Below, one piece after another: positions 1-64,000 of a stretch of DNA of 64,000 bases. The notes below the pieces were generated by a model. That model saw only the letters and a list, made by a program, of their open reading frames with translations. It ran no database searches and was not told where the DNA came from. The stretch is from Caldimonas caldifontis (lineage in GTDB: Bacteria > Pseudomonadota > Gammaproteobacteria > Burkholderiales > Burkholderiaceae_C), in NCBI RefSeq assembly GCF_002930615.1, contig NZ_PSNX01000008.1, positions 1-64,000 of the forward strand, in the 5' to 3' direction. Position numbers and translations under genes: made by a program. Positions within the stretch are counted from its first letter, which is position 1. Each line of letters opens with the position of its first letter.

Positions 1-185
1 GCATCACCCTGCAGGCCTCAGGCCTCACCGTGGAGTGCCCCGGCACGATCCGGGTGCAGGCGGGGAGCAGGAGGATGGTGGGGGCGGAGAGGGTGAGCTA
101 TGGGCTGCAGCAGATGCCGAAGTACGCTTGCGTTTCGTGCCTCCTCGCCGCATTGAAGTCAGGTTCAGCCCTTGCATCGATCTGA
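1..185 (+). CDS. VgrG, type VI secretion spike protein, C-terminal end (partial)
   Basis: Only the last 60 codons are present; the frame enters at base 3 and stops with TGA at 183-185. The peptide begins ITLQASGLTVECPGTIRVQAG and contains VGAERVSYGLQQMP, which resembles the end of the DUF2345 region of VgrG proteins: beta-strand repeats, then a TIRxxAG stretch and a short tail. VgrG trimers tip the T6SS tube and carry effectors. The next gene, a DUF4123 adaptor, starts 14 bases before this stop, the usual order in orphan vgrG-effector modules. The identification rests on the short C-terminal pattern plus context; the gp27/gp5-like body lies outside the window. Confidence 0.72.
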   Translation, partial: ITLQASGLTVECPGTIRVQAGSRRMVGAERVSYGLQQMPKYACVSCLLAALKSGSALASI

Positions 186-1080
186 AAAACACTACTACGC
201 TGTAGACGCGATCGACAAGCAGGTCCTAGTCGATCAAGTGCTGATGGCAATTTCAGCTGCCACCGGTTCTGTGGCGAGCGGCGAGACCATTTGTGCCTTG
301 GTCGACGAAGCGTTCGACTACGGCAGCAGACGACTTCAGATCCACTATCCCTGCGTGCGTCTGTACTCGGAAGGCCGTTGGGAACAATTCTCAGAGGTGA
401 GCCCGCTTTTGATTCGGTTGCCAGTTGAGCGCATCGAAGAACTTCGTCAAGCAGTCTGGCGGTTGGTGCACCATTGCTCTGGGCGCCCAATGTTCAGCAT
501 TGTCGTGACCCGTTGGTCGCTTCCTGACCTGGCTTGCCACTTGCGTCAGTGCATGGCGCCGAAAGTGGAGGGGATGGGGTCGTTGCTGCTGAGGTTTGCC
601 GACACGAGGGTCGCGGCGACCCTCCCTCTGCATCTCAAGCCAGCAAACTGGTCCCGGCTAACTGATCCGATAGACCGATGGTGGATTGTTGATCGCACGG
701 GGTCCCTCATCGAACTCCATAAACCCGAAGCGTTCCAGGAACACGAATCGCGCGAAGTTCGTGAATTTGCTTTGAGCGATGATGAAGTGAATGGTCTCGT
801 TCATGCAGGCATGCCTGACGCTTTGATACAGACCATGTCGGACCAGCTACCGGAACTCCTCCCGAAAGACGGACGCGTGCTCTTCTACGGATCGATGGTA
901 GAGGTTGTGGAACTGGCGCGTCGCTGCCGAATTGATGCCTATCCGGACATCTATGCACTCGCGGTATTCCGCCGCGTGACGGGGCGTGAAGCGCTTCTTG
1001 AAGCATCGACCGTGGCGATGTTGAATGCCAGAGACTGGCCGCAAGGACAGCTCGCCAGCAAACTGATGGAGAAGGTGTGA
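172..1080 (+). CDS. DUF4123 T6SS effector adaptor/chaperone
   Basis: A 302-residue protein read from a TTG at 172, overlapping the VgrG end by 14 bases. An ATG at 244 is an in-frame alternative, and the true start is uncertain because neither has a strong ribosome site. The region CALVDEAFDYG, then PCVRLYSEG..., and later LLLRFADTRVAATLP has the pattern of DUF4123 (Tap/TEC) proteins. These bind a specific effector and load it onto the cognate VgrG. Position between vgrG and a Tle1-type lipase fits that role exactly. The C-terminal 100 residues are not recognisable and may carry cargo specificity. The region is visibly less GC-rich than the core genome to the right, as is common for T6SS cargo modules. 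Confidence 0.82.
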   Translation: MHRSEKHYYAVDAIDKQVLVDQVLMAISAATGSVASGETICALVDEAFDYGSRRLQIHYPCVRLYSEGRWEQFSEVSPLLIRLPVERIEELRQAVWRLVHHCSGRPMFSIVVTRWSLPDLACHLRQCMAPKVEGMGSLLLRFADTRVAATLPLHLKPANWSRLTDPIDRWWIVDRTGSLIELHKPEAFQEHESREVREFALSDDEVNGLVHAGMPDALIQTMSDQLPELLPKDGRVLFYGSMVEVVELARRCRIDAYPDIYALAVFRRVTGREALLEASTVAMLNARDWPQGQLASKLMEKV

Positions 1081-1159
1081 TTGGCGGAAAGACAATCAAG
1101 AAGCTATGCGCTCTTCGCGCTAACCGAGGACTGCATCGGTCGGATCAAGGAGCATAGCG

Positions 1160-1702
1160 ATGAGCGTAGAGCGAACCGGCACCTTGCTGGCGATGGCACA
1201 ACGAGTTCACCGAGGCTTAGGTATGGTTTCCGGCATCGGTGTGCTGGTAGGCGCACTATCGGCGTGTGCAAAGGATGACAAGGTCTCCACAAACTACACG
1301 GTGGTCAACCACACACGCGGTGGAGTCGTCTACATCACTGTCGATCAGCAAGGCGGGATCCTGGTTGCGGGGCCGCACAGCCAAAGCGGTGATGCATGTT
1401 GCGTCACTATTCCCAAGCAGTGGAGACCTGATTTCAGGGTGACTATCGGCTGGCAGGATGACAGCACTGAACAGCTTGATGCCGATGGAAAGCCAATATT
1501 GCGGGACGGAAGGCCCGTGCTCGTTCCGGGCGAGAAGTACCTCCGAACAGTACCTATTGAGGAGTACGCCTCAAACAACCTCGGCACCATGAAGATTCAC
1601 ATCCTGCCAGACAAGAATGTGATCGTTGTAGTCAGCTTGCTTGCGCCCTTTCACCCAGATTACCTGCCAAAGAACCCTTTGCAGGGTCCGAGACAGCCAT
1701 GA
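1160..1702 (+). CDS. DUF3304 lipoprotein, probable Tle1 immunity protein
   Basis: A 180-residue protein starting at ATG 1160 with an AAGGAG ribosome site eight bases upstream. A hydrophobic stretch ends in the lipobox LSAC (Cys36), so it is predicted to be exported and lipidated; starts at residue 12 or 22 would give a shorter signal. The remainder matches the DUF3304 pattern: NYTVVNHT near the start of the mature part, a CCVTIPKQW block, then VPGEKYLRTVPIEEY. DUF3304 lipoproteins are commonly encoded beside Tle1 phospholipases and act as periplasmic immunity proteins. The stop overlaps the start of the lipase gene by four bases (ATGA), so the two are translationally coupled. Assignment as immunity protein is from family and context, not demonstrated here. 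Confidence 0.8.
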   Translation: MSVERTGTLLAMAQRVHRGLGMVSGIGVLVGALSACAKDDKVSTNYTVVNHTRGGVVYITVDQQGGILVAGPHSQSGDACCVTIPKQWRPDFRVTIGWQDDSTEQLDADGKPILRDGRPVLVPGEKYLRTVPIEEYASNNLGTMKIHILPDKNVIVVVSLLAPFHPDYLPKNPLQGPRQP

Positions 1703-3330
1703 CGACCCAAGCCGCCAAACCCTTTCCCAGCCGAGGATTGCGTAGCCTGAGCCCGCGTGAAGCGCTACAAAGAACAGCAGCGCTTGCCTGTACTCTTCCG
1801 CAAGACGGGCAGCCCCGCTGTTCGGGCCAGGTGCACGTGGGCATCTTCTTTGACGGCACTGGGAACAATTTGGCCAACGATTTTGATGGGCCGCCCCCGG
1901 AGCAACGCAAGCACAGCAACGTGGTGCGTCTTTTTCAGGCGCATCGAGTCAACCCAAGCGAAGGCTTTTTCGCCTACTACGCGCCTGGTGTTGGAACCCC
2001 GTTCCCGGACATTGGTGACGATGGGCAGTACTGGGGGCCCAATCGCGGTTCGGCTTTCGCTTCGCGCGGTGAGCGGAGAATCACCTGGGCCTTCATGCAG
2101 CTGCTGAATGCGCCGCACGTGTATGTCAAGGGTACGGCGCTGCTTCCCGCCGAGCGTGCCAACCACATTGCAAGGACGCTGGGTTCTACGGGCAGCCCAG
2201 CGATGCAACGCCGGTCTGCGCTTCGCTACTGGCAAGACCAACTCAGTGCGGCATTAAAAGGCCAGAAGCCAACGGTGACGCAAATCAATGTATCGGTCTT
2301 CGGGTTTTCGCGCGGTGCGGCGCAGGCGCGTGCGTTCGTGAATTGGTTGTTTGAGAGCTGCGAACAGCAAGGTGGTGGCTACACCTTTGCCGGAATGCCG
2401 ATAAGGCTGCATTTTCTGGGCATCTTCGACACCGTGGCCTCTGTGGGAATTGCGAACCTCTACGAGAACGAGGTGTTCACCGGTCACCAGGCCTGGGCCG
2501 ACCGCAACATGCGCATTAATCCCGGTGTTGAGCAGTGTGTGCACTTTGTAGCCGGGCATGAAGTAAGGGCGTGCTTTCCCTTGGACTCCGTGCGGGTGGA
2601 TGGTACCTACCCGGACAATGCCATTGAGATCATGTACCCAGGTGCGCATTCAGACATTGGCGGCGGCTACGCTCCGGGCGATCTGGGTGTTTCGCCCGTG
2701 CAAGGGGATTTCATCAGCGTCATCACTGGCCAACACATGTACCACGAGGCCCGCAAGGCCGGCGTACCTTTGCTAGCTTGGGAACAGTTGAGTGCGGTCG
2801 TGAGGGACAGCCTAACGCCCTCTGAAAAGGCTATCGCTACGTTCAACAACTACGTCACAGCATCCGCACACGGTAGCGGCTCTGTTGAAGCCCTGCACAA
2901 GGCGCACTGGAAGCAGTATCTCAGCTGGAGATTCAAGCATCGCATAGCGTATGCATCGCGCGCCCCTGTGACTTCGGCCAACGGCGCGCAACGCGAGCAC
3001 ATGTGCAAATCTCAGTCTGATTTCATGCTTCGACTGCGCAGACTGGGAGTGGGAGGTAATCCCGAAGATCCCACTTACGACCCGAAACGGGCCGCTCGGC
3101 TATTCAAGGAGATGCACCGTGCTTCAGGACTGCCCATCAGCAGGGGCGAACAAGAGCTCCTCGATATTCTCGAGTTGATCGAACCTAACGAACTGCTGCC
3201 CAACGTGGAGAAACTGTTCGAGTCATACGTTCATGATTCGGTCGCTGGGTTCATGAGTCAGCTGGACGAGTTCGATCGCAACGGGCTGGGCATTGGGAAG
3301 TTGCGAACTGTGTTCAAGGGCCAGCACTGA
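1699..3330 (+). CDS. Tle1-family T6SS phospholipase effector (DUF2235)
   Basis: A 543-residue alpha/beta-hydrolase of the DUF2235 family. Landmarks are HVGIFFDGTGNN near residue 50, the nucleophile elbow GFSRGAA with Ser204, GIFDTVASVG carrying the likely catalytic Asp, and YPGAHSDIGGGY carrying the likely His. Tle1 enzymes are type VI lipase effectors that hydrolyse phospholipids of rival cells from the periplasm. No signal peptide is seen, as expected for VgrG-delivered cargo. The gene follows the immunity lipoprotein with an ATGA overlap and ends the module; no further T6SS genes follow. Specificity (PLA1 or PLA2) cannot be read from sequence. Confidence 0.88.
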   Translation: MTTQAAKPFPSRGLRSLSPREALQRTAALACTLPQDGQPRCSGQVHVGIFFDGTGNNLANDFDGPPPEQRKHSNVVRLFQAHRVNPSEGFFAYYAPGVGTPFPDIGDDGQYWGPNRGSAFASRGERRITWAFMQLLNAPHVYVKGTALLPAERANHIARTLGSTGSPAMQRRSALRYWQDQLSAALKGQKPTVTQINVSVFGFSRGAAQARAFVNWLFESCEQQGGGYTFAGMPIRLHFLGIFDTVASVGIANLYENEVFTGHQAWADRNMRINPGVEQCVHFVAGHEVRACFPLDSVRVDGTYPDNAIEIMYPGAHSDIGGGYAPGDLGVSPVQGDFISVITGQHMYHEARKAGVPLLAWEQLSAVVRDSLTPSEKAIATFNNYVTASAHGSGSVEALHKAHWKQYLSWRFKHRIAYASRAPVTSANGAQREHMCKSQSDFMLRLRRLGVGGNPEDPTYDPKRAARLFKEMHRASGLPISRGEQELLDILELIEPNELLPNVEKLFESYVHDSVAGFMSQLDEFDRNGLGIGKLRTVFKGQH

Positions 3331-3382
3331 GAGGCTGAAGGGTGCAGCGCATCCCCCGGGTTGTACAGGTGAGTCCAGAGAC

Positions 3383-4270
3383 CTACATACACCCCACCAC
3401 CTCCCGATGCCCCACCTGCAACGACAGCCCCTCGACCTGTGATTGCCTCCGCGCCGCCCAGGCGCGGAAGGTGGTGGCCTGGTCGGGTTGCTGCTCGCAG
3501 GCGGCGATGCTGATGCCATCGATCAGGGCCTGACGCAGGGGTGCGGCGGTGGGGCCGTCGAGTTGCCAATCCGAGTGGGCGGTATTGACGCGGTAGCCGA
3601 CTGAGGCCAGGCGTTGTTCCAGCACGGCTGGGGCCTGCGGGCCCAGGGCGGGGCCGAAGCCTTTGTTGCGGTGCTGGTGGGCCTGGAAGGCGGCCTGCAC
3701 CGCGGCGTCGGCGGGATCGCTGGGGGCCCAGCGGTCGCGGCCGTCCACGCTGAGGGCCATCCACACGGCGGCGCCGTGGGTGCGGCAGGCCTCCACCAGG
3801 CGCTGCAGCCAGGTGTCGGAGACGAGGTCGATCAGGGCCGAGGCCGTGAGGAGCTGCACGCCCTCCCACGGCAGGCGGTCGAGCTCGGTGACGAGGTCCA
3901 GGCGCCGGGCCTGCCAGTGCACCTGCCAGCCGCCCTCGGTGCTGCGCAGGGTGCCGCTGCGCCCGCTGGGGTCGATCTGGCATTGATGGCCGTGCGTGTG
4001 CGCCCAGTGCTGCAGCTTCAGGGGCAGGGCCTCCAGCAGGGCCGGGTCGTGGTCGATGAGGGTCCAGCGTTGCTCGCCGCCCAGGCGGACGCTGAGGTCG
4101 CGCAGGTTGGCGCCCGTGCCGCAGGCGAGGTCGAGCACGCCCAGGGGGCCGCCAGGGGCGCGCAGGCCGCTGGCCAGGGCGGCGGCGTCGAGGCTGCGCG
4201 CGGCGGCGTTGCGGGCGGCGTGGTCCCAGGGTTCGCGCAGGCTCAGCCAGTCGGCGGAAAAGCCGCTCAT
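3383..4270 (-). CDS. Class I SAM-dependent methyltransferase
   Basis: A 295-residue protein with the SAM-binding motif VLDLACGTGAN (about residues 50-60), followed by the acidic LIDHDPALL that binds the ribose in Rossmann methyltransferases. The substrate is not deducible. Its ATG (4268-4270) overlaps the TGA of the upstream glycosyltransferase gene, making it the last gene of a four-gene operon (dehydrogenase, PTPS-like protein, GT4, methyltransferase). A plausible role, by inference, is methylation of the glycolipid or small molecule built by its neighbours. It faces the T6SS module tail to tail with about 50 bases between them; no obvious terminator is visible in that gap. Confidence 0.85.
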   Translation of the reverse strand: MSGFSADWLSLREPWDHAARNAAARSLDAAALASGLRAPGGPLGVLDLACGTGANLRDLSVRLGGEQRWTLIDHDPALLEALPLKLQHWAHTHGHQCQIDPSGRSGTLRSTEGGWQVHWQARRLDLVTELDRLPWEGVQLLTASALIDLVSDTWLQRLVEACRTHGAAVWMALSVDGRDRWAPSDPADAAVQAAFQAHQHRNKGFGPALGPQAPAVLEQRLASVGYRVNTAHSDWQLDGPTAAPLRQALIDGISIAACEQQPDQATTFRAWAARRQSQVEGLSLQVGHREVVGCM

Positions 4271-5343
4271 GGCCGGGGGCCCACGTCGAGCAGCAGCCGG
4301 GCCATCTGTTCGACGGACTGCTCCCAGCGAGGCAAGCGGTCGCGCACCTGGAGGGCACCCTTGGCCAGCTTGGCGCGCAGCCGTGAGCCGGTGAGCCAGC
4401 GCTGCAGGGCCTCGCGCAGGGCGCGCACGTCGCCGGGCGGCACCATCAGGCGGGCGGCTTCGGGCACGGTCTCGGGGCTGGCGCCGCCGCTGGTGCACAC
4501 CACCGGCAAACCACGCGCCAGGGCTTCGGTGTAGACCATGCCATAGCCTTCGTACCACGAGGGCAGCACGAAGAGGTCGGCGCCGGCGTAGAGCGCATCG
4601 AGGTCGGTGTCGTCGACCACCCCGGTGAGCCGCACGCGGCTGGCCAGGGCATGCCGTTCGATGGCGGCCAGCACGGCCTGCGTGGCTTCGGGGTCGCGCG
4701 TCATGCTGCCCGCGCACACCAGGCGCCAGGGCAGGTCGGTGAGGCCGGCCAGGGCTTCGATGAGTTCGGCCTGGCCCTTGCGCACGCTCACGCTGCCCAC
4801 GCACAACAGCTGCGGCACGCCGCCTTGTGCGAGGCTGCCGGTGGCCACGGGGGCGGGGGTCACACCGGGTTCGATCACCTGGATGCGGCTGGGTGGCACG
4901 CCCCAGCCCTGGCGGCCAGGGGCGCTGAGGGTGCGGGCGGTGGTGGGGCTGGTCACGACGACGCGCCGCGCGTGCGAAAGCGCCCGCGATTCGCTGTCGC
5001 GCAAGACGGTCTGGAGGTCTGGCTGCAGGCCGGTTTCCAGCGCGAGCGGATGATGGACCAGCGCCACCCAGCGCAGCCGGGCCGCATGGTCGGCCGCAAG
5101 GCAGGGCAGGGCGCCAAAGGCCAGGCCGTCGGCCACCACGCACTCGCCATCAGGCAGGGCGGCCACGGCGTCCGCGGCGGCCTGCACGGCCTCATCGGTG
5201 GGCCAGGGGTAGGTGCCGGGCAGGCTGATGGTGTCCACACGCCAACCCGCCTCGCGCAGTCCATGCACCAGGGCGCGGTCGTAGCGATAGCCGCCGGTGG
5301 GCGTGTCGAGGTCGCCGGGGAAGAGGAAGGTGCAGCCGGGCAC
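4267..5343 (-). CDS. Glycosyltransferase family 4 (GT-B fold)
   Basis: A 358-residue GT4 enzyme. The start chosen is GTG at 5343, which overlaps the stop of the preceding PTPS-like gene; the protein then begins MPGCTFLFPGDLDTPTGGY, a normal GT4 N-terminus with a glycine-rich loop. The nucleotide-sugar site is clear in the C-terminal half: CVGSVSVRKG, then LPSWYEGYGMVYTEALARGLP with the EX7E-type acidic pair. It transfers a sugar from an NDP-sugar in the cytosol; acceptor unknown. It sits in the operon 5793-3383 and overlaps the methyltransferase start, so the product is probably a methylated glycoside, which is inference. Confidence 0.87.
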   Translation of the reverse strand: MPGCTFLFPGDLDTPTGGYRYDRALVHGLREAGWRVDTISLPGTYPWPTDEAVQAAADAVAALPDGECVVADGLAFGALPCLAADHAARLRWVALVHHPLALETGLQPDLQTVLRDSESRALSHARRVVVTSPTTARTLSAPGRQGWGVPPSRIQVIEPGVTPAPVATGSLAQGGVPQLLCVGSVSVRKGQAELIEALAGLTDLPWRLVCAGSMTRDPEATQAVLAAIERHALASRVRLTGVVDDTDLDALYAGADLFVLPSWYEGYGMVYTEALARGLPVVCTSGGASPETVPEAARLMVPPGDVRALREALQRWLTGSRLRAKLAKGALQVRDRLPRWEQSVEQMARLLLDVGPRP

Positions 5344-5345
5344 GA

Positions 5346-5771
5346 TCAGGCCTGCAGCGGGGGACGGGGCACGGGCAGTGCAGCCTCGTAGGCCGCCCAG
5401 GCGACGTGCGATTCGTGCAGCGTCACCTTGGCATGGGTGAGCCCTGCGGCGCTCGCGCCGAGGTCGCCCCGGGCGATGCGCTCGGCCACGCGGTCGAAGA
5501 TCACGCGGGCGAGAAATTCGGTGGTGGTGTTGCGGCCGCGGAAGACGGCCTCCTCGTCGAGGTTGCGGAAGTTCAGCGCAGAGAGGATCTCGCGCAGCAC
5601 CTCGGTGGCGCGGCCGATGTCGACCACGATGCCGTCGGCATCGAGTTCGGGGCGGCGCAGTTCCAGGTCGACCACGTAGGTGGCGCCATGCAGGCGCTGG
5701 GCGGGGCCGAAGACGGCGCCCTGGAAGCTGTGGGCGATCATGAAGTGATCGCGGACGTTGACGCTGTACAT
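5346..5771 (-). CDS. 6-pyruvoyl-tetrahydropterin synthase-fold protein with altered active site
   Basis: A 141-residue member of the COG0720 (PTPS/QueD) family, started at ATG 5771; a TTG two codons upstream is possible. Fold landmarks are FMIAHSF (residues 10-16), [12 protein letters not shown] (27-38) and the late TLHES with the conserved Glu. In QueD and PTPS the zinc is held by three His, and a Cys four residues before the HGH motif is catalytic. Here His14 and His28 remain, but the third His is Ala30 and the Cys position is Ala24. The catalytic LDH motif reads Leu66-Asn67-Phe68. It is therefore unlikely to make tetrahydropterin or 6-carboxy-tetrahydropterin by the known mechanism. No queC, queE or folE lies nearby; its neighbours are a dehydrogenase and a glycosyltransferase. 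Confidence 0.8.
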
Positions 5772-5792
5772 GGACAAGAGAGCTTTCGTGGG

Positions 5793-6803
5793 TCAGTCGT
5801 AATCGATGCGGTGGCACAGCACACCGCGGGCGTCGTGCGCGAGCTGCTTCAGCACCTCGGGCAATTCAACGAAAGGAGCGTGGTGGGTGATCAGGGCCTC
5901 CAGGCGGTCGTCGGCCAGCAGCGCCAGCGCCCGCTCGAGGCGCCGACGGTGGGTCCAGCGTGCCCGCATGGGCGCCGCCACCTGGCCCACCTGCGAGCTG
6001 CGCAGCACCAGCCGTTGGGCATGGAAGGCCTGGCCGAGCGGAAGTTCCACCGCGCGGGTGCCGTACCAGCTCAGTTCCAGCACGGTAGCCTCGAAGCCGG
6101 CCAGGGCGAGGGCGGTGCGCAGGCCGGCCGGCTGGCCGCTCGCATGCACCACCAGGTCTGCATCGCCGCGCGCGACGTCGGGCGAGGCAAAGCCCAGGCC
6201 CAGGCGGGCGGCCACACCGGCGCGTGCCGGGTCGGTGTCCACCAGCTCCACCTCGCAGCCGGGCGTGCGTGCGGCCAGCCAGGCCACCAGCAGGCCCACC
6301 ACGCCGCCGCCCACCACGCTGACGCGCCCGCCAGGCGGCGCGGGCGCATCCCACAGCGCGTTCAGGGCGGTTTCCATGTTGGCGGCCAGCACCGCGCGCG
6401 CCGGGGGCAGGCCTGCGGGCAAGGGCACCACGGTGTCGGCCGGCACCACATAGCGGCTCTGGTGCGGATACAGGCAGAACACCGTGTGCCCGATCAGGGC
6501 TTGTGCGCCGGCCTCCACCACGCCGACACTGGCATAGCCATACTTGAGCGGCGCCGGGAAGTCGCCGGCCTGGAAGGGCGCGCGCATGCGATCGTGCTCA
6601 GAGGCCGGCACCTCGCCGCGGAACACCAGCGTCTCGGTGCCGCGGCTGATGCCGCTGTGCAGGGTGCGCACCTGAACCTCCGTGGCCCCGGGCGCTCGAA
6701 GGGGTTCGGGCCGCAACTCGGCGCGCCCCGGCTCGGCCAGCCAGCAGGCCCAGGCCTGGGGGGTGTCGAGGGGGGGCGGTGACGAAGGATGGGAAGAAGG
6801 CAT
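5793..6803 (-). CDS. MDR-superfamily dehydrogenase lacking the GHE zinc motif
   Basis: A 336-residue medium-chain dehydrogenase/reductase-like protein (ATG 6803; ATG 6815 also in frame). The N-terminal domain has [20 protein letters not shown] and the Rossmann half has [15 protein letters not shown] followed by an acidic VDTD that suggests NAD rather than NADP. The usual GHExxG zinc motif is replaced by [10 protein letters not shown] and there is no catalytic Cys-His pair, so it resembles the zinc-free BchC/TDH-like branch. Substrate unknown. It is the first gene of the leftward operon with the PTPS-like, GT4 and methyltransferase genes, and starts only 15 bases from the divergent CDP-alcohol phosphotransferase gene. 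Confidence 0.8.
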
Positions 6804-6818
6804 AGCCGCGAGCATCTT

Positions 6819-7646
6819 ATGTCGGAGACGATGGACACAGGCACACCAGGGACGTCGGCACCCGCAAGCGCGGGGGCTGCGGCCTTGCGGCGCGACGCCC
6901 ATCGCTCGCTGCTGGCCGGCGCGGTGCTGGTGGTTGCGGCGGGCTGGGGTCTGCATGCGGCCTGGCCCGCGCTTTTTGGTGCGGGCTATGCCGGCAAGGC
7001 CATTGCCCTGTACGGGATGGCGGCCGGCTTGCTGCTGCACGGCCTGCGGCACCACCGCAATGCCCGAGGTGAGCTGCACCCTCGCTTCGGTGCGGCCAAC
7101 CAGGTGAGCCTGCTGCGGCTGGGCATGCTGGCGATGCTGGCCGCCCTGGTCGGCGAGGGGGCGGCGCGTGCCGGCCAACCGGGCGCGGCGGTGCTGGGCT
7201 GGGCCATCGTCGTGTGGGCCACGGTCGGGGCGGTGCTCGATGCGGTCGATGGGCCGCTCGCGCGCCGCAGCGGCCTGGCCAGCGACTTCGGCGCGCGCTT
7301 CGACATGGAGACCGATGCGGCCCTGATGCTGGTGCTGTGCCTGTTGATCGTGCAGTTCGGCCAGGCCGGGCCCTGGGTGCTGGCCGTGGGCCTCATGCGC
7401 TATGCCTTCGTGGCGGCCAGCTGGGCCTGGCGCTGGCTCGCACGGCCCCTGCCGCCCAGCACACGCCGCAAGACGGTGTGCGTGGTGCAGATCGTCACCC
7501 TGATCACGGCCCTGGGCCCCATCATTCCCCCGGCCGGGGCCGCCCTCATCGCCGGCGCGGGCCTGGTCCTGCTCGTGTATTCCTTTGCTGTGGACGTGCG
7601 ATGGCTGGCTCAGCGACGTCACCTTCCCCTGGAGAACGCACCATGA
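6819..7646 (+). CDS. CDP-alcohol phosphotransferase, integral membrane
   Basis: A 275-residue polytopic membrane protein from ATG 6819. Residues 141-163 carry the complete family signature DxxDGxxAR...GxxxDxxxD (DAVDGPLAR, then GARFDMETD), which binds two metals and the CDP-alcohol. Such enzymes move a phospho-alcohol head from a CDP-diglyceride, or from a CDP-linked alcohol, to an acceptor at the membrane. It is not an obvious PgsA, PssA or Cls by context. It leads a rightward operon with YceI and an LTA-synthase-like enzyme (ATGA overlaps at 7643 and 8245) and is divergent from the glycosyltransferase operon. Together these suggest an unusual lipid head group or envelope polymer; this is inference. 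Confidence 0.87.
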
Positions 7647-8248
7647 CCCTCACTCCCCTGCATCGGCGTGCCTGGATGCTGGCCGCCTCGCTGTTGTTCC
7701 TCACCGGGGGCGCCGCGGCCCAGGCCCCCCGCTACGTGCTCGACGCCGAGCACCTGTCCATCGGCTTCATGGTCGACCACATCGGCTACGCCAAGGTGCT
7801 GGGCATGTTCCTCGAGGGCAAGGGCTCCTACCGTTTCGACGAAGCCACCGGCACGCTCAGCGATGTGCGCATCGAGGTGGCCACCAACAGCGTCTTCACC
7901 AACCATCGCGCGCGTGACAACCACCTCAAGGGGGCGCAGTTCCTGAACGTGAAGGAGTTCCCGGCCATGGTCTTCACGGCCGACAGCGCCAAGCGCGTGG
8001 GCGACCGCCAGTACGAGATCACCGGCCAGCTCGAATTGCTGGGCCAGCGCCAGCCGCTCACGCTGCGTGCCACCTGGAACAAGAGCAACACCTACGAGAT
8101 CCCCGGCCAGGGCCGGCCCTATGTGATGGGTGTGTCGGCCCGCGGCAGCTTCAAGCGCAGCGCCTACGGCATGAACTATGCCGTGGCCAACGGCTGGGTG
8201 GGTGACGAGGTCGAGCTGATCCTCGAGTTCGAGGCGCGTCGCCAATGA
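7643..8248 (+). CDS. YceI-family periplasmic lipid-binding protein
   Basis: A 201-residue protein with a cleavable signal peptide (hydrophobic run ending GGAAAQA) and the YceI beta-barrel pattern: [26 protein letters not shown], the [15 protein letters not shown] motif, FPAMVFTA and SYAYGMNY-like SAYGMNYAV near the end. YceI proteins are lipocalin-like barrels that bind isoprenoid or other long amphiphiles in the periplasm. The ATG overlaps the stop of the CDP-alcohol phosphotransferase gene, and its own stop overlaps the next gene, so it is co-translated with two membrane enzymes of lipid-linked chemistry. It may carry or shield their lipid intermediate, an inference from operon position. 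Confidence 0.87.
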
Positions 8249-9936
8249 CGGTGCAGCGCGAGTCCAGCACCCTGCCCTGGGTGTGGCGCACGGGGGCGGC
8301 GTTTCTGCTGCTCAATGCACTGATCACCTTCGAGACCCTGTGGCCCGGCCCTTGGGTGCGCCCGGGCCTGCGCCTGTCGTTCGAGCTGTGCCTGGGCGTG
8401 CTTGTGCTGATGGCCTTCGTCGCCTGGCGAGGCCGTGCACCGGGCCCGCGGGCGCTGGCGACGCTCGCCGCGGGCTACACCGTGCTGGTGCTGATGCGCT
8501 ATGCCGACGTCACGGCCCCGGCGGTGTTCGGCCGCGACGTGAACCTCTACTGGGACGGACCGCATGTCGTCGAGGTCCTGCGCCTGGCGGCGCAGTCCTT
8601 GGGATGGCTGCCCGTGGTCGGCGCGCTGCTGGCCCTGGCCCTGGGGCTGGGCCTCGTCTGGCTGCTGTCGCGCTGGGCCCTCGGGCAACTCGCGCACAGC
8701 CTGCTCTGGCACCGTCCACGCCCCTGGCTGCTGGCCGTGGGATTGGGCTTGAGCGCCAGCTGGACCGTGCACCCCCATGTGCCCCAGGACACACGCTGGT
8801 TCTTTTCGTTGCCCGTGAGCCCGACGCTGGCCCGCCAGGCGGCCCTGCTGCCGGCGGCCTGGTCCACCCAGACCACCGAGACGCGCCTGTCACCCAGTCC
8901 GGCCTTCGACACCGACGTGATGCGCCTGCGCGGCGCGCCGGTGCTGCTGCTGTTTGCCGAAGCCTACGGTGCCACCACCTTCGACCACCCCCAGCATCGC
9001 GAGGCCCTGGCGCCCGCGCGCGAGGCGCTGGCCGACGCGCTGGCGGCGAGCGGCCGCCACGTGGTGTCGGCGCGCTACCGCTCGCCCACCTTCGGGGGCT
9101 CGTCCTGGCTGGCCCACGGGGCGCTGCTCACCGGCGTGGACACCCACAACCCGCGCGATCACGACCTGCTGCTCACCAGCCGCCGGCCGCACCTTGTGCA
9201 GCACTTCGCCCGCCACGGCTACCGTACGGTGGGCTGGATGCCGGGCCTGCAACGCCCCTGGCCCGAGGGGCGCTACTGGGGCTATGAACGCTATGCCGAT
9301 GCCGATGGCGTGGGCTACACCGGCCCCCACTTCGGCTACTGGCGCATCCCCGACCAGGCCGCGATGGCGCTGCTGCACACCCAGGAACTGGCCACCGAGG
9401 GCCCCGCGCGCTTCGTGGTCTTCCCCACCGTGACGAGCCATGCCCCGTTCCGGCCCGTGGCCCCGCTGCGCGACGACTGGACCGGGCTGCTGCAACCCAC
9501 CGCCTACCGCGACGACGAACTCCAGGCCGCACTGGCCGAGCCCGTGTCGTGGACACGCCCGACCGAGGCCTACCTGCAAAGCATGCGCTACACCCTGGGC
9601 TGGCTCGCGAGCTACCTGCGCGACCACGCGCCGGACGACCTGCTCACTCTCGTGGTGGGCGACCACCAGCCCATCGCCAGCGTGACCGGCCCGAATGCGT
9701 CCTGGGACGTGCCGGTGCACATCATCAGCCGCGATGCCGCTCTGCTGCAGCGCTTCGAGGCCGCAGGCTTCACGGCGGGCCTGGAGCCCTCGCCCCACAG
9801 CCTCGGGCCGCTGCACGCCTTGACGCCCCTGCTGCTGTCAGCCTTTGATGGCTGCGGCGGTCAGGCCGCCTGCCTGAGCGCCGGCCTCGCCGTCGAGCCG
9901 GGCGAGGATGTCGCCGGAGGGCGCGTCGTCCGGTAG
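8245..9936 (+). CDS. LTA synthase/sulfatase-fold membrane enzyme
   Basis: A 563-residue protein with four or five N-terminal membrane segments (about residues 12-185) and an extracytoplasmic alkaline-phosphatase-superfamily domain. Landmarks are LLLFAEAYGATT, where Glu239 is a likely metal ligand and Thr244 or Thr245 the likely nucleophile, TVTSHAPFRP, and LVVGDHQP with metal ligands Asp473-His474. This layout matches LtaS, OpgB and phosphoethanolamine-transferase relatives, which move phospho-alcohol groups from phospholipids to sugars or other acceptors outside the membrane. It is the last gene of the operon with the CDP-alcohol phosphotransferase. The final 32 residues are encoded antisense to the end of the FkbM gene, and may be a run-on tail. 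Confidence 0.8.
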   Translation: MTVQRESSTLPWVWRTGAAFLLLNALITFETLWPGPWVRPGLRLSFELCLGVLVLMAFVAWRGRAPGPRALATLAAGYTVLVLMRYADVTAPAVFGRDVNLYWDGPHVVEVLRLAAQSLGWLPVVGALLALALGLGLVWLLSRWALGQLAHSLLWHRPRPWLLAVGLGLSASWTVHPHVPQDTRWFFSLPVSPTLARQAALLPAAWSTQTTETRLSPSPAFDTDVMRLRGAPVLLLFAEAYGATTFDHPQHREALAPAREALADALAASGRHVVSARYRSPTFGGSSWLAHGALLTGVDTHNPRDHDLLLTSRRPHLVQHFARHGYRTVGWMPGLQRPWPEGRYWGYERYADADGVGYTGPHFGYWRIPDQAAMALLHTQELATEGPARFVVFPTVTSHAPFRPVAPLRDDWTGLLQPTAYRDDELQAALAEPVSWTRPTEAYLQSMRYTLGWLASYLRDHAPDDLLTLVVGDHQPIASVTGPNASWDVPVHIISRDAALLQRFEAAGFTAGLEPSPHSLGPLHALTPLLLSAFDGCGGQAACLSAGLAVEPGEDVAGGRVVR

Positions 9937-10632
9937 GCCGCGCAGCCAGGCCCGCATTGCATCGGCATCGAGCGCCACCTCGGGCTGCAGCCGCAGCTGC
10001 TCGCCCACGCTCCACTGGTAGCGGTAGCGCCCCAGGGCTTCCAGCCGGTCGATGCAGCCCAGGGCCAGGTCGCGCACGGGAGCCAGGAACTCGAAGGACA
10101 GCGCCGGCACCGGCTGGCTCAGGCCCTGCAGCACCTCCAGTTCGAAGCCTTCGACGTCGATCTTGATGAAGTCGGGCCGGCCATGCTGCGCCATCAGCGC
10201 ATCGAGCGTGGTCACCGGCACCACCGGCCCGGGCGACCAGCGCACGCCCTGGAACGAGGCGGTGGCCCCCGCGCGCTGCGCCCAGTCGGCCGACAGCGTG
10301 CTCACCGTGGGCGTGGCCTCGCTGGCCAGCAACTGCGCCTGACCGGCTTCGCGCCCCAGGGCCACCGGCAGCACCGTGACACCCGCATCGCGCGCAAACC
10401 AGCGCGACAGCAAGGCCACGAAATCGGGCTGCGGCTCCACCGCCACCACCCGCGCGCCCAGTGCGCGAAAGGCGCGCACCCGGTTGCCCGCATGCGCCCC
10501 CACATCGAAGGCCAGCCCACCGGCCGGCACCACGGGCGCATAGAAGCGCCGCAATTGCGCCGCACGCCACGGGATGCCGTGGTAGATGGCCAGCGATCGC
10601 AGGAGGCCCCAGGTGCGAGAAAAGAAAGGCAT
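9838..10632 (-). CDS. FkbM-family methyltransferase
   Basis: A 264-residue protein started at ATG 10632 (MPFFSRTWGLL). The Rossmann core shows FDVGAHAGNRVRAFRALG and VAVEPQPDFVALL, and the family hallmark FIKIDVEGFELEVLQGL lies about two thirds along. FkbM enzymes are O-methyltransferases of sugars and polyketides. The gene converges with the LTA-synthase-like gene and the two coding regions overlap by 99 bases at their 3' ends. Its start lies 37 bases from the divergent SNF2 helicase start. Whether it works with the neighbouring envelope cluster is unknown; the orientation shows it is a separate transcription unit. Confidence 0.85.
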   Translation of the reverse strand: MPFFSRTWGLLRSLAIYHGIPWRAAQLRRFYAPVVPAGGLAFDVGAHAGNRVRAFRALGARVVAVEPQPDFVALLSRWFARDAGVTVLPVALGREAGQAQLLASEATPTVSTLSADWAQRAGATASFQGVRWSPGPVVPVTTLDALMAQHGRPDFIKIDVEGFELEVLQGLSQPVPALSFEFLAPVRDLALGCIDRLEALGRYRYQWSVGEQLRLQPEVALDADAMRAWLRGLPDDAPSGDILARLDGEAGAQAGGLTAAAIKG

Positions 10633-10669
10633 GCGGCGATTGTGCTCGGCCGCCCGGCACAATCCCTCC

Positions 10670-13159
10670 ATGCCCCCATCACCTGCCGGCCTTGCGCCCG
10701 TCCCCGGCCATTTCCAGCCCCGCCTCACCCTCCAGACCCTGGGCCAGGGTGACGGCCTGCTGGGCCTGAGGCCCGAAGGGCCCTTCGGGCCGCGCGGTGA
10801 GCAGGTGACGGTGGCCTGGGTGGATTGGACCTACACGGTGGAGCCGCCCGGGGGGGGTGCGCCTTTGCGCTGGGAAGCGCCAGCGCCGACGCGGGCCCTG
10901 GGCCGGCGGGCCGAGCCGGTGGAGGTGCTGCGCGGTGCCTGGGGCGTGCAGGTGGCGATGGCGCGCGATGCCGTGGCCGAGGCCGATGCCATCGACGTGG
11001 TGCGCACCCTGGGCCTGCGGCCGCTGCCCGAGCAGGCGCTGCAATGGCGGCACCGCGAGGCGGCCGCGGGCGTGAGCGGGCCGCTGTGGAGCCTCGTGCA
11101 GGAAGCCCACTTCGCCGACCTGTGGGCCGACGAGGTGCCGCGCCTGCAGGCGATGGGTTGGCGGGTGGTGGTGCGGCCCGGCTTTGCGCACGAGAGCGTG
11201 CCTGTCACTGCGTGGCGCATGGTGATGGCGCCGGGCTCGGGTGAGCCCGCCCGCGAGCCGAAGGATTTTGCGCCGCAGGTGCCTTCGCTCGATCCGCTGG
11301 GCCTGCCGCGGCGCGAAGGCTCGTGGCTGCTGAGCCTGGGCGTGGAGGTCGATGGCCAGACGCTGGACCTGGCCCCCCTGGTGGCCGACCTGCTGCGCCG
11401 CGACAAGCGCTGGCTGCATGCCGAGGAGATCGCCGCGATCGACGACGCAGCGCGCATCCGGCTGCGCGCGCCCGGAGGCCGGCGCATCGAGATGCCGGCC
11501 GCGCCGCTGAAGGCCATCGTGGGGGCCATGGTGGACCTGTTGGTGGACCGCGATGTGGAAGAGGGCCCGCTGGTGCTGTCGGCCTGGGACGCCCACCGCA
11601 TCGAGTCCCTGCAGGCGCAGCGTGCGGGCGCAGACGGGGCCTGGGCGCTGCAGGGCGACACGGGCCTGGCGCAACTGGCCCAGCGCCTGCGCGACAGCGG
11701 CGGCCTGCGTCCCGTGCCGCCGCCCACGGGCCTGGGCCTCACATTGCGGCCCTATCAGCTGCAGGGCCTGGCCTGGCTGCAATACCTGCGCGAGCAGCGC
11801 CTGGCGGGCATCCTGGCCGACGACATGGGCCTGGGCAAGACGGCACAGACCCTCGCCCACCTGCTGGTCGAGCAACAGGCCGGGCGGCTGGACGTGCCCG
11901 CGCTCGTGGTGCTGCCCACCTCGCTGCTCTTCAACTGGCGCGCCGAGGCGCGGCGCATCGCGCCCGCCTTGCGGGTGCTGGTGCTGCACGGCGCACAGCG
12001 CCACCGCCACTTCGAGCGCTTGGCCGACCACGACCTGGTGCTCACCACCTACCCCCTGCTGTGGCGCGACATCGACACGCTCGCCGGGCAGGCGTTCCAC
12101 ACCGTGATCCTCGACGAGGCCCAGACGGTGAAGAACGCCGGCAGCCGCGCCGCACGCGCGCTGCGCCGCCTGCGCTCGCGCCACCGCCTGGCGCTCACCG
12201 GCACGCCGCTGGAAAACCACCTGGGCGATCTCTGGGCGCATTTCGATTTCCTGATGCCCGGCTTCCTGGGCGACGCACGCCATTTCGTGCGGCACTGGCG
12301 CAAGCCCATCGAGACCCACGGCGAGACGCTGCGCGCCCAGTTGCTGGCCCAGCGCGTGCGGCCCTTCATCCTGCGCCGCCGCAAGGACGACGTGGCGCCC
12401 GAGCTGCCGCCCAAGACCGAGGTGATCCGCCGCGTGGCGCTGCAGGGCCGCCAGCGCGAGCTGTACGAAAGCGTGCGCGTGGCGGCCGACGAGCAGGTGC
12501 GTCGCGCACTCAAGCGCAGCGGCTTCGACGGCGCACAGATCAGCATCCTCGATGCCCTGCTCAAGCTGCGCCAGGCCTGCAACGACCCGCGTCTGCTCAA
12601 GCGCGTACACCCCGGGGAGGTGCCGCCGGAGAGCGCCAAGCGCGAATGGCTGCGCGAAATGCTGCCCGAGCTGATCGACGAAGGGCGCCGCGTGCTGCTG
12701 TTCTCGCAGTTCACCGAGATGCTGGGCCTGATCGAGGAAGACCTGGCCGCGCTGCACCTGCCCTGGGTGAGCCTGACCGGCGACACCCCACCCGCGCAGC
12801 GCGGCGAGGTGGTGCGCCGCTTCCAGGACCGCGAGGTGCCGCTGATGCTGCTCAGCCTCAAGGCCGGCGGCGTGGGCCTGAACCTCACCGCGGCCGACAC
12901 GGTGATCCATGTGGACCCGTGGTGGAACCCGGCCGTGGAAGAGCAGGCCACGGCGCGCGCCCACCGCATCGGCCAGGACCAGCCGGTGTTCGTCTACAAG
13001 CTCGTGGCCGAGGGCAGCATCGAGGAGCGCATGCTCGCCTTGCAGGCGCGCAAGACGGCGCTCGCCGAAGGCGTGCTGGGGCGTGATGCCGCCGAGGCCG
13101 CCAAGTTCGGCCCTGACGACCTCGAAGGTTTGCTGGCGCCTCTTCCCGCGGACCTCTGA
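10670..13159 (+). CDS. SNF2-family DEAD/DEAH helicase (HepA/RapA-like ATPase)
   Basis: An 829-residue Swi2/Snf2 ATPase from ATG 10670. The helicase core is complete: GILADDMGLGKT with Walker Lys390, the ILDEAQ box at 482-485, LTGTPLENHLGDLWA (motif III), LLFSQFTEML, LSLKAGGVGLNL (motif V) and the Arg-finger motif ATARAHRIGQ (VI). The first 350 residues form a lineage-specific N-terminal region without a recognisable zinc finger. Bacterial members move along duplex DNA and remodel stalled RNA polymerase or protein-DNA complexes. A metallophosphoesterase gene follows 13 bases later, probably in the same transcript. No restriction or defence genes adjoin it, so a housekeeping role is more likely than a phage-defence one. 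Confidence 0.92.
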   Translation: MPPSPAGLAPVPGHFQPRLTLQTLGQGDGLLGLRPEGPFGPRGEQVTVAWVDWTYTVEPPGGGAPLRWEAPAPTRALGRRAEPVEVLRGAWGVQVAMARDAVAEADAIDVVRTLGLRPLPEQALQWRHREAAAGVSGPLWSLVQEAHFADLWADEVPRLQAMGWRVVVRPGFAHESVPVTAWRMVMAPGSGEPAREPKDFAPQVPSLDPLGLPRREGSWLLSLGVEVDGQTLDLAPLVADLLRRDKRWLHAEEIAAIDDAARIRLRAPGGRRIEMPAAPLKAIVGAMVDLLVDRDVEEGPLVLSAWDAHRIESLQAQRAGADGAWALQGDTGLAQLAQRLRDSGGLRPVPPPTGLGLTLRPYQLQGLAWLQYLREQRLAGILADDMGLGKTAQTLAHLLVEQQAGRLDVPALVVLPTSLLFNWRAEARRIAPALRVLVLHGAQRHRHFERLADHDLVLTTYPLLWRDIDTLAGQAFHTVILDEAQTVKNAGSRAARALRRLRSRHRLALTGTPLENHLGDLWAHFDFLMPGFLGDARHFVRHWRKPIETHGETLRAQLLAQRVRPFILRRRKDDVAPELPPKTEVIRRVALQGRQRELYESVRVAADEQVRRALKRSGFDGAQISILDALLKLRQACNDPRLLKRVHPGEVPPESAKREWLREMLPELIDEGRRVLLFSQFTEMLGLIEEDLAALHLPWVSLTGDTPPAQRGEVVRRFQDREVPLMLLSLKAGGVGLNLTAADTVIHVDPWWNPAVEEQATARAHRIGQDQPVFVYKLVAEGSIEERMLALQARKTALAEGVLGRDAAEAAKFGPDDLEGLLAPLPADL

Positions 13160-13172
13160 GTAGACTGCCGCG

Positions 13173-14018
13173 ATGCGATTGCAACTGCTGTCCGACCTTC
13201 ACCTCGAGAACGACCCGGGCTTTGTGCCGCAAGCTGCGCCGGGCGCCGACCTGCTCGTGCTGGCCGGCGACGTGGGCTCCTACCAGGCCGGCTCGCGCCT
13301 GGACGAACCCGACTTCGGGCTGCGGCGCTTTTCGCCGCGCCACGGCCCCTGGGGCACGGTGCTCTACGTGCCGGGCAACCACGAATACGACGGCCTGGAA
13401 CACGACGAGGCCCACGCCCGGCTGCAGGAGGCCTGCGCGCGGCTGGGCCTCACCTGGCTGGAACGCGAGACGGTGGTGATCGATGGCGTGCGTTTCGTGG
13501 GCACCACGCTGTGGACCGATTTCGAAGCCCTGGTGGACCCGCTGGCCGACGTGACACGCCAGCACCAGCAGCGCGAGAAGGCCCACCGCGCCGCGAACTT
13601 CTACCTGCGCAAGAACACCAGCCTGCGCGGCGGCCAGCCCCGCCTCGCCGAGGACCTCGCCGAACTCGGGCGCGAGTGCCAGCACTGGCTGCGAGACGCC
13701 CTGGCCACGCCCTTCGACGGCCCCACGGTGGCGGTGACGCACTTTGCGCCCTCGCTGCGCAGCGCCGACCCACGCTATGGCCTCGTGCCGGGCACGGCGG
13801 GCTTCTGCAATGCGCTGGATGACCTGCTGCCCCACGCCCAGCTCTGGATGCACGGCCATCTGCACTGCCCGGTCGACTACACGGTCGAGGGCACGCACGG
13901 CGGGCGGGCGTGGCGCTGCCGCGTGGTGGCCAACCCGCTGGGCTATGCCCACAAGGGCGAACAGGCGGGGTTCCGGGCGGGCTGGACCGTGGAGGTGCCG
14001 GCTGCCGCTATACTTTGA
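13173..14018 (+). CDS. Calcineurin-like metallophosphoesterase
   Basis: A 281-residue cytosolic protein starting at ATG 13173. The five metallophosphoesterase motifs are seen in order: DLHLE near the N-terminus, LAGDVG, PGNHEYDG (GNHE), VTHFAPS and MHGHLHCPVDY (GHLH). These hold a two-metal centre that hydrolyses phosphomonoesters, phosphodiesters or nucleotides; the substrate of this branch is unknown. It follows the SNF2 ATPase gene with 13 bases between. The SAM-II riboswitch of metX begins immediately after its stop codon. Confidence 0.88.
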   Translation: MRLQLLSDLHLENDPGFVPQAAPGADLLVLAGDVGSYQAGSRLDEPDFGLRRFSPRHGPWGTVLYVPGNHEYDGLEHDEAHARLQEACARLGLTWLERETVVIDGVRFVGTTLWTDFEALVDPLADVTRQHQQREKAHRAANFYLRKNTSLRGGQPRLAEDLAELGRECQHWLRDALATPFDGPTVAVTHFAPSLRSADPRYGLVPGTAGFCNALDDLLPHAQLWMHGHLHCPVDYTVEGTHGGRAWRCRVVANPLGYAHKGEQAGFRAGWTVEVPAAAIL

Positions 14019-14021
14019 GGC

Positions 14022-14076
14022 ATAGCGCCGATTTGTTCCGGCTTGCGGGCGCTCTAGAAATGCAGCTAAAGGGGGC
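14022..14076 (+). promoter_or_regulatory. SAM-II riboswitch aptamer upstream of metX
   Basis: The stretch aligns almost base for base with the SAM-II (SAM-alpha) consensus. Stem P1 is AGCGCC (14024-14029) pairing with GGCGCT (14048-14053). The loop starts GATTTG, and the conserved 3' strand AAATGCAGCTAAA is followed by a G run (14071-14075) able to pair with the CC of the P1 loop to close the H-type pseudoknot. SAM-II elements are known mainly from Alphaproteobacteria upstream of methionine and SAM genes, including metX. Binding of SAM should lower metX-metW expression. Position directly before metX is independent support. Confidence 0.92.
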
Positions 14077-14082
14077 ACGGCG

Positions 14083-14123
14083 ACCCGGCCTCACCTTCAG
14101 CGTGACGCCGGGTTTGTTGTTCT
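14083..14123 (+). terminator. Intrinsic-terminator-like hairpin between SAM-II and metX
   Basis: ACCCGGC (14083-14089) pairs with GCCGGGT (14107-14113). Inside it TCAC can pair with GTGA across a 7-base loop, giving a long, nearly continuous stem. The sequence TTGTTGTT follows. It starts seven bases after the aptamer's G run and ends before the metX ATG at 14131, so it is well placed as a transcription-attenuation expression platform. It could instead act only as a leader hairpin. The assignment is structural inference. Confidence 0.6.
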
Positions 14124-14130
14124 GGGCCCC

Positions 14131-15267
14131 ATGACATCCATATCGATCGGACACGTCGTCCCGCAGTCCCTGCACTTCGCCGAGCCGCTGCCGCTGCGCA
14201 GCGGGGCGGTGCTGGCCGACTACACCCTCGTCTACGAAACCTACGGCACGCTCAACGCCAGCAAGAGCAATGCCGTGCTCGTGTGCCATGCGCTCAATGC
14301 CTCGCACCACGTGGCCGGCACCTACGAAGGCCAGGAGCGCAGCGAAGGCTGGTGGGACAACCTCGTGGGCCCCGGCAAGCCGCTGGACACCGACCGCTTC
14401 TTCGTGATCGGCGTGAACAACCCCGGCTCCTGCTTCGGCTCCACCGGACCGATGCACACCAACCCCGCGACCGGCCAGCCCTATGGCGCCGACTTCCCCG
14501 TGGTGACGGTGGAGGACTGGGTCGATGCGCAGGCCCGGCTGCTCGACCGCCTGGGCATCGAGCAACTGGCCGCGGTGATGGGCGGCAGCCTGGGCGGCAT
14601 GCAGGCCCTGGCCTGGACGCTGCGCTATCCGCAGCGCGTGCGTCACTGCATCGCGGTGGCCACCGCGCCCAACCTGTCGGCGCAGAACATCGCCTTCAAC
14701 GAGGTCGCCCGCCGCGCCATCATTTCCGACCCCGACTTCCACGACGGCCACTACCAGCGCCACGGCGTGATCCCCAGGCGCGGCCTGCGCGTGGCACGCA
14801 TGATCGGCCACATCACCTACCTCAGCGACGACGTGATGGAGCAGAAGTTCGGCCGCCAGCTGCGGGCTGCCGAACTGGGCTACAGCACGCAGGACATCGA
14901 GTTCCAGATCGAGAGCTACCTGCGCTACCAGGGCGACAAGTTCAGCGAATACTTCGACGCCAACACCTACCTGCTCATCACCCGCGCGCTCGACTACTTC
15001 GACCCGGCCCGCGACCACGGCGGTGACCTCACCCGCACGATGGCCGCGGCGACGGCGAAGTTCCTCGTGGTGAGCTTCACCACCGACTGGCGCTTCTCGC
15101 CTGCGCGCTCGCGCGAGATTGTCAAGGCGCTGGTGGACAACCGCCACGAGGTGAGCTACGCGGAGATCGATGCCCCCCATGGCCACGATGCCTTCCTGCT
15201 CGACGACGCGCGCTACCACGGGGTGGTGCGCGCCTACTACGAGCGCATCGCGAAGGAGCTGGCATGA
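14131..15267 (+). CDS. metX: Homoserine O-acyltransferase (acetyl- or succinyl-transferring)
   Basis: A 378-residue alpha/beta-hydrolase-fold enzyme that activates homoserine by O-acylation, the first committed step of methionine synthesis. Family marks are [22 protein letters not shown], the nucleophile elbow [10 protein letters not shown] with Ser153, FTTDWRFSP with the catalytic Asp, and [11 protein letters not shown] with the catalytic His. The start is the ATG at 14131, after the riboswitch and terminator hairpin; the ribosome site is weak. metW overlaps its 3' end by four bases. Many proteobacterial MetX proteins with a MetW partner use succinyl-CoA, so the acyl donor should not be assumed from the name. 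Confidence 0.95.
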
Positions 15268-15848
15268 GCGAAAGGAAAGACCTGGAGCTGATCGCCGAGC
15301 TGGTGCCCGCGGGCTCGCGCGTGCTCGACCTGGGCTGCGGCGGCGGCGAGCTGCTGGCGCTGCTGCGCGACCGCAAGGGCTGCACCGGCTATGGTGTGGA
15401 GATCGATGACACCAAGCTGCTGGCCTGCGTGCAGCGTGGCGTGAACGTCCTCCAGCTCAACCTCGAGGAGGGGCTGGCAATGTTCGAGGATGCGAGCTTC
15501 GACGTGGTGCTCCAGCTCGACAGCCTGCAGCACATCCGCAACACCGAGACCATGCTGCGCGAGACCGCGCGCGTGGGCCGCATCGGCATCGTGAGCTTCC
15601 CCAACTTCGCGCACTGGCCCAACCGCCTGCAGGTGGCCCTGGGCCGCATGCCGGTCACGCGCGTGCTGCCCTACGAGTGGTACGACACGCCCAACATCCG
15701 CGTGGGCACCTATGCCGACTTCGAGGTGCTGGCGCGCAAGAACGGCCTGCAGGTGCTGGACGCTTTCGGCATCCAGGGCGGGCGCGTGGTGCGACGCCGG
15801 CCCAACCTGATGGCCAGCGTCGCGGTGTTCAAGTTCACGCGCGGGTGA
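15264..15848 (+). CDS. metW: Methionine biosynthesis protein MetW
   Basis: A 194-residue methyltransferase-fold protein with [12 protein letters not shown] (motif I), the family block [12 protein letters not shown] and [19 protein letters not shown]. MetW is encoded with MetX in many proteobacteria and is needed for, or stimulates, homoserine acylation. The ATG at 15264 overlaps the metX stop by four bases, so both are controlled by the SAM-II element. It converges on the Bug receptor gene with nine bases between. Confidence 0.93.
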
Positions 15849-15857
15849 ACGTCGGCC

Positions 15858-16844
15858 TCAGTCCACCGTGGCGCCCGAGGCCTTCACGACCGGCGCCCAC
15901 TTGGCCACTTCGGCCTTGATGAACTTGTCGTAGGCCGCCGGCGACATCGGGCTGGCCACGGCGCCCAGTTCGGCCAGGCGCTTTTGCACGTCGGGCAGGG
16001 CCAGGGCCTTGTTCACCTCGGCGTTGAGCTTGTCGACGATGGCCTTGGGCGTGCCCTTGGGGGCATTCAGGCCGAACCACGACTGCACGTCATAGCCCGG
16101 CACGCCGGCTTCGGCCAGGGTGGGCACGTCGGGTGCGGCGGCCGAGCGTTGCGCGCTGGTCACGGCCAGGGCACGCAGCTTGCCGCCTTGCACGTGGGGC
16201 AGGGCCGAGGGCATGTTGTCGAACATGCTCTGCACCTGGCCGCCGATCAGGTCGGAGATGGCCGGCGCGCTGCCGCGGTAGGGCACGTGGGTCATGTCCA
16301 CGCCAGTCATCTGCTTGAAGAGTTCGCCCGACAGGTGGATGGACGAGCCGTTGCCCGACGAGGCAAAGGTGACCTTGCCCGGGTTGGCCTTGGCGTAGGC
16401 GATGTACTCCTGCACGTTCTTCACCGGCACGCTGGGATGCACCACCAGCAGGTTGGGCACCTTGGCGAACAGGGCCACGGCGTCCATGCCGTTGGCGAAG
16501 TCGTAGCCCGGCTTGGCGAACAGGCTCATGTTGATGGTGTTGGCCACCGAGCTCGCGTAGAGCGTGTAGCCGTCGGCATCGGCCCGGGCCACGGCCTGGG
16601 CGCCCAGGTTGCTGCCGGCGCCGGCCCGGTTCTCGATGATGAACTGCTGGCCCATCGACTCGGACAGCTTCTGGGCCACCAGGCGGGCGATCACGTCGGT
16701 GGTGCCGCCGGCGGCAAAGCCCACCACCACGCGCACGGGCTTGGTGGGGTAATTGGCTTGGGCGAAGAGGCCACCAGAGACGGCCAGCAGCGCGGCGCCA
16801 GCCAGGAGCTTGAGGGTGGGACGCTTGGACAGGGAGGGTTTCAT
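15858..16844 (-). CDS. Bug-family (TctC-like) periplasmic solute-binding protein
   Basis: A 328-residue exported protein with a signal peptide ending GGLFAQA. The Bug fold signature follows: YPTKPVRVVVGFAAGGTTDV, then NRAGAGSNLGAQAV, VPYRGSAPAISDLIGGQVQ and VPTLAEAGVPGYDV. Bug receptors are greatly expanded in Burkholderiales and bind carboxylates, nicotinate and similar small acids. No tctA or tctB transporter genes are adjacent, which is usual for orphan Bug genes. The start at ATG 16844 is preceded by a GAGAGGAAAG ribosome site. Ligand unknown. Confidence 0.92.
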   Translation of the reverse strand: MKPSLSKRPTLKLLAGAALLAVSGGLFAQANYPTKPVRVVVGFAAGGTTDVIARLVAQKLSESMGQQFIIENRAGAGSNLGAQAVARADADGYTLYASSVANTINMSLFAKPGYDFANGMDAVALFAKVPNLLVVHPSVPVKNVQEYIAYAKANPGKVTFASSGNGSSIHLSGELFKQMTGVDMTHVPYRGSAPAISDLIGGQVQSMFDNMPSALPHVQGGKLRALAVTSAQRSAAAPDVPTLAEAGVPGYDVQSWFGLNAPKGTPKAIVDKLNAEVNKALALPDVQKRLAELGAVASPMSPAAYDKFIKAEVAKWAPVVKASGATVD

Positions 16845-16969
16845 GGACGGCTTTCCTCTCGGGTTCACACAGGGAAGACAGGTGGAAACCCTGATTGGAG
16901 GGGCTGCACGTCGGGTTGCTGCTAAGTAATTCCCGAACAATTGGGCGTTAATCGCGCAAACGGCGTGTG

Positions 16970-16990
16970 CCGGCCCGCTGTGCAGGCCGG
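16970..16990 (-). terminator. Weak terminator-like hairpin after the Mrr-like gene
   Basis: CCGGCC (16970-16975) pairs with GGCCGG (16985-16990) across nine bases, 20 to 40 bases beyond the stop of the leftward membrane Mrr-like gene. There is no strong T run on the minus strand, so it may merely be GC-rich palindromic sequence. Confidence 0.25.
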
Positions 16991-17009
16991 ACGGGAGGAG
17001 GAACGGGGG

Positions 17010-17576
17010 TCAGCGCCGCAGGAGCGTGACCAGTTCGTCCGCCCCGATTACGCGAATGCCCTGGACGCGGGCGTGGTCCTGGGCGGCTTCGCTGAGTTCG
17101 CCCAGGCTCAGGTACCAGGCCTGCTGGGCCTCGCGGGCCTCGGCGGCAGCCTGCAGTTCGCGCAGCGGCTCGATGCCGGTGCGAGCGGCCTTCCAGCGGC
17201 GCGCGGCCAGCACGATCTTGCGGTGGCCTTCGGTCCATTCGAAATCGGCGCCGGGCGTCTTCAGTTCGGTCACGGCCACGCCCTGCTTTTCCAGCGCGGC
17301 GCGCAGGCGCTGCGAAAACACGGGCCAGCTCAGCCGGCCCAGTTCCTCCACCGCCTGGGCCAGTTGGGCGGCGCTCGGGCGGTGGCGCTGCTGCCAGGCG
17401 GCCATGCCGGCAATCACCCAGAAGGGCATGGGCATGAAGATCGCCATCAGCGCCAGGTCGCGTGGCAGCAGGGCGCCGCTGACCAGGGCGATGGCCACGC
17501 CCACGCCAAAGCTCACCCACCAGCGCTGGCGCAGCAGGATGGCGAAGAGGGAATTGCGGGCCATGCGCAACTTCAT
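17010..17576 (-). CDS. Membrane-anchored Mrr-like nuclease-fold protein, degenerate catalytic motif
   Basis: A 188-residue protein with two N-terminal membrane segments (about residues 18-38 and 41-60) and a cytosolic domain resembling the Mrr/restriction-endonuclease core. The aligned core runs GADFEW (Asp111), IVLAARRWKAARTG, LREL and then an alpha-beta tail ending IRVIGADELVTLL. In active Mrr-type nucleases the strand after the Asp reads QxK, typically LVQCKRW; here it is Ala124-Ala125-Arg126. The catalytic Gln and Lys are therefore both absent. Similar proteins are usually annotated only as restriction endonuclease. It is alone between a Bug receptor and a DsbA-like gene, with no methylase nearby, and may bind rather than cut DNA. 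Confidence 0.6.
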   Translation of the reverse strand: MKLRMARNSLFAILLRQRWWVSFGVGVAIALVSGALLPRDLALMAIFMPMPFWVIAGMAAWQQRHRPSAAQLAQAVEELGRLSWPVFSQRLRAALEKQGVAVTELKTPGADFEWTEGHRKIVLAARRWKAARTGIEPLRELQAAAEAREAQQAWYLSLGELSEAAQDHARVQGIRVIGADELVTLLRR

Positions 17577-17630
17577 GCAGAACTCCGGGGATCAGGACAA
17601 GGGCAGCGGGACGGGAGGATACTCCCCGTC

Positions 17631-18275
17631 ATGAAGATCGATTTTGTCTCCGACATCGTCTGCCCCTGGTGTGCCATCGGCCTGAGCGCCCTGGAACAGG
17701 CGATCGAGCGTGTGGGCCCCAGCGTGCCGGTGAGCCTGCATTTCCAGCCTTTCGAGCTGAACCCCGACATGCCACCCGAAGGCCAGGACATCGGCGAGCA
17801 CCTTGCGCAGAAGTATGGCCTCACGCCCGAGCAGGTGGCGGCCAACCGCGAGATGATCCGCCAGCGCGGCGAGGGCGTGGGTTTCACCTTCCGCATGGAG
17901 CAGCGTGGCCGCATCGTCAACACCTTCAACGCCCACCGCCTGCTGCACTGGGCGGGCGAACGGGGCGGCGACGCCCAGCACCGCCTGAAGAAGGCCCTGC
18001 TGGGCGCCTACTTCACCGAGGGCCAGGACCCGAGCGATGCGGCGGTGCTGCTGCGTGTGGTGGCCTCGGTGGGCCTGGACGAAGGCCGTGCGCGCCAGAT
18101 CCTGGAAGGCGATGACTACGCCGAAGCGGTGCGCGAGCGCCAGCGCTTCTACGGCCAGCACGGCATCCGTGCGGTGCCCTCGGTCATCCTCAACGACCGC
18201 CACCTGATCCAGGGCGGCCAGCCGGTCGAGGTGTTCGAACAGGCCCTGCGGCAGGTGGCGGCGGCCGAGGTCTGA
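17631..18275 (+). CDS. FrnE-like DsbA-family oxidoreductase
   Basis: A 214-residue thioredoxin-fold protein with the redox motif CPWC at residues 11-14 and the family's late cis-Pro strand (GIRAVPSVIL). There is no signal peptide, so it acts in the cytosol, unlike DsbA proper. FrnE and 2-hydroxychromene isomerase relatives share this fold; the CPWC pair points to the FrnE/DsbA branch. The start at ATG 17631 is preceded by a GGGAGGA ribosome site. It precedes rdgC by 57 bases on the same strand. Confidence 0.9.
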   Translation: MKIDFVSDIVCPWCAIGLSALEQAIERVGPSVPVSLHFQPFELNPDMPPEGQDIGEHLAQKYGLTPEQVAANREMIRQRGEGVGFTFRMEQRGRIVNTFNAHRLLHWAGERGGDAQHRLKKALLGAYFTEGQDPSDAAVLLRVVASVGLDEGRARQILEGDDYAEAVRERQRFYGQHGIRAVPSVILNDRHLIQGGQPVEVFEQALRQVAAAEV

Positions 18276-18332
18276 GCCCTTGCGTGGACAATGCGCCCTT
18301 TGCCCCGACCTTGGGGCGCCAGAGGGTTGTCC

Positions 18333-19298
18333 TTGTTCAAGAACCTGAGCTTGTTTCGCATCGGGGCCGCGTGGTCGGCCTCGTCCTCGCAGGTGGAAGA
18401 CCTGCTGCAGAAGGATGTGTTCCTGCCCTGCGGGGCGTCGCAGCCGCAGTCGGCCGGCTGGGTGCCGCCCCGCGGCGAGGCCCATGGGCCGCTGCTGGAG
18501 GTGGTGGATGGCCAATGGGTGCTGCGCCTGAAGGTCGAGCGCAAGCTGCTGCCCGCCTCGGTGGTGCGTGAGCGCGCCGACGAGATCGCCGAGGGCATCG
18601 AGCACAGCACCGGCCGCAAGCCGGGGCGCAAGCAGATGAAGGAGCTGCGCGAGCAGGCCGCACTGGAGCTGCTGCCGCAGGCCTTCGCGCGGGCCTCGGC
18701 GCTGTGGGTGTGGATCGATCCGGCGCGGCACCTGCTGGCGATCGACACGTCGAGCGCCGCTCGTGCCGAAGAAGTCATCACCCTGCTGGTGAAGGCCCTG
18801 CCCGGTTTCGAAGTCCGCCAGATCCACACGGCGCAATCGCCCCAGGCGCTGATGTCGGACTGGCTGGTGAGCGGCGAGCCGGCGGCCGGGTTCACCGTGG
18901 ACCGCGAATGCGAGCTGAAGTCGGCCGACGAGATGAAGTCGGTGGTGCGTTATGCCCGCCACCCGCTCGACACCGATGAGGTGCGTGGGCACATCCAGGC
19001 CGGCAAGCAGCCCACAAGGCTGGCACTGACCTGGGCCGAACGCGTGTCCTTCGTGCTCACCGAAGGCCTGCAGCTCAAGCGGCTGGATTTCCTGGACGGT
19101 GTGTACGAAGGCCGCCCCAGCGTGGGGGCTGACGAGGCCTTCGATGCCGATGTGGCGATTGCCACCGGCGAGCTGCGCCGCCTCATTCCCGACCTGATCG
19201 AGGCGCTGGGCGGCGAACAGGAGCCTGGTGTGACGGCGGCGGCCCCGGCCCCCGTGCTCGACACCACGCCGGTGGAGGCCGACGCGGCGCCCTGGTGA
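18333..19298 (+). CDS. rdgC: Recombination-associated protein RdgC
   Basis: A 321-residue RdgC from a TTG start at 18333 (protein begins MFKNLSLFRI, the expected N-terminus) with AGAGGG upstream. Diagnostic stretches include RKPGRKQMKELREQA, LWVWIDPARHLLAIDTSS and ALTWAERVSFVLTEGLQLKRLDFLD. RdgC forms a ring dimer around duplex DNA and restrains RecA-driven recombination. The last 30 residues are a proline/alanine-rich tail of no obvious function. It converges on the VC0807-type membrane gene with four bases between stops. Confidence 0.95.
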   Translation: MFKNLSLFRIGAAWSASSSQVEDLLQKDVFLPCGASQPQSAGWVPPRGEAHGPLLEVVDGQWVLRLKVERKLLPASVVRERADEIAEGIEHSTGRKPGRKQMKELREQAALELLPQAFARASALWVWIDPARHLLAIDTSSAARAEEVITLLVKALPGFEVRQIHTAQSPQALMSDWLVSGEPAAGFTVDRECELKSADEMKSVVRYARHPLDTDEVRGHIQAGKQPTRLALTWAERVSFVLTEGLQLKRLDFLDGVYEGRPSVGADEAFDADVAIATGELRRLIPDLIEALGGEQEPGVTAAAPAPVLDTTPVEADAAPW

Positions 19299-19302
19299 GC
19301 GC

Positions 19303-20013
19303 TCAGCCCTGCTGGGCCTCTTCCTCGCCGTGGTGGAGCATCTCGGTGAGCTTCAGCCCGGTGAGCGCCTTGGCGCCGTGCACCAGGTAGTACAGCACGC
19401 CGGCCATCATCAGCATCGAGGGCAGGGCGATCATCGGGTAGCTCACGAGCGTGAGCCGCCCGAGTTCCTCGTTGAAGGCCTCGGTGCCTGAGGGGCTGGT
19501 GACGATCCAGCGCGCGAGGATGTAGTTCATTGCCGACGAGAACGCGAAGGTGCCGGCCACCAGCAGCGTGCCGGTGCGCAGTCGCGCTTCGAAGGCGTTC
19601 ACATTGCCGCGCTCTTCCAGGTGGCGATGCACGCGGTGCACGTCGAGCACGGTGTCGTTGTAGACCAGGGCTCGGATCAGCGGCGTGCGCGTGAAGGCCG
19701 AAGCGAACACCACCAGGCCGATGATGCCGGGTACGGCGGCTTCCTTGACGGCCAGCCACTGGGTGTCGAGCTGCATCACGCCGATGCCGCCGGTGAGCAG
19801 CGTGCTCACCAGGCCCAGCGCCGCAATCCAGCTCAGATGCCGGTTGCGGATGCCGTCGTACAGGCCCCAGCCCAGCGGAAAGGCCAGGGCCAGCAGCAGG
19901 GCACGCACGGGGCCCAGGTGCTCGGCCCCGCTGAGCTTCATCAGGATCACTGCCGGGATCACGATCGCGATCACGACTTCGAGCAGCGGGTTGTTCTGGC
20001 GCTTGGGTTTCAT
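19303..20013 (-). CDS. VC0807-family integral membrane protein
   Basis: A 236-residue membrane protein with about six hydrophobic segments. It opens with LLEVVIAIVIPAVILMKLSG and continues RALLLALAFPLGWGLYDGIRNRH and ALGLVSTLLTGGIGV, a pattern I recognise as the VC0807 family of unknown function. The start chosen is ATG 20013 (MKPKRQNN). It lies 31 bases downstream of the CoA-transferase gene on the same strand. No catalytic motif is evident. Confidence 0.78.
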   Translation of the reverse strand: MKPKRQNNPLLEVVIAIVIPAVILMKLSGAEHLGPVRALLLALAFPLGWGLYDGIRNRHLSWIAALGLVSTLLTGGIGVMQLDTQWLAVKEAAVPGIIGLVVFASAFTRTPLIRALVYNDTVLDVHRVHRHLEERGNVNAFEARLRTGTLLVAGTFAFSSAMNYILARWIVTSPSGTEAFNEELGRLTLVSYPMIALPSMLMMAGVLYYLVHGAKALTGLKLTEMLHHGEEEAQQG

Positions 20014-20044
20014 CGGACGGACTTCAGGACACAAACCCCGTAGC

Positions 20045-21295
20045 TTAGCCGCCGGGACGGGATGACCCAGCGTCTTGCAGGGCGATCACCCCTGCCTCGC
20101 GCAGCGCCTCGATCTCGCCGTTGCGGTAGCCCAGCTCGTGCAGCAGCTCGTCGCTGTGTTCGCCGATGGACGGTGGCGCGCGCCGCAAGGGCAGGCGCTG
20201 TCCGTCGAGGGTGAGCGGGAGCAGGGGCACGGCGGTGTCCACGGCGTGGCCGCCGCCGTGGGTGTCGCCGGCCAGGTGCACCGGGGCCAGGCCGCCCGTG
20301 GCGCGCAGGTGGGGGTCGTCAAAGAGCTCGTGCGGGCGCGTGATGGGCGCAAACGGCAGGCCGTGGGCCTCGAAGCGGCGGGCGATCTCGTCAGCCGGCA
20401 GGTCGGCCAGGTGCTCGCGCAATCGTGGGATCAGCCAGTCGCGCGCGCGCACGCGGTCGTTGTTGCTGCGCAGCCGCTCGTCAGCCGCCAGCGTCTCCAG
20501 GCCGAAGGCGGCGCAGAAGGTGGCCCACTGCGTATCGGACACCACGGCCAGGAAGATCTGCCCGCCGTCCCGCACGGTGAAGACGTCGTAGAGGCCCCAG
20601 GCCGAGATGCGCGCGGGCATGGGGGCGGCGGGGCGGCCCGTCACCGCGAACTGCATCATGTGCTGGGCCACGAGGAAGACGTTGTTCTCGAAGAGCGCGG
20701 CCTGTACCTCCTGGCCGCGGCCGGTCTTCTCGCGCCGGGCCAGCGCCGCCATCGCGCCCAGCGCCCCGAAGAGGCCGCCCATGATGTCGTTCACGCTGCT
20801 GCCCGCGCGCAGCGGCTGGCCCGGCGGGCCGGTCATGTAGGCCAGCCCGCCCATCATCTGCACCACCTCGTCCAGCGCGGTGCGGTGTTCGTAGGGGCCG
20901 GGCAGGAAGCCCTTGTGCGACACATACACCAGCCGGGGGTTCAGGGCCGAGAGCGAGGGGTAGTCGAGCCCCAGTGCCGCCATGGCGCCGGGCTTGAAGT
21001 TTTCGCAGAACACGTCGGCCGTGGCCACCAGCCGCAGCAGCACCTCGCGCCCGCGCGCATCCTTCAGGTCCACCGCAAGGCTGCGCTTGTTGCGGTTGAA
21101 CATCGCAAAGAAGCCCGCACCCGAGCCCAGCAGCCGGCGCGTGGGGTCGCCGCCGGGCGGTTCGATCTTGATGACATCGGCGCCCAGGTCGCCCAGCAGC
21201 AGGCCGCAGCTCGGGCCCATCACCATGTGCGTGAGCTCGACCACCCGCAGGCCGGCATACGGCAGGTGATCGTCGGAGGACGCCGTCGGGTTCAT
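20045..21295 (-). CDS. CaiB/BaiF-type (class III) CoA-transferase
   Basis: A 416-residue family III CoA-transferase. The N-terminal block YAGLRVVELTHMVMGPSCGLLLGDLGADVIKIEPPGGD is diagnostic, followed by NRNKRSLAVDLKD, NFKPGAMAALGLDY, AGSSVNDIMGGL and GRGQEVQAALFEN. The catalytic Asp of this family lies in the ALDEVVQMMGGLAYMTG region (Asp aligned in the DEVVQ stretch). Such enzymes move CoA between organic acids in the cytosol; the acids are unknown. The start is ATG 21295, divergent from the alpha/beta-hydrolase gene with 62 bases between, a possible two-way promoter. Confidence 0.9.
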   Translation of the reverse strand: MNPTASSDDHLPYAGLRVVELTHMVMGPSCGLLLGDLGADVIKIEPPGGDPTRRLLGSGAGFFAMFNRNKRSLAVDLKDARGREVLLRLVATADVFCENFKPGAMAALGLDYPSLSALNPRLVYVSHKGFLPGPYEHRTALDEVVQMMGGLAYMTGPPGQPLRAGSSVNDIMGGLFGALGAMAALARREKTGRGQEVQAALFENNVFLVAQHMMQFAVTGRPAAPMPARISAWGLYDVFTVRDGGQIFLAVVSDTQWATFCAAFGLETLAADERLRSNNDRVRARDWLIPRLREHLADLPADEIARRFEAHGLPFAPITRPHELFDDPHLRATGGLAPVHLAGDTHGGGHAVDTAVPLLPLTLDGQRLPLRRAPPSIGEHSDELLHELGYRNGEIEALREAGVIALQDAGSSRPGG

Positions 21296-21357
21296 GGGGC
21301 TGGACAGTACGGTGGCATGCAAGCATAGTCCAGCCGGTTCCATTGAATGTGCACACC

Positions 21358-22218
21358 ATGACGAAAGCCTCCACCGCCACCGTGTCCACACTGTCCGCCT
21401 ACGACGGCACCCTGCTGAGCCTGCGCACCTGGCCGGCCCCTGAGGGCCGCGTGCGTGCCACCGTGCTGATCGTGCACGGGCTGGGCGAGCACAGTGCGCG
21501 CTACGAGCACGTGGCCACGCGTCTGCGCGAGTGGGGCTTCCAGGTGGTGGGCTACGACCATCGGGGCCATGGCCTGTCGCTGGGGCCGCGTGGCAGCCTG
21601 CAGAAGGACGACGACCTGCTCACCGACCTGGCCACCGTCATCGACCTTGTGCGCGAGCAGCATCCGGGGCCTCTTGTGCTGTTCGGCCACAGCATGGGCG
21701 GGCTCACCGTGGCGCGCTTCGTGGCGGGCGAACTGCGCCCGGTGGACGCCGTGATGCTGTCCTCGCCAGCGCTGGACATCGGCCTGTCCACGCTGCAGCG
21801 CGGGGCGCTCAAGGCCAGCTACAGTCTCACGCCCACGCTGCAACTGCCCAACGGCCTGGACGCGAACGGCGTTTCGCGCGATGCCGACGAGGTGATCGCC
21901 TACAAGAACGACCCGCTGGTGCACGACAAGATCACCCCGCGCCTGGTGAACTTCCTGCTGCAAGGCGGCGAGTTCGTGCGCGCCCGGGCTGCACAGTGGA
22001 AACACCCCACGCTGCTGATGTGGGCCGGGGCCGACCGCCTGGTGCGCCCCGCCGGCAGCGCCACCTTTGCGGCCCTCGCACCGAAGCATCTGGTGCAGGC
22101 GCACCCCTTCGAGGGCTACTTCCACGAGCTGGTGAACGAGCCGCTGGAGGCCCGCGAGAAGGTCTTCGACACGATGCGCGGCTGGCTGGACGAGCGCTTC
22201 CCGCGCACCCAGGGATAG
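21358..22218 (+). CDS. Alpha/beta-hydrolase, monoacylglycerol-lipase type
   Basis: A 286-residue serine hydrolase of the monoacylglycerol/lysophospholipase group. It shows the oxyanion strand VLIVHGLGEHSARYEH, GYDHRGHGLS, the nucleophile elbow GHSMGG with Ser112, MWAGADRLV with the acid and GYFHEL with the base His. There is no signal peptide. The start is ATG 21358; a TTG five codons upstream is also open. It is followed by an 8-bp hairpin and the M20 peptidase gene on the same strand. Confidence 0.9.
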   Translation: MTKASTATVSTLSAYDGTLLSLRTWPAPEGRVRATVLIVHGLGEHSARYEHVATRLREWGFQVVGYDHRGHGLSLGPRGSLQKDDDLLTDLATVIDLVREQHPGPLVLFGHSMGGLTVARFVAGELRPVDAVMLSSPALDIGLSTLQRGALKASYSLTPTLQLPNGLDANGVSRDADEVIAYKNDPLVHDKITPRLVNFLLQGGEFVRARAAQWKHPTLLMWAGADRLVRPAGSATFAALAPKHLVQAHPFEGYFHELVNEPLEAREKVFDTMRGWLDERFPRTQG

Positions 22219-22234
22219 TTCACACCTGAAACAT

Positions 22235-22256
22235 CCCCGGATAGGCACATCCGGGG
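22235..22256 (+). terminator. Perfect 8-bp hairpin between the hydrolase and M20 genes
   Basis: CCCCGGAT (22235-22242) pairs perfectly with ATCCGGGG (22249-22256) around a 6-base loop, 17 bases after the hydrolase stop. Only two T follow, so it is a poor classical terminator. It may be a 3' stabilising hairpin or lie in the leader of the next gene. Confidence 0.4.
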
Positions 22257-22309
22257 TTGCCGGCCTACACTGTGCGGATTCCTCCTGACGTCGTTCCAAG
22301 GAGTACCGC

Positions 22310-23788
22310 ATGAACGCCCCCGACCGCCTGCCGCTCAACCCCCTGGCCGACCCCGACGGCCTGCAAGCCTTCGTCAACGAGACCTGGGACCGCGAGATCG
22401 TCCCGCTGCTGTCCGACTACATCGCGATCCCCGCGAAGTCGCCGGCCTTCGACCCGCAGTGGGTGCAGAACGATCATCTCGAGACCGTGGTGCGCAACGC
22501 GGCGGCCTGGGTGGAAAGCAAGAAGGTCGCGGGCCTCACGCTGGAGGTGGTGCGCCTCGCCGACGCCGCCGGGCGGCCGCGCACGCCGGTGATCTTCTTC
22601 GAGGTGCCCGCCACGAAGACGGGCAGCACCGACACCGTGCTGATGTACGGCCACCTCGACAAGCAGCCCGAATTCAGCGGCTGGCGTTCCGATCTCGGCC
22701 CCTGGACGCCCAAGTACGAGGACGGCAAGCTCTATGGTCGCGGCGGGGCCGATGACGGGTATGCCGTCTATGCCTCCATCACCGCGCTGCTGGCCCTGCA
22801 GCGCCAGGGCATCCCGCACCCGCGCGTGGTGGGGATCATCGAGACCTGCGAGGAAAGCGGCTCCTACGACCTGCCGGCCTACATCGACGCCTTGCGCCCA
22901 CGCCTGGGCGAGGTGAGCCTGGTGGTGTGCCTCGACTCCGGCGCCGGCAACTACGACCAGCTGTGGCTCACCACCTCGCTGCGCGGCATGGTCAGCGGCG
23001 TGCTCAAGGTGGAGGTGCTCACCGAAGGCGTGCACTCGGGCGATGCCAGCGGCCTGGTGCCCTCGAGCTTCCGCATCCTGCGCCGCCTGCTCGACCGGCT
23101 CGAGGACAGCGCCACCGGCCGCCTGTTGCCCGAGAGCTTCCACTGCGAGATCCCGGCCGAACGCATCGACCAGGCCCGGGCCACCGCGCAGATCCTGGGC
23201 GATGAAGTGTGGAAGCGCTTCCCCTGGGCCTGCGGCGCGGATGGCGCCTTCACCCTGCCCACCACCACCGACCCCGCCGAAGCCCTGCTGCGCCGCACCT
23301 GGAAGCCCACGCTCAGCGTGACCGGCGCCGAAGGCTTCCCCGCTCTGGGCAATGCCGGCAACGTGCTGCGCCCCTACACGGCCTTCAAGCTCTCGCTGCG
23401 CCTGCCTCCCCTGGTGGATGGCGCCAAGGCCGCGCAGGAACTCAAAGCCCTGCTCGAAGCCGACCCGCCGTACCAGGCCAAGGTCACCTTCCACAGCGAC
23501 CACGGCGCGGCCACTGGCTGGAACGCGCCCACGCTCGCGCCCTGGCTGCACCAGGCGCTCGATTCGGCCTCGCAGTCCTTCTACGGTGCGCCGGTGGGCT
23601 TCATCGGCCAGGGCGGCACCATTCCCCTGATGAGCTTGCTGCAGCAGGGCTTCCCCAAGGCGCAGATGATGGTCTGCGGTGTGCTGGGCCCCAAGAGCAA
23701 TGCCCACGGGCCCAACGAATTCCTGCACGTGCCCTACGGCAAGAAGCTCACCGCGGCCGTGGCCGGCGTGATCGCGGCCATGCCTTGA
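22310..23788 (+). CDS. M20-family metallopeptidase
   Basis: A 492-residue M20 peptidase with AAGGAG upstream of ATG 22310. The metal and catalytic motifs are present: VLMYGHLDKQPE (first metal His with the downstream Asp), GRGGADDGYA (bridging Asp) and IIETCEESGS (catalytic Glu-Glu); HGPNEFLHVPYG near the end has the last His. The 'lid' dimerisation domain occupies roughly residues 215-380. Related enzymes cleave dipeptides or N-acylated amino acids in the cytosol. The next gene, an FAH-family hydrolase, starts ten bases after the stop. Confidence 0.9.
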   Translation: MNAPDRLPLNPLADPDGLQAFVNETWDREIVPLLSDYIAIPAKSPAFDPQWVQNDHLETVVRNAAAWVESKKVAGLTLEVVRLADAAGRPRTPVIFFEVPATKTGSTDTVLMYGHLDKQPEFSGWRSDLGPWTPKYEDGKLYGRGGADDGYAVYASITALLALQRQGIPHPRVVGIIETCEESGSYDLPAYIDALRPRLGEVSLVVCLDSGAGNYDQLWLTTSLRGMVSGVLKVEVLTEGVHSGDASGLVPSSFRILRRLLDRLEDSATGRLLPESFHCEIPAERIDQARATAQILGDEVWKRFPWACGADGAFTLPTTTDPAEALLRRTWKPTLSVTGAEGFPALGNAGNVLRPYTAFKLSLRLPPLVDGAKAAQELKALLEADPPYQAKVTFHSDHGAATGWNAPTLAPWLHQALDSASQSFYGAPVGFIGQGGTIPLMSLLQQGFPKAQMMVCGVLGPKSNAHGPNEFLHVPYGKKLTAAVAGVIAAMP

Positions 23789-23798
23789 GGGGGTGGCG

Positions 23799-24662
23799 AT
23801 GAAGCTGATGCGCTACGGCGAACCCGGCCGCGAACGCCCGGCCCTGGTCGATGCACAGGGCCAGGTGCGCGACCTCTCCGGGGTGATCCCCGACATCACC
23901 GCGCAGACGCTCACGCCCGAAGGGTTGGGCCGGCTGCGACAGGTCGATCCCTCCACGCTGCCGCTCGTCGCCTCGCCCGGGCGCATCGCTCCGCCCTGGT
24001 CGGGCCTGGGCAAGTTCGTCTGCGTGGGCCTGAACTACAGCGACCACGCGGCCGAGGCCGGCATGCCTGTGCCCAAGGAGCCCATCCTCTTCCTCAAGCC
24101 CAACGACTGCGTGGTGGGCGCGAACGACACCGTCGTGCTGCCGCAGGGCTCGCTCAAGGGCGACTGGGAGGTGGAGCTGGGCGTCGTGATCGGCCGCACG
24201 GCGCGCTACGTGAGCGAAAGCGACGCGCTGCAATTCGTGGCCGGCTACTGCGTGGTGAACGACGTGTCCGAACGCGAGTACCAGCTCGAACGCGGCGGCC
24301 AGTGGGACAAGGGCAAGGGCTGCGACACCTTCGGCCCGGTGGGCCCCTGGCTCGTCACCGCCGACGAGGTGGGCGACCCTCAGGCCCTGGACCTCTGGCT
24401 CGACCTCAACGGCGAGCCGCGCCAGCGCGGCAGCACCCGCACCATGGTCTTTGGCGTGGCCCCGCTCGTGAGCTACATCAGCCGCTTCATGACCCTGCGC
24501 CCCGGCGACCTCATCAGCACCGGCACGCCCCCCGGCGTGGGCATGGGCGCCAAGCCTCCGCGCTTCCTGCGCGACGGCGACGAACTGCGCCTGGGCATCA
24601 CCGGCCTGGGCGAGCAGCACCAGCGCGTGCGCGCCTGGGACGCCGCGCTGCTGCGCGACTGA
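23799..24662 (+). CDS. Fumarylacetoacetate-hydrolase-family protein
   Basis: A 287-residue FAH-family enzyme starting at ATG 23799 with GAGGGGG as ribosome site. It has VGLNYSDHAAEAG, EPILFLKPNDCVVG, the metal-binding EVELGVVIGR, NDVSEREYQ and GDLISTGTPPGVG. The family hydrolyses or decarboxylates beta-diketo acids in sugar-acid and aromatic catabolism; the close pattern DKGKGCDTFGPVGPW is typical of the 2,4-diketo-3-deoxy-L-fuconate hydrolase/ureidoglycolate-lyase-like branch. No sugar-acid pathway genes adjoin, so the substrate is open. Probably co-transcribed with the M20 peptidase. Confidence 0.9.
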   Translation: MKLMRYGEPGRERPALVDAQGQVRDLSGVIPDITAQTLTPEGLGRLRQVDPSTLPLVASPGRIAPPWSGLGKFVCVGLNYSDHAAEAGMPVPKEPILFLKPNDCVVGANDTVVLPQGSLKGDWEVELGVVIGRTARYVSESDALQFVAGYCVVNDVSEREYQLERGGQWDKGKGCDTFGPVGPWLVTADEVGDPQALDLWLDLNGEPRQRGSTRTMVFGVAPLVSYISRFMTLRPGDLISTGTPPGVGMGAKPPRFLRDGDELRLGITGLGEQHQRVRAWDAALLRD

Positions 24663-24671
24663 AGCGCAAGA

Positions 24672-25838
24672 TCAGGCCGCGGCCACGCGCCGCTGCGCCG
24701 TCAGCCACACGATGCCGCCGGCCACCAGGGCCACGGGCAGCAGCGAGCCCCAGTTCAGCCAGCTCCAGCCCTGCGAGGTGATGAGCGCACCCGAGGCAAA
24801 GGAGGTGACGGCCATCGTGCTCATCACCCAGAAGTCCATCGCGGCCTGGGCGGTGGTGCGTTCCTCGGGGCGGTAGGCCTCGGTGAAGAGGGTCGTGCCC
24901 CCCACGTAGAGGAAGTTCCAGCCCACGCCCAGCAGCAGCAGCGCGATGAGGAACTGCATCAGGTCCACCCCCGACAGGGCCACGGCGATGCAGCCCAGGT
25001 TGAGGGCCACGCCGGCCCACAGCACTTTCACCGCACCGAAGCGCTTGATCAGGTGACCCGTGAAGAAGCTGGGCACGAACATGCCCAGCACATGCCACTC
25101 CAGCACCAGCGCGGTGTGGCGGAACTCGTGGTGGTGGTGCTGCATGGCGATCGGCGTGGCGGCCATCAGCAGGTTCATCACGCCAAAGCCCAGCGCGGCA
25201 CACATCACCGCCACGATGAAGACCGGCTGGCGCGCGATCTCGCGCAGGGGGCGTCCGGGGTGGGCCGGGTCGGCCTGGGGCAGGGCGGGGAAGTGGATGA
25301 AGCTCAGCACGGCGAGCGACAGCAGCGCCACACCGGCCAGCGCGGCATAGGCGCCGGCAAAGGGCACGCTGAACCAGTCGCGGGTGTGATGAGCGAGGTT
25401 GGGGCCGATCACCGCGCCCAGGATCCCACCGGCCAGCACCCAGGAGATGGCTTTTTCCTTCGCGGCCGGTGGCACCAGCTCGACGGCCGCAAAGCGGTAG
25501 AGCGCGGCATTGGCGTTGTAGTAGCCGGCCATCACCGTGGCGGCCACCAGCAGCCAGAACTGGCTTGTGGCCGCTGCATAGGCGCACAGCGCGGCCGCGC
25601 CGATGGCCACCAGGAGCCCAGCCTGGAAGGAACGCTTGCGGCCCCAGGCCCGCTGCGTGCGGGCCACCACCCCGGTGGCCAGGGCCCCGCCCACCACATA
25701 GCCCATCACCGGCAGGGTGGCCATCCAGGCCACCGGCGCCAGCGCCAGCCCCACCAGCCCGTTGATGGCGATGAAGGTGACGTTGTTGGTCATGAAAAAG
25801 CCCTGACACAGCGTCAGGAGCCAGAGATGGTGGTTCAT
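24672..25838 (-). CDS. Major facilitator superfamily transporter
   Basis: A 388-residue membrane protein with about twelve hydrophobic segments, starting at ATG 25838 (MNHHLWLLTLCQGFF). The loop between segments 2 and 3 reads ARTQRAWGRKRSF in place of the usual GxxxDRxGRR. A histidine cluster (QHHHHEF) lies in the central half between segments 6 and 8 and could bind metal, which is speculation. Substrate unknown. It follows rsmE on the same strand with 53 bases between, and converges with the FAH gene. Confidence 0.87.
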   Translation of the reverse strand: MNHHLWLLTLCQGFFMTNNVTFIAINGLVGLALAPVAWMATLPVMGYVVGGALATGVVARTQRAWGRKRSFQAGLLVAIGAAALCAYAAATSQFWLLVAATVMAGYYNANAALYRFAAVELVPPAAKEKAISWVLAGGILGAVIGPNLAHHTRDWFSVPFAGAYAALAGVALLSLAVLSFIHFPALPQADPAHPGRPLREIARQPVFIVAVMCAALGFGVMNLLMAATPIAMQHHHHEFRHTALVLEWHVLGMFVPSFFTGHLIKRFGAVKVLWAGVALNLGCIAVALSGVDLMQFLIALLLLGVGWNFLYVGGTTLFTEAYRPEERTTAQAAMDFWVMSTMAVTSFASGALITSQGWSWLNWGSLLPVALVAGGIVWLTAQRRVAAA

Positions 25839-25891
25839 GGCGGCGGTTGGAGATGGGGAGCCCCAAGTGTCGCCGCAAACGTGAACGGCCG

Positions 25892-26614
25892 TCAGACCAC
25901 GGCAAGGGCCGCCAGCACGGCCAGTGGCGCGGTTTCGGCGCGCAGCACGCGCGGGCCCAGGTTCACGGGGCGATGGCCGAGCGAGCGGGCCAGGTCTTCC
26001 TCGGCGGGGCTCAGGCCGCCTTCGGGGCCGCTCAGCAGGACCAGGGAGCCCTCGGCCGGCAGTTCGCGCAGCGCCTGCGGCAGCGGCAAGGCATCGTCCC
26101 GCAGGCTGAGCACCCAGCGCGTGGCACCGGCATCGAGGGCCGCCAGGCCCTCCCGCAGGGGCTGCACCCCATGCACGGCGGGCACGCGGGTGCGTCCGCT
26201 CTGTTCGGCCGCAGCCACGGCCACGCCCTGCCAGTGGGCCTGCTTCTTCTGCGCGCGCTCGCCGGCCAGGCGCAGCACCGAGCGCTCGCACACCAGGGGC
26301 GCGAAGGCGGCCGCCCCAAGTTCGGTGGCCTTCTCCACGAGCCAGTCCATGCGCTCGTTGGCGGGCATGCCTGCGGCCAGAGTCACCCGTCGCGGCAACT
26401 CTCGATCGGTGCGCAGGTGTAGATCGACGCGGACGTCCACGTCCTGGCGACCCATGCGGGTGACGGTGGCGGCCCATTCGCCCCCCTGACCGTTGAAAAG
26501 CACAAGACCGTCACCGGGCTGCAGGCGAAGCACCTGCACATGCCGGGACGGTCCGGGAGGGAGGGTGAGGAGAAGGTCCCGAGCGAGGGGGGCATCCACG
26601 AAGAGGCGGGGCAT
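25892..26614 (-). CDS. rsmE: 16S rRNA (uracil1498-N3)-methyltransferase RsmE
   Basis: A 240-residue SPOUT-class methyltransferase. It begins MPRLFVDAPL and has the PUA-like N-terminal domain (HVQVLRLQPGDGLVLFNGQG), then WLVEKATELGAAAF, the trefoil-knot motif VLLSGPEGGLSPAEED and the terminal LGPRVLRAETAPLAVLAAL. It methylates U1498 of 16S rRNA in assembled 30S subunits. ATG 26614 gives the canonical N-terminus but has no Shine-Dalgarno; a 15-base palindrome occupies that place. A TTG at 26632 would place the palindrome inside the coding region. Confidence 0.94.
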   Translation of the reverse strand: MPRLFVDAPLARDLLLTLPPGPSRHVQVLRLQPGDGLVLFNGQGGEWAATVTRMGRQDVDVRVDLHLRTDRELPRRVTLAAGMPANERMDWLVEKATELGAAAFAPLVCERSVLRLAGERAQKKQAHWQGVAVAAAEQSGRTRVPAVHGVQPLREGLAALDAGATRWVLSLRDDALPLPQALRELPAEGSLVLLSGPEGGLSPAEEDLARSLGHRPVNLGPRVLRAETAPLAVLAALAVV

Positions 26615-26615
26615 G

Positions 26616-26630
26616 GGCACACAGTGTGCC
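26616..26630. repeat. 15-base palindrome at the rsmE start
   Basis: GGCACAC-A-GTGTGCC is a perfect inverted repeat lying one base before the rsmE ATG, where a ribosome-binding site would be. It could be an operator or an mRNA hairpin limiting rsmE translation. Confidence 0.4.
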
Positions 26631-26667
26631 AAAACCCCTGCCCCCCGGCTCGGGCGGGACTGGGCGA

Positions 26668-27045
26668 TCAGCTGCCGGCGCGCTGGCTGCGCAGGTGCTG
26701 GATGGCCTCGGCGCGCACTTCCTCGCGGGTACGCACGCTGGCGAACTGCTCTTCGGGGAAGTAGGTGGCTTCACCGCCGAAGCTGAAGCCGTCGCGCAGG
26801 GCCTGGCGAGCCTCGGCACGCACTTCGGCGCGGCTGCGGGGCTGGGCCGCCACGGTGGTTTGCGGGAACACGGTGGCTTCACCGGCAAACACCACGGCGC
26901 GGTCGGCGGCATCGGCCTGGGCCTTGACTTCGGCGCGGGTCAGCTGGGACGTGGTGGGAATCTCGAAGATCGTGGCTTCCTGGGCGAAGGCACCGGCAGC
27001 GAAACCAGCGGAGAGGACGGCGGCGATCAGGGTCTTGGCGTTCAT
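26668..27045 (-). CDS. Exported DUF4148-like protein with three internal repeats
   Basis: A 125-residue small protein with a signal peptide (MNAKTLIAAVLSAGFAAGAFAQ). The mature part is built from three modules of about 35-45 residues. Each has EATxF followed later by [S/T]R[A/E]EV[R/K]A[E/Q]A: EATIF/TRAEVKAQA, EATVF/SRAEVRAEA and EATYF/TREEVRAEA. The RAEV..A element is the DUF4148 pattern common in Burkholderiales periplasmic proteins of unknown function. It is divergent from a LysR regulator gene across 194 bases, which hints at regulation by it. Confidence 0.75.
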   Translation of the reverse strand: MNAKTLIAAVLSAGFAAGAFAQEATIFEIPTTSQLTRAEVKAQADAADRAVVFAGEATVFPQTTVAAQPRSRAEVRAEARQALRDGFSFGGEATYFPEEQFASVRTREEVRAEAIQHLRSQRAGS

Positions 27046-27112
27046 GATGAGGGCTCCATAGTGAGGGTTTCCGAATCGGGCCGACCGGGCTCATCCTGAG
27101 CGGCCCCTCGGT

Positions 27113-27143
27113 GAACCGACCGTCTTGCGGAGGGCATCGGTTC
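27113..27143. promoter_or_regulatory. Inverted repeat in the DUF4148/LysR divergent region
   Basis: GAACCGA (27113-27119) and TCGGTTC (27137-27143) form a 7-bp inverted repeat with 17 bases between. The 194-base region also holds CAAT-N5-ATTG (27198-27210), close to the LysR start and resembling a LysR-type T-N11-A box. Either could be the regulator's operator. No confident promoter hexamers are seen. Confidence 0.3.
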
Positions 27144-27239
27144 ATCGATGGGATGAACTTTAGGTGTTAACCCTGAGCCGAAAAACGTCTTGGACTTCAA
27201 TGAACAATTGCGAAATCTGCAAGGAACTCAGGACTTGAA

Positions 27240-28250
27240 ATGGATCGATTGCATTCCATGCGCATATTCGCGAAGGTGATCGAGGTCGGCGGCTTTGCCG
27301 CTGCAGCGCGAGCCCTGGACCTCTCGGCCGCCGTGGTGACCCGGGCGGTGGCCGATCTGGAGGCTCACCTGGGCGCCCGGCTGATCCAGCGTACCACGCG
27401 CCGCCTGAGCCTGACCGACACCGGTGAGGCCTACCTCGAACGGGTGCGCCAGATCCTCGCTGACGTGGAGGAGGCGGAGGCACTGGCCCAGGCCGCCGTG
27501 CGGGAGCCGGCCGGTCACCTGCGCGTGGTGTGCCCGCCCGCTTTCGCGGTGCACCAGCTGGCCAAGCACCTGCCACGGTTTCGGGCGCGGTATCCGCAGG
27601 TGTCGCTCGAACTCACCGTGCCCGGGCCGGTGGAAACCGTCCACGAATCCCACGACGTGAGCATCCTGATGCTGGGCTCCAAGCCGCTGGACGGTCATTT
27701 CGTCGCCCGGCGTCTGGCCCGCTCCGAGGTCATCACCTGTGCCTCTCCCGACTATCTCGAGCGCCGTGGCCGACCCCGGCATCCGTCGGAGCTGATGGGT
27801 CACGATTCGCTTCTGCCACCGTCGAGCATTCTGCAAGGCGGCATCAGTTTCCAGCGCGGGATCGATGCCCGAGGGCATGCCGAGGAAACCGTGGTGCATG
27901 AACCGCAGGCCACCGTGCTGAGCACCGCCCACCTGGACACCACCTATGCTGCGGCCCTGGCCGGCATGGGCATCGCCGGCTTGCCCTCCTTCGTGGTCGC
28001 CGACGCCCTCCTGGAGCATGCCCTCGAGCGGGTGCTGCCCGAGTGGCAGGTCCTCACGACGCAGATCTATGCGGCCATCCCCACGCGCAAGCACCTGCCG
28101 GCCCGCACGCGGGCCTTTCTGGATTTCCTGGTCGAGACCTTCGGCGGGGAGGACCACGATCCCTGGCTCGCCGCAGCGGGCTGCGAGACCCCGGGGTATG
28201 GCTGCGGCCCGGCGGTGGGCGACATGGCGCTGAGAGCCGCGATGGCCTGA
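27240..28250 (+). CDS. LysR-family transcriptional regulator
   Basis: A 336-residue LTTR from ATG 27240. Residues 1-60 are the winged helix-turn-helix (MRIFAKVIEVGGFAAAARALDLSAAVVTRAVADLEAHLGARLIQRTTRRLSLT). The rest is the periplasmic-binding-like effector domain, ending in an unusual tail with two Cys (CETPGYGC). It belongs to the CrgA/DmlR-like group by its N-terminus. The divergent DUF4148 gene is the obvious candidate target. Its stop lies one base from the stop of the convergent amgK-like gene. Confidence 0.92.
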   Translation: MDRLHSMRIFAKVIEVGGFAAAARALDLSAAVVTRAVADLEAHLGARLIQRTTRRLSLTDTGEAYLERVRQILADVEEAEALAQAAVREPAGHLRVVCPPAFAVHQLAKHLPRFRARYPQVSLELTVPGPVETVHESHDVSILMLGSKPLDGHFVARRLARSEVITCASPDYLERRGRPRHPSELMGHDSLLPPSSILQGGISFQRGIDARGHAEETVVHEPQATVLSTAHLDTTYAAALAGMGIAGLPSFVVADALLEHALERVLPEWQVLTTQIYAAIPTRKHLPARTRAFLDFLVETFGGEDHDPWLAAAGCETPGYGCGPAVGDMALRAAMA

Positions 28251-28251
28251 C

Positions 28252-29334
28252 TCAGAAGGTGTAGCCCACCCGACGCTGTTCGCCCGCCACCTTCTCGAGC
28301 AGCTGGGCCAGCGCTGCGAACTCGCGGTAACGGCTGGCCACACGGTGGGCATGGCGCCACACCAGCGGCAGATCCTTCAGGTAGCCCTCCTTGCCGTCAC
28401 GGTGATAGAGGCGGCAGAAGATGCCCAGCACCTTGAGGTGGCGTTGCAGGCCCATCCACTCCAAGTCGCGCCAGAACTCGCCGAAATCGGAGCGCACCGG
28501 CAGGCCGGCGTGGCGGGCACCTTCCCAGTAGCGGACGGCCCAGTCGATCTGCTGGGCTTCGTCCCATTCGACATAGGCGTCGCGCAGCAGCGAGACCAGG
28601 TCGTAGGTGATGGGGCCCCAGACGGCGTCCTGGAAGTCGAGCACGCCGGGATTGCTCGCGCTGCCGGGTTCGCCGCACAGCATCAGGTTGCGGCAGTGGT
28701 AGTCGCGGTGCACCAGCACGGCCGGCTGGTCCAGGGCGTTGGCCAGGAGGTGCTCGAAGCTGCGTTCGAGCACGGCCTGTTCCTTCTCGCTCAGCACCAG
28801 GCCCTGATGGCGGGTGATGTACCAGTCGGGGAAGAGCTGCATCTCGCGCAGCAGCAATGCGCGGTCATAGGCCGGAACCTGCGTGCGGACCTCGAGGCCT
28901 TGCAGCCGCACCAGGGCGGCCAGGGCGTCGCGGTAGAGCGCGTCGGCCTGGTCGGGGCGGTCGGTGAGCGCCTGCAGGTAGGTGGTGGAACCGAGATCGG
29001 ACAGCAGCATGAAGCCCTCGGCTTCGTGCCAGGCCAGGATTTCAGGGGCTTGCAGGCCGGCGGCGCGCAGCAGGCGGGCCAGCTGGACGAAGGGGCGGCA
29101 ATCTTCGTGGCTGGGCGGGGCGTCCATCACGATGCGCGTGCCGTGGGCAGTGTCGATGCGCAGGTAGCGGCGAAAGCTCGCGTCCGCGCTGGCCGGGCGC
29201 ACCGAGCCGGGCACGAGCCCCAGGCCTTGCAGGCTGTCCAGCCAGGCGTGGAAGGAACGCTCCCGCGCGGGGTCGCTCCACGACACGGTCGAGACGGGGG
29301 AGGACGCGGGGGAGACGGGCTCGATGGGGCTCAT
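28252..29334 (-). CDS. amgK: AmgK-like sugar kinase (aminoglycoside-phosphotransferase fold)
   Basis: A 360-residue APH-fold kinase from ATG 29334. The catalytic motif HRDYHCRNLM and the metal-binding LDFQDAVWGP are intact, and the N-terminal ASFRRYLRI aligns with the ATP-binding strand. AmgK phosphorylates N-acetylmuramate or N-acetylglucosamine at C1 in a peptidoglycan-recycling bypass, with MurU as the next enzyme. The location divergent from lptD is the same as for amgK in pseudomonads. Here, however, no murU follows; the downstream neighbour is the convergent LysR gene. The gene name is by family and location. Confidence 0.8.
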   Translation of the reverse strand: MSPIEPVSPASSPVSTVSWSDPARERSFHAWLDSLQGLGLVPGSVRPASADASFRRYLRIDTAHGTRIVMDAPPSHEDCRPFVQLARLLRAAGLQAPEILAWHEAEGFMLLSDLGSTTYLQALTDRPDQADALYRDALAALVRLQGLEVRTQVPAYDRALLLREMQLFPDWYITRHQGLVLSEKEQAVLERSFEHLLANALDQPAVLVHRDYHCRNLMLCGEPGSASNPGVLDFQDAVWGPITYDLVSLLRDAYVEWDEAQQIDWAVRYWEGARHAGLPVRSDFGEFWRDLEWMGLQRHLKVLGIFCRLYHRDGKEGYLKDLPLVWRHAHRVASRYREFAALAQLLEKVAGEQRRVGYTF

Positions 29335-29411
29335 GCACGGGTCGTGAAATAATCGATCGATTCTACAAACCCCCGCCGGCGCCTTCGGCGGACAAAGCCC
29401 GCAGCTTCGCT

Positions 29412-31622
29412 TTGCCACGCCTCGTACTGTCTGCTCGTCTTCCGTTGCTGGCCTGGACGCTGGCGGGCGCCTGCGCGACGGCGGCGCCCGCCGGGGAGGC
29501 GCCCGTGCCCATCGTGTTGCGTGCGCAGGAATTGAGCGGCCAGGTGGGAGGGCCGACGGTGGCCCAGGGGGAGGTGGCGCTGTCGCAGGGACCGCTGGAG
29601 ATCGAAGCCGATCGCCTGGAATACGACCCCGATACCGGCGTGGCCAAGGCCCAGGGGGGCGTGGTCGTGCGTCGCGACGGCAACGTCTTTCGCGGCCCGG
29701 AGCTGCAACTGCAGATCGAGCGTTACGAAGGCTTCTTCCTGCACCCGGCCTATCACTTCGACGTCACCGGCGCCGGCGGGCAGGCCGCGCGGCTGGATTT
29801 CCTCGGCCGCAACCGAGTGGCGGCCATCGACGCGACCTATTCCAGCTGCACGCCGGACGACACCGGCAGCTACGCCTGGGTGCTCGAAGCCAGTGGCGTG
29901 AAGCTCGATTTCGAGAACAACGAAGGGGTGGCCACCGGCGCCGTCCTGCGCTTCTACGGTGTGCCCATCCTCGGGGCACCGGTGCTCAGCTTTCCCATCA
30001 CCGACGCACGCAAGTCGGGCTGGCTGCCGCCGTCCATCAACCTCGACAGCCGCAGCGGCCTCGAAGTGGCGGTGCCCTACTACTGGAACATCGCACCGCA
30101 GCTGGACATGACGCTCACTCCCAGCCTGTCCACGCGCCGCGGTGCCGGGCTGGGCAGCGAGCTGCGCTACCTGCTGCCGAATCACTCGGGCGAGATGCAG
30201 CTCGAACTGCTGCCCAATGACCGGACAACCGGCGAGCGGCGCGACCTGCTGCACCTGCAGCACCGTGGTGCACTTCCGCTGGAGGGACGCTACCGCTGGA
30301 CCCACACCCGGGCCTCCGATGACGAGTACTGGAAGGATTTCGAGCGCAACATCCCCAGCCTCACGCCGCGGCTGCTGGCCAGCGATCTGCGCACCGACTG
30401 GGGCGGGCGGGGGCGCTGGCAGGCTTACGCCCGTGTGCAGCGCTGGCAGGTGCTGCAGGACCTGGAGGCGCCGATCGATGCCCCCTACGCCCGGGCCCCC
30501 CAGCTCGGGCTGCGCCGCAGCTGGGGCGAGGCTGTGGGGCCGCGCTTCGACCTCGAACTCGAATACAACCGCTTCGAACTCCCCGACGCTGCCGCCGGAC
30601 GGCCCGAGGGTCAGCGCACGCATGCGCTGGGGCGCCTGTCCTGGCCGCTGCTCGACACACCCGGTGCCTTCCTCACCCCGCGCCTGGACTTCAATGCCGC
30701 GAGCTACCGCCTGGACGAGCCCAGCCTGAGCGGTGGGCGCGATCGCGCGTCCCGGTTCATCCCCAGCGTCAGCCTCGACGGGGGCTTGCGCTTCGAGCGC
30801 GATGCCACCTGGTTCGGCCGCAACTACCTCCAGACGCTCGAGCCGCGGCTGCTCGTCGTCCACACCCCCTTCCGCGAGCAGGCCGACCTGCCCAACTTCG
30901 ACAGCGCGGGCAAGGACCTGAACTTCACCACCTTGTTCGATGCCAACCCCTTCTCAGGGGTGGACCGGGTGGCCGACGCGCGCCAGGTCACGGCCGGTGT
31001 CGATTCCCGCCTCATCGATCCTTCCTCCGGTGCCGAGGTGCTGCGTCTGGGCGTGGCCCAGCGCTACCTGTTCGCCGACCAGCGCATCACCCCGGAAGGG
31101 GTGCCCTTCACCCAGCGCTCCAGCGACCTGCTGCTGCTGGGTTCGACCAGCGTCATCCCGTCCTGGACCCTGGGCGGGTCGGTGCAGTACAACCCGGAGA
31201 TCAAGCGCACCGCCCGCTCCACGCTGTCGGCGCGCTACTCGCCCGGCCCGTTCCGCACGCTCAGCGCCCGCTACAGCCTGGTGCGCAACGCCAGCGAACA
31301 GATGGATGTCGGCTGGCAGTGGCCGGTGTACACCGGGTCGGGGCGCGGCGCCGGGGACGGTTGCAGCGGTCGCTGGTACAGCGTGGGTCGCTTCAACTAC
31401 AGCCTGGCGGAATCTCGCATCACCGATTCTCTGCTGGGCTTCGAATACGACTCGGGGTGCTGGATCGGGCGGGTGGTGGCCGAGCGACGCTCCACAGGCC
31501 AGCAGGAAGCCGTGACGCGGCTGATGCTGCAGCTGGAGTTCGTGGGCCTGTCGCGGCTGGGCAGCAACCCCTTGCGGACCTTGAAGGACAATATCCCCGG
31601 TTACCAGCTGCTGCGCGAGTGA
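29412..31622 (+). CDS. lptD: LPS-assembly outer-membrane protein LptD
   Basis: A 736-residue LptD. A signal peptide (cleavage near ACATAAPA) is followed by the OstA/jellyroll domain (LEIEADRLEYDPDTGVAKAQGGVVV, about residues 55-160) and a long LptD beta-barrel. The last strands include RWYSVGRFNYSLAESRITDSLLGFEY. Cysteines are in SSCTPDD near residue 140 and two near the C-terminus (DGCSG, SGCWIG), which could form the inter-domain disulfides needed for maturation. The only in-frame start after the amgK promoter region is TTG at 29412. LptD with LptE (encoded at 44968) inserts LPS into the outer leaflet. surA and rsmA follow. Confidence 0.94.
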   Translation: MPRLVLSARLPLLAWTLAGACATAAPAGEAPVPIVLRAQELSGQVGGPTVAQGEVALSQGPLEIEADRLEYDPDTGVAKAQGGVVVRRDGNVFRGPELQLQIERYEGFFLHPAYHFDVTGAGGQAARLDFLGRNRVAAIDATYSSCTPDDTGSYAWVLEASGVKLDFENNEGVATGAVLRFYGVPILGAPVLSFPITDARKSGWLPPSINLDSRSGLEVAVPYYWNIAPQLDMTLTPSLSTRRGAGLGSELRYLLPNHSGEMQLELLPNDRTTGERRDLLHLQHRGALPLEGRYRWTHTRASDDEYWKDFERNIPSLTPRLLASDLRTDWGGRGRWQAYARVQRWQVLQDLEAPIDAPYARAPQLGLRRSWGEAVGPRFDLELEYNRFELPDAAAGRPEGQRTHALGRLSWPLLDTPGAFLTPRLDFNAASYRLDEPSLSGGRDRASRFIPSVSLDGGLRFERDATWFGRNYLQTLEPRLLVVHTPFREQADLPNFDSAGKDLNFTTLFDANPFSGVDRVADARQVTAGVDSRLIDPSSGAEVLRLGVAQRYLFADQRITPEGVPFTQRSSDLLLLGSTSVIPSWTLGGSVQYNPEIKRTARSTLSARYSPGPFRTLSARYSLVRNASEQMDVGWQWPVYTGSGRGAGDGCSGRWYSVGRFNYSLAESRITDSLLGFEYDSGCWIGRVVAERRSTGQQEAVTRLMLQLEFVGLSRLGSNPLRTLKDNIPGYQLLRE

Positions 31623-31646
31623 ACGCGCGGTCGGCTTCTGCATCTC

Positions 31647-32999
31647 ATGCCCATGACCCCACACTTTCTGAGGCGTCTCCTTCCGCATGGCCTGCGCGTC
31701 CTGGCCGCTCCCCTGTTGCTGACCGGCGCGCTGCTCGCCCCTGCGGTGTCCGTGGCCCAGCTGAGCGCGCCTGCGCGGGGCGACTACATCGTGGCCGTGG
31801 TCAACCAGGAGCTCGTGACCTACAGCGATGTCATGCGCCGCCTGCAGGCCATCGAGCAGGACGCGGCACGCAGTGGCGCACGCCTGCCGGCGCGTGAGCA
31901 ACTGCTCAATGACGTGGTCAATGCCCTGATCGATGACCGCGCCCAGCTGTCCCATGCCCGGGACACCGGCCTGCGCGTGGACGAGGCCGAACTCGACCGG
32001 GCGGCTGCCAACGTGGCGGCCCAGAACCAGCTCACCCTGCCCCAGTTCCGCGAGCGGCTGGCCGCCGAGGGGCTCGACTACGCGCGCTTTCGCAACAATC
32101 TGCGCGACCAGATCCTGCTTCAGCGCGTGCGCGAGCGCGAGGTGCAAGGCCGCATCCGGGTCACCGAGGCCGAGATCGACGACTATCTCGCCGAGCAACG
32201 CAACCAGCGGGCTGGCGCGCAGGAGTACGACATCGCCCAGTTGCTCGTGGCGGTGCCCGAAGGGGCCAGTGACGCCGTCGTGGCCGAGCGGCGTGCCAGG
32301 GCCGAAGCGCTGCTGGCCCGGGCCCGCGCCGGTGAAGACTTCGCCGCGCTGGCCCGTGCGCATTCGGAGGGTGCGAATCGTGAAGAGGGGGGGCGCCTGG
32401 GCATGCGGCCGGCGTCGCGTCTGCCGGAGCTGTTCCTGACGGCCGTCGAACCGCTGAAAGCCGGTGAGGTGGCGCCCGCGCTGGTGCGCTCTGGAGCCGG
32501 TTTCCATGTGCTCAAGCTGCTCGATCGCCGGGGCGGCAGCGCGGACACCATCACCCAGACGCGGTCGCGCCACATCCTGCTGCGCCTGTCGCCCCAGCTC
32601 ACTGCGGAAACCGCCTTGCGCCGGCTGGCCGAGTACAAGCGCCGGGTGGAGCAGGGGGAGGCGGGCTTTGCCCAGCTTGCTCGCGAGTTCTCCGAGGATG
32701 GCAGCGCTGCGCAGGGTGGCGACCTGGGTTGGGCCAGCCCCGGGCAGTTCGTCCCTGAGTTCGAGCGCGTGATGACCGATTTGCCGACCGGGCGCATCTC
32801 CGAGCCCTTCCTGTCGCGTTTCGGCGCCCACTTGATGCAGGTCACCGACCGCCGCCAGGCCCAGGTGGATCCGCGCGAACAGCGTGAACTGGCCCGCAAC
32901 GCCCTGCGCGAACGCAAGTACGAGGAAACCTACGAGGAGTGGGCCCGCGAGATCCGCGAGCGTGCCTTCATCGACATCCGCATCCAGCCGCAGCTGTGA
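31647..32999 (+). CDS. surA: Periplasmic chaperone/peptidyl-prolyl isomerase SurA
   Basis: A 450-residue SurA with a signal peptide ending VSVAQ, an N-terminal chaperone domain ([20 protein letters not shown] onwards), and two parvulin domains. The first covers about residues 190-295 ([12 protein letters not shown]...), the second about 305-410 ([10 protein letters not shown]... [17 protein letters not shown]). It escorts outer-membrane proteins, including LptD, to the BAM complex. It starts at ATG 31647 (ATG 31653 also possible), 24 bases after lptD, and its stop overlaps the GTG of rsmA. Confidence 0.95.
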
Positions 33000-33757
33000 A
33001 GCACGCTCCGCGCAAGCGCTTCGGCCAGCACTTCCTCACCGACACGTCGGTGCTCGATGCCATCGTGCGCGCCATCGACCCCCGTCCCGGCGAGGCCCTG
33101 GTGGAGATCGGCCCGGGGCTCGGCGCCCTGACCGACCCGCTGGTGTCGCGCTGCGAGCGGCTGACGGTGATCGAACTCGACCGCGACCTGGCCGCGCGCC
33201 TGCGCAAGCGCACCGAGCTTGAGGTGATCGAGGCCGACGTGCTCACCGTGGACTTCAGTGCGCTGGCCCGTGAACGCGGGCAGCGCCTGCGCGTGGTGGG
33301 CAACCTGCCCTACAACATCTCCTCGCCGATCGCCTTCCACCTGCTTGCGCATGTGGAGGCCATCGCCGACCAGCACTTCATGCTGCAGAAGGAAGTGGTC
33401 GATCGCATGGCGGCTTCGCCGGGCGACAAGGACTACGGGCGCCTGAGCGTGATGCTGCAGTGGCGCTACGACATCGAATCGCTTTTCGAGGTGCCGCCGC
33501 AGGCCTTCGATCCGCCGCCGCGCGTCGATTCAGCCGTGGTGCGCATGCTGCCGCTGCCCACCCCCCCGGCCCTCGATGCCGCGCTGCTGGGCGAACTGGT
33601 GGCCGTGGCCTTCTCGCAGCGGCGCAAGCTCCTGCGTCATACCCTGGGCCGCTGGCTCGAGGCGCGTGGCTTCGGCGGCAACTTTGACGTGCAGCGTCGC
33701 GCCGAGGAGGTGCCGGTGGCCGAGTACGTGACGCTGGCCCAGGCCTGCGCAGGCTGA
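32996..33757 (+). CDS. rsmA: 16S rRNA dimethyladenosine transferase RsmA (KsgA)
   Basis: A 253-residue rRNA adenine dimethylase started at GTG 32996, which overlaps the surA stop by four bases and gives the standard N-terminus [15 protein letters not shown]. Motifs are [11 protein letters not shown] (SAM), VIELDRDLA, and the catalytic [12 protein letters not shown]. It dimethylates A1518 and A1519 of 16S rRNA late in 30S assembly. pdxA, often between surA and ksgA in other proteobacteria, is absent here. Confidence 0.95.
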
Positions 33758-33761
33758 GCAA

Positions 33762-33788
33762 AGAAAAAGCGGCTCGAAGGAGCCGCTT
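33762..33788 (-). terminator. Intrinsic terminator for the leftward RNase-barstar unit
   Basis: AAGCGGCT (33767-33774) pairs with AGCCGCTT (33781-33788) around a 6-base loop. Read on the minus strand it is followed by TTTTTCTTT, a good terminator tail. On the plus strand it lies just after rsmA but has no T run there, so it mainly serves the leftward genes. Confidence 0.8.
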
Positions 33789-33815
33789 GGGAGAGGTGGG
33801 TGGCGCCGTGACTGG

Positions 33816-33944
33816 TCAGGCGGCCACCAGCCACGCCGAGGTATCGAACGCGCTGCTCATCATCGGCATGTGTGTGCCGAAGCTGGGGCCGGTGGTCTTG
33901 ACCGCCTTGGCGGCCGGCTTCACCGTGATCTCGCTTTGGGCCAT
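33816..33944 (-). CDS. Possible small protein (42 aa) downstream of barstar
   Basis: A 42-codon frame from ATG 33944 to TGA 33816. Nearly all third codon positions are G or C, as in neighbouring genes, and it sits between the barstar stop and the intrinsic terminator at 33788. The peptide is lysine/alanine-rich at first (ITVKPAAKAVKT) and ends SAFDTSAWLVAA; there is no signal peptide or Cys. I do not recognise it. Alternatives are an untranslated 3' end or a regulatory RNA. Confidence 0.5.
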   Translation of the reverse strand: MAQSEITVKPAAKAVKTTGPSFGTHMPMMSSAFDTSAWLVAA

Positions 33945-33952
33945 CTCGCTGG

Positions 33953-33985
33953 CCCGCTCCCATGACCCGATTTCCTGGGAGCGGG
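33953..33985. repeat. 10-bp inverted repeat directly after the barstar stop
   Basis: CCCGCTCCCA (33953-33962) and TGGGAGCGGG (33976-33985) are perfect inverted copies with 13 bases between, abutting the barstar stop codon at 33986. No T run follows on the minus strand, so it is more likely an mRNA-processing or partial-termination hairpin separating barstar from the small ORF. Confidence 0.55.
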
Positions 33986-34381
33986 CTACAGAAAAGAATA
34001 GAAACATCGGAAGGGGACTTTCCGATCGCCCCAGAAGTCGGCCGCATCGCGGAAGACATCGAGCAGCTGCTCGCGGGCCTCCCGGTCGAAGCGGGGGTTG
34101 TCGGGAATCTGCTCCAGCACCACGATGAAGCCCGGCTGCGGGCCCGACTTGTTCACCAGGTCGGTCAGGCAGTCGTACAGGGCGTCAAAGTTCTTGCCGA
34201 AATGCGCCGGGAACAGAAAGGCCTCGGCGATGCCTTCCAGCACCTCTTGCTTGGTCTGGGCCTGGCCCAGGTTGGCATACAGGAAGTGCTGACCGGTGTC
34301 TTGTGCGGCCCGCATCAGGTCCTCCACCCGGAAGGCCCGGATGGACTGGACGATGTTCGGACGGACGGTCTGCAAAAGCAT
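33986..34381 (-). CDS. Barstar-family ribonuclease inhibitor
   Basis: A 131-residue barstar-fold protein. ATG 34381 is preferred over the GTG two codons upstream because GAGG lies nine bases before it. The core HFGKNFDALYDCLTDLV is the barstar signature whose acidic helix plugs the barnase active site (the D of FDALYD). It continues to FIVVLEQIPDN and FRDAADFWGDRKVPFRCFY. It lies 30 bases downstream of a barnase-like RNase gene on the same strand, so it should protect the producer from that enzyme in the cytosol. Confidence 0.9.
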   Translation of the reverse strand: MLLQTVRPNIVQSIRAFRVEDLMRAAQDTGQHFLYANLGQAQTKQEVLEGIAEAFLFPAHFGKNFDALYDCLTDLVNKSGPQPGFIVVLEQIPDNPRFDREAREQLLDVFRDAADFWGDRKVPFRCFYSFL

Positions 34382-34411
34382 GGTCACGATCCTCTTTGCT
34401 TCAAAAGCGGC

Positions 34412-34837
34412 TCATTCGATGATCCGGCGAAAACTCGCGTAATGGTCATCGGTGTAGTAACAGACTTCAGGCTTCGTGGGGGGCTGACCGCCGCAGACGA
34501 TGCGTCGCGCACCGCGGTGACGCACCCCCGGCGTCCTGACCGTGTACTCGCGATAATGCCCGCGAGGCTTGGCCGGCAACAACCGCTCGCGGTTGAAGAA
34601 CACGGTTCCGTCCTTGTCGTACGGGAAGGGGCCTCCCGCGAGGATGAGACGGTGGGTGTCCTGAGCTTGCCGGGGCAAGTCGGTCAGCGCGACGACAGCG
34701 CTGTCGGCCGGTCCGCTCGGTGCGGGCCCCTTGGCCCATGGCGCACCATGCCCCAAGGCAATCACTGCGACTGCGGCGGTAGTGACTCCTAACTTGCGGA
34801 GCGACTGCCACCGAAGTGACCATGCAGCGGTTGCCAC
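34412..34837 (-). CDS. Secreted barnase/RNase Sa-like guanyl-preferring ribonuclease
   Basis: A 141-residue small RNase. GTG 34837, with CAGGGA upstream, gives a clean signal peptide (WQSLRKLGVTTAAVAVIALG...); an upstream TTG start would spoil it. The catalytic residues of the microbial RNase family are visible in order: Glu98 (YREYTV), Arg111 or Arg112 (GARRIVCGG) and His132 (TDDHYASF). Two Cys (115 and 126) may form a disulfide. It probably cleaves RNA outside the cytosol, with the next gene encoding its barstar inhibitor. The pair is less GC-rich than the surrounding core genes. Confidence 0.87.
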   Translation of the reverse strand: MATAAWSLRWQSLRKLGVTTAAVAVIALGHGAPWAKGPAPSGPADSAVVALTDLPRQAQDTHRLILAGGPFPYDKDGTVFFNRERLLPAKPRGHYREYTVRTPGVRHRGARRIVCGGQPPTKPEVCYYTDDHYASFRRIIE

Positions 34838-34918
34838 GGGTTTTCCCTGAATCCTGAAGCTGTCATGGTACCGAAACGGCACCAAAACCACAAGGCTGTG
34901 CCTCAAATTTCAGCAGAA

Positions 34919-34933
34919 CCGAAGGGCCTTCGG
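34919..34933. repeat. Short palindrome upstream of the RNase gene
   Basis: CCGAAGG-G-CCTTCGG is a perfect 7-bp inverted repeat in the 241-base gap between the RNase start and the maeB stop. The gap also has an A/T-richer patch around 34935-34995 that is the likely RNase promoter region. Nothing else is recognisable there. Confidence 0.4.
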
Positions 34934-35078
34934 AAGCAAAAATGTGAGTGCACACTGAACAAGAAACATCGGTGAACAAATGTTCTTCTGGTGGCGTGCG
35001 GGTGCTGTCGGACACGCCAGCCTCCCCGGGGCACCGCCTGGGTGCGCCTCGGGGTGACCCAGGCTGGGGCGTACTGGG

Positions 35079-37376
35079 TCAGCGGCTGGAGTTCGCGTCG
35101 GCCACGGCCAGGGCCGTCATGTTCACGATGCGCCGCACGGTGGCCGAGGGGGTGAGGATGTGCACCGGCTGGGCCGCACCCAGCAGCACCGGCCCGATGG
35201 CGATGCCCCCGCCGGCGGCGGTCTTGAGCAGGTTGTAGCTGATGTTGGCCGCGTCGATGTTGGGCAGCACCAGCAGGTTGGCCTCGCCGCTGAGGGTGGT
35301 GTTGGGCATCAGGGCCTTGCGCGCGGCCGCATCCAGGGCGACATCGCCATGCATCTCGCCGTCGATCTCGAGCCAGGGCGCTTGGGCGCGGATCAATTCC
35401 AGGGCCTGGCGCATCTTCACGGCCGAGGGCTGGTTGCTGGAGCCGAAGTTGGAGTGCGACAGCAGCGCGGCCTTGGGCTGCAGGCCGAAGCGCAGCATCT
35501 CCTCGGCCGCCAGCACGGTGATCTCGGCCAGCTGCTCGGCACTGGGGTCGTGGTTGACGTGGGTGTCCACCAGGTAGACCTGGCGGCCGGGCAGGATGAG
35601 GCCGTTCATGCAGGCGTAGGTGTTCACACCCGCCCGCCGACCGATCACCTGGTCGATGTACTGCAGGTGCATGGCCGTGGTGCCCCAGGTGCCGCACAGC
35701 ATGCCGTCCACCTCGCCCTTGTGCAGCAGCATCGCGCCGATGAGGGTGAGCCGGCGGCGCATCTCGATCTTGGCGAGCTGCTGGGTCACCCCCTTGCGTT
35801 CGGTCATGCGGTGGTAGGTCTGCCAGTAGTCGCGGTAGCGGTGATCGAACTCGGTGTTGACCACGTCGTAGTCCCGGTCTTGCTGCAGCCTCAGGCCGAA
35901 GCGTTCGATGCGCTGCTTGATCACCTCGGGGCGGCCGATCAGCGTGGGGCGGGCCAGGTTTTCATCCACGACCACCTGCACGGCGCGCAGCACGCGCTCT
36001 TCCTCCCCTTCGCAGTACACCACGCGCTTGTTCCTGGCGCGCTTGGCCACGTTGAAGATGGGCTTCATCGTGGTGCCTGAGGCGTAGACGAAGCTTTGCA
36101 GCTTCTCGCGGTAGGCGTCGAGGTCGGCGATGGGGCGGGTGGCCACGCCCGAGTCGGCCGCGGCTTTCGCCACGGCCGGGGCGATCTTGATCATCAGCCG
36201 CGGGTCGAAGGGCTTGGGGATCAGGTACTCGGGGCCGAAGCTCAGGGTGGCGCCGGCGTAGGCGGCCGCCACCACCTCGCTCTGCTCGGCCTGGGCCAGC
36301 TCGGCGATCGCGTGCACGGCCGCCACTTCCATCTCATCGGTGATGGTGGTGGCCCCGCAGTCCAGGGCGCCGCGGAAGATGTAGGGGAAGCACAGGACGT
36401 TGTTGACCTGGTTGGGGTAGTCGGTGCGGCCGGTGGCCATGATGGCGTCGTCGCGCACGGCCTTCACGTCCTCGGGCAGGATCTCCGGGGTGGGGTTGGC
36501 CAGGGCCAGGATGAGGGGCTTGGGGGCCATCTTCGCCACCATCTCCGGCTTGAGCACGCCGCCGGCCGACAGGCCGAGGAAGATGTCGGCGCCCTCGATC
36601 ACCTCGGCCAGCGTGCGCGCCGAGGTGGCCTGGGCGAACTGGGCTTTGTCCGGGTCCATCAGCTCGGTGCGTCCCTGGTACACCACCCCCGCGATGTCGG
36701 TGACCCAGATGTTCTCGCGCGGGATGCCCAGCTTCACCAGCAGGTTCAGGCAGGCCAGCGCGGCAGCCCCGGCGCCGGAGGTGACGAGCTTGACTTTGTC
36801 CAGCGGCTTGCCCACCACCTTCAGGCCATTGATGATGGCCGACCCGACGACGATGGCCGTGCCGTGCTGGTCGTCGTGGAAGACGGGGATCTTCATGCGC
36901 TCGCGCAGCTTGCGCTCGACGTAGAAGCAGTCCGGTGCTTTGATGTCTTCGAGGTTGATGCCGCCGAAGCTGGGCTCGAGCGCGGCGATGATGTCCACCA
37001 GCTTGTCGAGGTCGTGTTTTTCGTTGATCTCGAGGTCGAAGACGTCGATGCCGGCGAACTTCTTGAACAGCACGCCCTTGCCTTCCATCACCGGCTTGGC
37101 TGCCAGCGGGCCGATGTCGCCCAGGCCCAGCACGGCGGTGCCGTTGGTGACCACGGCCACGAGGTTGCCGCGGGAGGTGTAGCGGAAGGCGTTGGCCGGA
37201 TCGGCGACGATTTCCTCGCAGGCGGCCGCCACCCCGGGGGAATAGGCGAGTGCCAGGTCGCGCTGGTTGACCAGCTGCTTGGTGGCGGCGATGGCCACTT
37301 TGCCCGGCGTGGGGAACTCGTGGTACTCGAGGGCGGCCTGGCGAAGTTCGGCGCGTTTGTCTTCGGCGGAGGGCAT
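35079..37376 (-). CDS. maeB: NADP-dependent malic enzyme with phosphotransacetylase-like domain
   Basis: A 765-residue MaeB-type protein. Residues 1-430 are the malic enzyme ([45 protein letters not shown] Rossmann loop, [14 protein letters not shown]). Residues 435-765 resemble phosphate acetyltransferase ([18 protein letters not shown] to [18 protein letters not shown]) and usually serve allosteric control by acetyl-CoA rather than catalysis. It decarboxylates malate to pyruvate with NADP. AAGGA precedes ATG 37376. It is monocistronic and divergent from the sensor-kinase gene across a structured 260-base region. Confidence 0.95.
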
Positions 37377-37447
37377 CGTGATCCTTCGTGAGCTCGGGCG
37401 AATGGTGCGCTGCGGACCGCAGGCGGTGGGCAAGGATTGTAGGAGCG

Positions 37448-37525
37448 GGGCATCGGCCCGGCGTGCGCTTCGCGCATGGCCCGATGCCCTTTGCACATGG
37501 GCTGCCAGTGTGGCAAAGGGCAGCC
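37448..37525. other. Structured region between maeB and the sensor kinase
   Basis: In the 260-base gap 37377-37636, GGGCATCGG (37448-37456) pairs with CCGATGCCC (37481-37489), and TGCGC/GCGCA form an inner stem. Immediately after, CTTTGC (37489-37494) can pair with GCAAAG (37513-37518), while GGCTGCC (37500-37506) can pair with GGCAGCC (37519-37525). That is an H-type pseudoknot topology, or two competing stems. It may be a leader element of either divergent gene or an unannotated small RNA; no family is recognised. Confidence 0.35.
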
Positions 37526-37636
37526 GGTGGCGTGATTCGCAAAAGTGCGTAGGCCCGCGGCCCGCCGCGCGGTGGATAGTGCAGGAGCCGGTGCCACCCG
37601 CCGCGCGCCGCCGGGCGCCGCACAGGTCACAATCCC

Positions 37637-39709
37637 ATGATGTCCACCGAGCTGCCTTCGCCCCTGCGGCCGCGCCCCCGGCGCCGGCTGATGCTCTGGG
37701 GCGCCCTGGTGGGCCTGCTGGTGGTGGCGCAGACGGCGCTGGTCAAACTGACGGTGGAGTACGAGACGGCCCGTGCCCAGGACCGGGTCGAGCGGGCCGC
37801 GGCCGAGGCCGGGGGCGAGATCCGCCAGAGCCTGTCACGCGACCTGCAGAGCCTGCAGGCCCTGCTCTGGAACGAGCCGTCCTTGCCGCAGTGGCGCGCG
37901 GATGCTGCCGATCTGCTGCGCTCGCGCCGCGAGCTGGTGCGCATCGAGCGTCGCGCGTTGGACTTCAGCCTCCTGATGGGTGTGGACAGTCCGTACCGCA
38001 ACCCTCTGTTCACGGTGATCCCGCGCGACGAATTGCGCGTCGATGCCGAGGTGGCCTGCGCCAACGCGCGCCGCCTGGCCGGACCGGCGTACTCGCGCAG
38101 CTATTTCGTCCCCTTGCCCGGCGGCCTCGGGCTGGAGGTCATGGATGTGTGCGTGCCGGTGACCGAGCGGGCGCAGCCCACCGGCTTCATGGTCGCCACC
38201 TATGCGCTGCACAGCCTCCTCGTGGAGGCTGTGGCCGCCGAGACCGCCAAGGGGCATGAGCTGGCCTTCGTGGAGGGCGACGGCACGCGGCTGGCGCGTG
38301 CGGGTTCGGTGCCGCGAGGCCAGGGGGTCTTCGTGGCCCAGCGCCTCATCGACCTGCCTGGCGCCACCTTGCAGCTGCGCCTGGACAGCGGCGCCGGCCA
38401 GCCGGCGCTGATCCCCAACCTCGCCGTGGCCCTGGTGCTGGGCCTGTCGCTGGCCCTGGCGGCGGTGGTGGCCCTGCTGGCGCGCGACGTGCGCCGCCGT
38501 GCGCAGGCTGAGCAGGACCTGGCCGAGGCCCTGGCATTTCGCAAGGCGATGGAGGATTCACTGGTCACCGGCTTGCGCGCGCGCGACCTGGAGGGGCGCA
38601 TCACCTATGTGAACCCGGCCTTCTGCGCCATGGTGGGTTTCGAGCCGCATGAGCTGATCGGCAAGACGATCGGCCCGCACTCCCCACCCTACTGGCCGCC
38701 GGAGATGGTGCAGGAGTACACGCAGCGCCAGCAGGTGCGCCTGTCCGGCACGCTGCCGCCGCGCGAGGGCTTCGAGACCACCTTCATGCGTCGCAACGGG
38801 GAGCGCTTTCCGGTGATGATCTACGAGGCGCCGCTCGTGGATCGTGAGGGCCACCAGGCCGGCTGGATGGGCGCCGTGCTCGACCTGAGCGACCAGAAAC
38901 GCGTGGAAGAGGTGTCGCGCCAGCAGCACGAGAAGCTGCAGGCCACGGCCCGGCTGGCCACGGTGGGCGAGATGGCATCGCTGCTGAGTCACGAGCTCAA
39001 CCAGCCGCTGGCCGCCATCTCCAGCTACGCCACGGGGTCGGTCAACCTGATGCGAGACGGCCAGGTCGATGCCGGCACGCAGGCCATGATTCTCCAGGCC
39101 TTGCAGCGCATCGCCGAGCAGGCCGAACGTGCCGGTCGTGTGATCAAGAGCGTGCACGACTTCGTTCGCCGGCGCGAACACATCCGTGAAGCCATCCGCG
39201 CCGACCAGATCATCGACGCGGTGATGCCGCTGGTGCGGCTGCAGGCACGCAAGAGTGCCACGCGCATCGAACTTGACTGGCCCCAGCCGGTGCCGCGTGT
39301 GGTGTGTGATCGCACCATGGTCGAGCAGGTGCTGCTCAATCTCACGCGCAACGCCATCCAGGCGATGGAAGACCAGCCACTCGAGCGCCGTGTGCTGCTC
39401 ATCCGCGTGCGTCAGCTCGATGCGCGCTGGGTGGCGTTTTCCGTGATCGACCGGGGCCCGGGCATCGCCCCCGAGGTGGCGGCCCGGTTGTTCACACCCT
39501 TCTTCACCACGCGCCGCGAAGGCATGGGCCTGGGCCTGAGCCTGTGCCGCACCGTGATCGAGCAGCACGGGGGGGCGCTGGTGTTCGACAATGGCGCCGA
39601 CGGCGTGGGGACCGAATTCCGCTTCACCCTGCCAGCCGAAGGACCGGGCGCGCGCCGGCCCCAGGCGGCCACCCCGGCGCCGAGTGCAACCGAGGAAAGC
39701 TCACCATGA
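37637..39709 (+). CDS. Membrane sensor histidine kinase with PAS domain
   Basis: A 690-residue kinase. TM1 is near residues 18-38 and TM2 near 258-282, enclosing a periplasmic CHASE-like region of about 215 residues. A PAS domain follows (MEDSLVTGLRARDLEGRITYVNPAFCAMVGF, about 300-420), then the HisKA motif LLSHELNQPLAAI with phospho-accepting His452. The ATPase boxes are NLTRNAIQAMED, DRGPGIA and GMGLGLSL. The kinase resembles the TtrS/DctB-like group. The response regulator gene overlaps its end by four bases. The periplasmic ligand is unknown. Confidence 0.9.
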   Translation: MMSTELPSPLRPRPRRRLMLWGALVGLLVVAQTALVKLTVEYETARAQDRVERAAAEAGGEIRQSLSRDLQSLQALLWNEPSLPQWRADAADLLRSRRELVRIERRALDFSLLMGVDSPYRNPLFTVIPRDELRVDAEVACANARRLAGPAYSRSYFVPLPGGLGLEVMDVCVPVTERAQPTGFMVATYALHSLLVEAVAAETAKGHELAFVEGDGTRLARAGSVPRGQGVFVAQRLIDLPGATLQLRLDSGAGQPALIPNLAVALVLGLSLALAAVVALLARDVRRRAQAEQDLAEALAFRKAMEDSLVTGLRARDLEGRITYVNPAFCAMVGFEPHELIGKTIGPHSPPYWPPEMVQEYTQRQQVRLSGTLPPREGFETTFMRRNGERFPVMIYEAPLVDREGHQAGWMGAVLDLSDQKRVEEVSRQQHEKLQATARLATVGEMASLLSHELNQPLAAISSYATGSVNLMRDGQVDAGTQAMILQALQRIAEQAERAGRVIKSVHDFVRRREHIREAIRADQIIDAVMPLVRLQARKSATRIELDWPQPVPRVVCDRTMVEQVLLNLTRNAIQAMEDQPLERRVLLIRVRQLDARWVAFSVIDRGPGIAPEVAARLFTPFFTTRREGMGLGLSLCRTVIEQHGGALVFDNGADGVGTEFRFTLPAEGPGARRPQAATPAPSATEESSP

Positions 39710-40371
39710 CCACCCCCGTGGCAACCGGCATTCCCACCGTCTATCTGGTGGACGACGAGGATGTGTTGCGCGATGCGCTGGCCTGGCTGCTGCGTTCGCG
39801 CCGCCTGCTCTCGGAAGGCTATGCCTCGGCTGAGGCCTTCGAGGCCTGGCTCGACCAGCGACGCATCATCGGCCCCCTGGATCTGCGCGACCCGAGCTGT
39901 CTGCTGCTGGATGTGCGCATGCCCGGCATGAGCGGACTGGCGCTGTTCGATCGGCTGATCGAGCGCGGCCTGGTCGAGGCCCTGCCGGTCATCTTCCTCA
40001 CGGGCCACGCCGACGTGCCCACGGCCGTGGCGGCGGTCAAGCGTGGCGCCTTCGATTTCGTCGAGAAGCCGTTCTCCGACAACGCCCTGGTCGATCGCGT
40101 CGAGCAGGCCCTGGCGCGCAGTGCCGAAGTGCTGGGGCGACTGCGTCATGCCCAGACCATCGAGCGTCGCCTGGCCGAGCTCACCGACCGTGAGCGCGAT
40201 GTGATGCGCCTGGTGGTGGAGGGCCGGCCCAACAAGCTCATCGCCGACGAGCTCGACATCAGCGTGCGCACGGTGGAGGTTCACCGCGCCCGGGTGTTCG
40301 AGAAGATGGACGTGAAGTCGGCGGTCGAGCTGGCCAACCTCCTGCGCGAGCTGCCCTCCTACTCTGCCTGA
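39706..40371 (+). CDS. FixJ/NarL-type response regulator
   Basis: A 221-residue two-domain regulator. The receiver domain has the acidic VDDED pocket, Asp69 in LLLDVRMPGMSG, Thr in FLTGHAD and Lys in FVEKPF. The C-terminal LuxR-type HTH has LTDRERDVMRLVVEGRPNKLIADELDISVRTVEVHRARVFEKM. The ATG at 39706 overlaps the kinase stop, so the two form a cognate pair. Its targets are unknown; it runs into thiL three bases after its stop. Confidence 0.93.
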   Translation: MTTPVATGIPTVYLVDDEDVLRDALAWLLRSRRLLSEGYASAEAFEAWLDQRRIIGPLDLRDPSCLLLDVRMPGMSGLALFDRLIERGLVEALPVIFLTGHADVPTAVAAVKRGAFDFVEKPFSDNALVDRVEQALARSAEVLGRLRHAQTIERRLAELTDRERDVMRLVVEGRPNKLIADELDISVRTVEVHRARVFEKMDVKSAVELANLLRELPSYSA

Positions 40372-40373
40372 CC

Positions 40374-41345
40374 ATGTCCCTGGGCGAATTCGACCTGATT
40401 GCGCGCTACTTCACGCGCCCCGTGCAGCGTGCCGCGCTGGGCGTGGGCGATGACTGCGCCTTGCTGCGCATCGAGCCGGGCATGCAGCTGGCGACCTCGG
40501 CCGACCTGCTGATCGAGGGCCGGCATTTCCTGTCCACCGTGGCGCCCGACCGGCTGGGCCACAAGGCCCTGGCGGTCAACCTGTCCGACCTGGCCGCCTG
40601 CGGGGCCCGGCCCCTGGCCTTCACGCTCAGCCTGGCCCTGCCCCAGGCCGAGGCCGCGTGGCTGGAAGGCTTCTCGCGCGGCTTGTTCACCCTGGCCGAT
40701 GCGCACGGCTGCGAGCTGGTGGGCGGCGACACCACGCGTGGACCGCTGGCGATCAACGTGAGCATCTTCGGCGAGGTGCCCGCCGGGCAGGCCCTGCTGC
40801 GCAACGGCGCCCGGCCGGGTGACGACGTCTACGTGAGCGGTCGCCTGGGCGATGCCCGGCTGGCGCTGGAGGTGTTTCGGGGCATGGTGAGCCTGCCTGG
40901 CGAAGACTTCGACCGGGTGCGCCTCGCGATGGAATGCCCGCAGCCGCGCGTGGCCCTGGGCCTGGCCCTGCGCGGGGTGGCCCATGCCGCGATCGACCTG
41001 TCCGACGGCCTGCTGGGCGACCTGGGCCACGTGCTGCAGCGCTCCGGTTGTGGCGCACGCCTGGACGTGGACGCCGTGCCGCGCAGCGACGATCTGGCCG
41101 CCCAGCCGCTGGCCCTGCAGCGCCTGTGCACCCTGGCCGGTGGCGACGATTACGAGTTGCTGTTCACTGCCCCGGCCGCCAAGCGCGAGGCCGTTGCCCG
41201 AGCCGCCAGGGCGGCTGGTGTGCCGGTGACCCGCATCGGCCAGGTGGAGCCGGAGCCCGGCCTGCGCCTGGTGGATGCTTCGGGGCAGGCCCTGCCCAAC
41301 ACCTGGTCCTCCTTCGACCATTTCCTGGATCCATCCCGATCGTGA
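40374..41345 (+). CDS. thiL: Thiamine-monophosphate kinase
   Basis: A 323-residue ThiL with FDLIARYF, the ATP/metal-binding GVGDDCALL, TSADLLIEGRHF, GHKALAVNLSDLAACGARP, the VGGDTTRGP strand and DLSDGLLGDLGHVL. It phosphorylates thiamine monophosphate to the cofactor thiamine diphosphate. It starts two bases after the response regulator stop and overlaps pgpA by four bases, the widely conserved thiL-pgpA pair. Confidence 0.95.
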   Translation: MSLGEFDLIARYFTRPVQRAALGVGDDCALLRIEPGMQLATSADLLIEGRHFLSTVAPDRLGHKALAVNLSDLAACGARPLAFTLSLALPQAEAAWLEGFSRGLFTLADAHGCELVGGDTTRGPLAINVSIFGEVPAGQALLRNGARPGDDVYVSGRLGDARLALEVFRGMVSLPGEDFDRVRLAMECPQPRVALGLALRGVAHAAIDLSDGLLGDLGHVLQRSGCGARLDVDAVPRSDDLAAQPLALQRLCTLAGGDDYELLFTAPAAKREAVARAARAAGVPVTRIGQVEPEPGLRLVDASGQALPNTWSSFDHFLDPSRS

Positions 41346-41902
41346 ACGCTGCCGTCCCCGACATGAGCCTGGCCTCGCCGCCCCCCGAGGGCCCCGTGCG
41401 TCCCACGGGGCGCTTCCTCTGGTCGCATCCGGCGCATGCGATCGCGCTGGGTTTCGGCAGCGGCTTGAGCCCCTGGGCGCCCGGCACCGTGGGCACCCTG
41501 TGGGCCTGGCTGAGCTTCCTGGTGCTCGATCGGTGGCTGGACGATCGCCAGTGGGCACTGCTGCTGGGCGCCGGCCTGCTCGTCGGCTGGTGGGCCTGCA
41601 CGCTCACGGCCCGTCACCTGCACACCAAGGACCCCGGCTGCATCGTGTGGGACGAGATCCTCGCCTTCTGGGCGGTGCTGTGGCTGGTGACGCCCACGAC
41701 CGGCGAGGCGCTGTGGTCGCGGCATCTGGCGGCCTTCATCCTCTTCCGCGCCTTCGACTCCATCAAGGCCGGCCCGGTGGGCTGGGCCGACCGCGTGTTC
41801 CGGGGAGGCGGCTGGCGCGGCGGATTCGGTATCCTCTTTGACGATCTGGTGGCGGCCCTGTGCACCCTGCTGGTGGTCGCGCTGTGGGTGTTCTTCAATT
41901 GA
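41342..41902 (+). CDS. pgpA: Phosphatidylglycerophosphatase A
   Basis: A 186-residue membrane protein read from GTG 41342, overlapping the thiL stop; ATG 41363 is a shorter alternative. It has the PgpA signature: FGSGLSPWAPGTVGTLWAWL, KDPGCIVWDEILAFWAVLWL and FRAFDSIKAGPVGWADR... GGFGILFDDLVA. It dephosphorylates phosphatidylglycerophosphate to phosphatidylglycerol in the inner membrane. pncC follows after three bases. Confidence 0.94.
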   Translation: MNAAVPDMSLASPPPEGPVRPTGRFLWSHPAHAIALGFGSGLSPWAPGTVGTLWAWLSFLVLDRWLDDRQWALLLGAGLLVGWWACTLTARHLHTKDPGCIVWDEILAFWAVLWLVTPTTGEALWSRHLAAFILFRAFDSIKAGPVGWADRVFRGGGWRGGFGILFDDLVAALCTLLVVALWVFFN

Positions 41903-41905
41903 TTC

Positions 41906-42430
41906 ATGGACAGTCTCGGACTCGACCGCCTCGTGGAAGTGCAGGCCCTTGAAGGCCTGCTCACGGCGCTCGCCCAGGGCTTGAGGTCACAGCGCTGGCG
42001 GCTCGTCACGGCCGAGTCCTGCACCGGGGGGCTCGTGGCCGCCGCCTGCACCTCCATCGCCGGCTCCAGCGACTGGTTCGAGCGGGGCTATGTCACCTAT
42101 TCCAACGAGGCCAAGACCGAGTCGCTGGGCGTGCCGGCCGAACTGATCGAGCGCCACGGCGCCGTCAGCCGCGAGGTGGCCATGGCCATGGTGATGGGGG
42201 CGCTACAACGCTCGGGGGCCCAGGTGGGCGTGGCCACCACCGGGATCGCCGGTCCCGGCGGCGGCAGCCCGCGCAAGCCGGTGGGCACGGTGTGGTTCGC
42301 CTGGGCGCGTGCCCAGGACTTCGTCGAGGCCGAGTGCCGGCATTTTCCCGGCGACCGCACCCGGGTGCGTGCTGCGGCCACCCGCCATGCCCTGCAGCGG
42401 GTGCGTTCCTTGCTGGAAGCCACTGCATGA
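41906..42430 (+). CDS. pncC: Nicotinamide-nucleotide amidohydrolase (CinA C-terminal domain)
   Basis: A 174-residue stand-alone CinA C-terminal domain. It has LVTAESCTGGLVAAACTSIAGSSDWFERGYVTYSNEAKTE with the nucleophilic Ser of AESCTGG, then SREVAMAMV and TTGIAGPGGGSPRKPVGTVW. It deamidates NMN to nicotinate mononucleotide in the pyridine-nucleotide cycle. It overlaps the next gene by four bases. Confidence 0.94.
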   Translation: MDSLGLDRLVEVQALEGLLTALAQGLRSQRWRLVTAESCTGGLVAAACTSIAGSSDWFERGYVTYSNEAKTESLGVPAELIERHGAVSREVAMAMVMGALQRSGAQVGVATTGIAGPGGGSPRKPVGTVWFAWARAQDFVEAECRHFPGDRTRVRAAATRHALQRVRSLLEATA

Positions 42431-43356
42431 CGATCCTGCTGGCGGCGGCCTTCGATGCCGAGGAGGCGGCGCAATGGCAGGCCTGCCTCGAGGCCGCCCT
42501 GCCCGGCGAGCGCTGGGTGCGCCACCGTGAGGGGGCCGATGACATCGACATCGCCGTGGTGGCCAACCCGCCGCCGGGCAGCCTGGACGGCCTGTCCGGC
42601 CTGCGGCTGATCCAGTCGCTGTGGGCCGGGGTGGACAAGCTGCTGCGCGACCCGACGGTGCCGGCCGGCGTGCCGCTGGCGCGCATGGTCGATCCGGCGA
42701 TGAACACGGCGATGGCCGAAACGGCGCTCTGGGCCGTGCTGCACCTGCACCGCGACCACGACCTCTACACCGTCCAGCAGCGCGAGAGATCCTGGCGGCA
42801 GCACCCGCAGCGCCGTGCTGACGAGGTCCACGTGGCGGTGCTCGGCCTGGGCGAGATGGGCCGCACCACGGCGCTGCGCCTGGTGGGCAACGGCTATCGC
42901 GTGAGCGGCTGGAGCCGACGCGGCGCCGAGGTGCCGGGCGTGATGGTGGCGCAGGGCCCGGAGGGCCTGCGTCGTGTGCTGGGCGAGGCCGACATCGTCA
43001 TCAACCTGCTGCCGCTCACGCCCGACACGCAGGGCCTCTTCAACGCCACCATGCTGGCCGCGATGCGGCCGGGCGCTTCGCTCGTGAACCTGGCGCGGGG
43101 CGGGCATGTGGTGGAGGCCGACCTGCTGGCCGCGCTGGATGCCGGCCACCTGCGCCATGCGGTGCTCGACGTCTTCCGAGAGGAACCTCTGGCGCCGGAT
43201 CACCCCTTCTGGGCCCACCCGCGTGTGACCGTGCGCCCCCATGTGGCGGCCGCGACCGATCCGCGCTCGGCGGCGCAGGTGGTGGCGCGCAACATCCTCG
43301 CGCTGCGCGAGGGCCGCCCCCTGGCCCACCTGGTGGACCGGTCCGCCGGTTACTGA
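42427..43356 (+). CDS. ghrA: Glyoxylate/hydroxypyruvate reductase A-type 2-hydroxyacid dehydrogenase
   Basis: A 309-residue NAD(P)-dependent D-2-hydroxyacid dehydrogenase. It shows IQSLWAGVDKLL, the Rossmann loop VAVLGLGEMGRTTALRL, LLPLTPDTQGLFN, NLARGGHVVEADLL (Arg of the active site), DVFREEPLAPDHPFW (Glu) and the HVAAATDPRS region with the catalytic His. It reduces glyoxylate or hydroxypyruvate. The ATG overlaps the pncC stop. Its end overlaps the end of holA by seven bases, tail to tail. Confidence 0.9.
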   Translation: MTILLAAAFDAEEAAQWQACLEAALPGERWVRHREGADDIDIAVVANPPPGSLDGLSGLRLIQSLWAGVDKLLRDPTVPAGVPLARMVDPAMNTAMAETALWAVLHLHRDHDLYTVQQRERSWRQHPQRRADEVHVAVLGLGEMGRTTALRLVGNGYRVSGWSRRGAEVPGVMVAQGPEGLRRVLGEADIVINLLPLTPDTQGLFNATMLAAMRPGASLVNLARGGHVVEADLLAALDAGHLRHAVLDVFREEPLAPDHPFWAHPRVTVRPHVAAATDPRSAAQVVARNILALREGRPLAHLVDRSAGY

Positions 43357-44465
43357 GTCAGAGGCTTCAGCGCGAGGCAGCGCGGCCCCGCGGGTGTGGC
43401 CGGCCCGGTGATGCCGGCGCAGGGTTCGGCCAGCATCAGCGCCAGGCGGCGCAGGGCCTGCCAGGGTTCGGCGGGCCAGTCGGGGTGGGGCAGGCCCTTG
43501 ACCAGGCCATCGCAGACCTGGGCGGCGTGCAGCAGCGCGGCCAGGGTGGTGTCGGTGAGCCGCGGCAGGGCCCGCTCGTAGAGCTTCTCCTTCACACCCC
43601 AGACCCGGTTCTCGCGCAGCGCCATGGGCAGCGGACGGCCCGCGGCCACGGCGTCCTTCACGCGCTTGAGTGCGCGGATGTCCTCGGCCAGCGTCCAGTG
43701 CACCAGCACGGCGGCCTCGCCCTCGGCCTCCAGGCCGTCGAGCATGCGCAGCACGCGGCCCACCTGGCCGGCCAGCACGGCTTCGGCGAGCTTGAAGACG
43801 TCGTAGCGCGCCACGTTCAGCACGGCCGCCTCCACCTGCTCGAAGCTCAGCTCGCCTTCGGGGTAGAGCAGGGCGAGCTTCTGGATTTCCTGGTGGGCGG
43901 CCAGCAGGTTGCCTTCCACGCGATCCGCGAAGAAGGCGAGTGTGCGCTGCCCGGCCTCGCCGGCCTGCACGCGCTGGCCCTGGGCCGACAGGCGCTGGGC
44001 GATCCATTGGGGCAGCACTCGGCGCTCGATGGGGTCGATGCGCAGGCTCACACCGGCAGCGTCGAGCGCGCTGAACCAGGCGCTGGCCTGTGTGGCCTTG
44101 TCCAGCCGCGGCAGCGTGACGAGCGTGACTACGTCCTCGCCCAGCCCGCCCTGCACGGCTTGCGCATAGCGCTGCAGGGCCTCGGAGCCTTCCTTGCCGG
44201 GCTTGCCGCCGGGGATGCGGATCTCGACGATGCGCTTGCTGGCGAACAGCGACAGCGCCTGCGCGCCGGCCAGCAGTTCGCTCCAGTCGAAATGGGCGCC
44301 GGCCACGGTGTAGACGCTGCGTTCGGTGTGCCCGGCGGCGCGGGCGGCCGCACGGATGGCATCCGCCGCCTCCTGCGCCAGCAGGGGTTCGTCGCCATGC
44401 AGGGTGTAGAGCCCGCGCAGGCCCTGGCGCAGGTGCTGGGGCAGTTGATCGAGGCGCAGCTGCAT
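43350..44465 (-). CDS. holA: DNA polymerase III delta subunit
   Basis: A 371-residue clamp-loader subunit. The N-terminus MQLRLDQLPQHL...LYTLHGDEPLLAQEAADAIRAAA is typical of HolA. It is followed by the AAA+-like region (LFASKRIVEIRIPGGKPGKEG) and the C-terminal collar (EGNLLAAHQEIQKLALLYPEG, ARYDVFKLAEAVLAG, VHWTLAEDIRAL). Delta opens the beta clamp for loading on DNA. It lies five bases after lptE in the leuS-lptE-holA operon. Confidence 0.93.
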   Translation of the reverse strand: MQLRLDQLPQHLRQGLRGLYTLHGDEPLLAQEAADAIRAAARAAGHTERSVYTVAGAHFDWSELLAGAQALSLFASKRIVEIRIPGGKPGKEGSEALQRYAQAVQGGLGEDVVTLVTLPRLDKATQASAWFSALDAAGVSLRIDPIERRVLPQWIAQRLSAQGQRVQAGEAGQRTLAFFADRVEGNLLAAHQEIQKLALLYPEGELSFEQVEAAVLNVARYDVFKLAEAVLAGQVGRVLRMLDGLEAEGEAAVLVHWTLAEDIRALKRVKDAVAAGRPLPMALRENRVWGVKEKLYERALPRLTDTTLAALLHAAQVCDGLVKGLPHPDWPAEPWQALRRLALMLAEPCAGITGPATPAGPRCLALKPLTQ

Positions 44466-44470
44466 GGGGC

Positions 44471-44968
44471 TCAGCGCTGCAGGGCGGCCAGCCGCCGCAC
44501 CACCTGGGCAGCGATGTCTTCGCGCATGCTGCGGGCCAGCTGCGCTTCTTCGCTTTCCTTGGCCAGGGCGGCGGTTTCGCTGTAGCTCATCAGCTGGTTC
44601 TGCTCGATCATGGTCTCGCGCAGCCACTCCTCGCCGTCGCCGGTGCGCAAGCGAAAGCGCAGGCGGGCCGTCAGCGACAGCTCGCGCACCTGGCCCGCGG
44701 CCGTGCGGCTGCTCACGGTGCGGTTGAAGCTGTCCTCGAGCACGTCGAACAGGGCATCGGCCTGGCGCGGGTCGTCCACGAGCTGCAGGTCGGGCACCGT
44801 CGCCAGCTGGCGGCGCAGCTCCTGACCCAGCGGCGAGAGGGGATCGAAGCCCAGACGCAGACGCCGGAAGGGCAGGGCCGTGGTGCCACGCAGCCGGAAG
44901 CCGCAGCCACCGAGCAGGCTCAGCGCGATCAGGCTGGACAGGGAGCGGCGGGAGACACGCAGCCCCAC
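44471..44968 (-). CDS. lptE: LPS-assembly lipoprotein LptE
   Basis: A 165-residue lipoprotein from GTG 44968. The signal peptide ends at LLGGC (Cys22), and GFRLRGTTALPFRRLRLGFDPLSPL is the LptE start. It plugs the LptD barrel and helps it fold. It starts three bases after the leuS stop and precedes holA, the conserved leuS-lptE-holA order. Confidence 0.93.
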   Translation of the reverse strand: MGLRVSRRSLSSLIALSLLGGCGFRLRGTTALPFRRLRLGFDPLSPLGQELRRQLATVPDLQLVDDPRQADALFDVLEDSFNRTVSSRTAAGQVRELSLTARLRFRLRTGDGEEWLRETMIEQNQLMSYSETAALAKESEEAQLARSMREDIAAQVVRRLAALQR

Positions 44969-44971
44969 GGC

Positions 44972-47815
<2,844 letters not shown>

Positions 47816-47817
47816 GT

Positions 47818-49293
47818 TCAGGATAACAAGTCTGGGCGTCCGTTGGTCGCATCCCCGGTGGGTTTGCTGTAAACCATGTTGCGCTTGCCTCGGTTCGGAT
47901 CCGCCACCAGCAGGCCTTGTTCAACCCAGCGCCTCAACTGCTTGGAAGCCTTCAGGGTATCGAGGTTGGCGATCCGACATAGATCGCCATTGGCGATCGG
48001 GCCGTTCCGGTCGATCCAATCGCTGACCTGCTCCCAGACAGGGGGGCGCTCTTCGTTGAGCAGCGTGACAATGATGGCTTCCTGCGCCTGCTCGCGCAGT
48101 TCGCGGTACTGGGGTGGATAGAGGTTTCCAGCACGCATCAGGCTGAACATCATTCGAACGCCCTCGCCCGCGTCGACATTTGGGGGCTCGGGGAACTCCC
48201 GAAGGTTGGTCGCAATGAGTGGGTTGCGGGCGAAGGACCCGGCGCGGTGAACGGTCGCCGGCGTGATTCGTCCCGGGAAAAGGCCGGGACTGAGCACTTC
48301 GATCCGGTTGTCAAAGATGCGAACCTCGATTTCGCGGTTCAGTCGATAGTCGCGGTGGATGACCGCATTCGTCAAGGCTTCCTTGATGACGCGTTCTGGA
48401 TAGCGATGGATCGTGCGGAAGCCGGATGCAGCAAGGGTGAGGCCGCCCGCCAGTTCGTCGAGCACGTGGGCGTGCGTCTGGGAGATCAAGTGATAGAGTG
48501 GACCTGAGAGTGTCTTTGGAGGCTTTCTCAGATTGGGCACTTCCTCGTTCGCGATCATGTTGCCGCGATAGTGGAACACCCGCACATCGGCGCGGGTGCC
48601 GCCCGCTGCCAGCAAGGCGCCTGGATGATCAGCGAACAGGAGCACAGCCGCGCGCAATGGCCGCAGTTCACCGCCCACCTTCTTTGCCAGTCCGATCCGG
48701 TAGAGCTGGTCGGCGATACCAGTGGGGGCCAGTCCTCTGCCGCGCAGGTACAGACGCCATGTGTCCGTCACCAGCAGATCGAAGTCCACATCGACGGGTT
48801 CGGACTCTGCGCTGCGGACGCCACGCCGATACGACAGTTCGGTGATCTCGGATGCGGACATCTCGCGGTTGCTGGCCTGACCCCTCGTCCAGGTGCCGTC
48901 ATCGAGAATGGAGTGCACTTTGTCGCTTGCGGGAACGTGCAATGCCACCAAGGACCCCTGGCTGCCGTCGCGCAGAGTGCAAGGAACGCGGAAGATCTGG
49001 GTGCCGTCAACGGCCGGCAGGAGATGAGTGCCCAGCTTGCGTATGAGCTCATCAACAGCTTCCTGGTTCTCTTCGACGCCATAGAGCCGTTGAGGGCCTC
49101 GGGCTTTCGACGGGTCCTCGACACCCAGCACCAGCCAACCGCCAGTCGTGTTGGCGAATGCGCAGACAGTTTCCAGCGCTTTGCCAACCATCTTGCCCGA
49201 GACGCGCTTTGTCTCAAGACGAATGGATTCATGCCCCGAAAGCACCCAGGAGATCAGCGAGCCGATCCAGGCTTCATCGGTCACGAGGTTCAT
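47818..49293 (-). CDS. AlbA_2/Schlafen-domain ATP-binding regulator
   Basis: A 491-residue protein. Residues 20-140 are an AlbA_2 (Schlafen-like) domain: HESIRLETKRVSG, ALETVCAFANTTGGWLVLGVED. About residues 300-400 match the GHKL-type HATPase_c_4 domain (RYPERVIKEALTNAVIHRDYRLNREIEVRIFDNRIEVLSPG, then GRITPATVHR). The C-terminal 90 residues look like a winged helix (WIDRNGPIANGDLCRIANLDTLKASKQLRRWVEQGLL). Such proteins are annotated as ATP-binding transcriptional regulators and often sit on islands. It is less GC-rich than dapB and leuS on either side and interrupts their usual neighbourhood. Function unknown. Confidence 0.85.
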   Translation of the reverse strand: MNLVTDEAWIGSLISWVLSGHESIRLETKRVSGKMVGKALETVCAFANTTGGWLVLGVEDPSKARGPQRLYGVEENQEAVDELIRKLGTHLLPAVDGTQIFRVPCTLRDGSQGSLVALHVPASDKVHSILDDGTWTRGQASNREMSASEITELSYRRGVRSAESEPVDVDFDLLVTDTWRLYLRGRGLAPTGIADQLYRIGLAKKVGGELRPLRAAVLLFADHPGALLAAGGTRADVRVFHYRGNMIANEEVPNLRKPPKTLSGPLYHLISQTHAHVLDELAGGLTLAASGFRTIHRYPERVIKEALTNAVIHRDYRLNREIEVRIFDNRIEVLSPGLFPGRITPATVHRAGSFARNPLIATNLREFPEPPNVDAGEGVRMMFSLMRAGNLYPPQYRELREQAQEAIIVTLLNEERPPVWEQVSDWIDRNGPIANGDLCRIANLDTLKASKQLRRWVEQGLLVADPNRGKRNMVYSKPTGDATNGRPDLLS

Positions 49294-49308
49294 GCGCGGG
49301 GCGACAAG

Positions 49309-50127
49309 TCAGCGCATGCCCAGCACGTCGTCCATGCCGAACAGGCCGCGCGGCTGCGTGGCCAGGAAGCGCACGGCGCGCAGGCTGCCCTGGGCGTAGG
49401 TGGCGCGGCTGCCGGACTTGTGCGTGATCTCGATGCGCTCGCCGGTGCCGGCAAACAGCACGGTGTGGTCGCCCACGATGTCGCCGCCACGCACGGTGGC
49501 AAAGCCGATGGTGGAGGGGTCGCGCTCGCCGGTCACACCTTCGCGGCCGTAGACGGCGCATTGCGTGAGGTCGCGGCCCAGAGCCTGTGCCACCACCTCG
49601 CCCATCTTGAGCGCGGTGCCGCTGGGGGCATCGACCTTGTGGCGGTGATGGGCCTCGATGATCTCGATGTCGTAACCCTGCGCGAGCGCCTTCGCGGCTG
49701 TCTCGAGCAGCTTGAGCACCACGTTGACGCCCACGCTCATGTTGGGGGCCATCACGATCGCGATGTCCTGTGCGATGCGGGCGATCTCGGCTTTTTCGGC
49801 CTCGGAAAAGCCGGTGGTGCCGATCACGGCCTTCACGCCCAGTTCGCGGCACACCTGCAGGTGGGCCAGCGTGCCCTCGGGGCGGGTGAAGTCGATCAGG
49901 AAGCGCGCATCCTTCAGGCCCGCGCGGAGTTCGGCGCCGATGGTCACACCGGTGGTCTTGCCCAGGAAGGCACCGGCGTCCTGGCCGAGCGCCGGACTGC
50001 CGTCGCGGTCGAGTGCGCCGGTGAGCTGACAGTCATCGGCGGCCAGCACGGCTTCGATCAGCATGCGGCCCATGCGGCCGGAGCTGCCGGCGATGGCGAT
50101 GCGGTGGGGAGCAGGGTTCAGGGACAT
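49309..50127 (-). CDS. dapB: 4-hydroxy-tetrahydrodipicolinate reductase
   Basis: A 272-residue DapB with the dinucleotide loop [47 protein letters not shown] and the catalytic signature [19 protein letters not shown], ending [13 protein letters not shown]. It reduces the dihydrodipicolinate intermediate to tetrahydrodipicolinate for lysine and meso-diaminopimelate. It lies seven bases after bamE in the same transcript. Confidence 0.96.
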
Positions 50128-50134
50128 CGGGGTC

Positions 50135-50662
50135 TCATTCCAGGGGCGGGTAGCTGCGGGTCGGGCCTTCGGGGGCCTGGGAGGCGGGGGGCGCGGCCGG
50201 CTTGGGCGCCGGCAGGGCGCGCAGTTGTTCCTCGGTGAGTTGCAGCGTGGGGGTGTTGCGTGCCTTGCGGAAGTTGTCGATGGAGGCGACGAAGGCCTCC
50301 TCGCTGGGCAGTTCGCCCGCATCCAGCCGGCTCAGGCGATCGCCGTCGAAGTAGGCGGTCACGCGGCGCTGCTGAGGCTCGGTGCCCTGGCGACGGATGG
50401 TGAAGATGTAGTCCCAGCGGTCGGCGTGGAAGGGGTCGGTGAGCAGGGGCGAGCCCAGGATCTCGCGCACCTGGGTGCGGCTCATGCCGGGGCGCACGGC
50501 CCGCGCCATCTCTGCGGTGATCACGTTGCCCTGCACCACCTCGGCCCGGTAAGGGGTGATGAGGCCCAGCACGCGGTCGCCGCCGGACGAGGCACAACCG
50601 GACAGCACCGCCAGGGCAGCGAGGGAGAGGGCCGCAAGCCCGTATCGCACAGCGAAAGGCAT
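50135..50662 (-). CDS. bamE: Outer-membrane assembly lipoprotein BamE (SmpA/OmlA)
   Basis: A 175-residue lipoprotein with lipobox VLSGC (Cys23). The BamE fold shows [52 protein letters not shown]. The C-terminal extension is proline-rich ([17 protein letters not shown]), beyond the usual domain. It is a BAM-complex subunit for beta-barrel insertion. It is divergent from fur across 122 bases, the conserved fur/omlA arrangement. Confidence 0.95.
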
Positions 50663-50784
50663 AAGGGTATTTCTCAGGAGGGGCGCACGCCCGGGATCGG
50701 GCCCGATATCATCGGAAGATTCTACCCAGCCGGTCCGGCGCGCCCTGGCGGCGCCCTCGATGACCACACGCCTTCGGAGCGGCC

Positions 50785-51225
50785 ATGACCACCCTGGAAG
50801 AACTCAAGAGCAGCGGCCTGAAGGCCACCCTGCCCCGCATGAAGATCCTCGAGATCTTTCAGAAGGGGACGATGCGCCACATGACGGCCGAAGATGTCTT
50901 CAAGGCCCTGCTGGCCGAGGGCTCGGACATCGGCCTGGCCACGGTCTACCGTGTGCTGATGCAGTTCGAGCAGGCCGGCATCCTCTCGCGCAACCACTTC
51001 GAGGCGGGCAAGGCCGTCTTCGAGCTCAACGAGGGCAAGCACCACGACCACCTGGTGTGCGTGGTGTGCGGCCGGGTCGAGGAGTTCTATGACGCCGAGA
51101 TCGAGCGGCGTCAGCAGCACATCGCCAAGGAGCGTGGCTATGAGCTGCAGGACCACTCCCTGGCCCTGTACGTGGTGTGCGGCCGCGAGGGCTGCAAAGG
51201 CCAGCACGGCGGCGGCGAGCGTTGA
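50785..51225 (+). CDS. fur: Ferric uptake regulator Fur
   Basis: A 146-residue Fur. The winged helix is in residues 1-85 ([20 protein letters not shown]... [21 protein letters not shown]), followed by the metal-binding [10 protein letters not shown], the structural zinc [10 protein letters not shown] and a second CGREGC pair. With Fe(II) it represses iron-uptake genes. I do not see a clear 19-bp Fur box in the 122 bases shared with bamE. It converges with hprK, six bases apart. Confidence 0.96.
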
Positions 51226-51231
51226 GGGAGC

Positions 51232-52160
51232 CTAGAGCCCGGCGTCGTCCTGCGCCATCGCGCGCTGGTGGCGTTCGATGAATTCCTTGTAGGTGTCGAT
51301 GCCGCGCAGCTGCAGGATGGTGTTGCGCACGGCAGCTTCCACCAGCACGACACCTTGCGCACCGGCAGGCCCAGCACGTCTTCGTACAGCGGCTCGTAGG
51401 GCAGGCGCTCGAAGTCGCGCTCCATGGTTTCCTTGCGCACCAGGTGCACGATGAGCTTGAGGCGCATCTTGCGGCGCACGGCGGTCTCGCCGAAGATGGC
51501 CTTGATGTCGAGCAGGCCGATGCCGCGCACCTCCAGCAGGTTCATCAGCAGCTCGGGGCAGCGGCCTTCGATGGCCGTCTGCGAGACGCGGTACAGGTCC
51601 ACCGCATCGTCGGCCACCAGGCCGTTGCCGCGCGAGATCAGCTCCAGGCCCAGTTCGCTCTTGCCCAGCCCCGATTCCCCGGTGAGCAGCACGCCGAGCC
51701 CGAGGATGTCCATGAAGACGCCGTGGCGCGTCGTGCGCTCGGCGAAGTGCAGGGCCAGGTCGGTGCGCACCACGTCGATCACGAAGCCGGCCGATTCCTG
51801 GGTGACGAACAGCGGGATGTCGGCGCGCTCGCACATGGCCACGAGCTGGTCGGGCGGGGTCATGCCGTCGGCCACCACCAGCACGGGCGGCTCCAGCGTC
51901 ACGATGCGCGAGATGCGGCGGGCCTGGTTCTCGGGGTCGGCGTTGGCGAGATAGTCCACCTCGCGCTTGCCGACGATCTGCAGCCGGTAGGGATGGAGGT
52001 AGTTGAGATAACCCACCAGGTCGGCGGCCGACTGGGCGTCGCGCACGGCGACCTCGTCAAAGCGGCGCTCAGGGTGGGCGTGGCCGGCGATCCACTGCCA
52101 CTTCAGCTGGGTGCGGTGGGCCTCGAAGAGGGCCTCGGCGCTGATGACGGTGGGTTTCAT
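51232..52160 (-). pseudogene. hprK: HPr kinase/phosphorylase, frameshifted by an internal deletion
   Basis: Residues 1-270 (from ATG 52160) are normal HprK: Walker [15 protein letters not shown] near residue 160-170, [30 protein letters not shown] and LPVRKV. After the last Val codon (51351-51353) only two bases (51349-51350) remain before the canonical C-terminus resumes in another frame as [20 protein letters not shown]... to TAG 51232. Intact proteins carry about 11 residues there, including the conserved GRN, so about 31 bases are missing. Translation without a shift would run 70 wrong residues to 51138, inside fur. HprK phosphorylates Ser of HPr; here it is probably inactive. Confidence 0.82.
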
Positions 52161-52176
52161 GGCCGAGGAGTCGTCC

Positions 52177-52647
52177 TCACGCCACCGATTTGAGCGGTTC
52201 CCAGTTGGAGATCAGTTCGTGCACCTTCGCGGCCTCGGGCTCGGTCTTGAGGCGCTCGCGCAGTTCGCGGTCGCTGAGCAGCTCGGCGATCTCGGAGAGG
52301 ATCTCCAGGTGGCGCTGCGTGGCCGCTTCGGGCACCAGCAGGAAGATCAGCAGGCTGACCGCCTCGTCGTCAGGGGCGTCGAAAGGAATGGGCTGCTGCA
52401 CCCGCACCACGGCGGCCAGGGGGTTCTTCAGCCCCTTGATGCGCCCGTGGGGGATGGCCACGCCGTGGCCGAGGCCGGTGGAGCCCAGGCGTTCACGCGC
52501 GAAGAGGTTGTCCGTCACGGTCGCCCGGGCGATGGCGTGCTGGTTCTCGAACAGCAGACCGGCGTGCTCGAAGGCCCGCTTTTTGCTGGTGGCTTCCACG
52601 TTCACCAGCACGTTGCTGGCGGGGAGGATGGCTGCGAGACGGTTCAT
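52177..52647 (-). CDS. ptsN: PTS IIA-like nitrogen-regulatory protein PtsN (EIIA-Ntr)
   Basis: A 156-residue EIIA-Ntr with the phospho-acceptor His67 in [16 protein letters not shown], and [13 protein letters not shown] and [26 protein letters not shown]. It is the terminal phosphate acceptor of the PTS-Ntr and regulates potassium and nitrogen/carbon functions by binding. It is 16 bases before hprK, with its own upstream TATAAT box separated from hpf by a terminator. Confidence 0.95.
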
Positions 52648-52716
52648 GCGGTCACCGCGACGGGCTTGACGGCGCTCAAGCGCCTGTGCCCACGCGTCTT
52701 CGTGACAAAACGTTGA

Positions 52717-52745
52717 ATTATAGGAAGCCCAGTGCTCACGTATAG
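52717..52745 (-). promoter_or_regulatory. Possible sigma-70 promoter for ptsN-hprK
   Basis: On the minus strand a perfect TATAAT (52717-52722) lies 70 bases before the ptsN ATG. At 17-bp spacing the -35 hexamer would be CTATAC (52740-52745), a poor match to TTGACA. The hpf terminator just upstream makes a promoter here likely. Confidence 0.5.
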
Positions 52746-52781
52746 AGCGGGCTCCCCACCGATGCGTTTCATTGTGCACAC

Positions 52782-52800
52782 CTTGCTGCGGCGCAGCAAG
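52782..52800. repeat. 8-bp palindrome in the hpf-ptsN gap
   Basis: CTTGCTGC (52782-52789) pairs perfectly with GCAGCAAG (52793-52800) around three bases, between the hpf terminator and the ptsN promoter candidate. Possible operator or second hairpin. Confidence 0.35.
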
Positions 52801-52824
52801 CGATAGCGCCTGGGTGACAGATGG

Positions 52825-52847
52825 CAAAAGGCGGCCCGCAGGCCGCC
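52825..52847 (-). terminator. Intrinsic terminator after hpf
   Basis: On the minus strand GGCGGCC and GGCCGCC (52830-52836 and 52841-52847) form a 7-bp stem with a four-base loop, followed by TTTTG. It lies 27 bases beyond the hpf stop, so hpf can be made as a short independent transcript. Confidence 0.85.
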
Positions 52848-52873
52848 ACGCTCGTTTGAATGTTGGTGTTCAC

Positions 52874-53227
52874 TTAACTCAGGGGTTCGCCCAGATCGCC
52901 ATTGAGGCGCTTGGGCGACTGGTGGTGATGGTCCTGGAGACGATCCTTGTGCTTGACCACCTGGCGGTCGAGCTTGTCCATGAGTTCGTCGATCGCGGCG
53001 TAAAGGTCTTCGTGCGAAGTCTCACAGAAGATGTCCTTGCCCTTGACGTGCAGATTGACCTCGGCTTTCTGGCGTCTTTCCTTTTCCTTCAGTTTTTCCA
53101 CGGTGAGCAGCACGCTGACGTCCACCACCTGGTCGAAATGCCTCGTGACCCGGTCGAGTTTGGTGAGCACATACTCACGCAGGGCGGGCGTCACTTCCAG
53201 ATGATGGCCACTGATCGTCAGATTCAT
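52874..53227 (-). CDS. hpf: Ribosome hibernation-promoting factor HPF/YfiA
   Basis: A 117-residue short-type HPF starting at ATG 53227 with AGGAGG upstream. The fold is visible as [53 protein letters not shown] and [38 protein letters not shown]. It binds the 30S decoding centre in stationary phase and promotes 100S dimers. rpoN, its usual upstream partner, is not in this window. Confidence 0.94.
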
Positions 53228-53399
53228 AGAACCTCCTTTCCGAGGGTATCCGGGGGGCCGCGCCCCGAGGTGGTGCGCCGGCCCAGGCGGGTGCCTGGAT
53301 CCAGTGTGCTCCTGCACCACCCCCGTGACAAGACAGTGACGCAATACCTGAAACTGCCACGAGGCCGCTGTGGGCAGCCGGCCTGAACTGGGGCATGAT

Positions 53400-54620
53400 T
53401 CAAGGCTTGACGGGGGCCTGCCAGACACGCAGGCGCGAGGCCAGCCACAGGGCGGCCACACTGCACCCCAGGGCCACCCAGCCCGCGTTGCCATAGCCGG
53501 CCACATGGCCATGCGCATCGCGCGAGATCAGCAGGCCGCCCACCAGGGCCGCCACGCCCATGGCAGCCGACTGCACCGATCCGTTCAGGCTGAGGAAGCT
53601 GCCGCGCAGCTCGGGCCGCGCCGCCGCACTGATCAGGGCCATGCCTGGCACGTTGCGGCCCGAGACGAACACGAAGAAGCCGGTGGTGACGATCACCATG
53701 ACCCACAGCGGCACCGGGCCCAGGTGGGTGAGCGTCATCATCGGCACCACGGCCACCAGCGCCAGTGCCTGGAACACCTGGCGCTTGCCGAAGCGATCGG
53801 CCAGCACACCCCATAGCCGCGCCGTGAAGAAGGTCGCCACGCCGCCCACCAGGTAGATGGTGGGGACATCGGCTTCGGCGATGCCCACGTTGGCGGTGCC
53901 GTAGAGCGTGATGTAGGGAATGATGACGAAGCTGGCCCCCATCACCATGGCCGACAGTGCAAAGGCCGTCCAGTGGTTGGGCTCGGCGAGCACCCGGCCA
54001 AGGGCACGCAGCGCCGAGACACCGCGCTGGGCCTGCAGGTGGCCGTCCAGCCGTGGCAGCACGCGCAGGCTCATGGCCCAGATGCCGGCGGACAGCGCGG
54101 CGATGGCGACGAACGGCGCATGCCAGTCGAACTGCTGAGCCAGCCACAGGGAGGCGGGAACGCCGGCCACCGTGGACAGGGCGAACGAGGACATCACCAC
54201 GCCCATGGCGCGTCCCCGGCGCTCGAAGGGCACGGCGTCGGCCACCATGGTCTGCACCAGGGCGCCCAGCACGCCGCCGAAGGCGCCTGCGGCGATGCGG
54301 GCGGCCATCAGCAAGGCATAGCTGGGCGCCAGCCCGCAGGCGAGCGTGGCCAAAGCGAAGCCGGCGTAGAGCCCCAGCAGCAGGCGCTTGCGCTCGAAGC
54401 GGTCGATGTAGGTGACGGCCAAAAGGCCCGAGGCGCCAGCGGACAGGGTGTAGGCCGACACCAGCAGGCCGAACTGGGCATCGCTGATGGCGAACAGCCG
54501 CGTGAGCTGCGGGCCCAGCGGCATCATCACCATGAAATCGACGATGTGGGTGAACTGCACGCCGGCCAGGGCCAGCAGCAGCCAGCGTTCCCGCTGGGGA
54601 GCGAAGGAGGAGTCGGGCAT
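53400..54620 (-). CDS. MFS transporter (drug-efflux type)
   Basis: A 406-residue twelve-segment transporter from ATG 54620. The start [30 protein letters not shown], with an Asp in TM1, plus [10 protein letters not shown] in loop 2-3 and the motif C-like [14 protein letters not shown] in TM5 are typical of the AraJ/drug:H+ antiporter-1 group. Substrate unknown. It is divergent from the pat gene with 126 bases between. Confidence 0.9.
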
Positions 54621-54746
54621 GGGGCTGCACTCTAGCAAGGCTCGGCGATGGATGCGGTCTTGACAGGCATCAAGCCCTGAGCCGGCCATCCCGACACACT
54701 GCCTCTTTAGACTTGCAGCGACTTCGGCCCATCGCAAAGGATCCCC

Positions 54747-57422
54747 GTGAGCATCCGCAACCTCGACGCTTTGTTCCGTCCGTCCGCCGTGGCCGTCATC
54801 GGCGCGTCCGAGCGTGAGGGCAGCCTGGGACTGCTGGTGATGCGCAACCTCCTGCAGGGGGGCTTTGCCGGACCGGTCTGGCCGGTCAACCCGAAGCGGG
54901 AGTTCGTGGCCGGGGTGCGCGCTTACCCGGCCGTGGCCGCCCTGCCCGGTGTGGCCGATCTGGCGGTGGTGTGCACGCCCGCGTCCACCGTGCCTGGGCT
55001 GATCGCGCAGCTGGGACGCGCCGGCACGCGGGCCGCCGTGGTGCTCAGTGCCGGCCTGGGTGAGCCGGCTCACCCCGGGGGGCCGACACTGCGTCAGGCC
55101 GCCCTCGACGCCGCGCGGCCCCATCTGCTGCGCGTGCTGGGGCCGAACTGCGTGGGCCTGCTCGTGCCGGGCCACGGGCTCAACGCGAGCTTTGCTCACA
55201 CGCAGGCGCGGGCGGGCCCGCTGGCCTTTGTGTCGCAGTCCGGGGCCCTGGCGACGGCCCTGCTGGACTGGGCGAACGAGCGCGACCTCGGCTTCTCTCA
55301 CTTCGTGTCGCTGGGTGACAGCGCCGATGTGGACTTCGGCGACCTGCTCGACTACCTGGCCTGCGATGCCAGCACGCGGGCCGTGCTGATGTATGTCGAA
55401 TCCATCCAGGCGCCGCGCAAGTTCATGTCGGCGGCTCGCGCGGCGGCGCGCAACAAGCCGGTGCTCGTGGTCAAGGCCGGTCGGGCCCCGGAGGGGGCGC
55501 GGGCAGCGGCCTCGCACACCGGGGCGATCGCGGGGGGGGATGCCGTCTTCGATGCGGCGGTGCGCCGTGCGGGCATGCTGCGCGTGGACACGCTCACCGA
55601 CCTGTTCGATGCCGCCGAGACGCTGGCACGCATGAAGGCCCCCCACGGGGATCGCCTGGCCATCGTCACCAATGGGGGTGGGGCCGGCGTGCTGGCGGCC
55701 GACGCCCTGGCGCTGGGCGGCGGGTGTCTTGCGTCGCTGGCGCAGGGCACCCTGGCGGCGCTCGATGCGGTGCTGCCGGGCACCTGGTCGCACGGCAATC
55801 CGGTCGATCTGATCGGCGATGCCCCGGTGACGCGCTACATCCAGGCGCTGGACGTGGTGCTGGCCGATCCGGGGGTGGATGCCTTGCTCTTCATGCATGC
55901 GCCCACGGCGGTGGTGCCCAGCGAGGACATCGCCCGCGCCGTGCTGGGGCGGCTGCGCGACGCGCCCCGGCCAGCCTTCACCTGCTGGTTGGGTGGGGTG
56001 GCGGTGGCGCCGGCGCGGGCTTTGTGCCGTGAAGCCGGCATTGCCAGCTACGACACGCCGGAGCAGGCGGTGCGGGCCTTCTTGCACCGGGTCGAATTCC
56101 AGCGCAATCAGTCCGCGTTGATGCAGGCGCCGCCTTCCGTGCCGCCGGGCCCTGGGGCTGACACCGTTGCTGCGCGGGCCGTGATCGACGAGGCCTTGCG
56201 CGACGGCCAGCGCTTGCTGAACGAGCCCCAGGCCAAGGCCCTCCTGGCGGCCTATGGCATTCCCGTGGTGGACACCCGCGTGGTGGCCGACGAGGCAGGG
56301 GCCGTGGCCGCTGCCGACGCCATCGGCTACCCGGTGGTGCTGAAGATCCTCTCGCCGCAGGTGTCGCACAAATCCGATGTGGGGGGCGTGGCGCTGTCGC
56401 TCAAGGACGCCAGCCAGGTGGCGGCTGCCGCCCGGGCCATGGCCGAGCGATTGCGCCAGCTGCGGCCCGATGCGACGCTGGCCGGCTACACCGTGCAGGC
56501 GATGGTCCAGCGCCCGCGCGCGCATGAGCTGCTCGTCGGGGCGTTGTGCGACCCGCTTTTCGGGCCGGCCCTCGTCTTTGGCCAGGGGGGCACGTCGGTG
56601 GAAGTGGTGCGCGACCGGGCCGTGGCGCTGCCGCCGCTGAACGTGAACCTGGCGCGCGACCTCGTGTCGCGCACCCGGGTGGCGAAACTGCTGGCGGGCT
56701 ATCGTGACCGTGCCGCCGTGGACGAGGCGGCCCTCACCCGGGCGCTGATCCAGGTGTCGCAGCTGATGTGCGAGCTGCCGGAGGTGGTGGAGCTGGACAT
56801 CAACCCGCTGCTGGCAGACGACCAGGGCGTGGTGGCGCTGGATGCCCGGGTGGTGATCGCGCCGGCTGCCGGGGCGGCGGTGGACCGCCTGGCGATCCGG
56901 CCCTATCCGGTGGAACTGGAGCATCGTTTCGACTGGGGCGGCCAGCCCATGCTGATGCGCCCCATCCGTCCCGAGGACGAACCGGCCCTGCGGGAGTTCT
57001 ACGCGCATGCCGACCCGCAGGACCTGCGGCTGCGCTTCTTCATGGCGCGGCGCGAGGTGCCGCGCTCGGAGCTGGCCCGCTACAGCCAGATCGACTACGA
57101 CCGCGAGATGACCTTCGTGGCCCTGCCGCTGGGTGGACCGGACGAACTGTGGGGCGAGGTGCGGGCCCTCTGCGACCCGGACAACCACACGGCGGAGTTC
57201 GCCGTGCAGGTGCGCAGCGGCCGCCAGGGCCGCGGTCTGGGGCGCTACCTGATGCAGCGCCTCATCGCCTACCTGCGCCAGCGCGGCACGCGCGAACTCG
57301 TGGGGCACTGCCTGCCCGAGAACACGGGCATGACCGCCCTGGCGCGTCAGCTGGGCTTTGCCGTGGACATGACGCACGAGCCGGGGGCGGTGTGGATGCG
57401 CCTGCCGCTGCAGGAGGGCTGA
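54747..57422 (+). CDS. Pat/YfiQ-type protein acetyltransferase (acyl-CoA synthetase-GNAT fusion)
   Basis: An 891-residue fusion. Residues 1-130 are a CoA-binding domain (FRPSAVAVIGASEREGSLGLLVMRNL), 150-450 succinyl-CoA-ligase-like (FVSQSGALATALLDWA, SHTGAIAGGDAVFDAA, NPVDLIGDAP), and 480-700 an ATP-grasp domain (LNEPQAKALLAAYGIPVVDT, YPVVLKILSPQVSHKSDVGGVAL, LVGALCDPLFGPALVFGQGG). The last 170 residues are GNAT (RSGRQGRGLGRYLMQRL, the acetyl-CoA loop). Whole-length homologues acetylate lysines, notably of acetyl-CoA synthetase. The conserved His of the NDP-forming acyl-CoA synthetases is in the SHTGAIAGG stretch; in E. coli YfiQ it is not retained, so a retained synthetase activity cannot be excluded. 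Confidence 0.9.
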   Translation: MSIRNLDALFRPSAVAVIGASEREGSLGLLVMRNLLQGGFAGPVWPVNPKREFVAGVRAYPAVAALPGVADLAVVCTPASTVPGLIAQLGRAGTRAAVVLSAGLGEPAHPGGPTLRQAALDAARPHLLRVLGPNCVGLLVPGHGLNASFAHTQARAGPLAFVSQSGALATALLDWANERDLGFSHFVSLGDSADVDFGDLLDYLACDASTRAVLMYVESIQAPRKFMSAARAAARNKPVLVVKAGRAPEGARAAASHTGAIAGGDAVFDAAVRRAGMLRVDTLTDLFDAAETLARMKAPHGDRLAIVTNGGGAGVLAADALALGGGCLASLAQGTLAALDAVLPGTWSHGNPVDLIGDAPVTRYIQALDVVLADPGVDALLFMHAPTAVVPSEDIARAVLGRLRDAPRPAFTCWLGGVAVAPARALCREAGIASYDTPEQAVRAFLHRVEFQRNQSALMQAPPSVPPGPGADTVAARAVIDEALRDGQRLLNEPQAKALLAAYGIPVVDTRVVADEAGAVAAADAIGYPVVLKILSPQVSHKSDVGGVALSLKDASQVAAAARAMAERLRQLRPDATLAGYTVQAMVQRPRAHELLVGALCDPLFGPALVFGQGGTSVEVVRDRAVALPPLNVNLARDLVSRTRVAKLLAGYRDRAAVDEAALTRALIQVSQLMCELPEVVELDINPLLADDQGVVALDARVVIAPAAGAAVDRLAIRPYPVELEHRFDWGGQPMLMRPIRPEDEPALREFYAHADPQDLRLRFFMARREVPRSELARYSQIDYDREMTFVALPLGGPDELWGEVRALCDPDNHTAEFAVQVRSGRQGRGLGRYLMQRLIAYLRQRGTRELVGHCLPENTGMTALARQLGFAVDMTHEPGAVWMRLPLQEG

Positions 57423-57530
57423 TCAGCCGCGCCGAAGCATCGGAGCCTATGCATCGCAAGGTGTGTCATCCGCCAGGCGGAAGGCGCGTTGTAGGAGCAC
57501 TGCCGCGATGCGGCGCGGAGGATATCCCCC

Positions 57531-58100
57531 ATGAAGTGGCTCCTGACCTGGTCGGCGCACATCGATCGCCTGAGCGAGTGGCTCGGCCGCATCATCCAGT
57601 GGCTCGTGATGGCGGCCGTGGTGATCAGCGCCGGCAACGCCATCGTGCGCAAGGCCTTCAGCATGAGCTCGAACAGCCTGCTGGAGATCCAGTGGTACCT
57701 GTTCGCGGCGGTGTTCATGCTGGGCGCGGGCTATGTGCTCCACCGCAACGAGCACGTGCGCATCGACTTCGTGTCGGCCCGGCTGTCCCCGCGCGTGAAC
57801 GCGGTGATCGACATCGCCGGCCTGCTGCTGTGCGTCGTGCCCTTCTGCCTGCTGCTCATCTACCTGTCCTGGCCGCTGGCGGTGCAGGCCTGGGTGAGCG
57901 GGGAAATGTCGCAGAACGCCGGCGGGCTGGTGCGCTGGCCCATCTATGCGCTCATGCCGGTGGGCTTCGGGCTGCTGCTGCTGCAGGTCCTGTCCGAACT
58001 GGTCAAGCGCGTGGCCTTTCTCACCGGCCATCGCGATGCGCCGACCAGCGAACCGGCCAAGCCCCAGGGCGAAGACGAAGGCCTGGCCGCGCCTCGCTGA
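57531..58100 (+). CDS. TRAP transporter small permease (DctQ), without partner genes
   Basis: A 189-residue membrane protein with four hydrophobic segments and the DctQ signatures NAIVRKAFSMSSNSLLEIQWYLFAAVFMLGAGYVLHRNEHVRIDF. DctQ works only in complex with the large permease DctM and a receptor DctP. Neither is adjacent: the next gene is the convergent pepP and the previous is pat, 108 bases upstream. GGAGGA precedes ATG 57531. The tail after TM4 is acidic and proline-rich. Confidence 0.92.
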   Translation: MKWLLTWSAHIDRLSEWLGRIIQWLVMAAVVISAGNAIVRKAFSMSSNSLLEIQWYLFAAVFMLGAGYVLHRNEHVRIDFVSARLSPRVNAVIDIAGLLLCVVPFCLLLIYLSWPLAVQAWVSGEMSQNAGGLVRWPIYALMPVGFGLLLLQVLSELVKRVAFLTGHRDAPTSEPAKPQGEDEGLAAPR

Positions 58101-58116
58101 GCCGGCCAGCGCAGGA

Positions 58117-59934
58117 TCAGACCAGCGGGCGGGTGCGTTCGGCCAGCCAGTCGGCCGCGTCGCCGCTCACCCGCGGGCCCACGCGTTCGCGCACGGTGGC
58201 GTGGTAGGCATCGAGCCATTCGCGCTCGTCGGCGCGCAACAGGGACGGGTCGATGCAGCGCGTGTCGATGGGACACAGCGTGAGCGTCTCGAAGGCCAGC
58301 CATTCGCCGAACTCGGTGCGGCCGGCGTCCACGTTCATGGCCAGGTTCTCGATGCGGATGCCCCATTGCCCCGGCCGGTAAAGGCCGGGTTCGATCGAGG
58401 TGATCATGCCGGGCTCCATGGCGGTGTGGGCGTCCGCGGCGGCGTGGACGCTCAGCACCTGCGGGCCTTCGTGCACGTTCAGGAAGTAGCCCACCCCATG
58501 GCCGGTGCCGTGCCCGTAGTCCAGACCTTCGGCCCACAGGGGCGCACGGGCGATGGCATCGAGCAGCGGTGAGCGCAGGCCCCTTGGGAAGCGCGCCCGC
58601 GACAGGGCCATCATGGCCTTGAGCACCAGGGTGAAGTCGCGCCGGTGCTCGGCCGTGATCGCCCCGATGGGCACCACGCGGGTGATGTCGGTGGTGCCGC
58701 CCAGGTACTGGCCGCCCGAGTCGATCAGCAGCAGGCCGGAGCCCTCGATCACCGCATGCGACTGCGGTGTGGCACGGTAGTGGGGCATGGCGCCGTTGGC
58801 ATTGAAGCCGGCGATGGTGGCGAAGCTCGGGCTCACGAAGCCTTCGCGGCGGGCGCGGGCCTCGGTGATGCGGGTGTCGATGTCCAGCTCGGTGAGCCGT
58901 TCGCCGCGCGCCAGGGCGTGCTCGAGCCAGGCGAAGAACTCGGCCAGGGCGGCGCCGTCCTCGGCCATGGTCTCGCGGATGAACCCCGCCTCGGCCTCGG
59001 TCTTGCGGGACTTGGCCAGGGTGGTGGGGTTCGTCGCCTCGACCACCTGCACGCCGGCCGGCAGCGCCTCGCGCAGGGCATGGGTCACCCGCCGCGGATC
59101 GATGAGCACGGTGGCCCCGGGCGGCAGGGCCGACAGGGCGCGCGCTGCCTCCTCGTAGGGTGCCAGGGTGACGCCGTCGGCCGCAAGGGCCTGCTGCACA
59201 TGGGGCCCGACCTTGCCCGGGTCGATGAAGAGGGTGACTTCGGCCAGCCCGACCAGGGCATGGGCCACGAAGACCGGGTTGTAGGAGACGTCAGCCCCGC
59301 GCAGGTTGAAGAGGTAGGCGATGTCGTCCAGCGTGGACAGCACATGCCACTGCGCGCCGCGGTCCTGCATGGCGTGCCGCAGGGCTTCGAGCTTGGCGTC
59401 ACGCCCGAGGGGCGCCTGCGGCGCCCGGTGTTCATAGACCGGCGGGGTGGGCCGGGCCGGGCGGTCGGGCCAGATCTGCCCGGGCAGGTCGAGGTCGGTG
59501 CGCAGCCGGATGCCGCGGGGCTCCAGGGCTGTTCGCAGCGCCCGCAGAAAGGCCAGGCCGACCACCTGGCCGTCCACCGCCAGGGACTGGCCGGGATGCA
59601 GATGGGTGGCCAGCCAGTCGATGTACTGGGTGCCGGCGCCGCTGCTGAGCTTCATCAGCACGATGCCGGTGCCGGCCAGCTGGGCCTCGGCCTGCACCCA
59701 GTAGCGGCTGTCGGCCCACAGGCCGGCATGGTCGCGCGTGACCACGAGCGTGCCCACCGAGCCGGTGAATCCGCTCAGCCACTCTCGCGCCTTCCAGCGC
59801 TCGGGCAGGTATTCGGACAGATGAGGGTCGCTGGAGGGCACCAGCACGGCATCGACGCCGTGCTGGTCGAGGGCATCACGCAGCCGGGCGATGCGGTCGC
59901 GCACGGCGGCCAGGGGGGCGGCGAGGGTGTCCAT
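58117..59934 (-). CDS. Xaa-Pro aminopeptidase (M24B, long APP1-type)
   Basis: A 605-residue aminopeptidase P with two creatinase-like N-terminal domains (DAVLVPSSDPHLSEYLPERWKAREWLSGFTGSVGTLVV is diagnostic of the long form) and a C-terminal pita-bread domain. Metal ligands are Asp in LLIDSGGQY and TTDITR, His in HGTGHGVG, Glu in SIEPG and Glu in RIENLAMNV. It removes N-terminal residues before proline. Length and motifs match the eukaryote-like cytosolic APP1 group rather than the 440-residue E. coli PepP. Confidence 0.93.
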   Translation of the reverse strand: MDTLAAPLAAVRDRIARLRDALDQHGVDAVLVPSSDPHLSEYLPERWKAREWLSGFTGSVGTLVVTRDHAGLWADSRYWVQAEAQLAGTGIVLMKLSSGAGTQYIDWLATHLHPGQSLAVDGQVVGLAFLRALRTALEPRGIRLRTDLDLPGQIWPDRPARPTPPVYEHRAPQAPLGRDAKLEALRHAMQDRGAQWHVLSTLDDIAYLFNLRGADVSYNPVFVAHALVGLAEVTLFIDPGKVGPHVQQALAADGVTLAPYEEAARALSALPPGATVLIDPRRVTHALREALPAGVQVVEATNPTTLAKSRKTEAEAGFIRETMAEDGAALAEFFAWLEHALARGERLTELDIDTRITEARARREGFVSPSFATIAGFNANGAMPHYRATPQSHAVIEGSGLLLIDSGGQYLGGTTDITRVVPIGAITAEHRRDFTLVLKAMMALSRARFPRGLRSPLLDAIARAPLWAEGLDYGHGTGHGVGYFLNVHEGPQVLSVHAAADAHTAMEPGMITSIEPGLYRPGQWGIRIENLAMNVDAGRTEFGEWLAFETLTLCPIDTRCIDPSLLRADEREWLDAYHATVRERVGPRVSGDAADWLAERTRPLV

Positions 59935-59993
59935 GGCAAAGCCTTTCAGATCACCCCGCCCATTCTAGGAGTGCGGGCCGCCGCCCACGGCCT

Positions 59994-60869
59994 TCAGGGT
60001 TGCTGCTGCAGTGCGCGGATGCGCTCTTCCATCGGGGGGTGGCTGGACAGCAGGGCCATGAAACCACTGCGGCGCGAGCTGATGCCCATGGACTGGAGCT
60101 GCTTGGGCATCTCGCCGGGGTCGAGATTGCCCAGGCGGGCCAGGGCATTGATCATGGGCTGCTTGCGCCCCATGAGCTGGGCCGCACCCGCGTCGGCGCG
60201 GAACTCGCGCTGACGCGAGAACCAGGCCACGATGATGGCGGCCAGGATGCCCAGGAGGATGTCCATCACGATGGTGGTGGCGTAGTAACCGATGCCCGGG
60301 TGGTCGCTGTTGTTGCGCAGCACCACGCGGTCGACGACATAGCCCACCACACGCGAGATGAAGACCACGAAGGTGTTCATCACACCCTGGATGAGCGTCA
60401 TCGTGACCATGTCGCCATTGGCGATGTGGGCCACTTCGTGGCCGATGACCGCTTCCACTTCCTCGCGGTTCATGGTCTGCAGCAGGCCGGTGGAGACGGC
60501 CACCAGGGCCGAATTCTTGAAGGCGCCGGTGGCAAAGGCGTTGGGCGGGCCTTCGTAGATCGCCACCTCGGGCATGCCGATGCCGGCGCGGTTGGCGAAC
60601 TGCTGCACGGTGTTCACGATCCAGGCGTGCGTGGGATCGGTGGAGTGGTTGATCACCTTGGCGCCGGTGCTGAACTTGGCCATCGGCTTGCTGATGAGCA
60701 ACGAGATGAAGGCGCCGCCGAAGCCGATCAGGGCGGCGAAGCCGAGCAGGGCCCCCAGGTCGAGCCCCTGGGCGCTCATGAACCGGTTCAGGCCCAGCAC
60801 GTTGGCGACGATGCCCAGCACGACGACGACGGCCAGGTTGGTCATCACGAACAGGAGGATGCGTTTCAT
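59994..60869 (-). CDS. htpX: Membrane zinc metalloprotease HtpX
   Basis: A 291-residue protease with two N-terminal membrane segments (about 4-25 and 38-59), the zinc motif HEVAH (144-148), two later hydrophobic segments and the third ligand in [10 protein letters not shown]. It degrades damaged inner-membrane proteins alongside FtsH. The ATG at 60869 gives the conserved [11 protein letters not shown] start. No sigma-32-like promoter is obvious in the 84 bases upstream. Confidence 0.96.
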
Positions 60870-60953
60870 CGGGGTCTTTCTTTCGGTCGAGTCAGGCGGA
60901 TACACCGCGAGGCCCGCATCATGCCGCGAGCCGTCGCGTCGCGGGGGATTTCC

Positions 60954-61397
60954 CTACCAACCCCACAGCAGATTGCGTGCCACCCAGCCGGTCATGCCGC
61001 TGTCGTGCCGCACGCGGACCCAGCCCTGACGCTTTTCCAGGGTGCGCAGCACCTGGCCGTACTCGGCCTGGCCGACGATGCGGGCGCGGGTGCTGGGCTC
61101 GCTGCGCACATTCGCCGTCTTGACCTTCACGACATGGTGGGGCGTGGTGGCGGTGAGCGGCCGATACACCCAGGCCTCGTCGCCTTCGAAATCGCGCACC
61201 TTGAGCCACTGGCCCTGGCGCGCCGTGACCTGCAGGGGGTAGCCACGGCTGACCACCCACAGCGCGTCGTGCTGGGTGCCAGCACCGGCGCGCAGGTTCA
61301 CCTCGGGGCGGTTGACGCTGACCATGGTCTGGGCGGCGGCCGGCCAAGTGGCAGCGGCCGCGATCAGCCCGGCAAGTGCAAGCGAGAGTCGGGTCAT
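60954..61397 (-). CDS. Exported protein with two bacterial SH3 domains
   Basis: A 147-residue protein with a signal peptide ending WPAAAQ. It is followed by two SH3b domains: VNLRAGAGTQHDALWVVSRGYPLQV...GQWLKVRDFEGDEAWVY (residues 30-80) and ANVRSEPSTRARIVGQAEYGQVLRTLEKRQGWVRVRHDSGMTGWVARNLL (95-145). SH3b domains bind peptidoglycan or proteins. It lies between htpX and pit, all on the minus strand but 80-85 bases apart, so co-transcription is possible. Confidence 0.9.
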   Translation of the reverse strand: MTRLSLALAGLIAAAATWPAAAQTMVSVNRPEVNLRAGAGTQHDALWVVSRGYPLQVTARQGQWLKVRDFEGDEAWVYRPLTATTPHHVVKVKTANVRSEPSTRARIVGQAEYGQVLRTLEKRQGWVRVRHDSGMTGWVARNLLWGW

Positions 61398-61477
61398 CTC
61401 GGGAAGTCTCCTGAAAGAGTCGGCAACCCGTGATAGTGCCCCTGCAGCGGCGGAGGTTCCGTTCGCCCCGGCCCGGC

Positions 61478-63049
61478 TCAGGCGTTGACCAGGCCGAAGA
61501 TCATGAAGTAGAGCATGGCGGCCAGCAGCGCCGACACCGGCACGGTGATGACCCAGGCGGCGGCGATCTTGACCAGCTCGGAGCGCTTGACAAGCTCCTC
61601 GCGGTACACCTTGCGCAGCTTCTTGCGCTCGAACTTGGTCAGCTCCGCCCCCAGCGAGCGCCGCTTGAGCTGGGCCAGCATGTCGCGCTTCTTTTCGACG
61701 CTGGCCCGCGCAAACTCCTCGAGGTAGCGGTCGAGCACCCCATCCGGGGCGCCCTCGTGCTGGCTGCGGATGAACTCCAGGGCGTGGGCCTGGCGCTGCT
61801 GCAGGTATTCGCGCAGGAAGCCGACGCCGAAGACGGCGCCCACGGCGATGTGGGTGGAACTCACCGGCAGACCCAGCTGGGAGGCCACGATGACGGTGAG
61901 GGCGGCCGACAGCGCGATGCAGAAGGCGCGCATCTGGTCGAGTTCGGTGATGCCGCTGCCCACCTTGCGGATCAGCTTGGGCCCGTAGAGCATCAGCCCC
62001 AGCGAGATGCCCAGGGCTCCGACCACCATCACCCAGGTGGGAATGCGGGCCTGACCCGACACGGTGCCCGTGCGCACTGCCTCGGCGATGGCCGCCAGCG
62101 GGCCGACGGCGTTGGCCACGTCGTTGGCGCCGTGGGCGAAGCTCAGCAGCGCCGCGCCGCAGATCAGCGGCAGCGTGAACAGGGAGTTGATGCCGTCGCG
62201 GGTGTTGGGCAGTTGCGGGGCCCGGGCCTGCACCCATTGGCGTGCCAGTGCCCAGCCGGCCACCCCCAGGCCGGCGCCGATGGCGATGGCGAGCGGGAAG
62301 CCCACTTTCCACACACGGCTCAGGCCCTTGAGCACCAGGTAGGACGCGAAGGCCCAGACCATGATGCCAATGAGCAGGGGCACGGTGCGCTGGGCCGCCG
62401 CCACCATGTCGTCCCGGAACACGATGCTGTGCTTGATCCAGTAAAGGAAGCCGGCGGCGATGAGCCCCCCCAGCAGCGGCGAGATGACCCAGCTGGCGGC
62501 GATCTCGCCCAGCTGGCCCCAGTTGGCCGCCTGCAGCCCTCCGGCGGCCACGCCGGCGCCCAGCACGGCCCCGATGATGGAATGGGTGGTCGAAACCGGT
62601 GCTCCCAGGGCCGTGGCCACGTTCAGCCAGATCGCACCGGCCAGCAGGGCGGCCGTCATCAGCCACAGGAAGCGGTCGGTGCCTTCGATCGCCTCGGGGC
62701 GGATGATGCCCTTCTGGATGGTGCTGACCACGTCGCCCCCGGCGATCAGGGCGCCCGCGGCCTCGAAGACGGCGGCCAGCAGGATGGCGCCCACCATCGA
62801 GATGGCCCGTGAACCCACGGCGGGCCCCATGTTGTTGGCCACGTCGTTGGCACCGATGTTCATGGCCATGTAGCCTCCGATCACCGCGGCGGCCACCAGC
62901 AGGGCGGCATTGGGGCCGCTCACGCCCAGCCCCAGGCTGGTGTAGAGCAGGATGCCGACGGCAAACAGCAGTCCGATGCCGAGCTTGAAGGAGTCGTTGC
63001 GGCCACGGCGGGTGGCCTTCTCGATCTTGGCGATGTTCTTGAATTCCAT
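61478..63049 (-). CDS. Low-affinity inorganic phosphate transporter (Pit/PHO4 family)
   Basis: A 523-residue inner-membrane protein with ten or more hydrophobic segments. It has the twin PHO4 signatures MAMNIGANDVANNMGPAVGS and SFAHGANDVANAVGPLAAI, plus APVSTTHSIIGAVLGAG and LPVSSTHIAVGAVFGVG. A basic cytosolic loop of about 75 residues (KKRDMLAQLKRR, KFERKKLRKVY) precedes the last membrane segment. It couples metal-phosphate uptake to protons. A PHO box lies about 20 bases before its ATG. Confidence 0.93.
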   Translation of the reverse strand: MEFKNIAKIEKATRRGRNDSFKLGIGLLFAVGILLYTSLGLGVSGPNAALLVAAAVIGGYMAMNIGANDVANNMGPAVGSRAISMVGAILLAAVFEAAGALIAGGDVVSTIQKGIIRPEAIEGTDRFLWLMTAALLAGAIWLNVATALGAPVSTTHSIIGAVLGAGVAAGGLQAANWGQLGEIAASWVISPLLGGLIAAGFLYWIKHSIVFRDDMVAAAQRTVPLLIGIMVWAFASYLVLKGLSRVWKVGFPLAIAIGAGLGVAGWALARQWVQARAPQLPNTRDGINSLFTLPLICGAALLSFAHGANDVANAVGPLAAIAEAVRTGTVSGQARIPTWVMVVGALGISLGLMLYGPKLIRKVGSGITELDQMRAFCIALSAALTVIVASQLGLPVSSTHIAVGAVFGVGFLREYLQQRQAHALEFIRSQHEGAPDGVLDRYLEEFARASVEKKRDMLAQLKRRSLGAELTKFERKKLRKVYREELVKRSELVKIAAAWVITVPVSALLAAMLYFMIFGLVNA

Positions 63050-63069
63050 GATCCGGGGACGACAGACCG

Positions 63070-63099
63070 TGTGACGAATCTGTGACGGATTTGTGACAG
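63070..63099 (-). promoter_or_regulatory. PHO box (PhoB-binding direct repeats) upstream of pit
   Basis: On the minus strand three GTCAC units recur with exact 11-bp period (TGTGAC on the plus strand at 63070, 63081 and 63092), the outermost reading CTGTCAC. The first two units read CTGTCACAAAT-CCGTCAC, close to the PHO-box consensus CTGTCATA[A/T]A[A/T]CTGTCA. The orientation points to pit. The inner edge is only 20 bases from the pit ATG at 63049. Confidence 0.75.
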
Positions 63100-63268
63100 G
63101 CGGATTCTCGCCGAACCCGGCCCAACCCCGCCTGATCAGGGGGAGCGGCGTCACTGGCGTGTCATCCGAGGGGGACAGCGCCGCACACGGGGGCGTACCA
63201 TCTGGGCTTTTCCCCCAGCCTGTTTTGCTGTGCAGTCCGGCGCGGCGGCGGGGGCAGCCCCGAGTGCC

Positions 63269-63883
63269 ATGACCGAAGTCCTCAAGAAGAGCGAGCGCAC
63301 CCTCAGCGCCATCGTCAACACCGCCCTGGAACTGGCCATCACCCAGGGGCTGTCGAGCATGTCGCTGGGGGAGGTGGCCAAGCGCCTGGGCATCAGCAAG
63401 AGCGGTGTGTTCGTGCGCACCGGCTCGGTGGAGAACCTGCAGGACCTCGTGCTGGCACGTTACGAACAGCTCTTCGCCGAGCACGTCTTCCTGCCCGCGC
63501 TGGAGGCGCCTCGGGGCCTGCCGCGGCTGGATCGCATCATGGAACTGTGGGTGGGGCGCGGCGTGGGTCGCAAGGCCATGGCCGGCTCGCTGCATGCCGT
63601 GGCGGCCTTCGATCTGCACCCGATGGAAACGCTGCTGCGCAAGAAGGTCCGCGGCGGCGTGGCCCGGTGGCGCCGCACCCTGGGCCGCACGGTGACCCAG
63701 GCCGTCGAGGAAGGGCACCTGAAGCCCGACACCGACCCCGCCCAGGTGGCCTACGAGATCAGCAGCCTGATGCTGGGCTACTTCCATGACCTGCACTTCC
63801 TGCGCGACCGCAAGGTGGTCGAGCGCACCTGGCAGGCCTACCAGCGGCTCATGTCCACCTACAAGGTGCCGGGGCTGACATGA
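63269..63883 (+). CDS. TetR-family transcriptional regulator
   Basis: A 204-residue regulator from ATG 63269. The N-terminal HTH reads LSSMSLGEVAKRLGISKSGVFVRTGSVENLQDLVL, with FVRTGSVENL where most TetR proteins have YYHFPSKEAL; the C-terminal ligand domain is helical (about residues 70-204). It shares a 219-base divergent region with pit and overlaps the patatin-like gene by four bases, which is its likely functional partner or target. Confidence 0.9.
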   Translation: MTEVLKKSERTLSAIVNTALELAITQGLSSMSLGEVAKRLGISKSGVFVRTGSVENLQDLVLARYEQLFAEHVFLPALEAPRGLPRLDRIMELWVGRGVGRKAMAGSLHAVAAFDLHPMETLLRKKVRGGVARWRRTLGRTVTQAVEEGHLKPDTDPAQVAYEISSLMLGYFHDLHFLRDRKVVERTWQAYQRLMSTYKVPGLT

Positions 63884-64000
63884 CGCTCGGCACCGTCTTC
63901 AGTTCGCTCGCACCCATGAGCGACAGCGGCCCGCCACCGCGCACGGCCCTGGTGCTGATGGGGGGCGGGGCCCGCACGGCCTATCAGGTGGGGGCGATGC
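63880..64000 (+). CDS. Patatin-like phospholipase, N-terminal fragment (cut by window edge)
   Basis: Forty codons from ATG 63880, overlapping the TetR stop. The stretch TALVLMGGGARTAYQVGAM contains the glycine-rich oxyanion-hole motif GGGxR of patatin-like (RssA/YchK type) hydrolases. The Ser-Asp catalytic dyad would lie beyond the window. An internal ATG at 63916 is an alternative start, giving a more usual short N-terminus. Confidence 0.8.
   Translation, partial: MTLGTVFSSLAPMSDSGPPPRTALVLMGGGARTAYQVGAM

Follow-up and report, generated by a model that had tools for sequence, protein, structure and literature searches.

A widespread gene cluster around a PTPS-IV protein in Caldimonas caldifontis and its possible pteridine-type, envelope-bound product

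Our comparative data indicated that seven genes at positions 3383-9936 of the window (the whole 64,000-nt stretch of DNA analyzed) are an instance of a gene set common to many unrelated bacteria and no local oddity. There is about an even chance that this copy represents a widespread uncharacterized pathway turning a pteridine-type precursor into a sugar-bearing, methylated and envelope-fixed compound.

Gene set and its conservation

The seven genes form two divergent, tight operons, as the initial annotation had described, with all reading frames open and abutting or overlapping and 15 bp between the two start codons as called. Core genes 1 to 4, all on the reverse strand, encode a BchC-like MDR dehydrogenase (5793-6803), a T-fold protein of the PTPS-IV (SCO6650) type (PF01242; 5346-5771), a GT4 glycosyltransferase (4267 to about 5343, with a GTG start set by eye), and a class I SAM-dependent methyltransferase (MT; 3383-4270). 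The forward strand carries a CDP-alcohol phosphotransferase (CDPAP; PF01066; 6819-7646), which is the first of three membrane partner types, a YceI-family protein (PF04264; 7643-8248) with an N-terminal signal region recognized by eye, and a membrane transferase of the alkaline phosphatase superfamily with a predicted LtaS/GacH/EptA-type fold (LtaS-like; 8245-9936). The convergent neighbor, an FkbM-type methyltransferase gene on the reverse strand (9838-10632; PF05050, 68.9 bits), recurs in the cluster and belongs to the set; it had been overlooked initially, as had the RibD_C and RibA genes outside the window. In comparison with the genus-mate G252, six of the seven genes looked constrained (NG86 dN/dS, 0.16-0.45, the GT4 value of 0.45 having been computed with a mis-extended start), and the LtaS-like gene was absent from this closest genus-mate; the MT value against another genus-mate, G256, was 0.69. 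A defense system was rejected, as the seven proteins had no PADLOC match at E up to 0.001.

An MDR contig scan across genomes gave at least 584 confirmed stretches, of which the best 80 by MDR similarity, related to each other, served as named loci, with genes called by homology and tblastn. The order MDR-PTPS-GT4-MT was kept in 73 of these best 80 of at least 584, from Burkholderiales to Halomonadaceae, Streptomyces, Gemmatimonadota, and Alphaproteobacteria (several phyla), and the cluster was also found in Acidobacteria. Within 9 kb of the MDR gene, PTPS was present in 75, GT4 in 75, and MT in 73 of the same best 80, with none of the three found in 5, and of the 60 that had CDPAP within 9 kb, 56 had it directly beside MDR in divergent orientation. 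This order and adjacency bore out the view of the families as a linked set; the genes travel as a set, so the scattering in relatives on which the initial annotation had staked its grouping was not found. Among 398 sampled genomes of the phylum, our own included, 27 had the cluster marker gene (20 of 213 genera).

Further genes recurred within 9 kb of MDR in the best 80 of at least 584 loci: a RibD_C reductase (64), a GTP cyclohydrolase II paralogue (RibA; 36), a creatininase (34), a flippase-like PF03706 gene (34; 3.3-4.1 kb from the MDR start, just after MT), and FkbM (31), the Pfam identity of the wider-set genes being checked on representatives. Cytochrome b561 was found within 7 kb in 9 of these 80 (a raw count), and two of three annotated plasmid stretches had it inside the cluster. 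YceI and LtaS-like genes, placed in the pathway proper by the initial annotation, are accessories and not core because they occurred within 9 kb in only 16 and 18 of the best 80, respectively (LtaS-like hits near 30% were unsorted and may be other superfamily members), and because 6 of 16 family loci lacked CDPAP, YceI, and LtaS-like at the locus. In the family loci that carry CDPAP, YceI was always present (10/10).

The second RibD_C and RibA genes of this genome sit at one end of contig C10 (L113; 139-1074, reverse strand, and 1154-2317, forward strand) and, judging from the contig ends, may be neighbors of the window cluster. A T6SS island that adjoins the MT gene (1-3330, forward strand; the end of a vgrG-like gene, DUF4123, DUF3304, and a Tle1-like phospholipase) is not part of the pathway and probably separates the cluster from these two genes; its GC content is 0.573 versus 0.722, and its vgrG end reached only 16.4 bits of DUF2345, below the cut-off. 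The arrangement of cluster, RibD_C, and RibA is uninterrupted in L149, and G256 carries FkbM-LtaS-YceI-CDPAP and, divergently, MDR-PTPS-GT4-MT-RibD_C-RibA in one stretch.

Family assignments of the encoded proteins

The initial family calls for GT4, CDPAP, YceI, and PTPS agreed with Pfam matches of 101 (PF13692), 51.8, 119.7 (cut-off, 23.7), and 89.7 bits, respectively. The only PDB sequence match of the PTPS protein was SCO6650 (3D7J; E, 1.3e-51), the subject, together with SCO6655, of papers reportedly by Spoonamore. Its rewired active site was evident in an alignment of 96 sequences, read against an E. coli QueD reference: HGA replaces HGH in all 96, with loss of the third zinc histidine, Asn replaces the catalytic triad Asp in 90, and the pterin-site Glu (E122) is kept in all 96. 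The 3D7J structure presumably shares these features, with an incomplete zinc site, replaced catalytic residues, and a retained pterin-site Glu. The window protein and 94 of the 96 aligned sequences carry FGPAQ, given as the PTPS-IV signature in the available text of PMC5445326; with PF01872 and PF00925 neighbors also recurring in the wider gene set, we saw no family-level difference from the subfamily as described there. Membership of the QueD or 6-pyruvoyl-tetrahydropterin synthase families was rejected on scores of 46.2 bits for TIGR03367 (cut-off, 89.25) and 34.9 bits for TIGR00039 (cut-off, 125.5) and on the absence of CxxxHGH. That the gene is nonetheless a queuosine gene of QueD type with a chance neighborhood, in keeping with the label 6-carboxytetrahydropterin synthase on 14 of the 20 plasmid records found, is extremely improbable given this score, this missing motif, and the Asn in 90 of 96 sequences.

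The best curated match of the MDR protein was TIGR01202 (BchC; residues 22-321 aligned), at 59.5 bits, far under the cut-off of 291.25, and BchC proper was rejected; the core neighbors also differ from those of bacteriochlorophyll synthesis. A zinc-less dehydrogenase is suggested by the motif SGISRGTE, which replaces the cysteine motif at what we take to be the site of the first catalytic-zinc Cys in zinc MDRs, and its residues S53, G55, and E57 were invariant across 30 aligned sequences. A PDB sequence search with MDR gave nothing at E up to 0.001, and those with MT and CDPAP gave only weak matches. MT scored 26 bits for Methyltransf_25, just under the cut-off of 27, but its AF2 model (pLDDT, 95) showed a class I methyltransferase fold by structure comparison, as expected from the initial call; its best structural matches were diverse class I methyltransferases and therefore gave no substrate hint. 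The CDPAP motif D-x2-DG-x2-AR-x8-G-x3-D-x3-D was invariant in 28 of 28 aligned sequences.

The LtaS-like protein scored 17.5 bits for Sulfatase (cut-off, 25), and the LTA synthase-like call held at the level of the fold. Its AF2 model (pLDDT, 85.6) shares the fold of the GacH/LtaS/EptA phosphoglycerol and phosphoethanolamine transferases (Z, 18-21; VIA Z, 20.8 to GacH and 20.3 to LtaS), with a phosphoethanolamine transferase giving the best Foldseek E-value, whereas PDB sequence searches with the protein and its alignment were empty at E up to 0.1. Residues E239, S287, D473, and H474 were invariant in 18 of 18 aligned sequences, and the protein is predicted to be an LtaS/GacH/EptA-type transferase.

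Membrane partners and alternative readings

Exactly one of three membrane partners was found in 88 of 97 core loci (CDPAP in 67, an OpgH-like glucosyltransferase in 14, a PlsC-like acyltransferase in 7, and two together in 0), under post hoc cut-offs (the OpgH-like limit of 45% identity and 5 kb was chosen after seeing the matches) and with short contigs that could hide a second partner. When the OpgH cut-offs were lifted, CDPAP was also present in 11 of the 27 loci having an OpgH-like hit; in these 11 (ten Halomonadaceae and one Gemmatimonadota), the hit had 33-41% identity and lay 5.4-9.8 kb from MDR. The probabilities of zero overlap (1.6e-4 and 5.2e-9) are not strict because the loci were MDR-picked and related and the cut-offs post hoc. 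None of the three partners was found in 9 of the 97, 3 of which have at most 2.1 kb upstream; in L044 and L065, a membrane GT2 stands in their place. This mutual exclusivity favors attachment of the product to the envelope, the end point proposed initially.

Soluble glycosides typically involve GT4 and MT enzymes, and pterin glycosides are known from cyanobacteria. In a corresponding model, the core would produce a glycosylated pterin or pyrimidine that stays soluble and acts as an internal cofactor, pigment, or UV screen, and the nearby membrane genes would serve otherwise; in 6 of the 14 family carriers searched (G012 and G060 (another family) being left out), the core is present while the whole genome lacks a CDPAP match at E 0.001. 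Such a product is rather unlikely, as 4 of these 6 genomes have an acyltransferase instead, the single-partner pattern holds in 88 of 97 core loci, and the flippase-like gene recurs in 34 of the best 80 of at least 584. It is less likely still that two unrelated operons lie side by side, a pteridine operon to the left and one for the envelope (CDPAP-YceI-LtaS) to the right. In favor of this reading, 6 of 16 family loci lack the right-hand set, and CDPAP and an LtaS-like hit persist at 3 of the 5 MDR loci without PTPS, GT4, or MT (L038, L042, and L052); the divergent adjacency of CDPAP in 56 of 60 of the best loci across phyla argues against it, as does the correlation of CDPAP distances with MDR and PTPS distances (Mantel rho, 0.56 and 0.57; 0/200 permutations), which species relatedness confounds and to which we give little weight.

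A branch of riboflavin, FO, or F420 biosynthesis would have the GTP cyclohydrolase and RibD_C steps in common with the cluster, and PTPS-IV is said, on unpublished data, to take part in archaeal F420 synthesis (available text of PMC5041015). The FO synthase CofG was over its cut-off in only 1 of 11 carriers (G012) and reached 25.2 bits in our genome (cut-off, 213.35); without an FO synthase over the cut-off here, F420 is unlikely. A separate RibD_C/RibA pair on contig C28, apart from that on C10, can serve riboflavin synthesis and is taken as the riboflavin genes, and we know of no role for GT4, MT, or CDPAP in these three routes. This branch is very improbable and, for this genome, largely contradicted.

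The creatininase-containing loci recall another known route. At the position of E. coli RibA Tyr105, Met occurs in 7 of 7 Streptomyces rows, presumably the SCO6655 type, and Tyr in 35 rows, including the C10 RibA of this genome (3 were unreadable). The expectation that creatininase accompanies Met-type but not Tyr-type RibA held only by half within the fetched stretches (7/7 Met rows, but also 23/35 Tyr rows), so RibA type is not a clean guide to a FAPy branch. The creatininase-like BrbF was shown to deformylate FAPy (AFRPP), and the archaeal ArfB and bacterial BrbF routes share their first steps with the wider set (GTP cyclohydrolase, creatininase-family formamidase, and pyrimidine reductase) but lead to riboflavin or FO (available text of PMC9478397), whereas here PTPS-IV, MDR, GT4, and MT follow. 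A FAPy (ArfB/BrbF) branch was rejected for our genome, which has no match to creatininase (PF02633) and whose C10 RibA has Tyr at this position.

Proposed pathway and its meaning

The reactions that we infer for the envelope-fixed compound would start from GTP. Because the set includes genes for GTP cyclohydrolase II and RibD_C, a pteridine or ribityl-pyrimidine is a better reading of what the initial annotation called a small polar molecule; as precursor, a GTP-derived 2-amino-4-oxo ribitylaminopyrimidine or pterin is most likely. The second GTP cyclohydrolase II (C10) would open GTP to 2,5-diamino-6-ribosylaminopyrimidinone 5'-phosphate, and the C10 RibD_C reductase, lacking a deaminase domain, would convert ribose to ribityl and leave the 2-amino group. 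The conserved Glu of PTPS-IV may then hold the 2-amino-4-oxo ring or a derived pterin, in a chemistry that would no longer depend on a complete PTPS zinc site and triad, and the BchC-like MDR could oxidize or reduce the side chain. GT4 would add a sugar and MT a methyl group, after which CDPAP would link the head group to a lipid via a phosphodiester, a step putatively replaced in other lineages by the acyltransferase or membrane glucosyltransferase. YceI proteins bind isoprenoids; YceI together with the LtaS-fold enzyme might, in many Burkholderiales, handle or decorate the product in the periplasm.

The initial statement that no named pathway has this set stood in part: our literature searches found no cluster product in print, but the PTPS-IV family and its RibD_C (PF01872)/PF00925 gene neighborhood have been published, in a source whose available text does not name GT4, MT, CDPAP, or exclusive partners (PMC5445326). 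With gene order, enzymes, and several named carriers now on record, direct tests of the question are possible. If our reading holds, the cluster yields a pteridine-bearing lipid or glycan, with a PTPS marker that carries a queuosine-gene label in 14 of 20 plasmid records. Tentatively, given the cytochrome b561 gene seen at some loci and the isoprenoid binding of YceI proteins, the product may even belong to a new class of envelope molecules, in which a glycosylated, methylated pteridine is fixed to a membrane lipid or periplasmic glucan via interchangeable modules, possibly as a redox-active membrane cofactor.

Gene content, conserved order and patchy distribution

The seven genes and their two divergent groups proposed in the initial annotation stood, as all seven reading frames were open and close-packed at 3383-9936: MT (methyltransferase), GT4 (glycosyltransferase), PTPS and MDR (dehydrogenase) on the minus strand, and a CDP-alcohol phosphotransferase (CDPAP), YceI and an LtaS-like gene on the plus strand. 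Its domain calls also agreed, except that MT and the LtaS-like protein scored under the Pfam cut-offs, leaving these two as putative assignments based on fold. A convergent FkbM methyltransferase gene (9838-10632) overlapped the last of the seven by 99 bp. Nei-Gojobori (NG86) dN/dS values against the genus-mate G252 were 0.16 for MDR, 0.19 for PTPS, 0.41 for MT, 0.27 for CDPAP, 0.26 for YceI, 0.21 for FkbM, 0.17 for RibD_C (reductase) and 0.10 for RibA (GTP cyclohydrolase II), with 0.45 for GT4 computed from a mis-extended start. In the comparison with G256, which is more distant and near saturation at synonymous sites, values for the window genes ranged from 0.30 (FkbM) to 0.69 (MT), the LtaS-like gene standing at 0.49.

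An MDR profile search of GTDB contigs confirmed at least 584 stretches, the best 80 of which served as loci. The order MDR-PTPS-GT4-MT on a single strand was found in 73 of these best 80; PTPS, GT4 and MT were not found in L038, L042, L043, L045 and L052, nor MT in L053 and L086, the latter reaching only about 2.1 kb past MDR. RibD_C sat between MDR and PTPS in L028 and L030. Among the same best 80, the complete seven-gene layout recurred in L031, L032, L034, L037, L041, L051 and L066, all labelled Burkholderiales.

With the own genome counted throughout, PTPS occurred in 3/9 genomes of the genus (at least 75% identity; remaining matches at most 33%), 16/299 of the family (at least 56%; the remaining 32 of 48 matches were at most 36% identical and QueD-like in appearance), 7/250 of the order, where G140 added one remote copy plus a remnant of 31 residues, and 27/398 of the phylum (E ≤ 1e-20). 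This distribution indicates that the cluster is patchy and probably moves between lineages. PTPS was also found on 20 plasmid records (E ≤ 1e-15), 14 of which label it 6-carboxytetrahydropterin synthase (queuosine), a label contradicted by motif and score tests of the window protein. G140 carried a distant sister cluster in differing order (L022, C28 6396-11678; RibD_C, MDR, PTPS, MT, CDPAP, GT4), whose PTPS retains HSH, the canonical zinc spacing, and an apparent decayed second copy (L023, C105 7374-9475), in which the first ~30 PTPS residues run in frame into GT4, followed by a remnant-like MT, as judged by eye, and FkbM.

Additional partners and the contig break

Within 9 kb of MDR, the best 80 of at least 584 stretches showed matches to RibD_C at 64 loci, GTP cyclohydrolase II at 36, creatininase and flippase-like PF03706 at 34 each, and FkbM at 31; representatives were assigned to these families by Pfam. 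The window's genome has additional, mutually divergent RibD_C (139-1074) and RibA (1154-2317) genes at the left edge of another contig, C10. The window itself, which forms the left edge of contig C32, opens with an apparent vgrG end (DUF2345, 16.4 bits, under the cut-off), followed by a DUF4123-DUF3304-Tle1-like phospholipase T6SS cassette of low GC (0.573) at the contig edge (1-3330). In G252, the contig bearing RibD_C leads into the beginning of a vgrG-like gene (Phage_GPD, 140 bits), and in G256 MT, RibD_C and RibA are contiguous. The simplest reading is that the ancestor shared by the window species and G252 probably acquired a T6SS island between MT and RibD_C, and that the repeated vgrG broke both assemblies. 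In a further genus-mate, G254, genes for creatininase, RibD_C and RibA lie at one end of contig C14 (L180), and the PTPS search there returned only a weak QueD-like match.

Predicted precursor chemistry

The window PTPS is a member of PTPS-IV, the SCO6650-type family, with its FGPAQ signature, and its sole PDB sequence match was 3d7j (SCO6650). SCO6650 reportedly has neither zinc nor PTPS activity, yet retains a pterin-like site. Across 96 of 99 aligned rows, including the window (three excluded on name or length), the HGH motif was HGA in all 96, the triad Asp was replaced by Asn in 90, and the pterin-ring-holding Glu was kept in all 96. The residue of the RibA paralogue that aligns with E. 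coli Tyr105 is Met in 7 Streptomyces rows, as reported for FAPy-forming SCO6655, and Tyr in 35 others, including the window's genome (3 unreadable). Since creatininase gave zero matches in the window's genome, a direct route to a diaminopyrimidine would be expected there, a reading that does not explain the creatininase in 23/35 Tyr-type rows. The 2-amino group should remain on the ring, because Pfam detected no deaminase domain in this genome's RibD_C. A passage of PMC5445326 already notes PTPS-IV adjoining PF00925 and PF01872, and one in PMC5041015 assigns the family to archaeal F420 synthesis from unpublished data; F420 is unlikely here, as CofG was under the cut-off in the window's genome and 9/10 other carriers searched, with G012 passing.

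Membrane partners and the predicted end point

Of 102 loci examined, 5 lacked PTPS and were removed; in the other 97, which have both MDR and PTPS, the membrane partner was CDPAP in 67, an OpgH-like glucosyltransferase in 14, a PlsC-like acyltransferase in 7 and none in 9. No locus had two when OpgH-like genes were counted at ≥45% identity and ≤5 kb; without either cut-off, CDPAP co-occurred in 11/27 loci with an OpgH-like match. CDPAP matches at E 0.001 were absent from 6/14 core-bearing family genomes searched, 4 of which have the acyltransferase in its place (G476, L154; G338, L155; G394, L157; G450, L163), with PlsC-like Pfam scores of 22.2 and 22.9 bits against a cut-off of 23. This interchangeability suggests that the final step would anchor the product of the core to the envelope. 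All 10 family loci with CDPAP also had YceI, and 8 of these 10 carried the LtaS-like gene. Cytochrome b561 genes, a possible redox link, lay in or close to the cluster in L016, L018, L020, L023, L056, L058, L067, L068, L069, L080, L082, L089, L092, L184 and L185.

Collectively, the cluster is a conserved orphan pathway that is already described in part for its protein families. Its product and reactions are predictions; confidence in naming the precursor and the end point is moderate.
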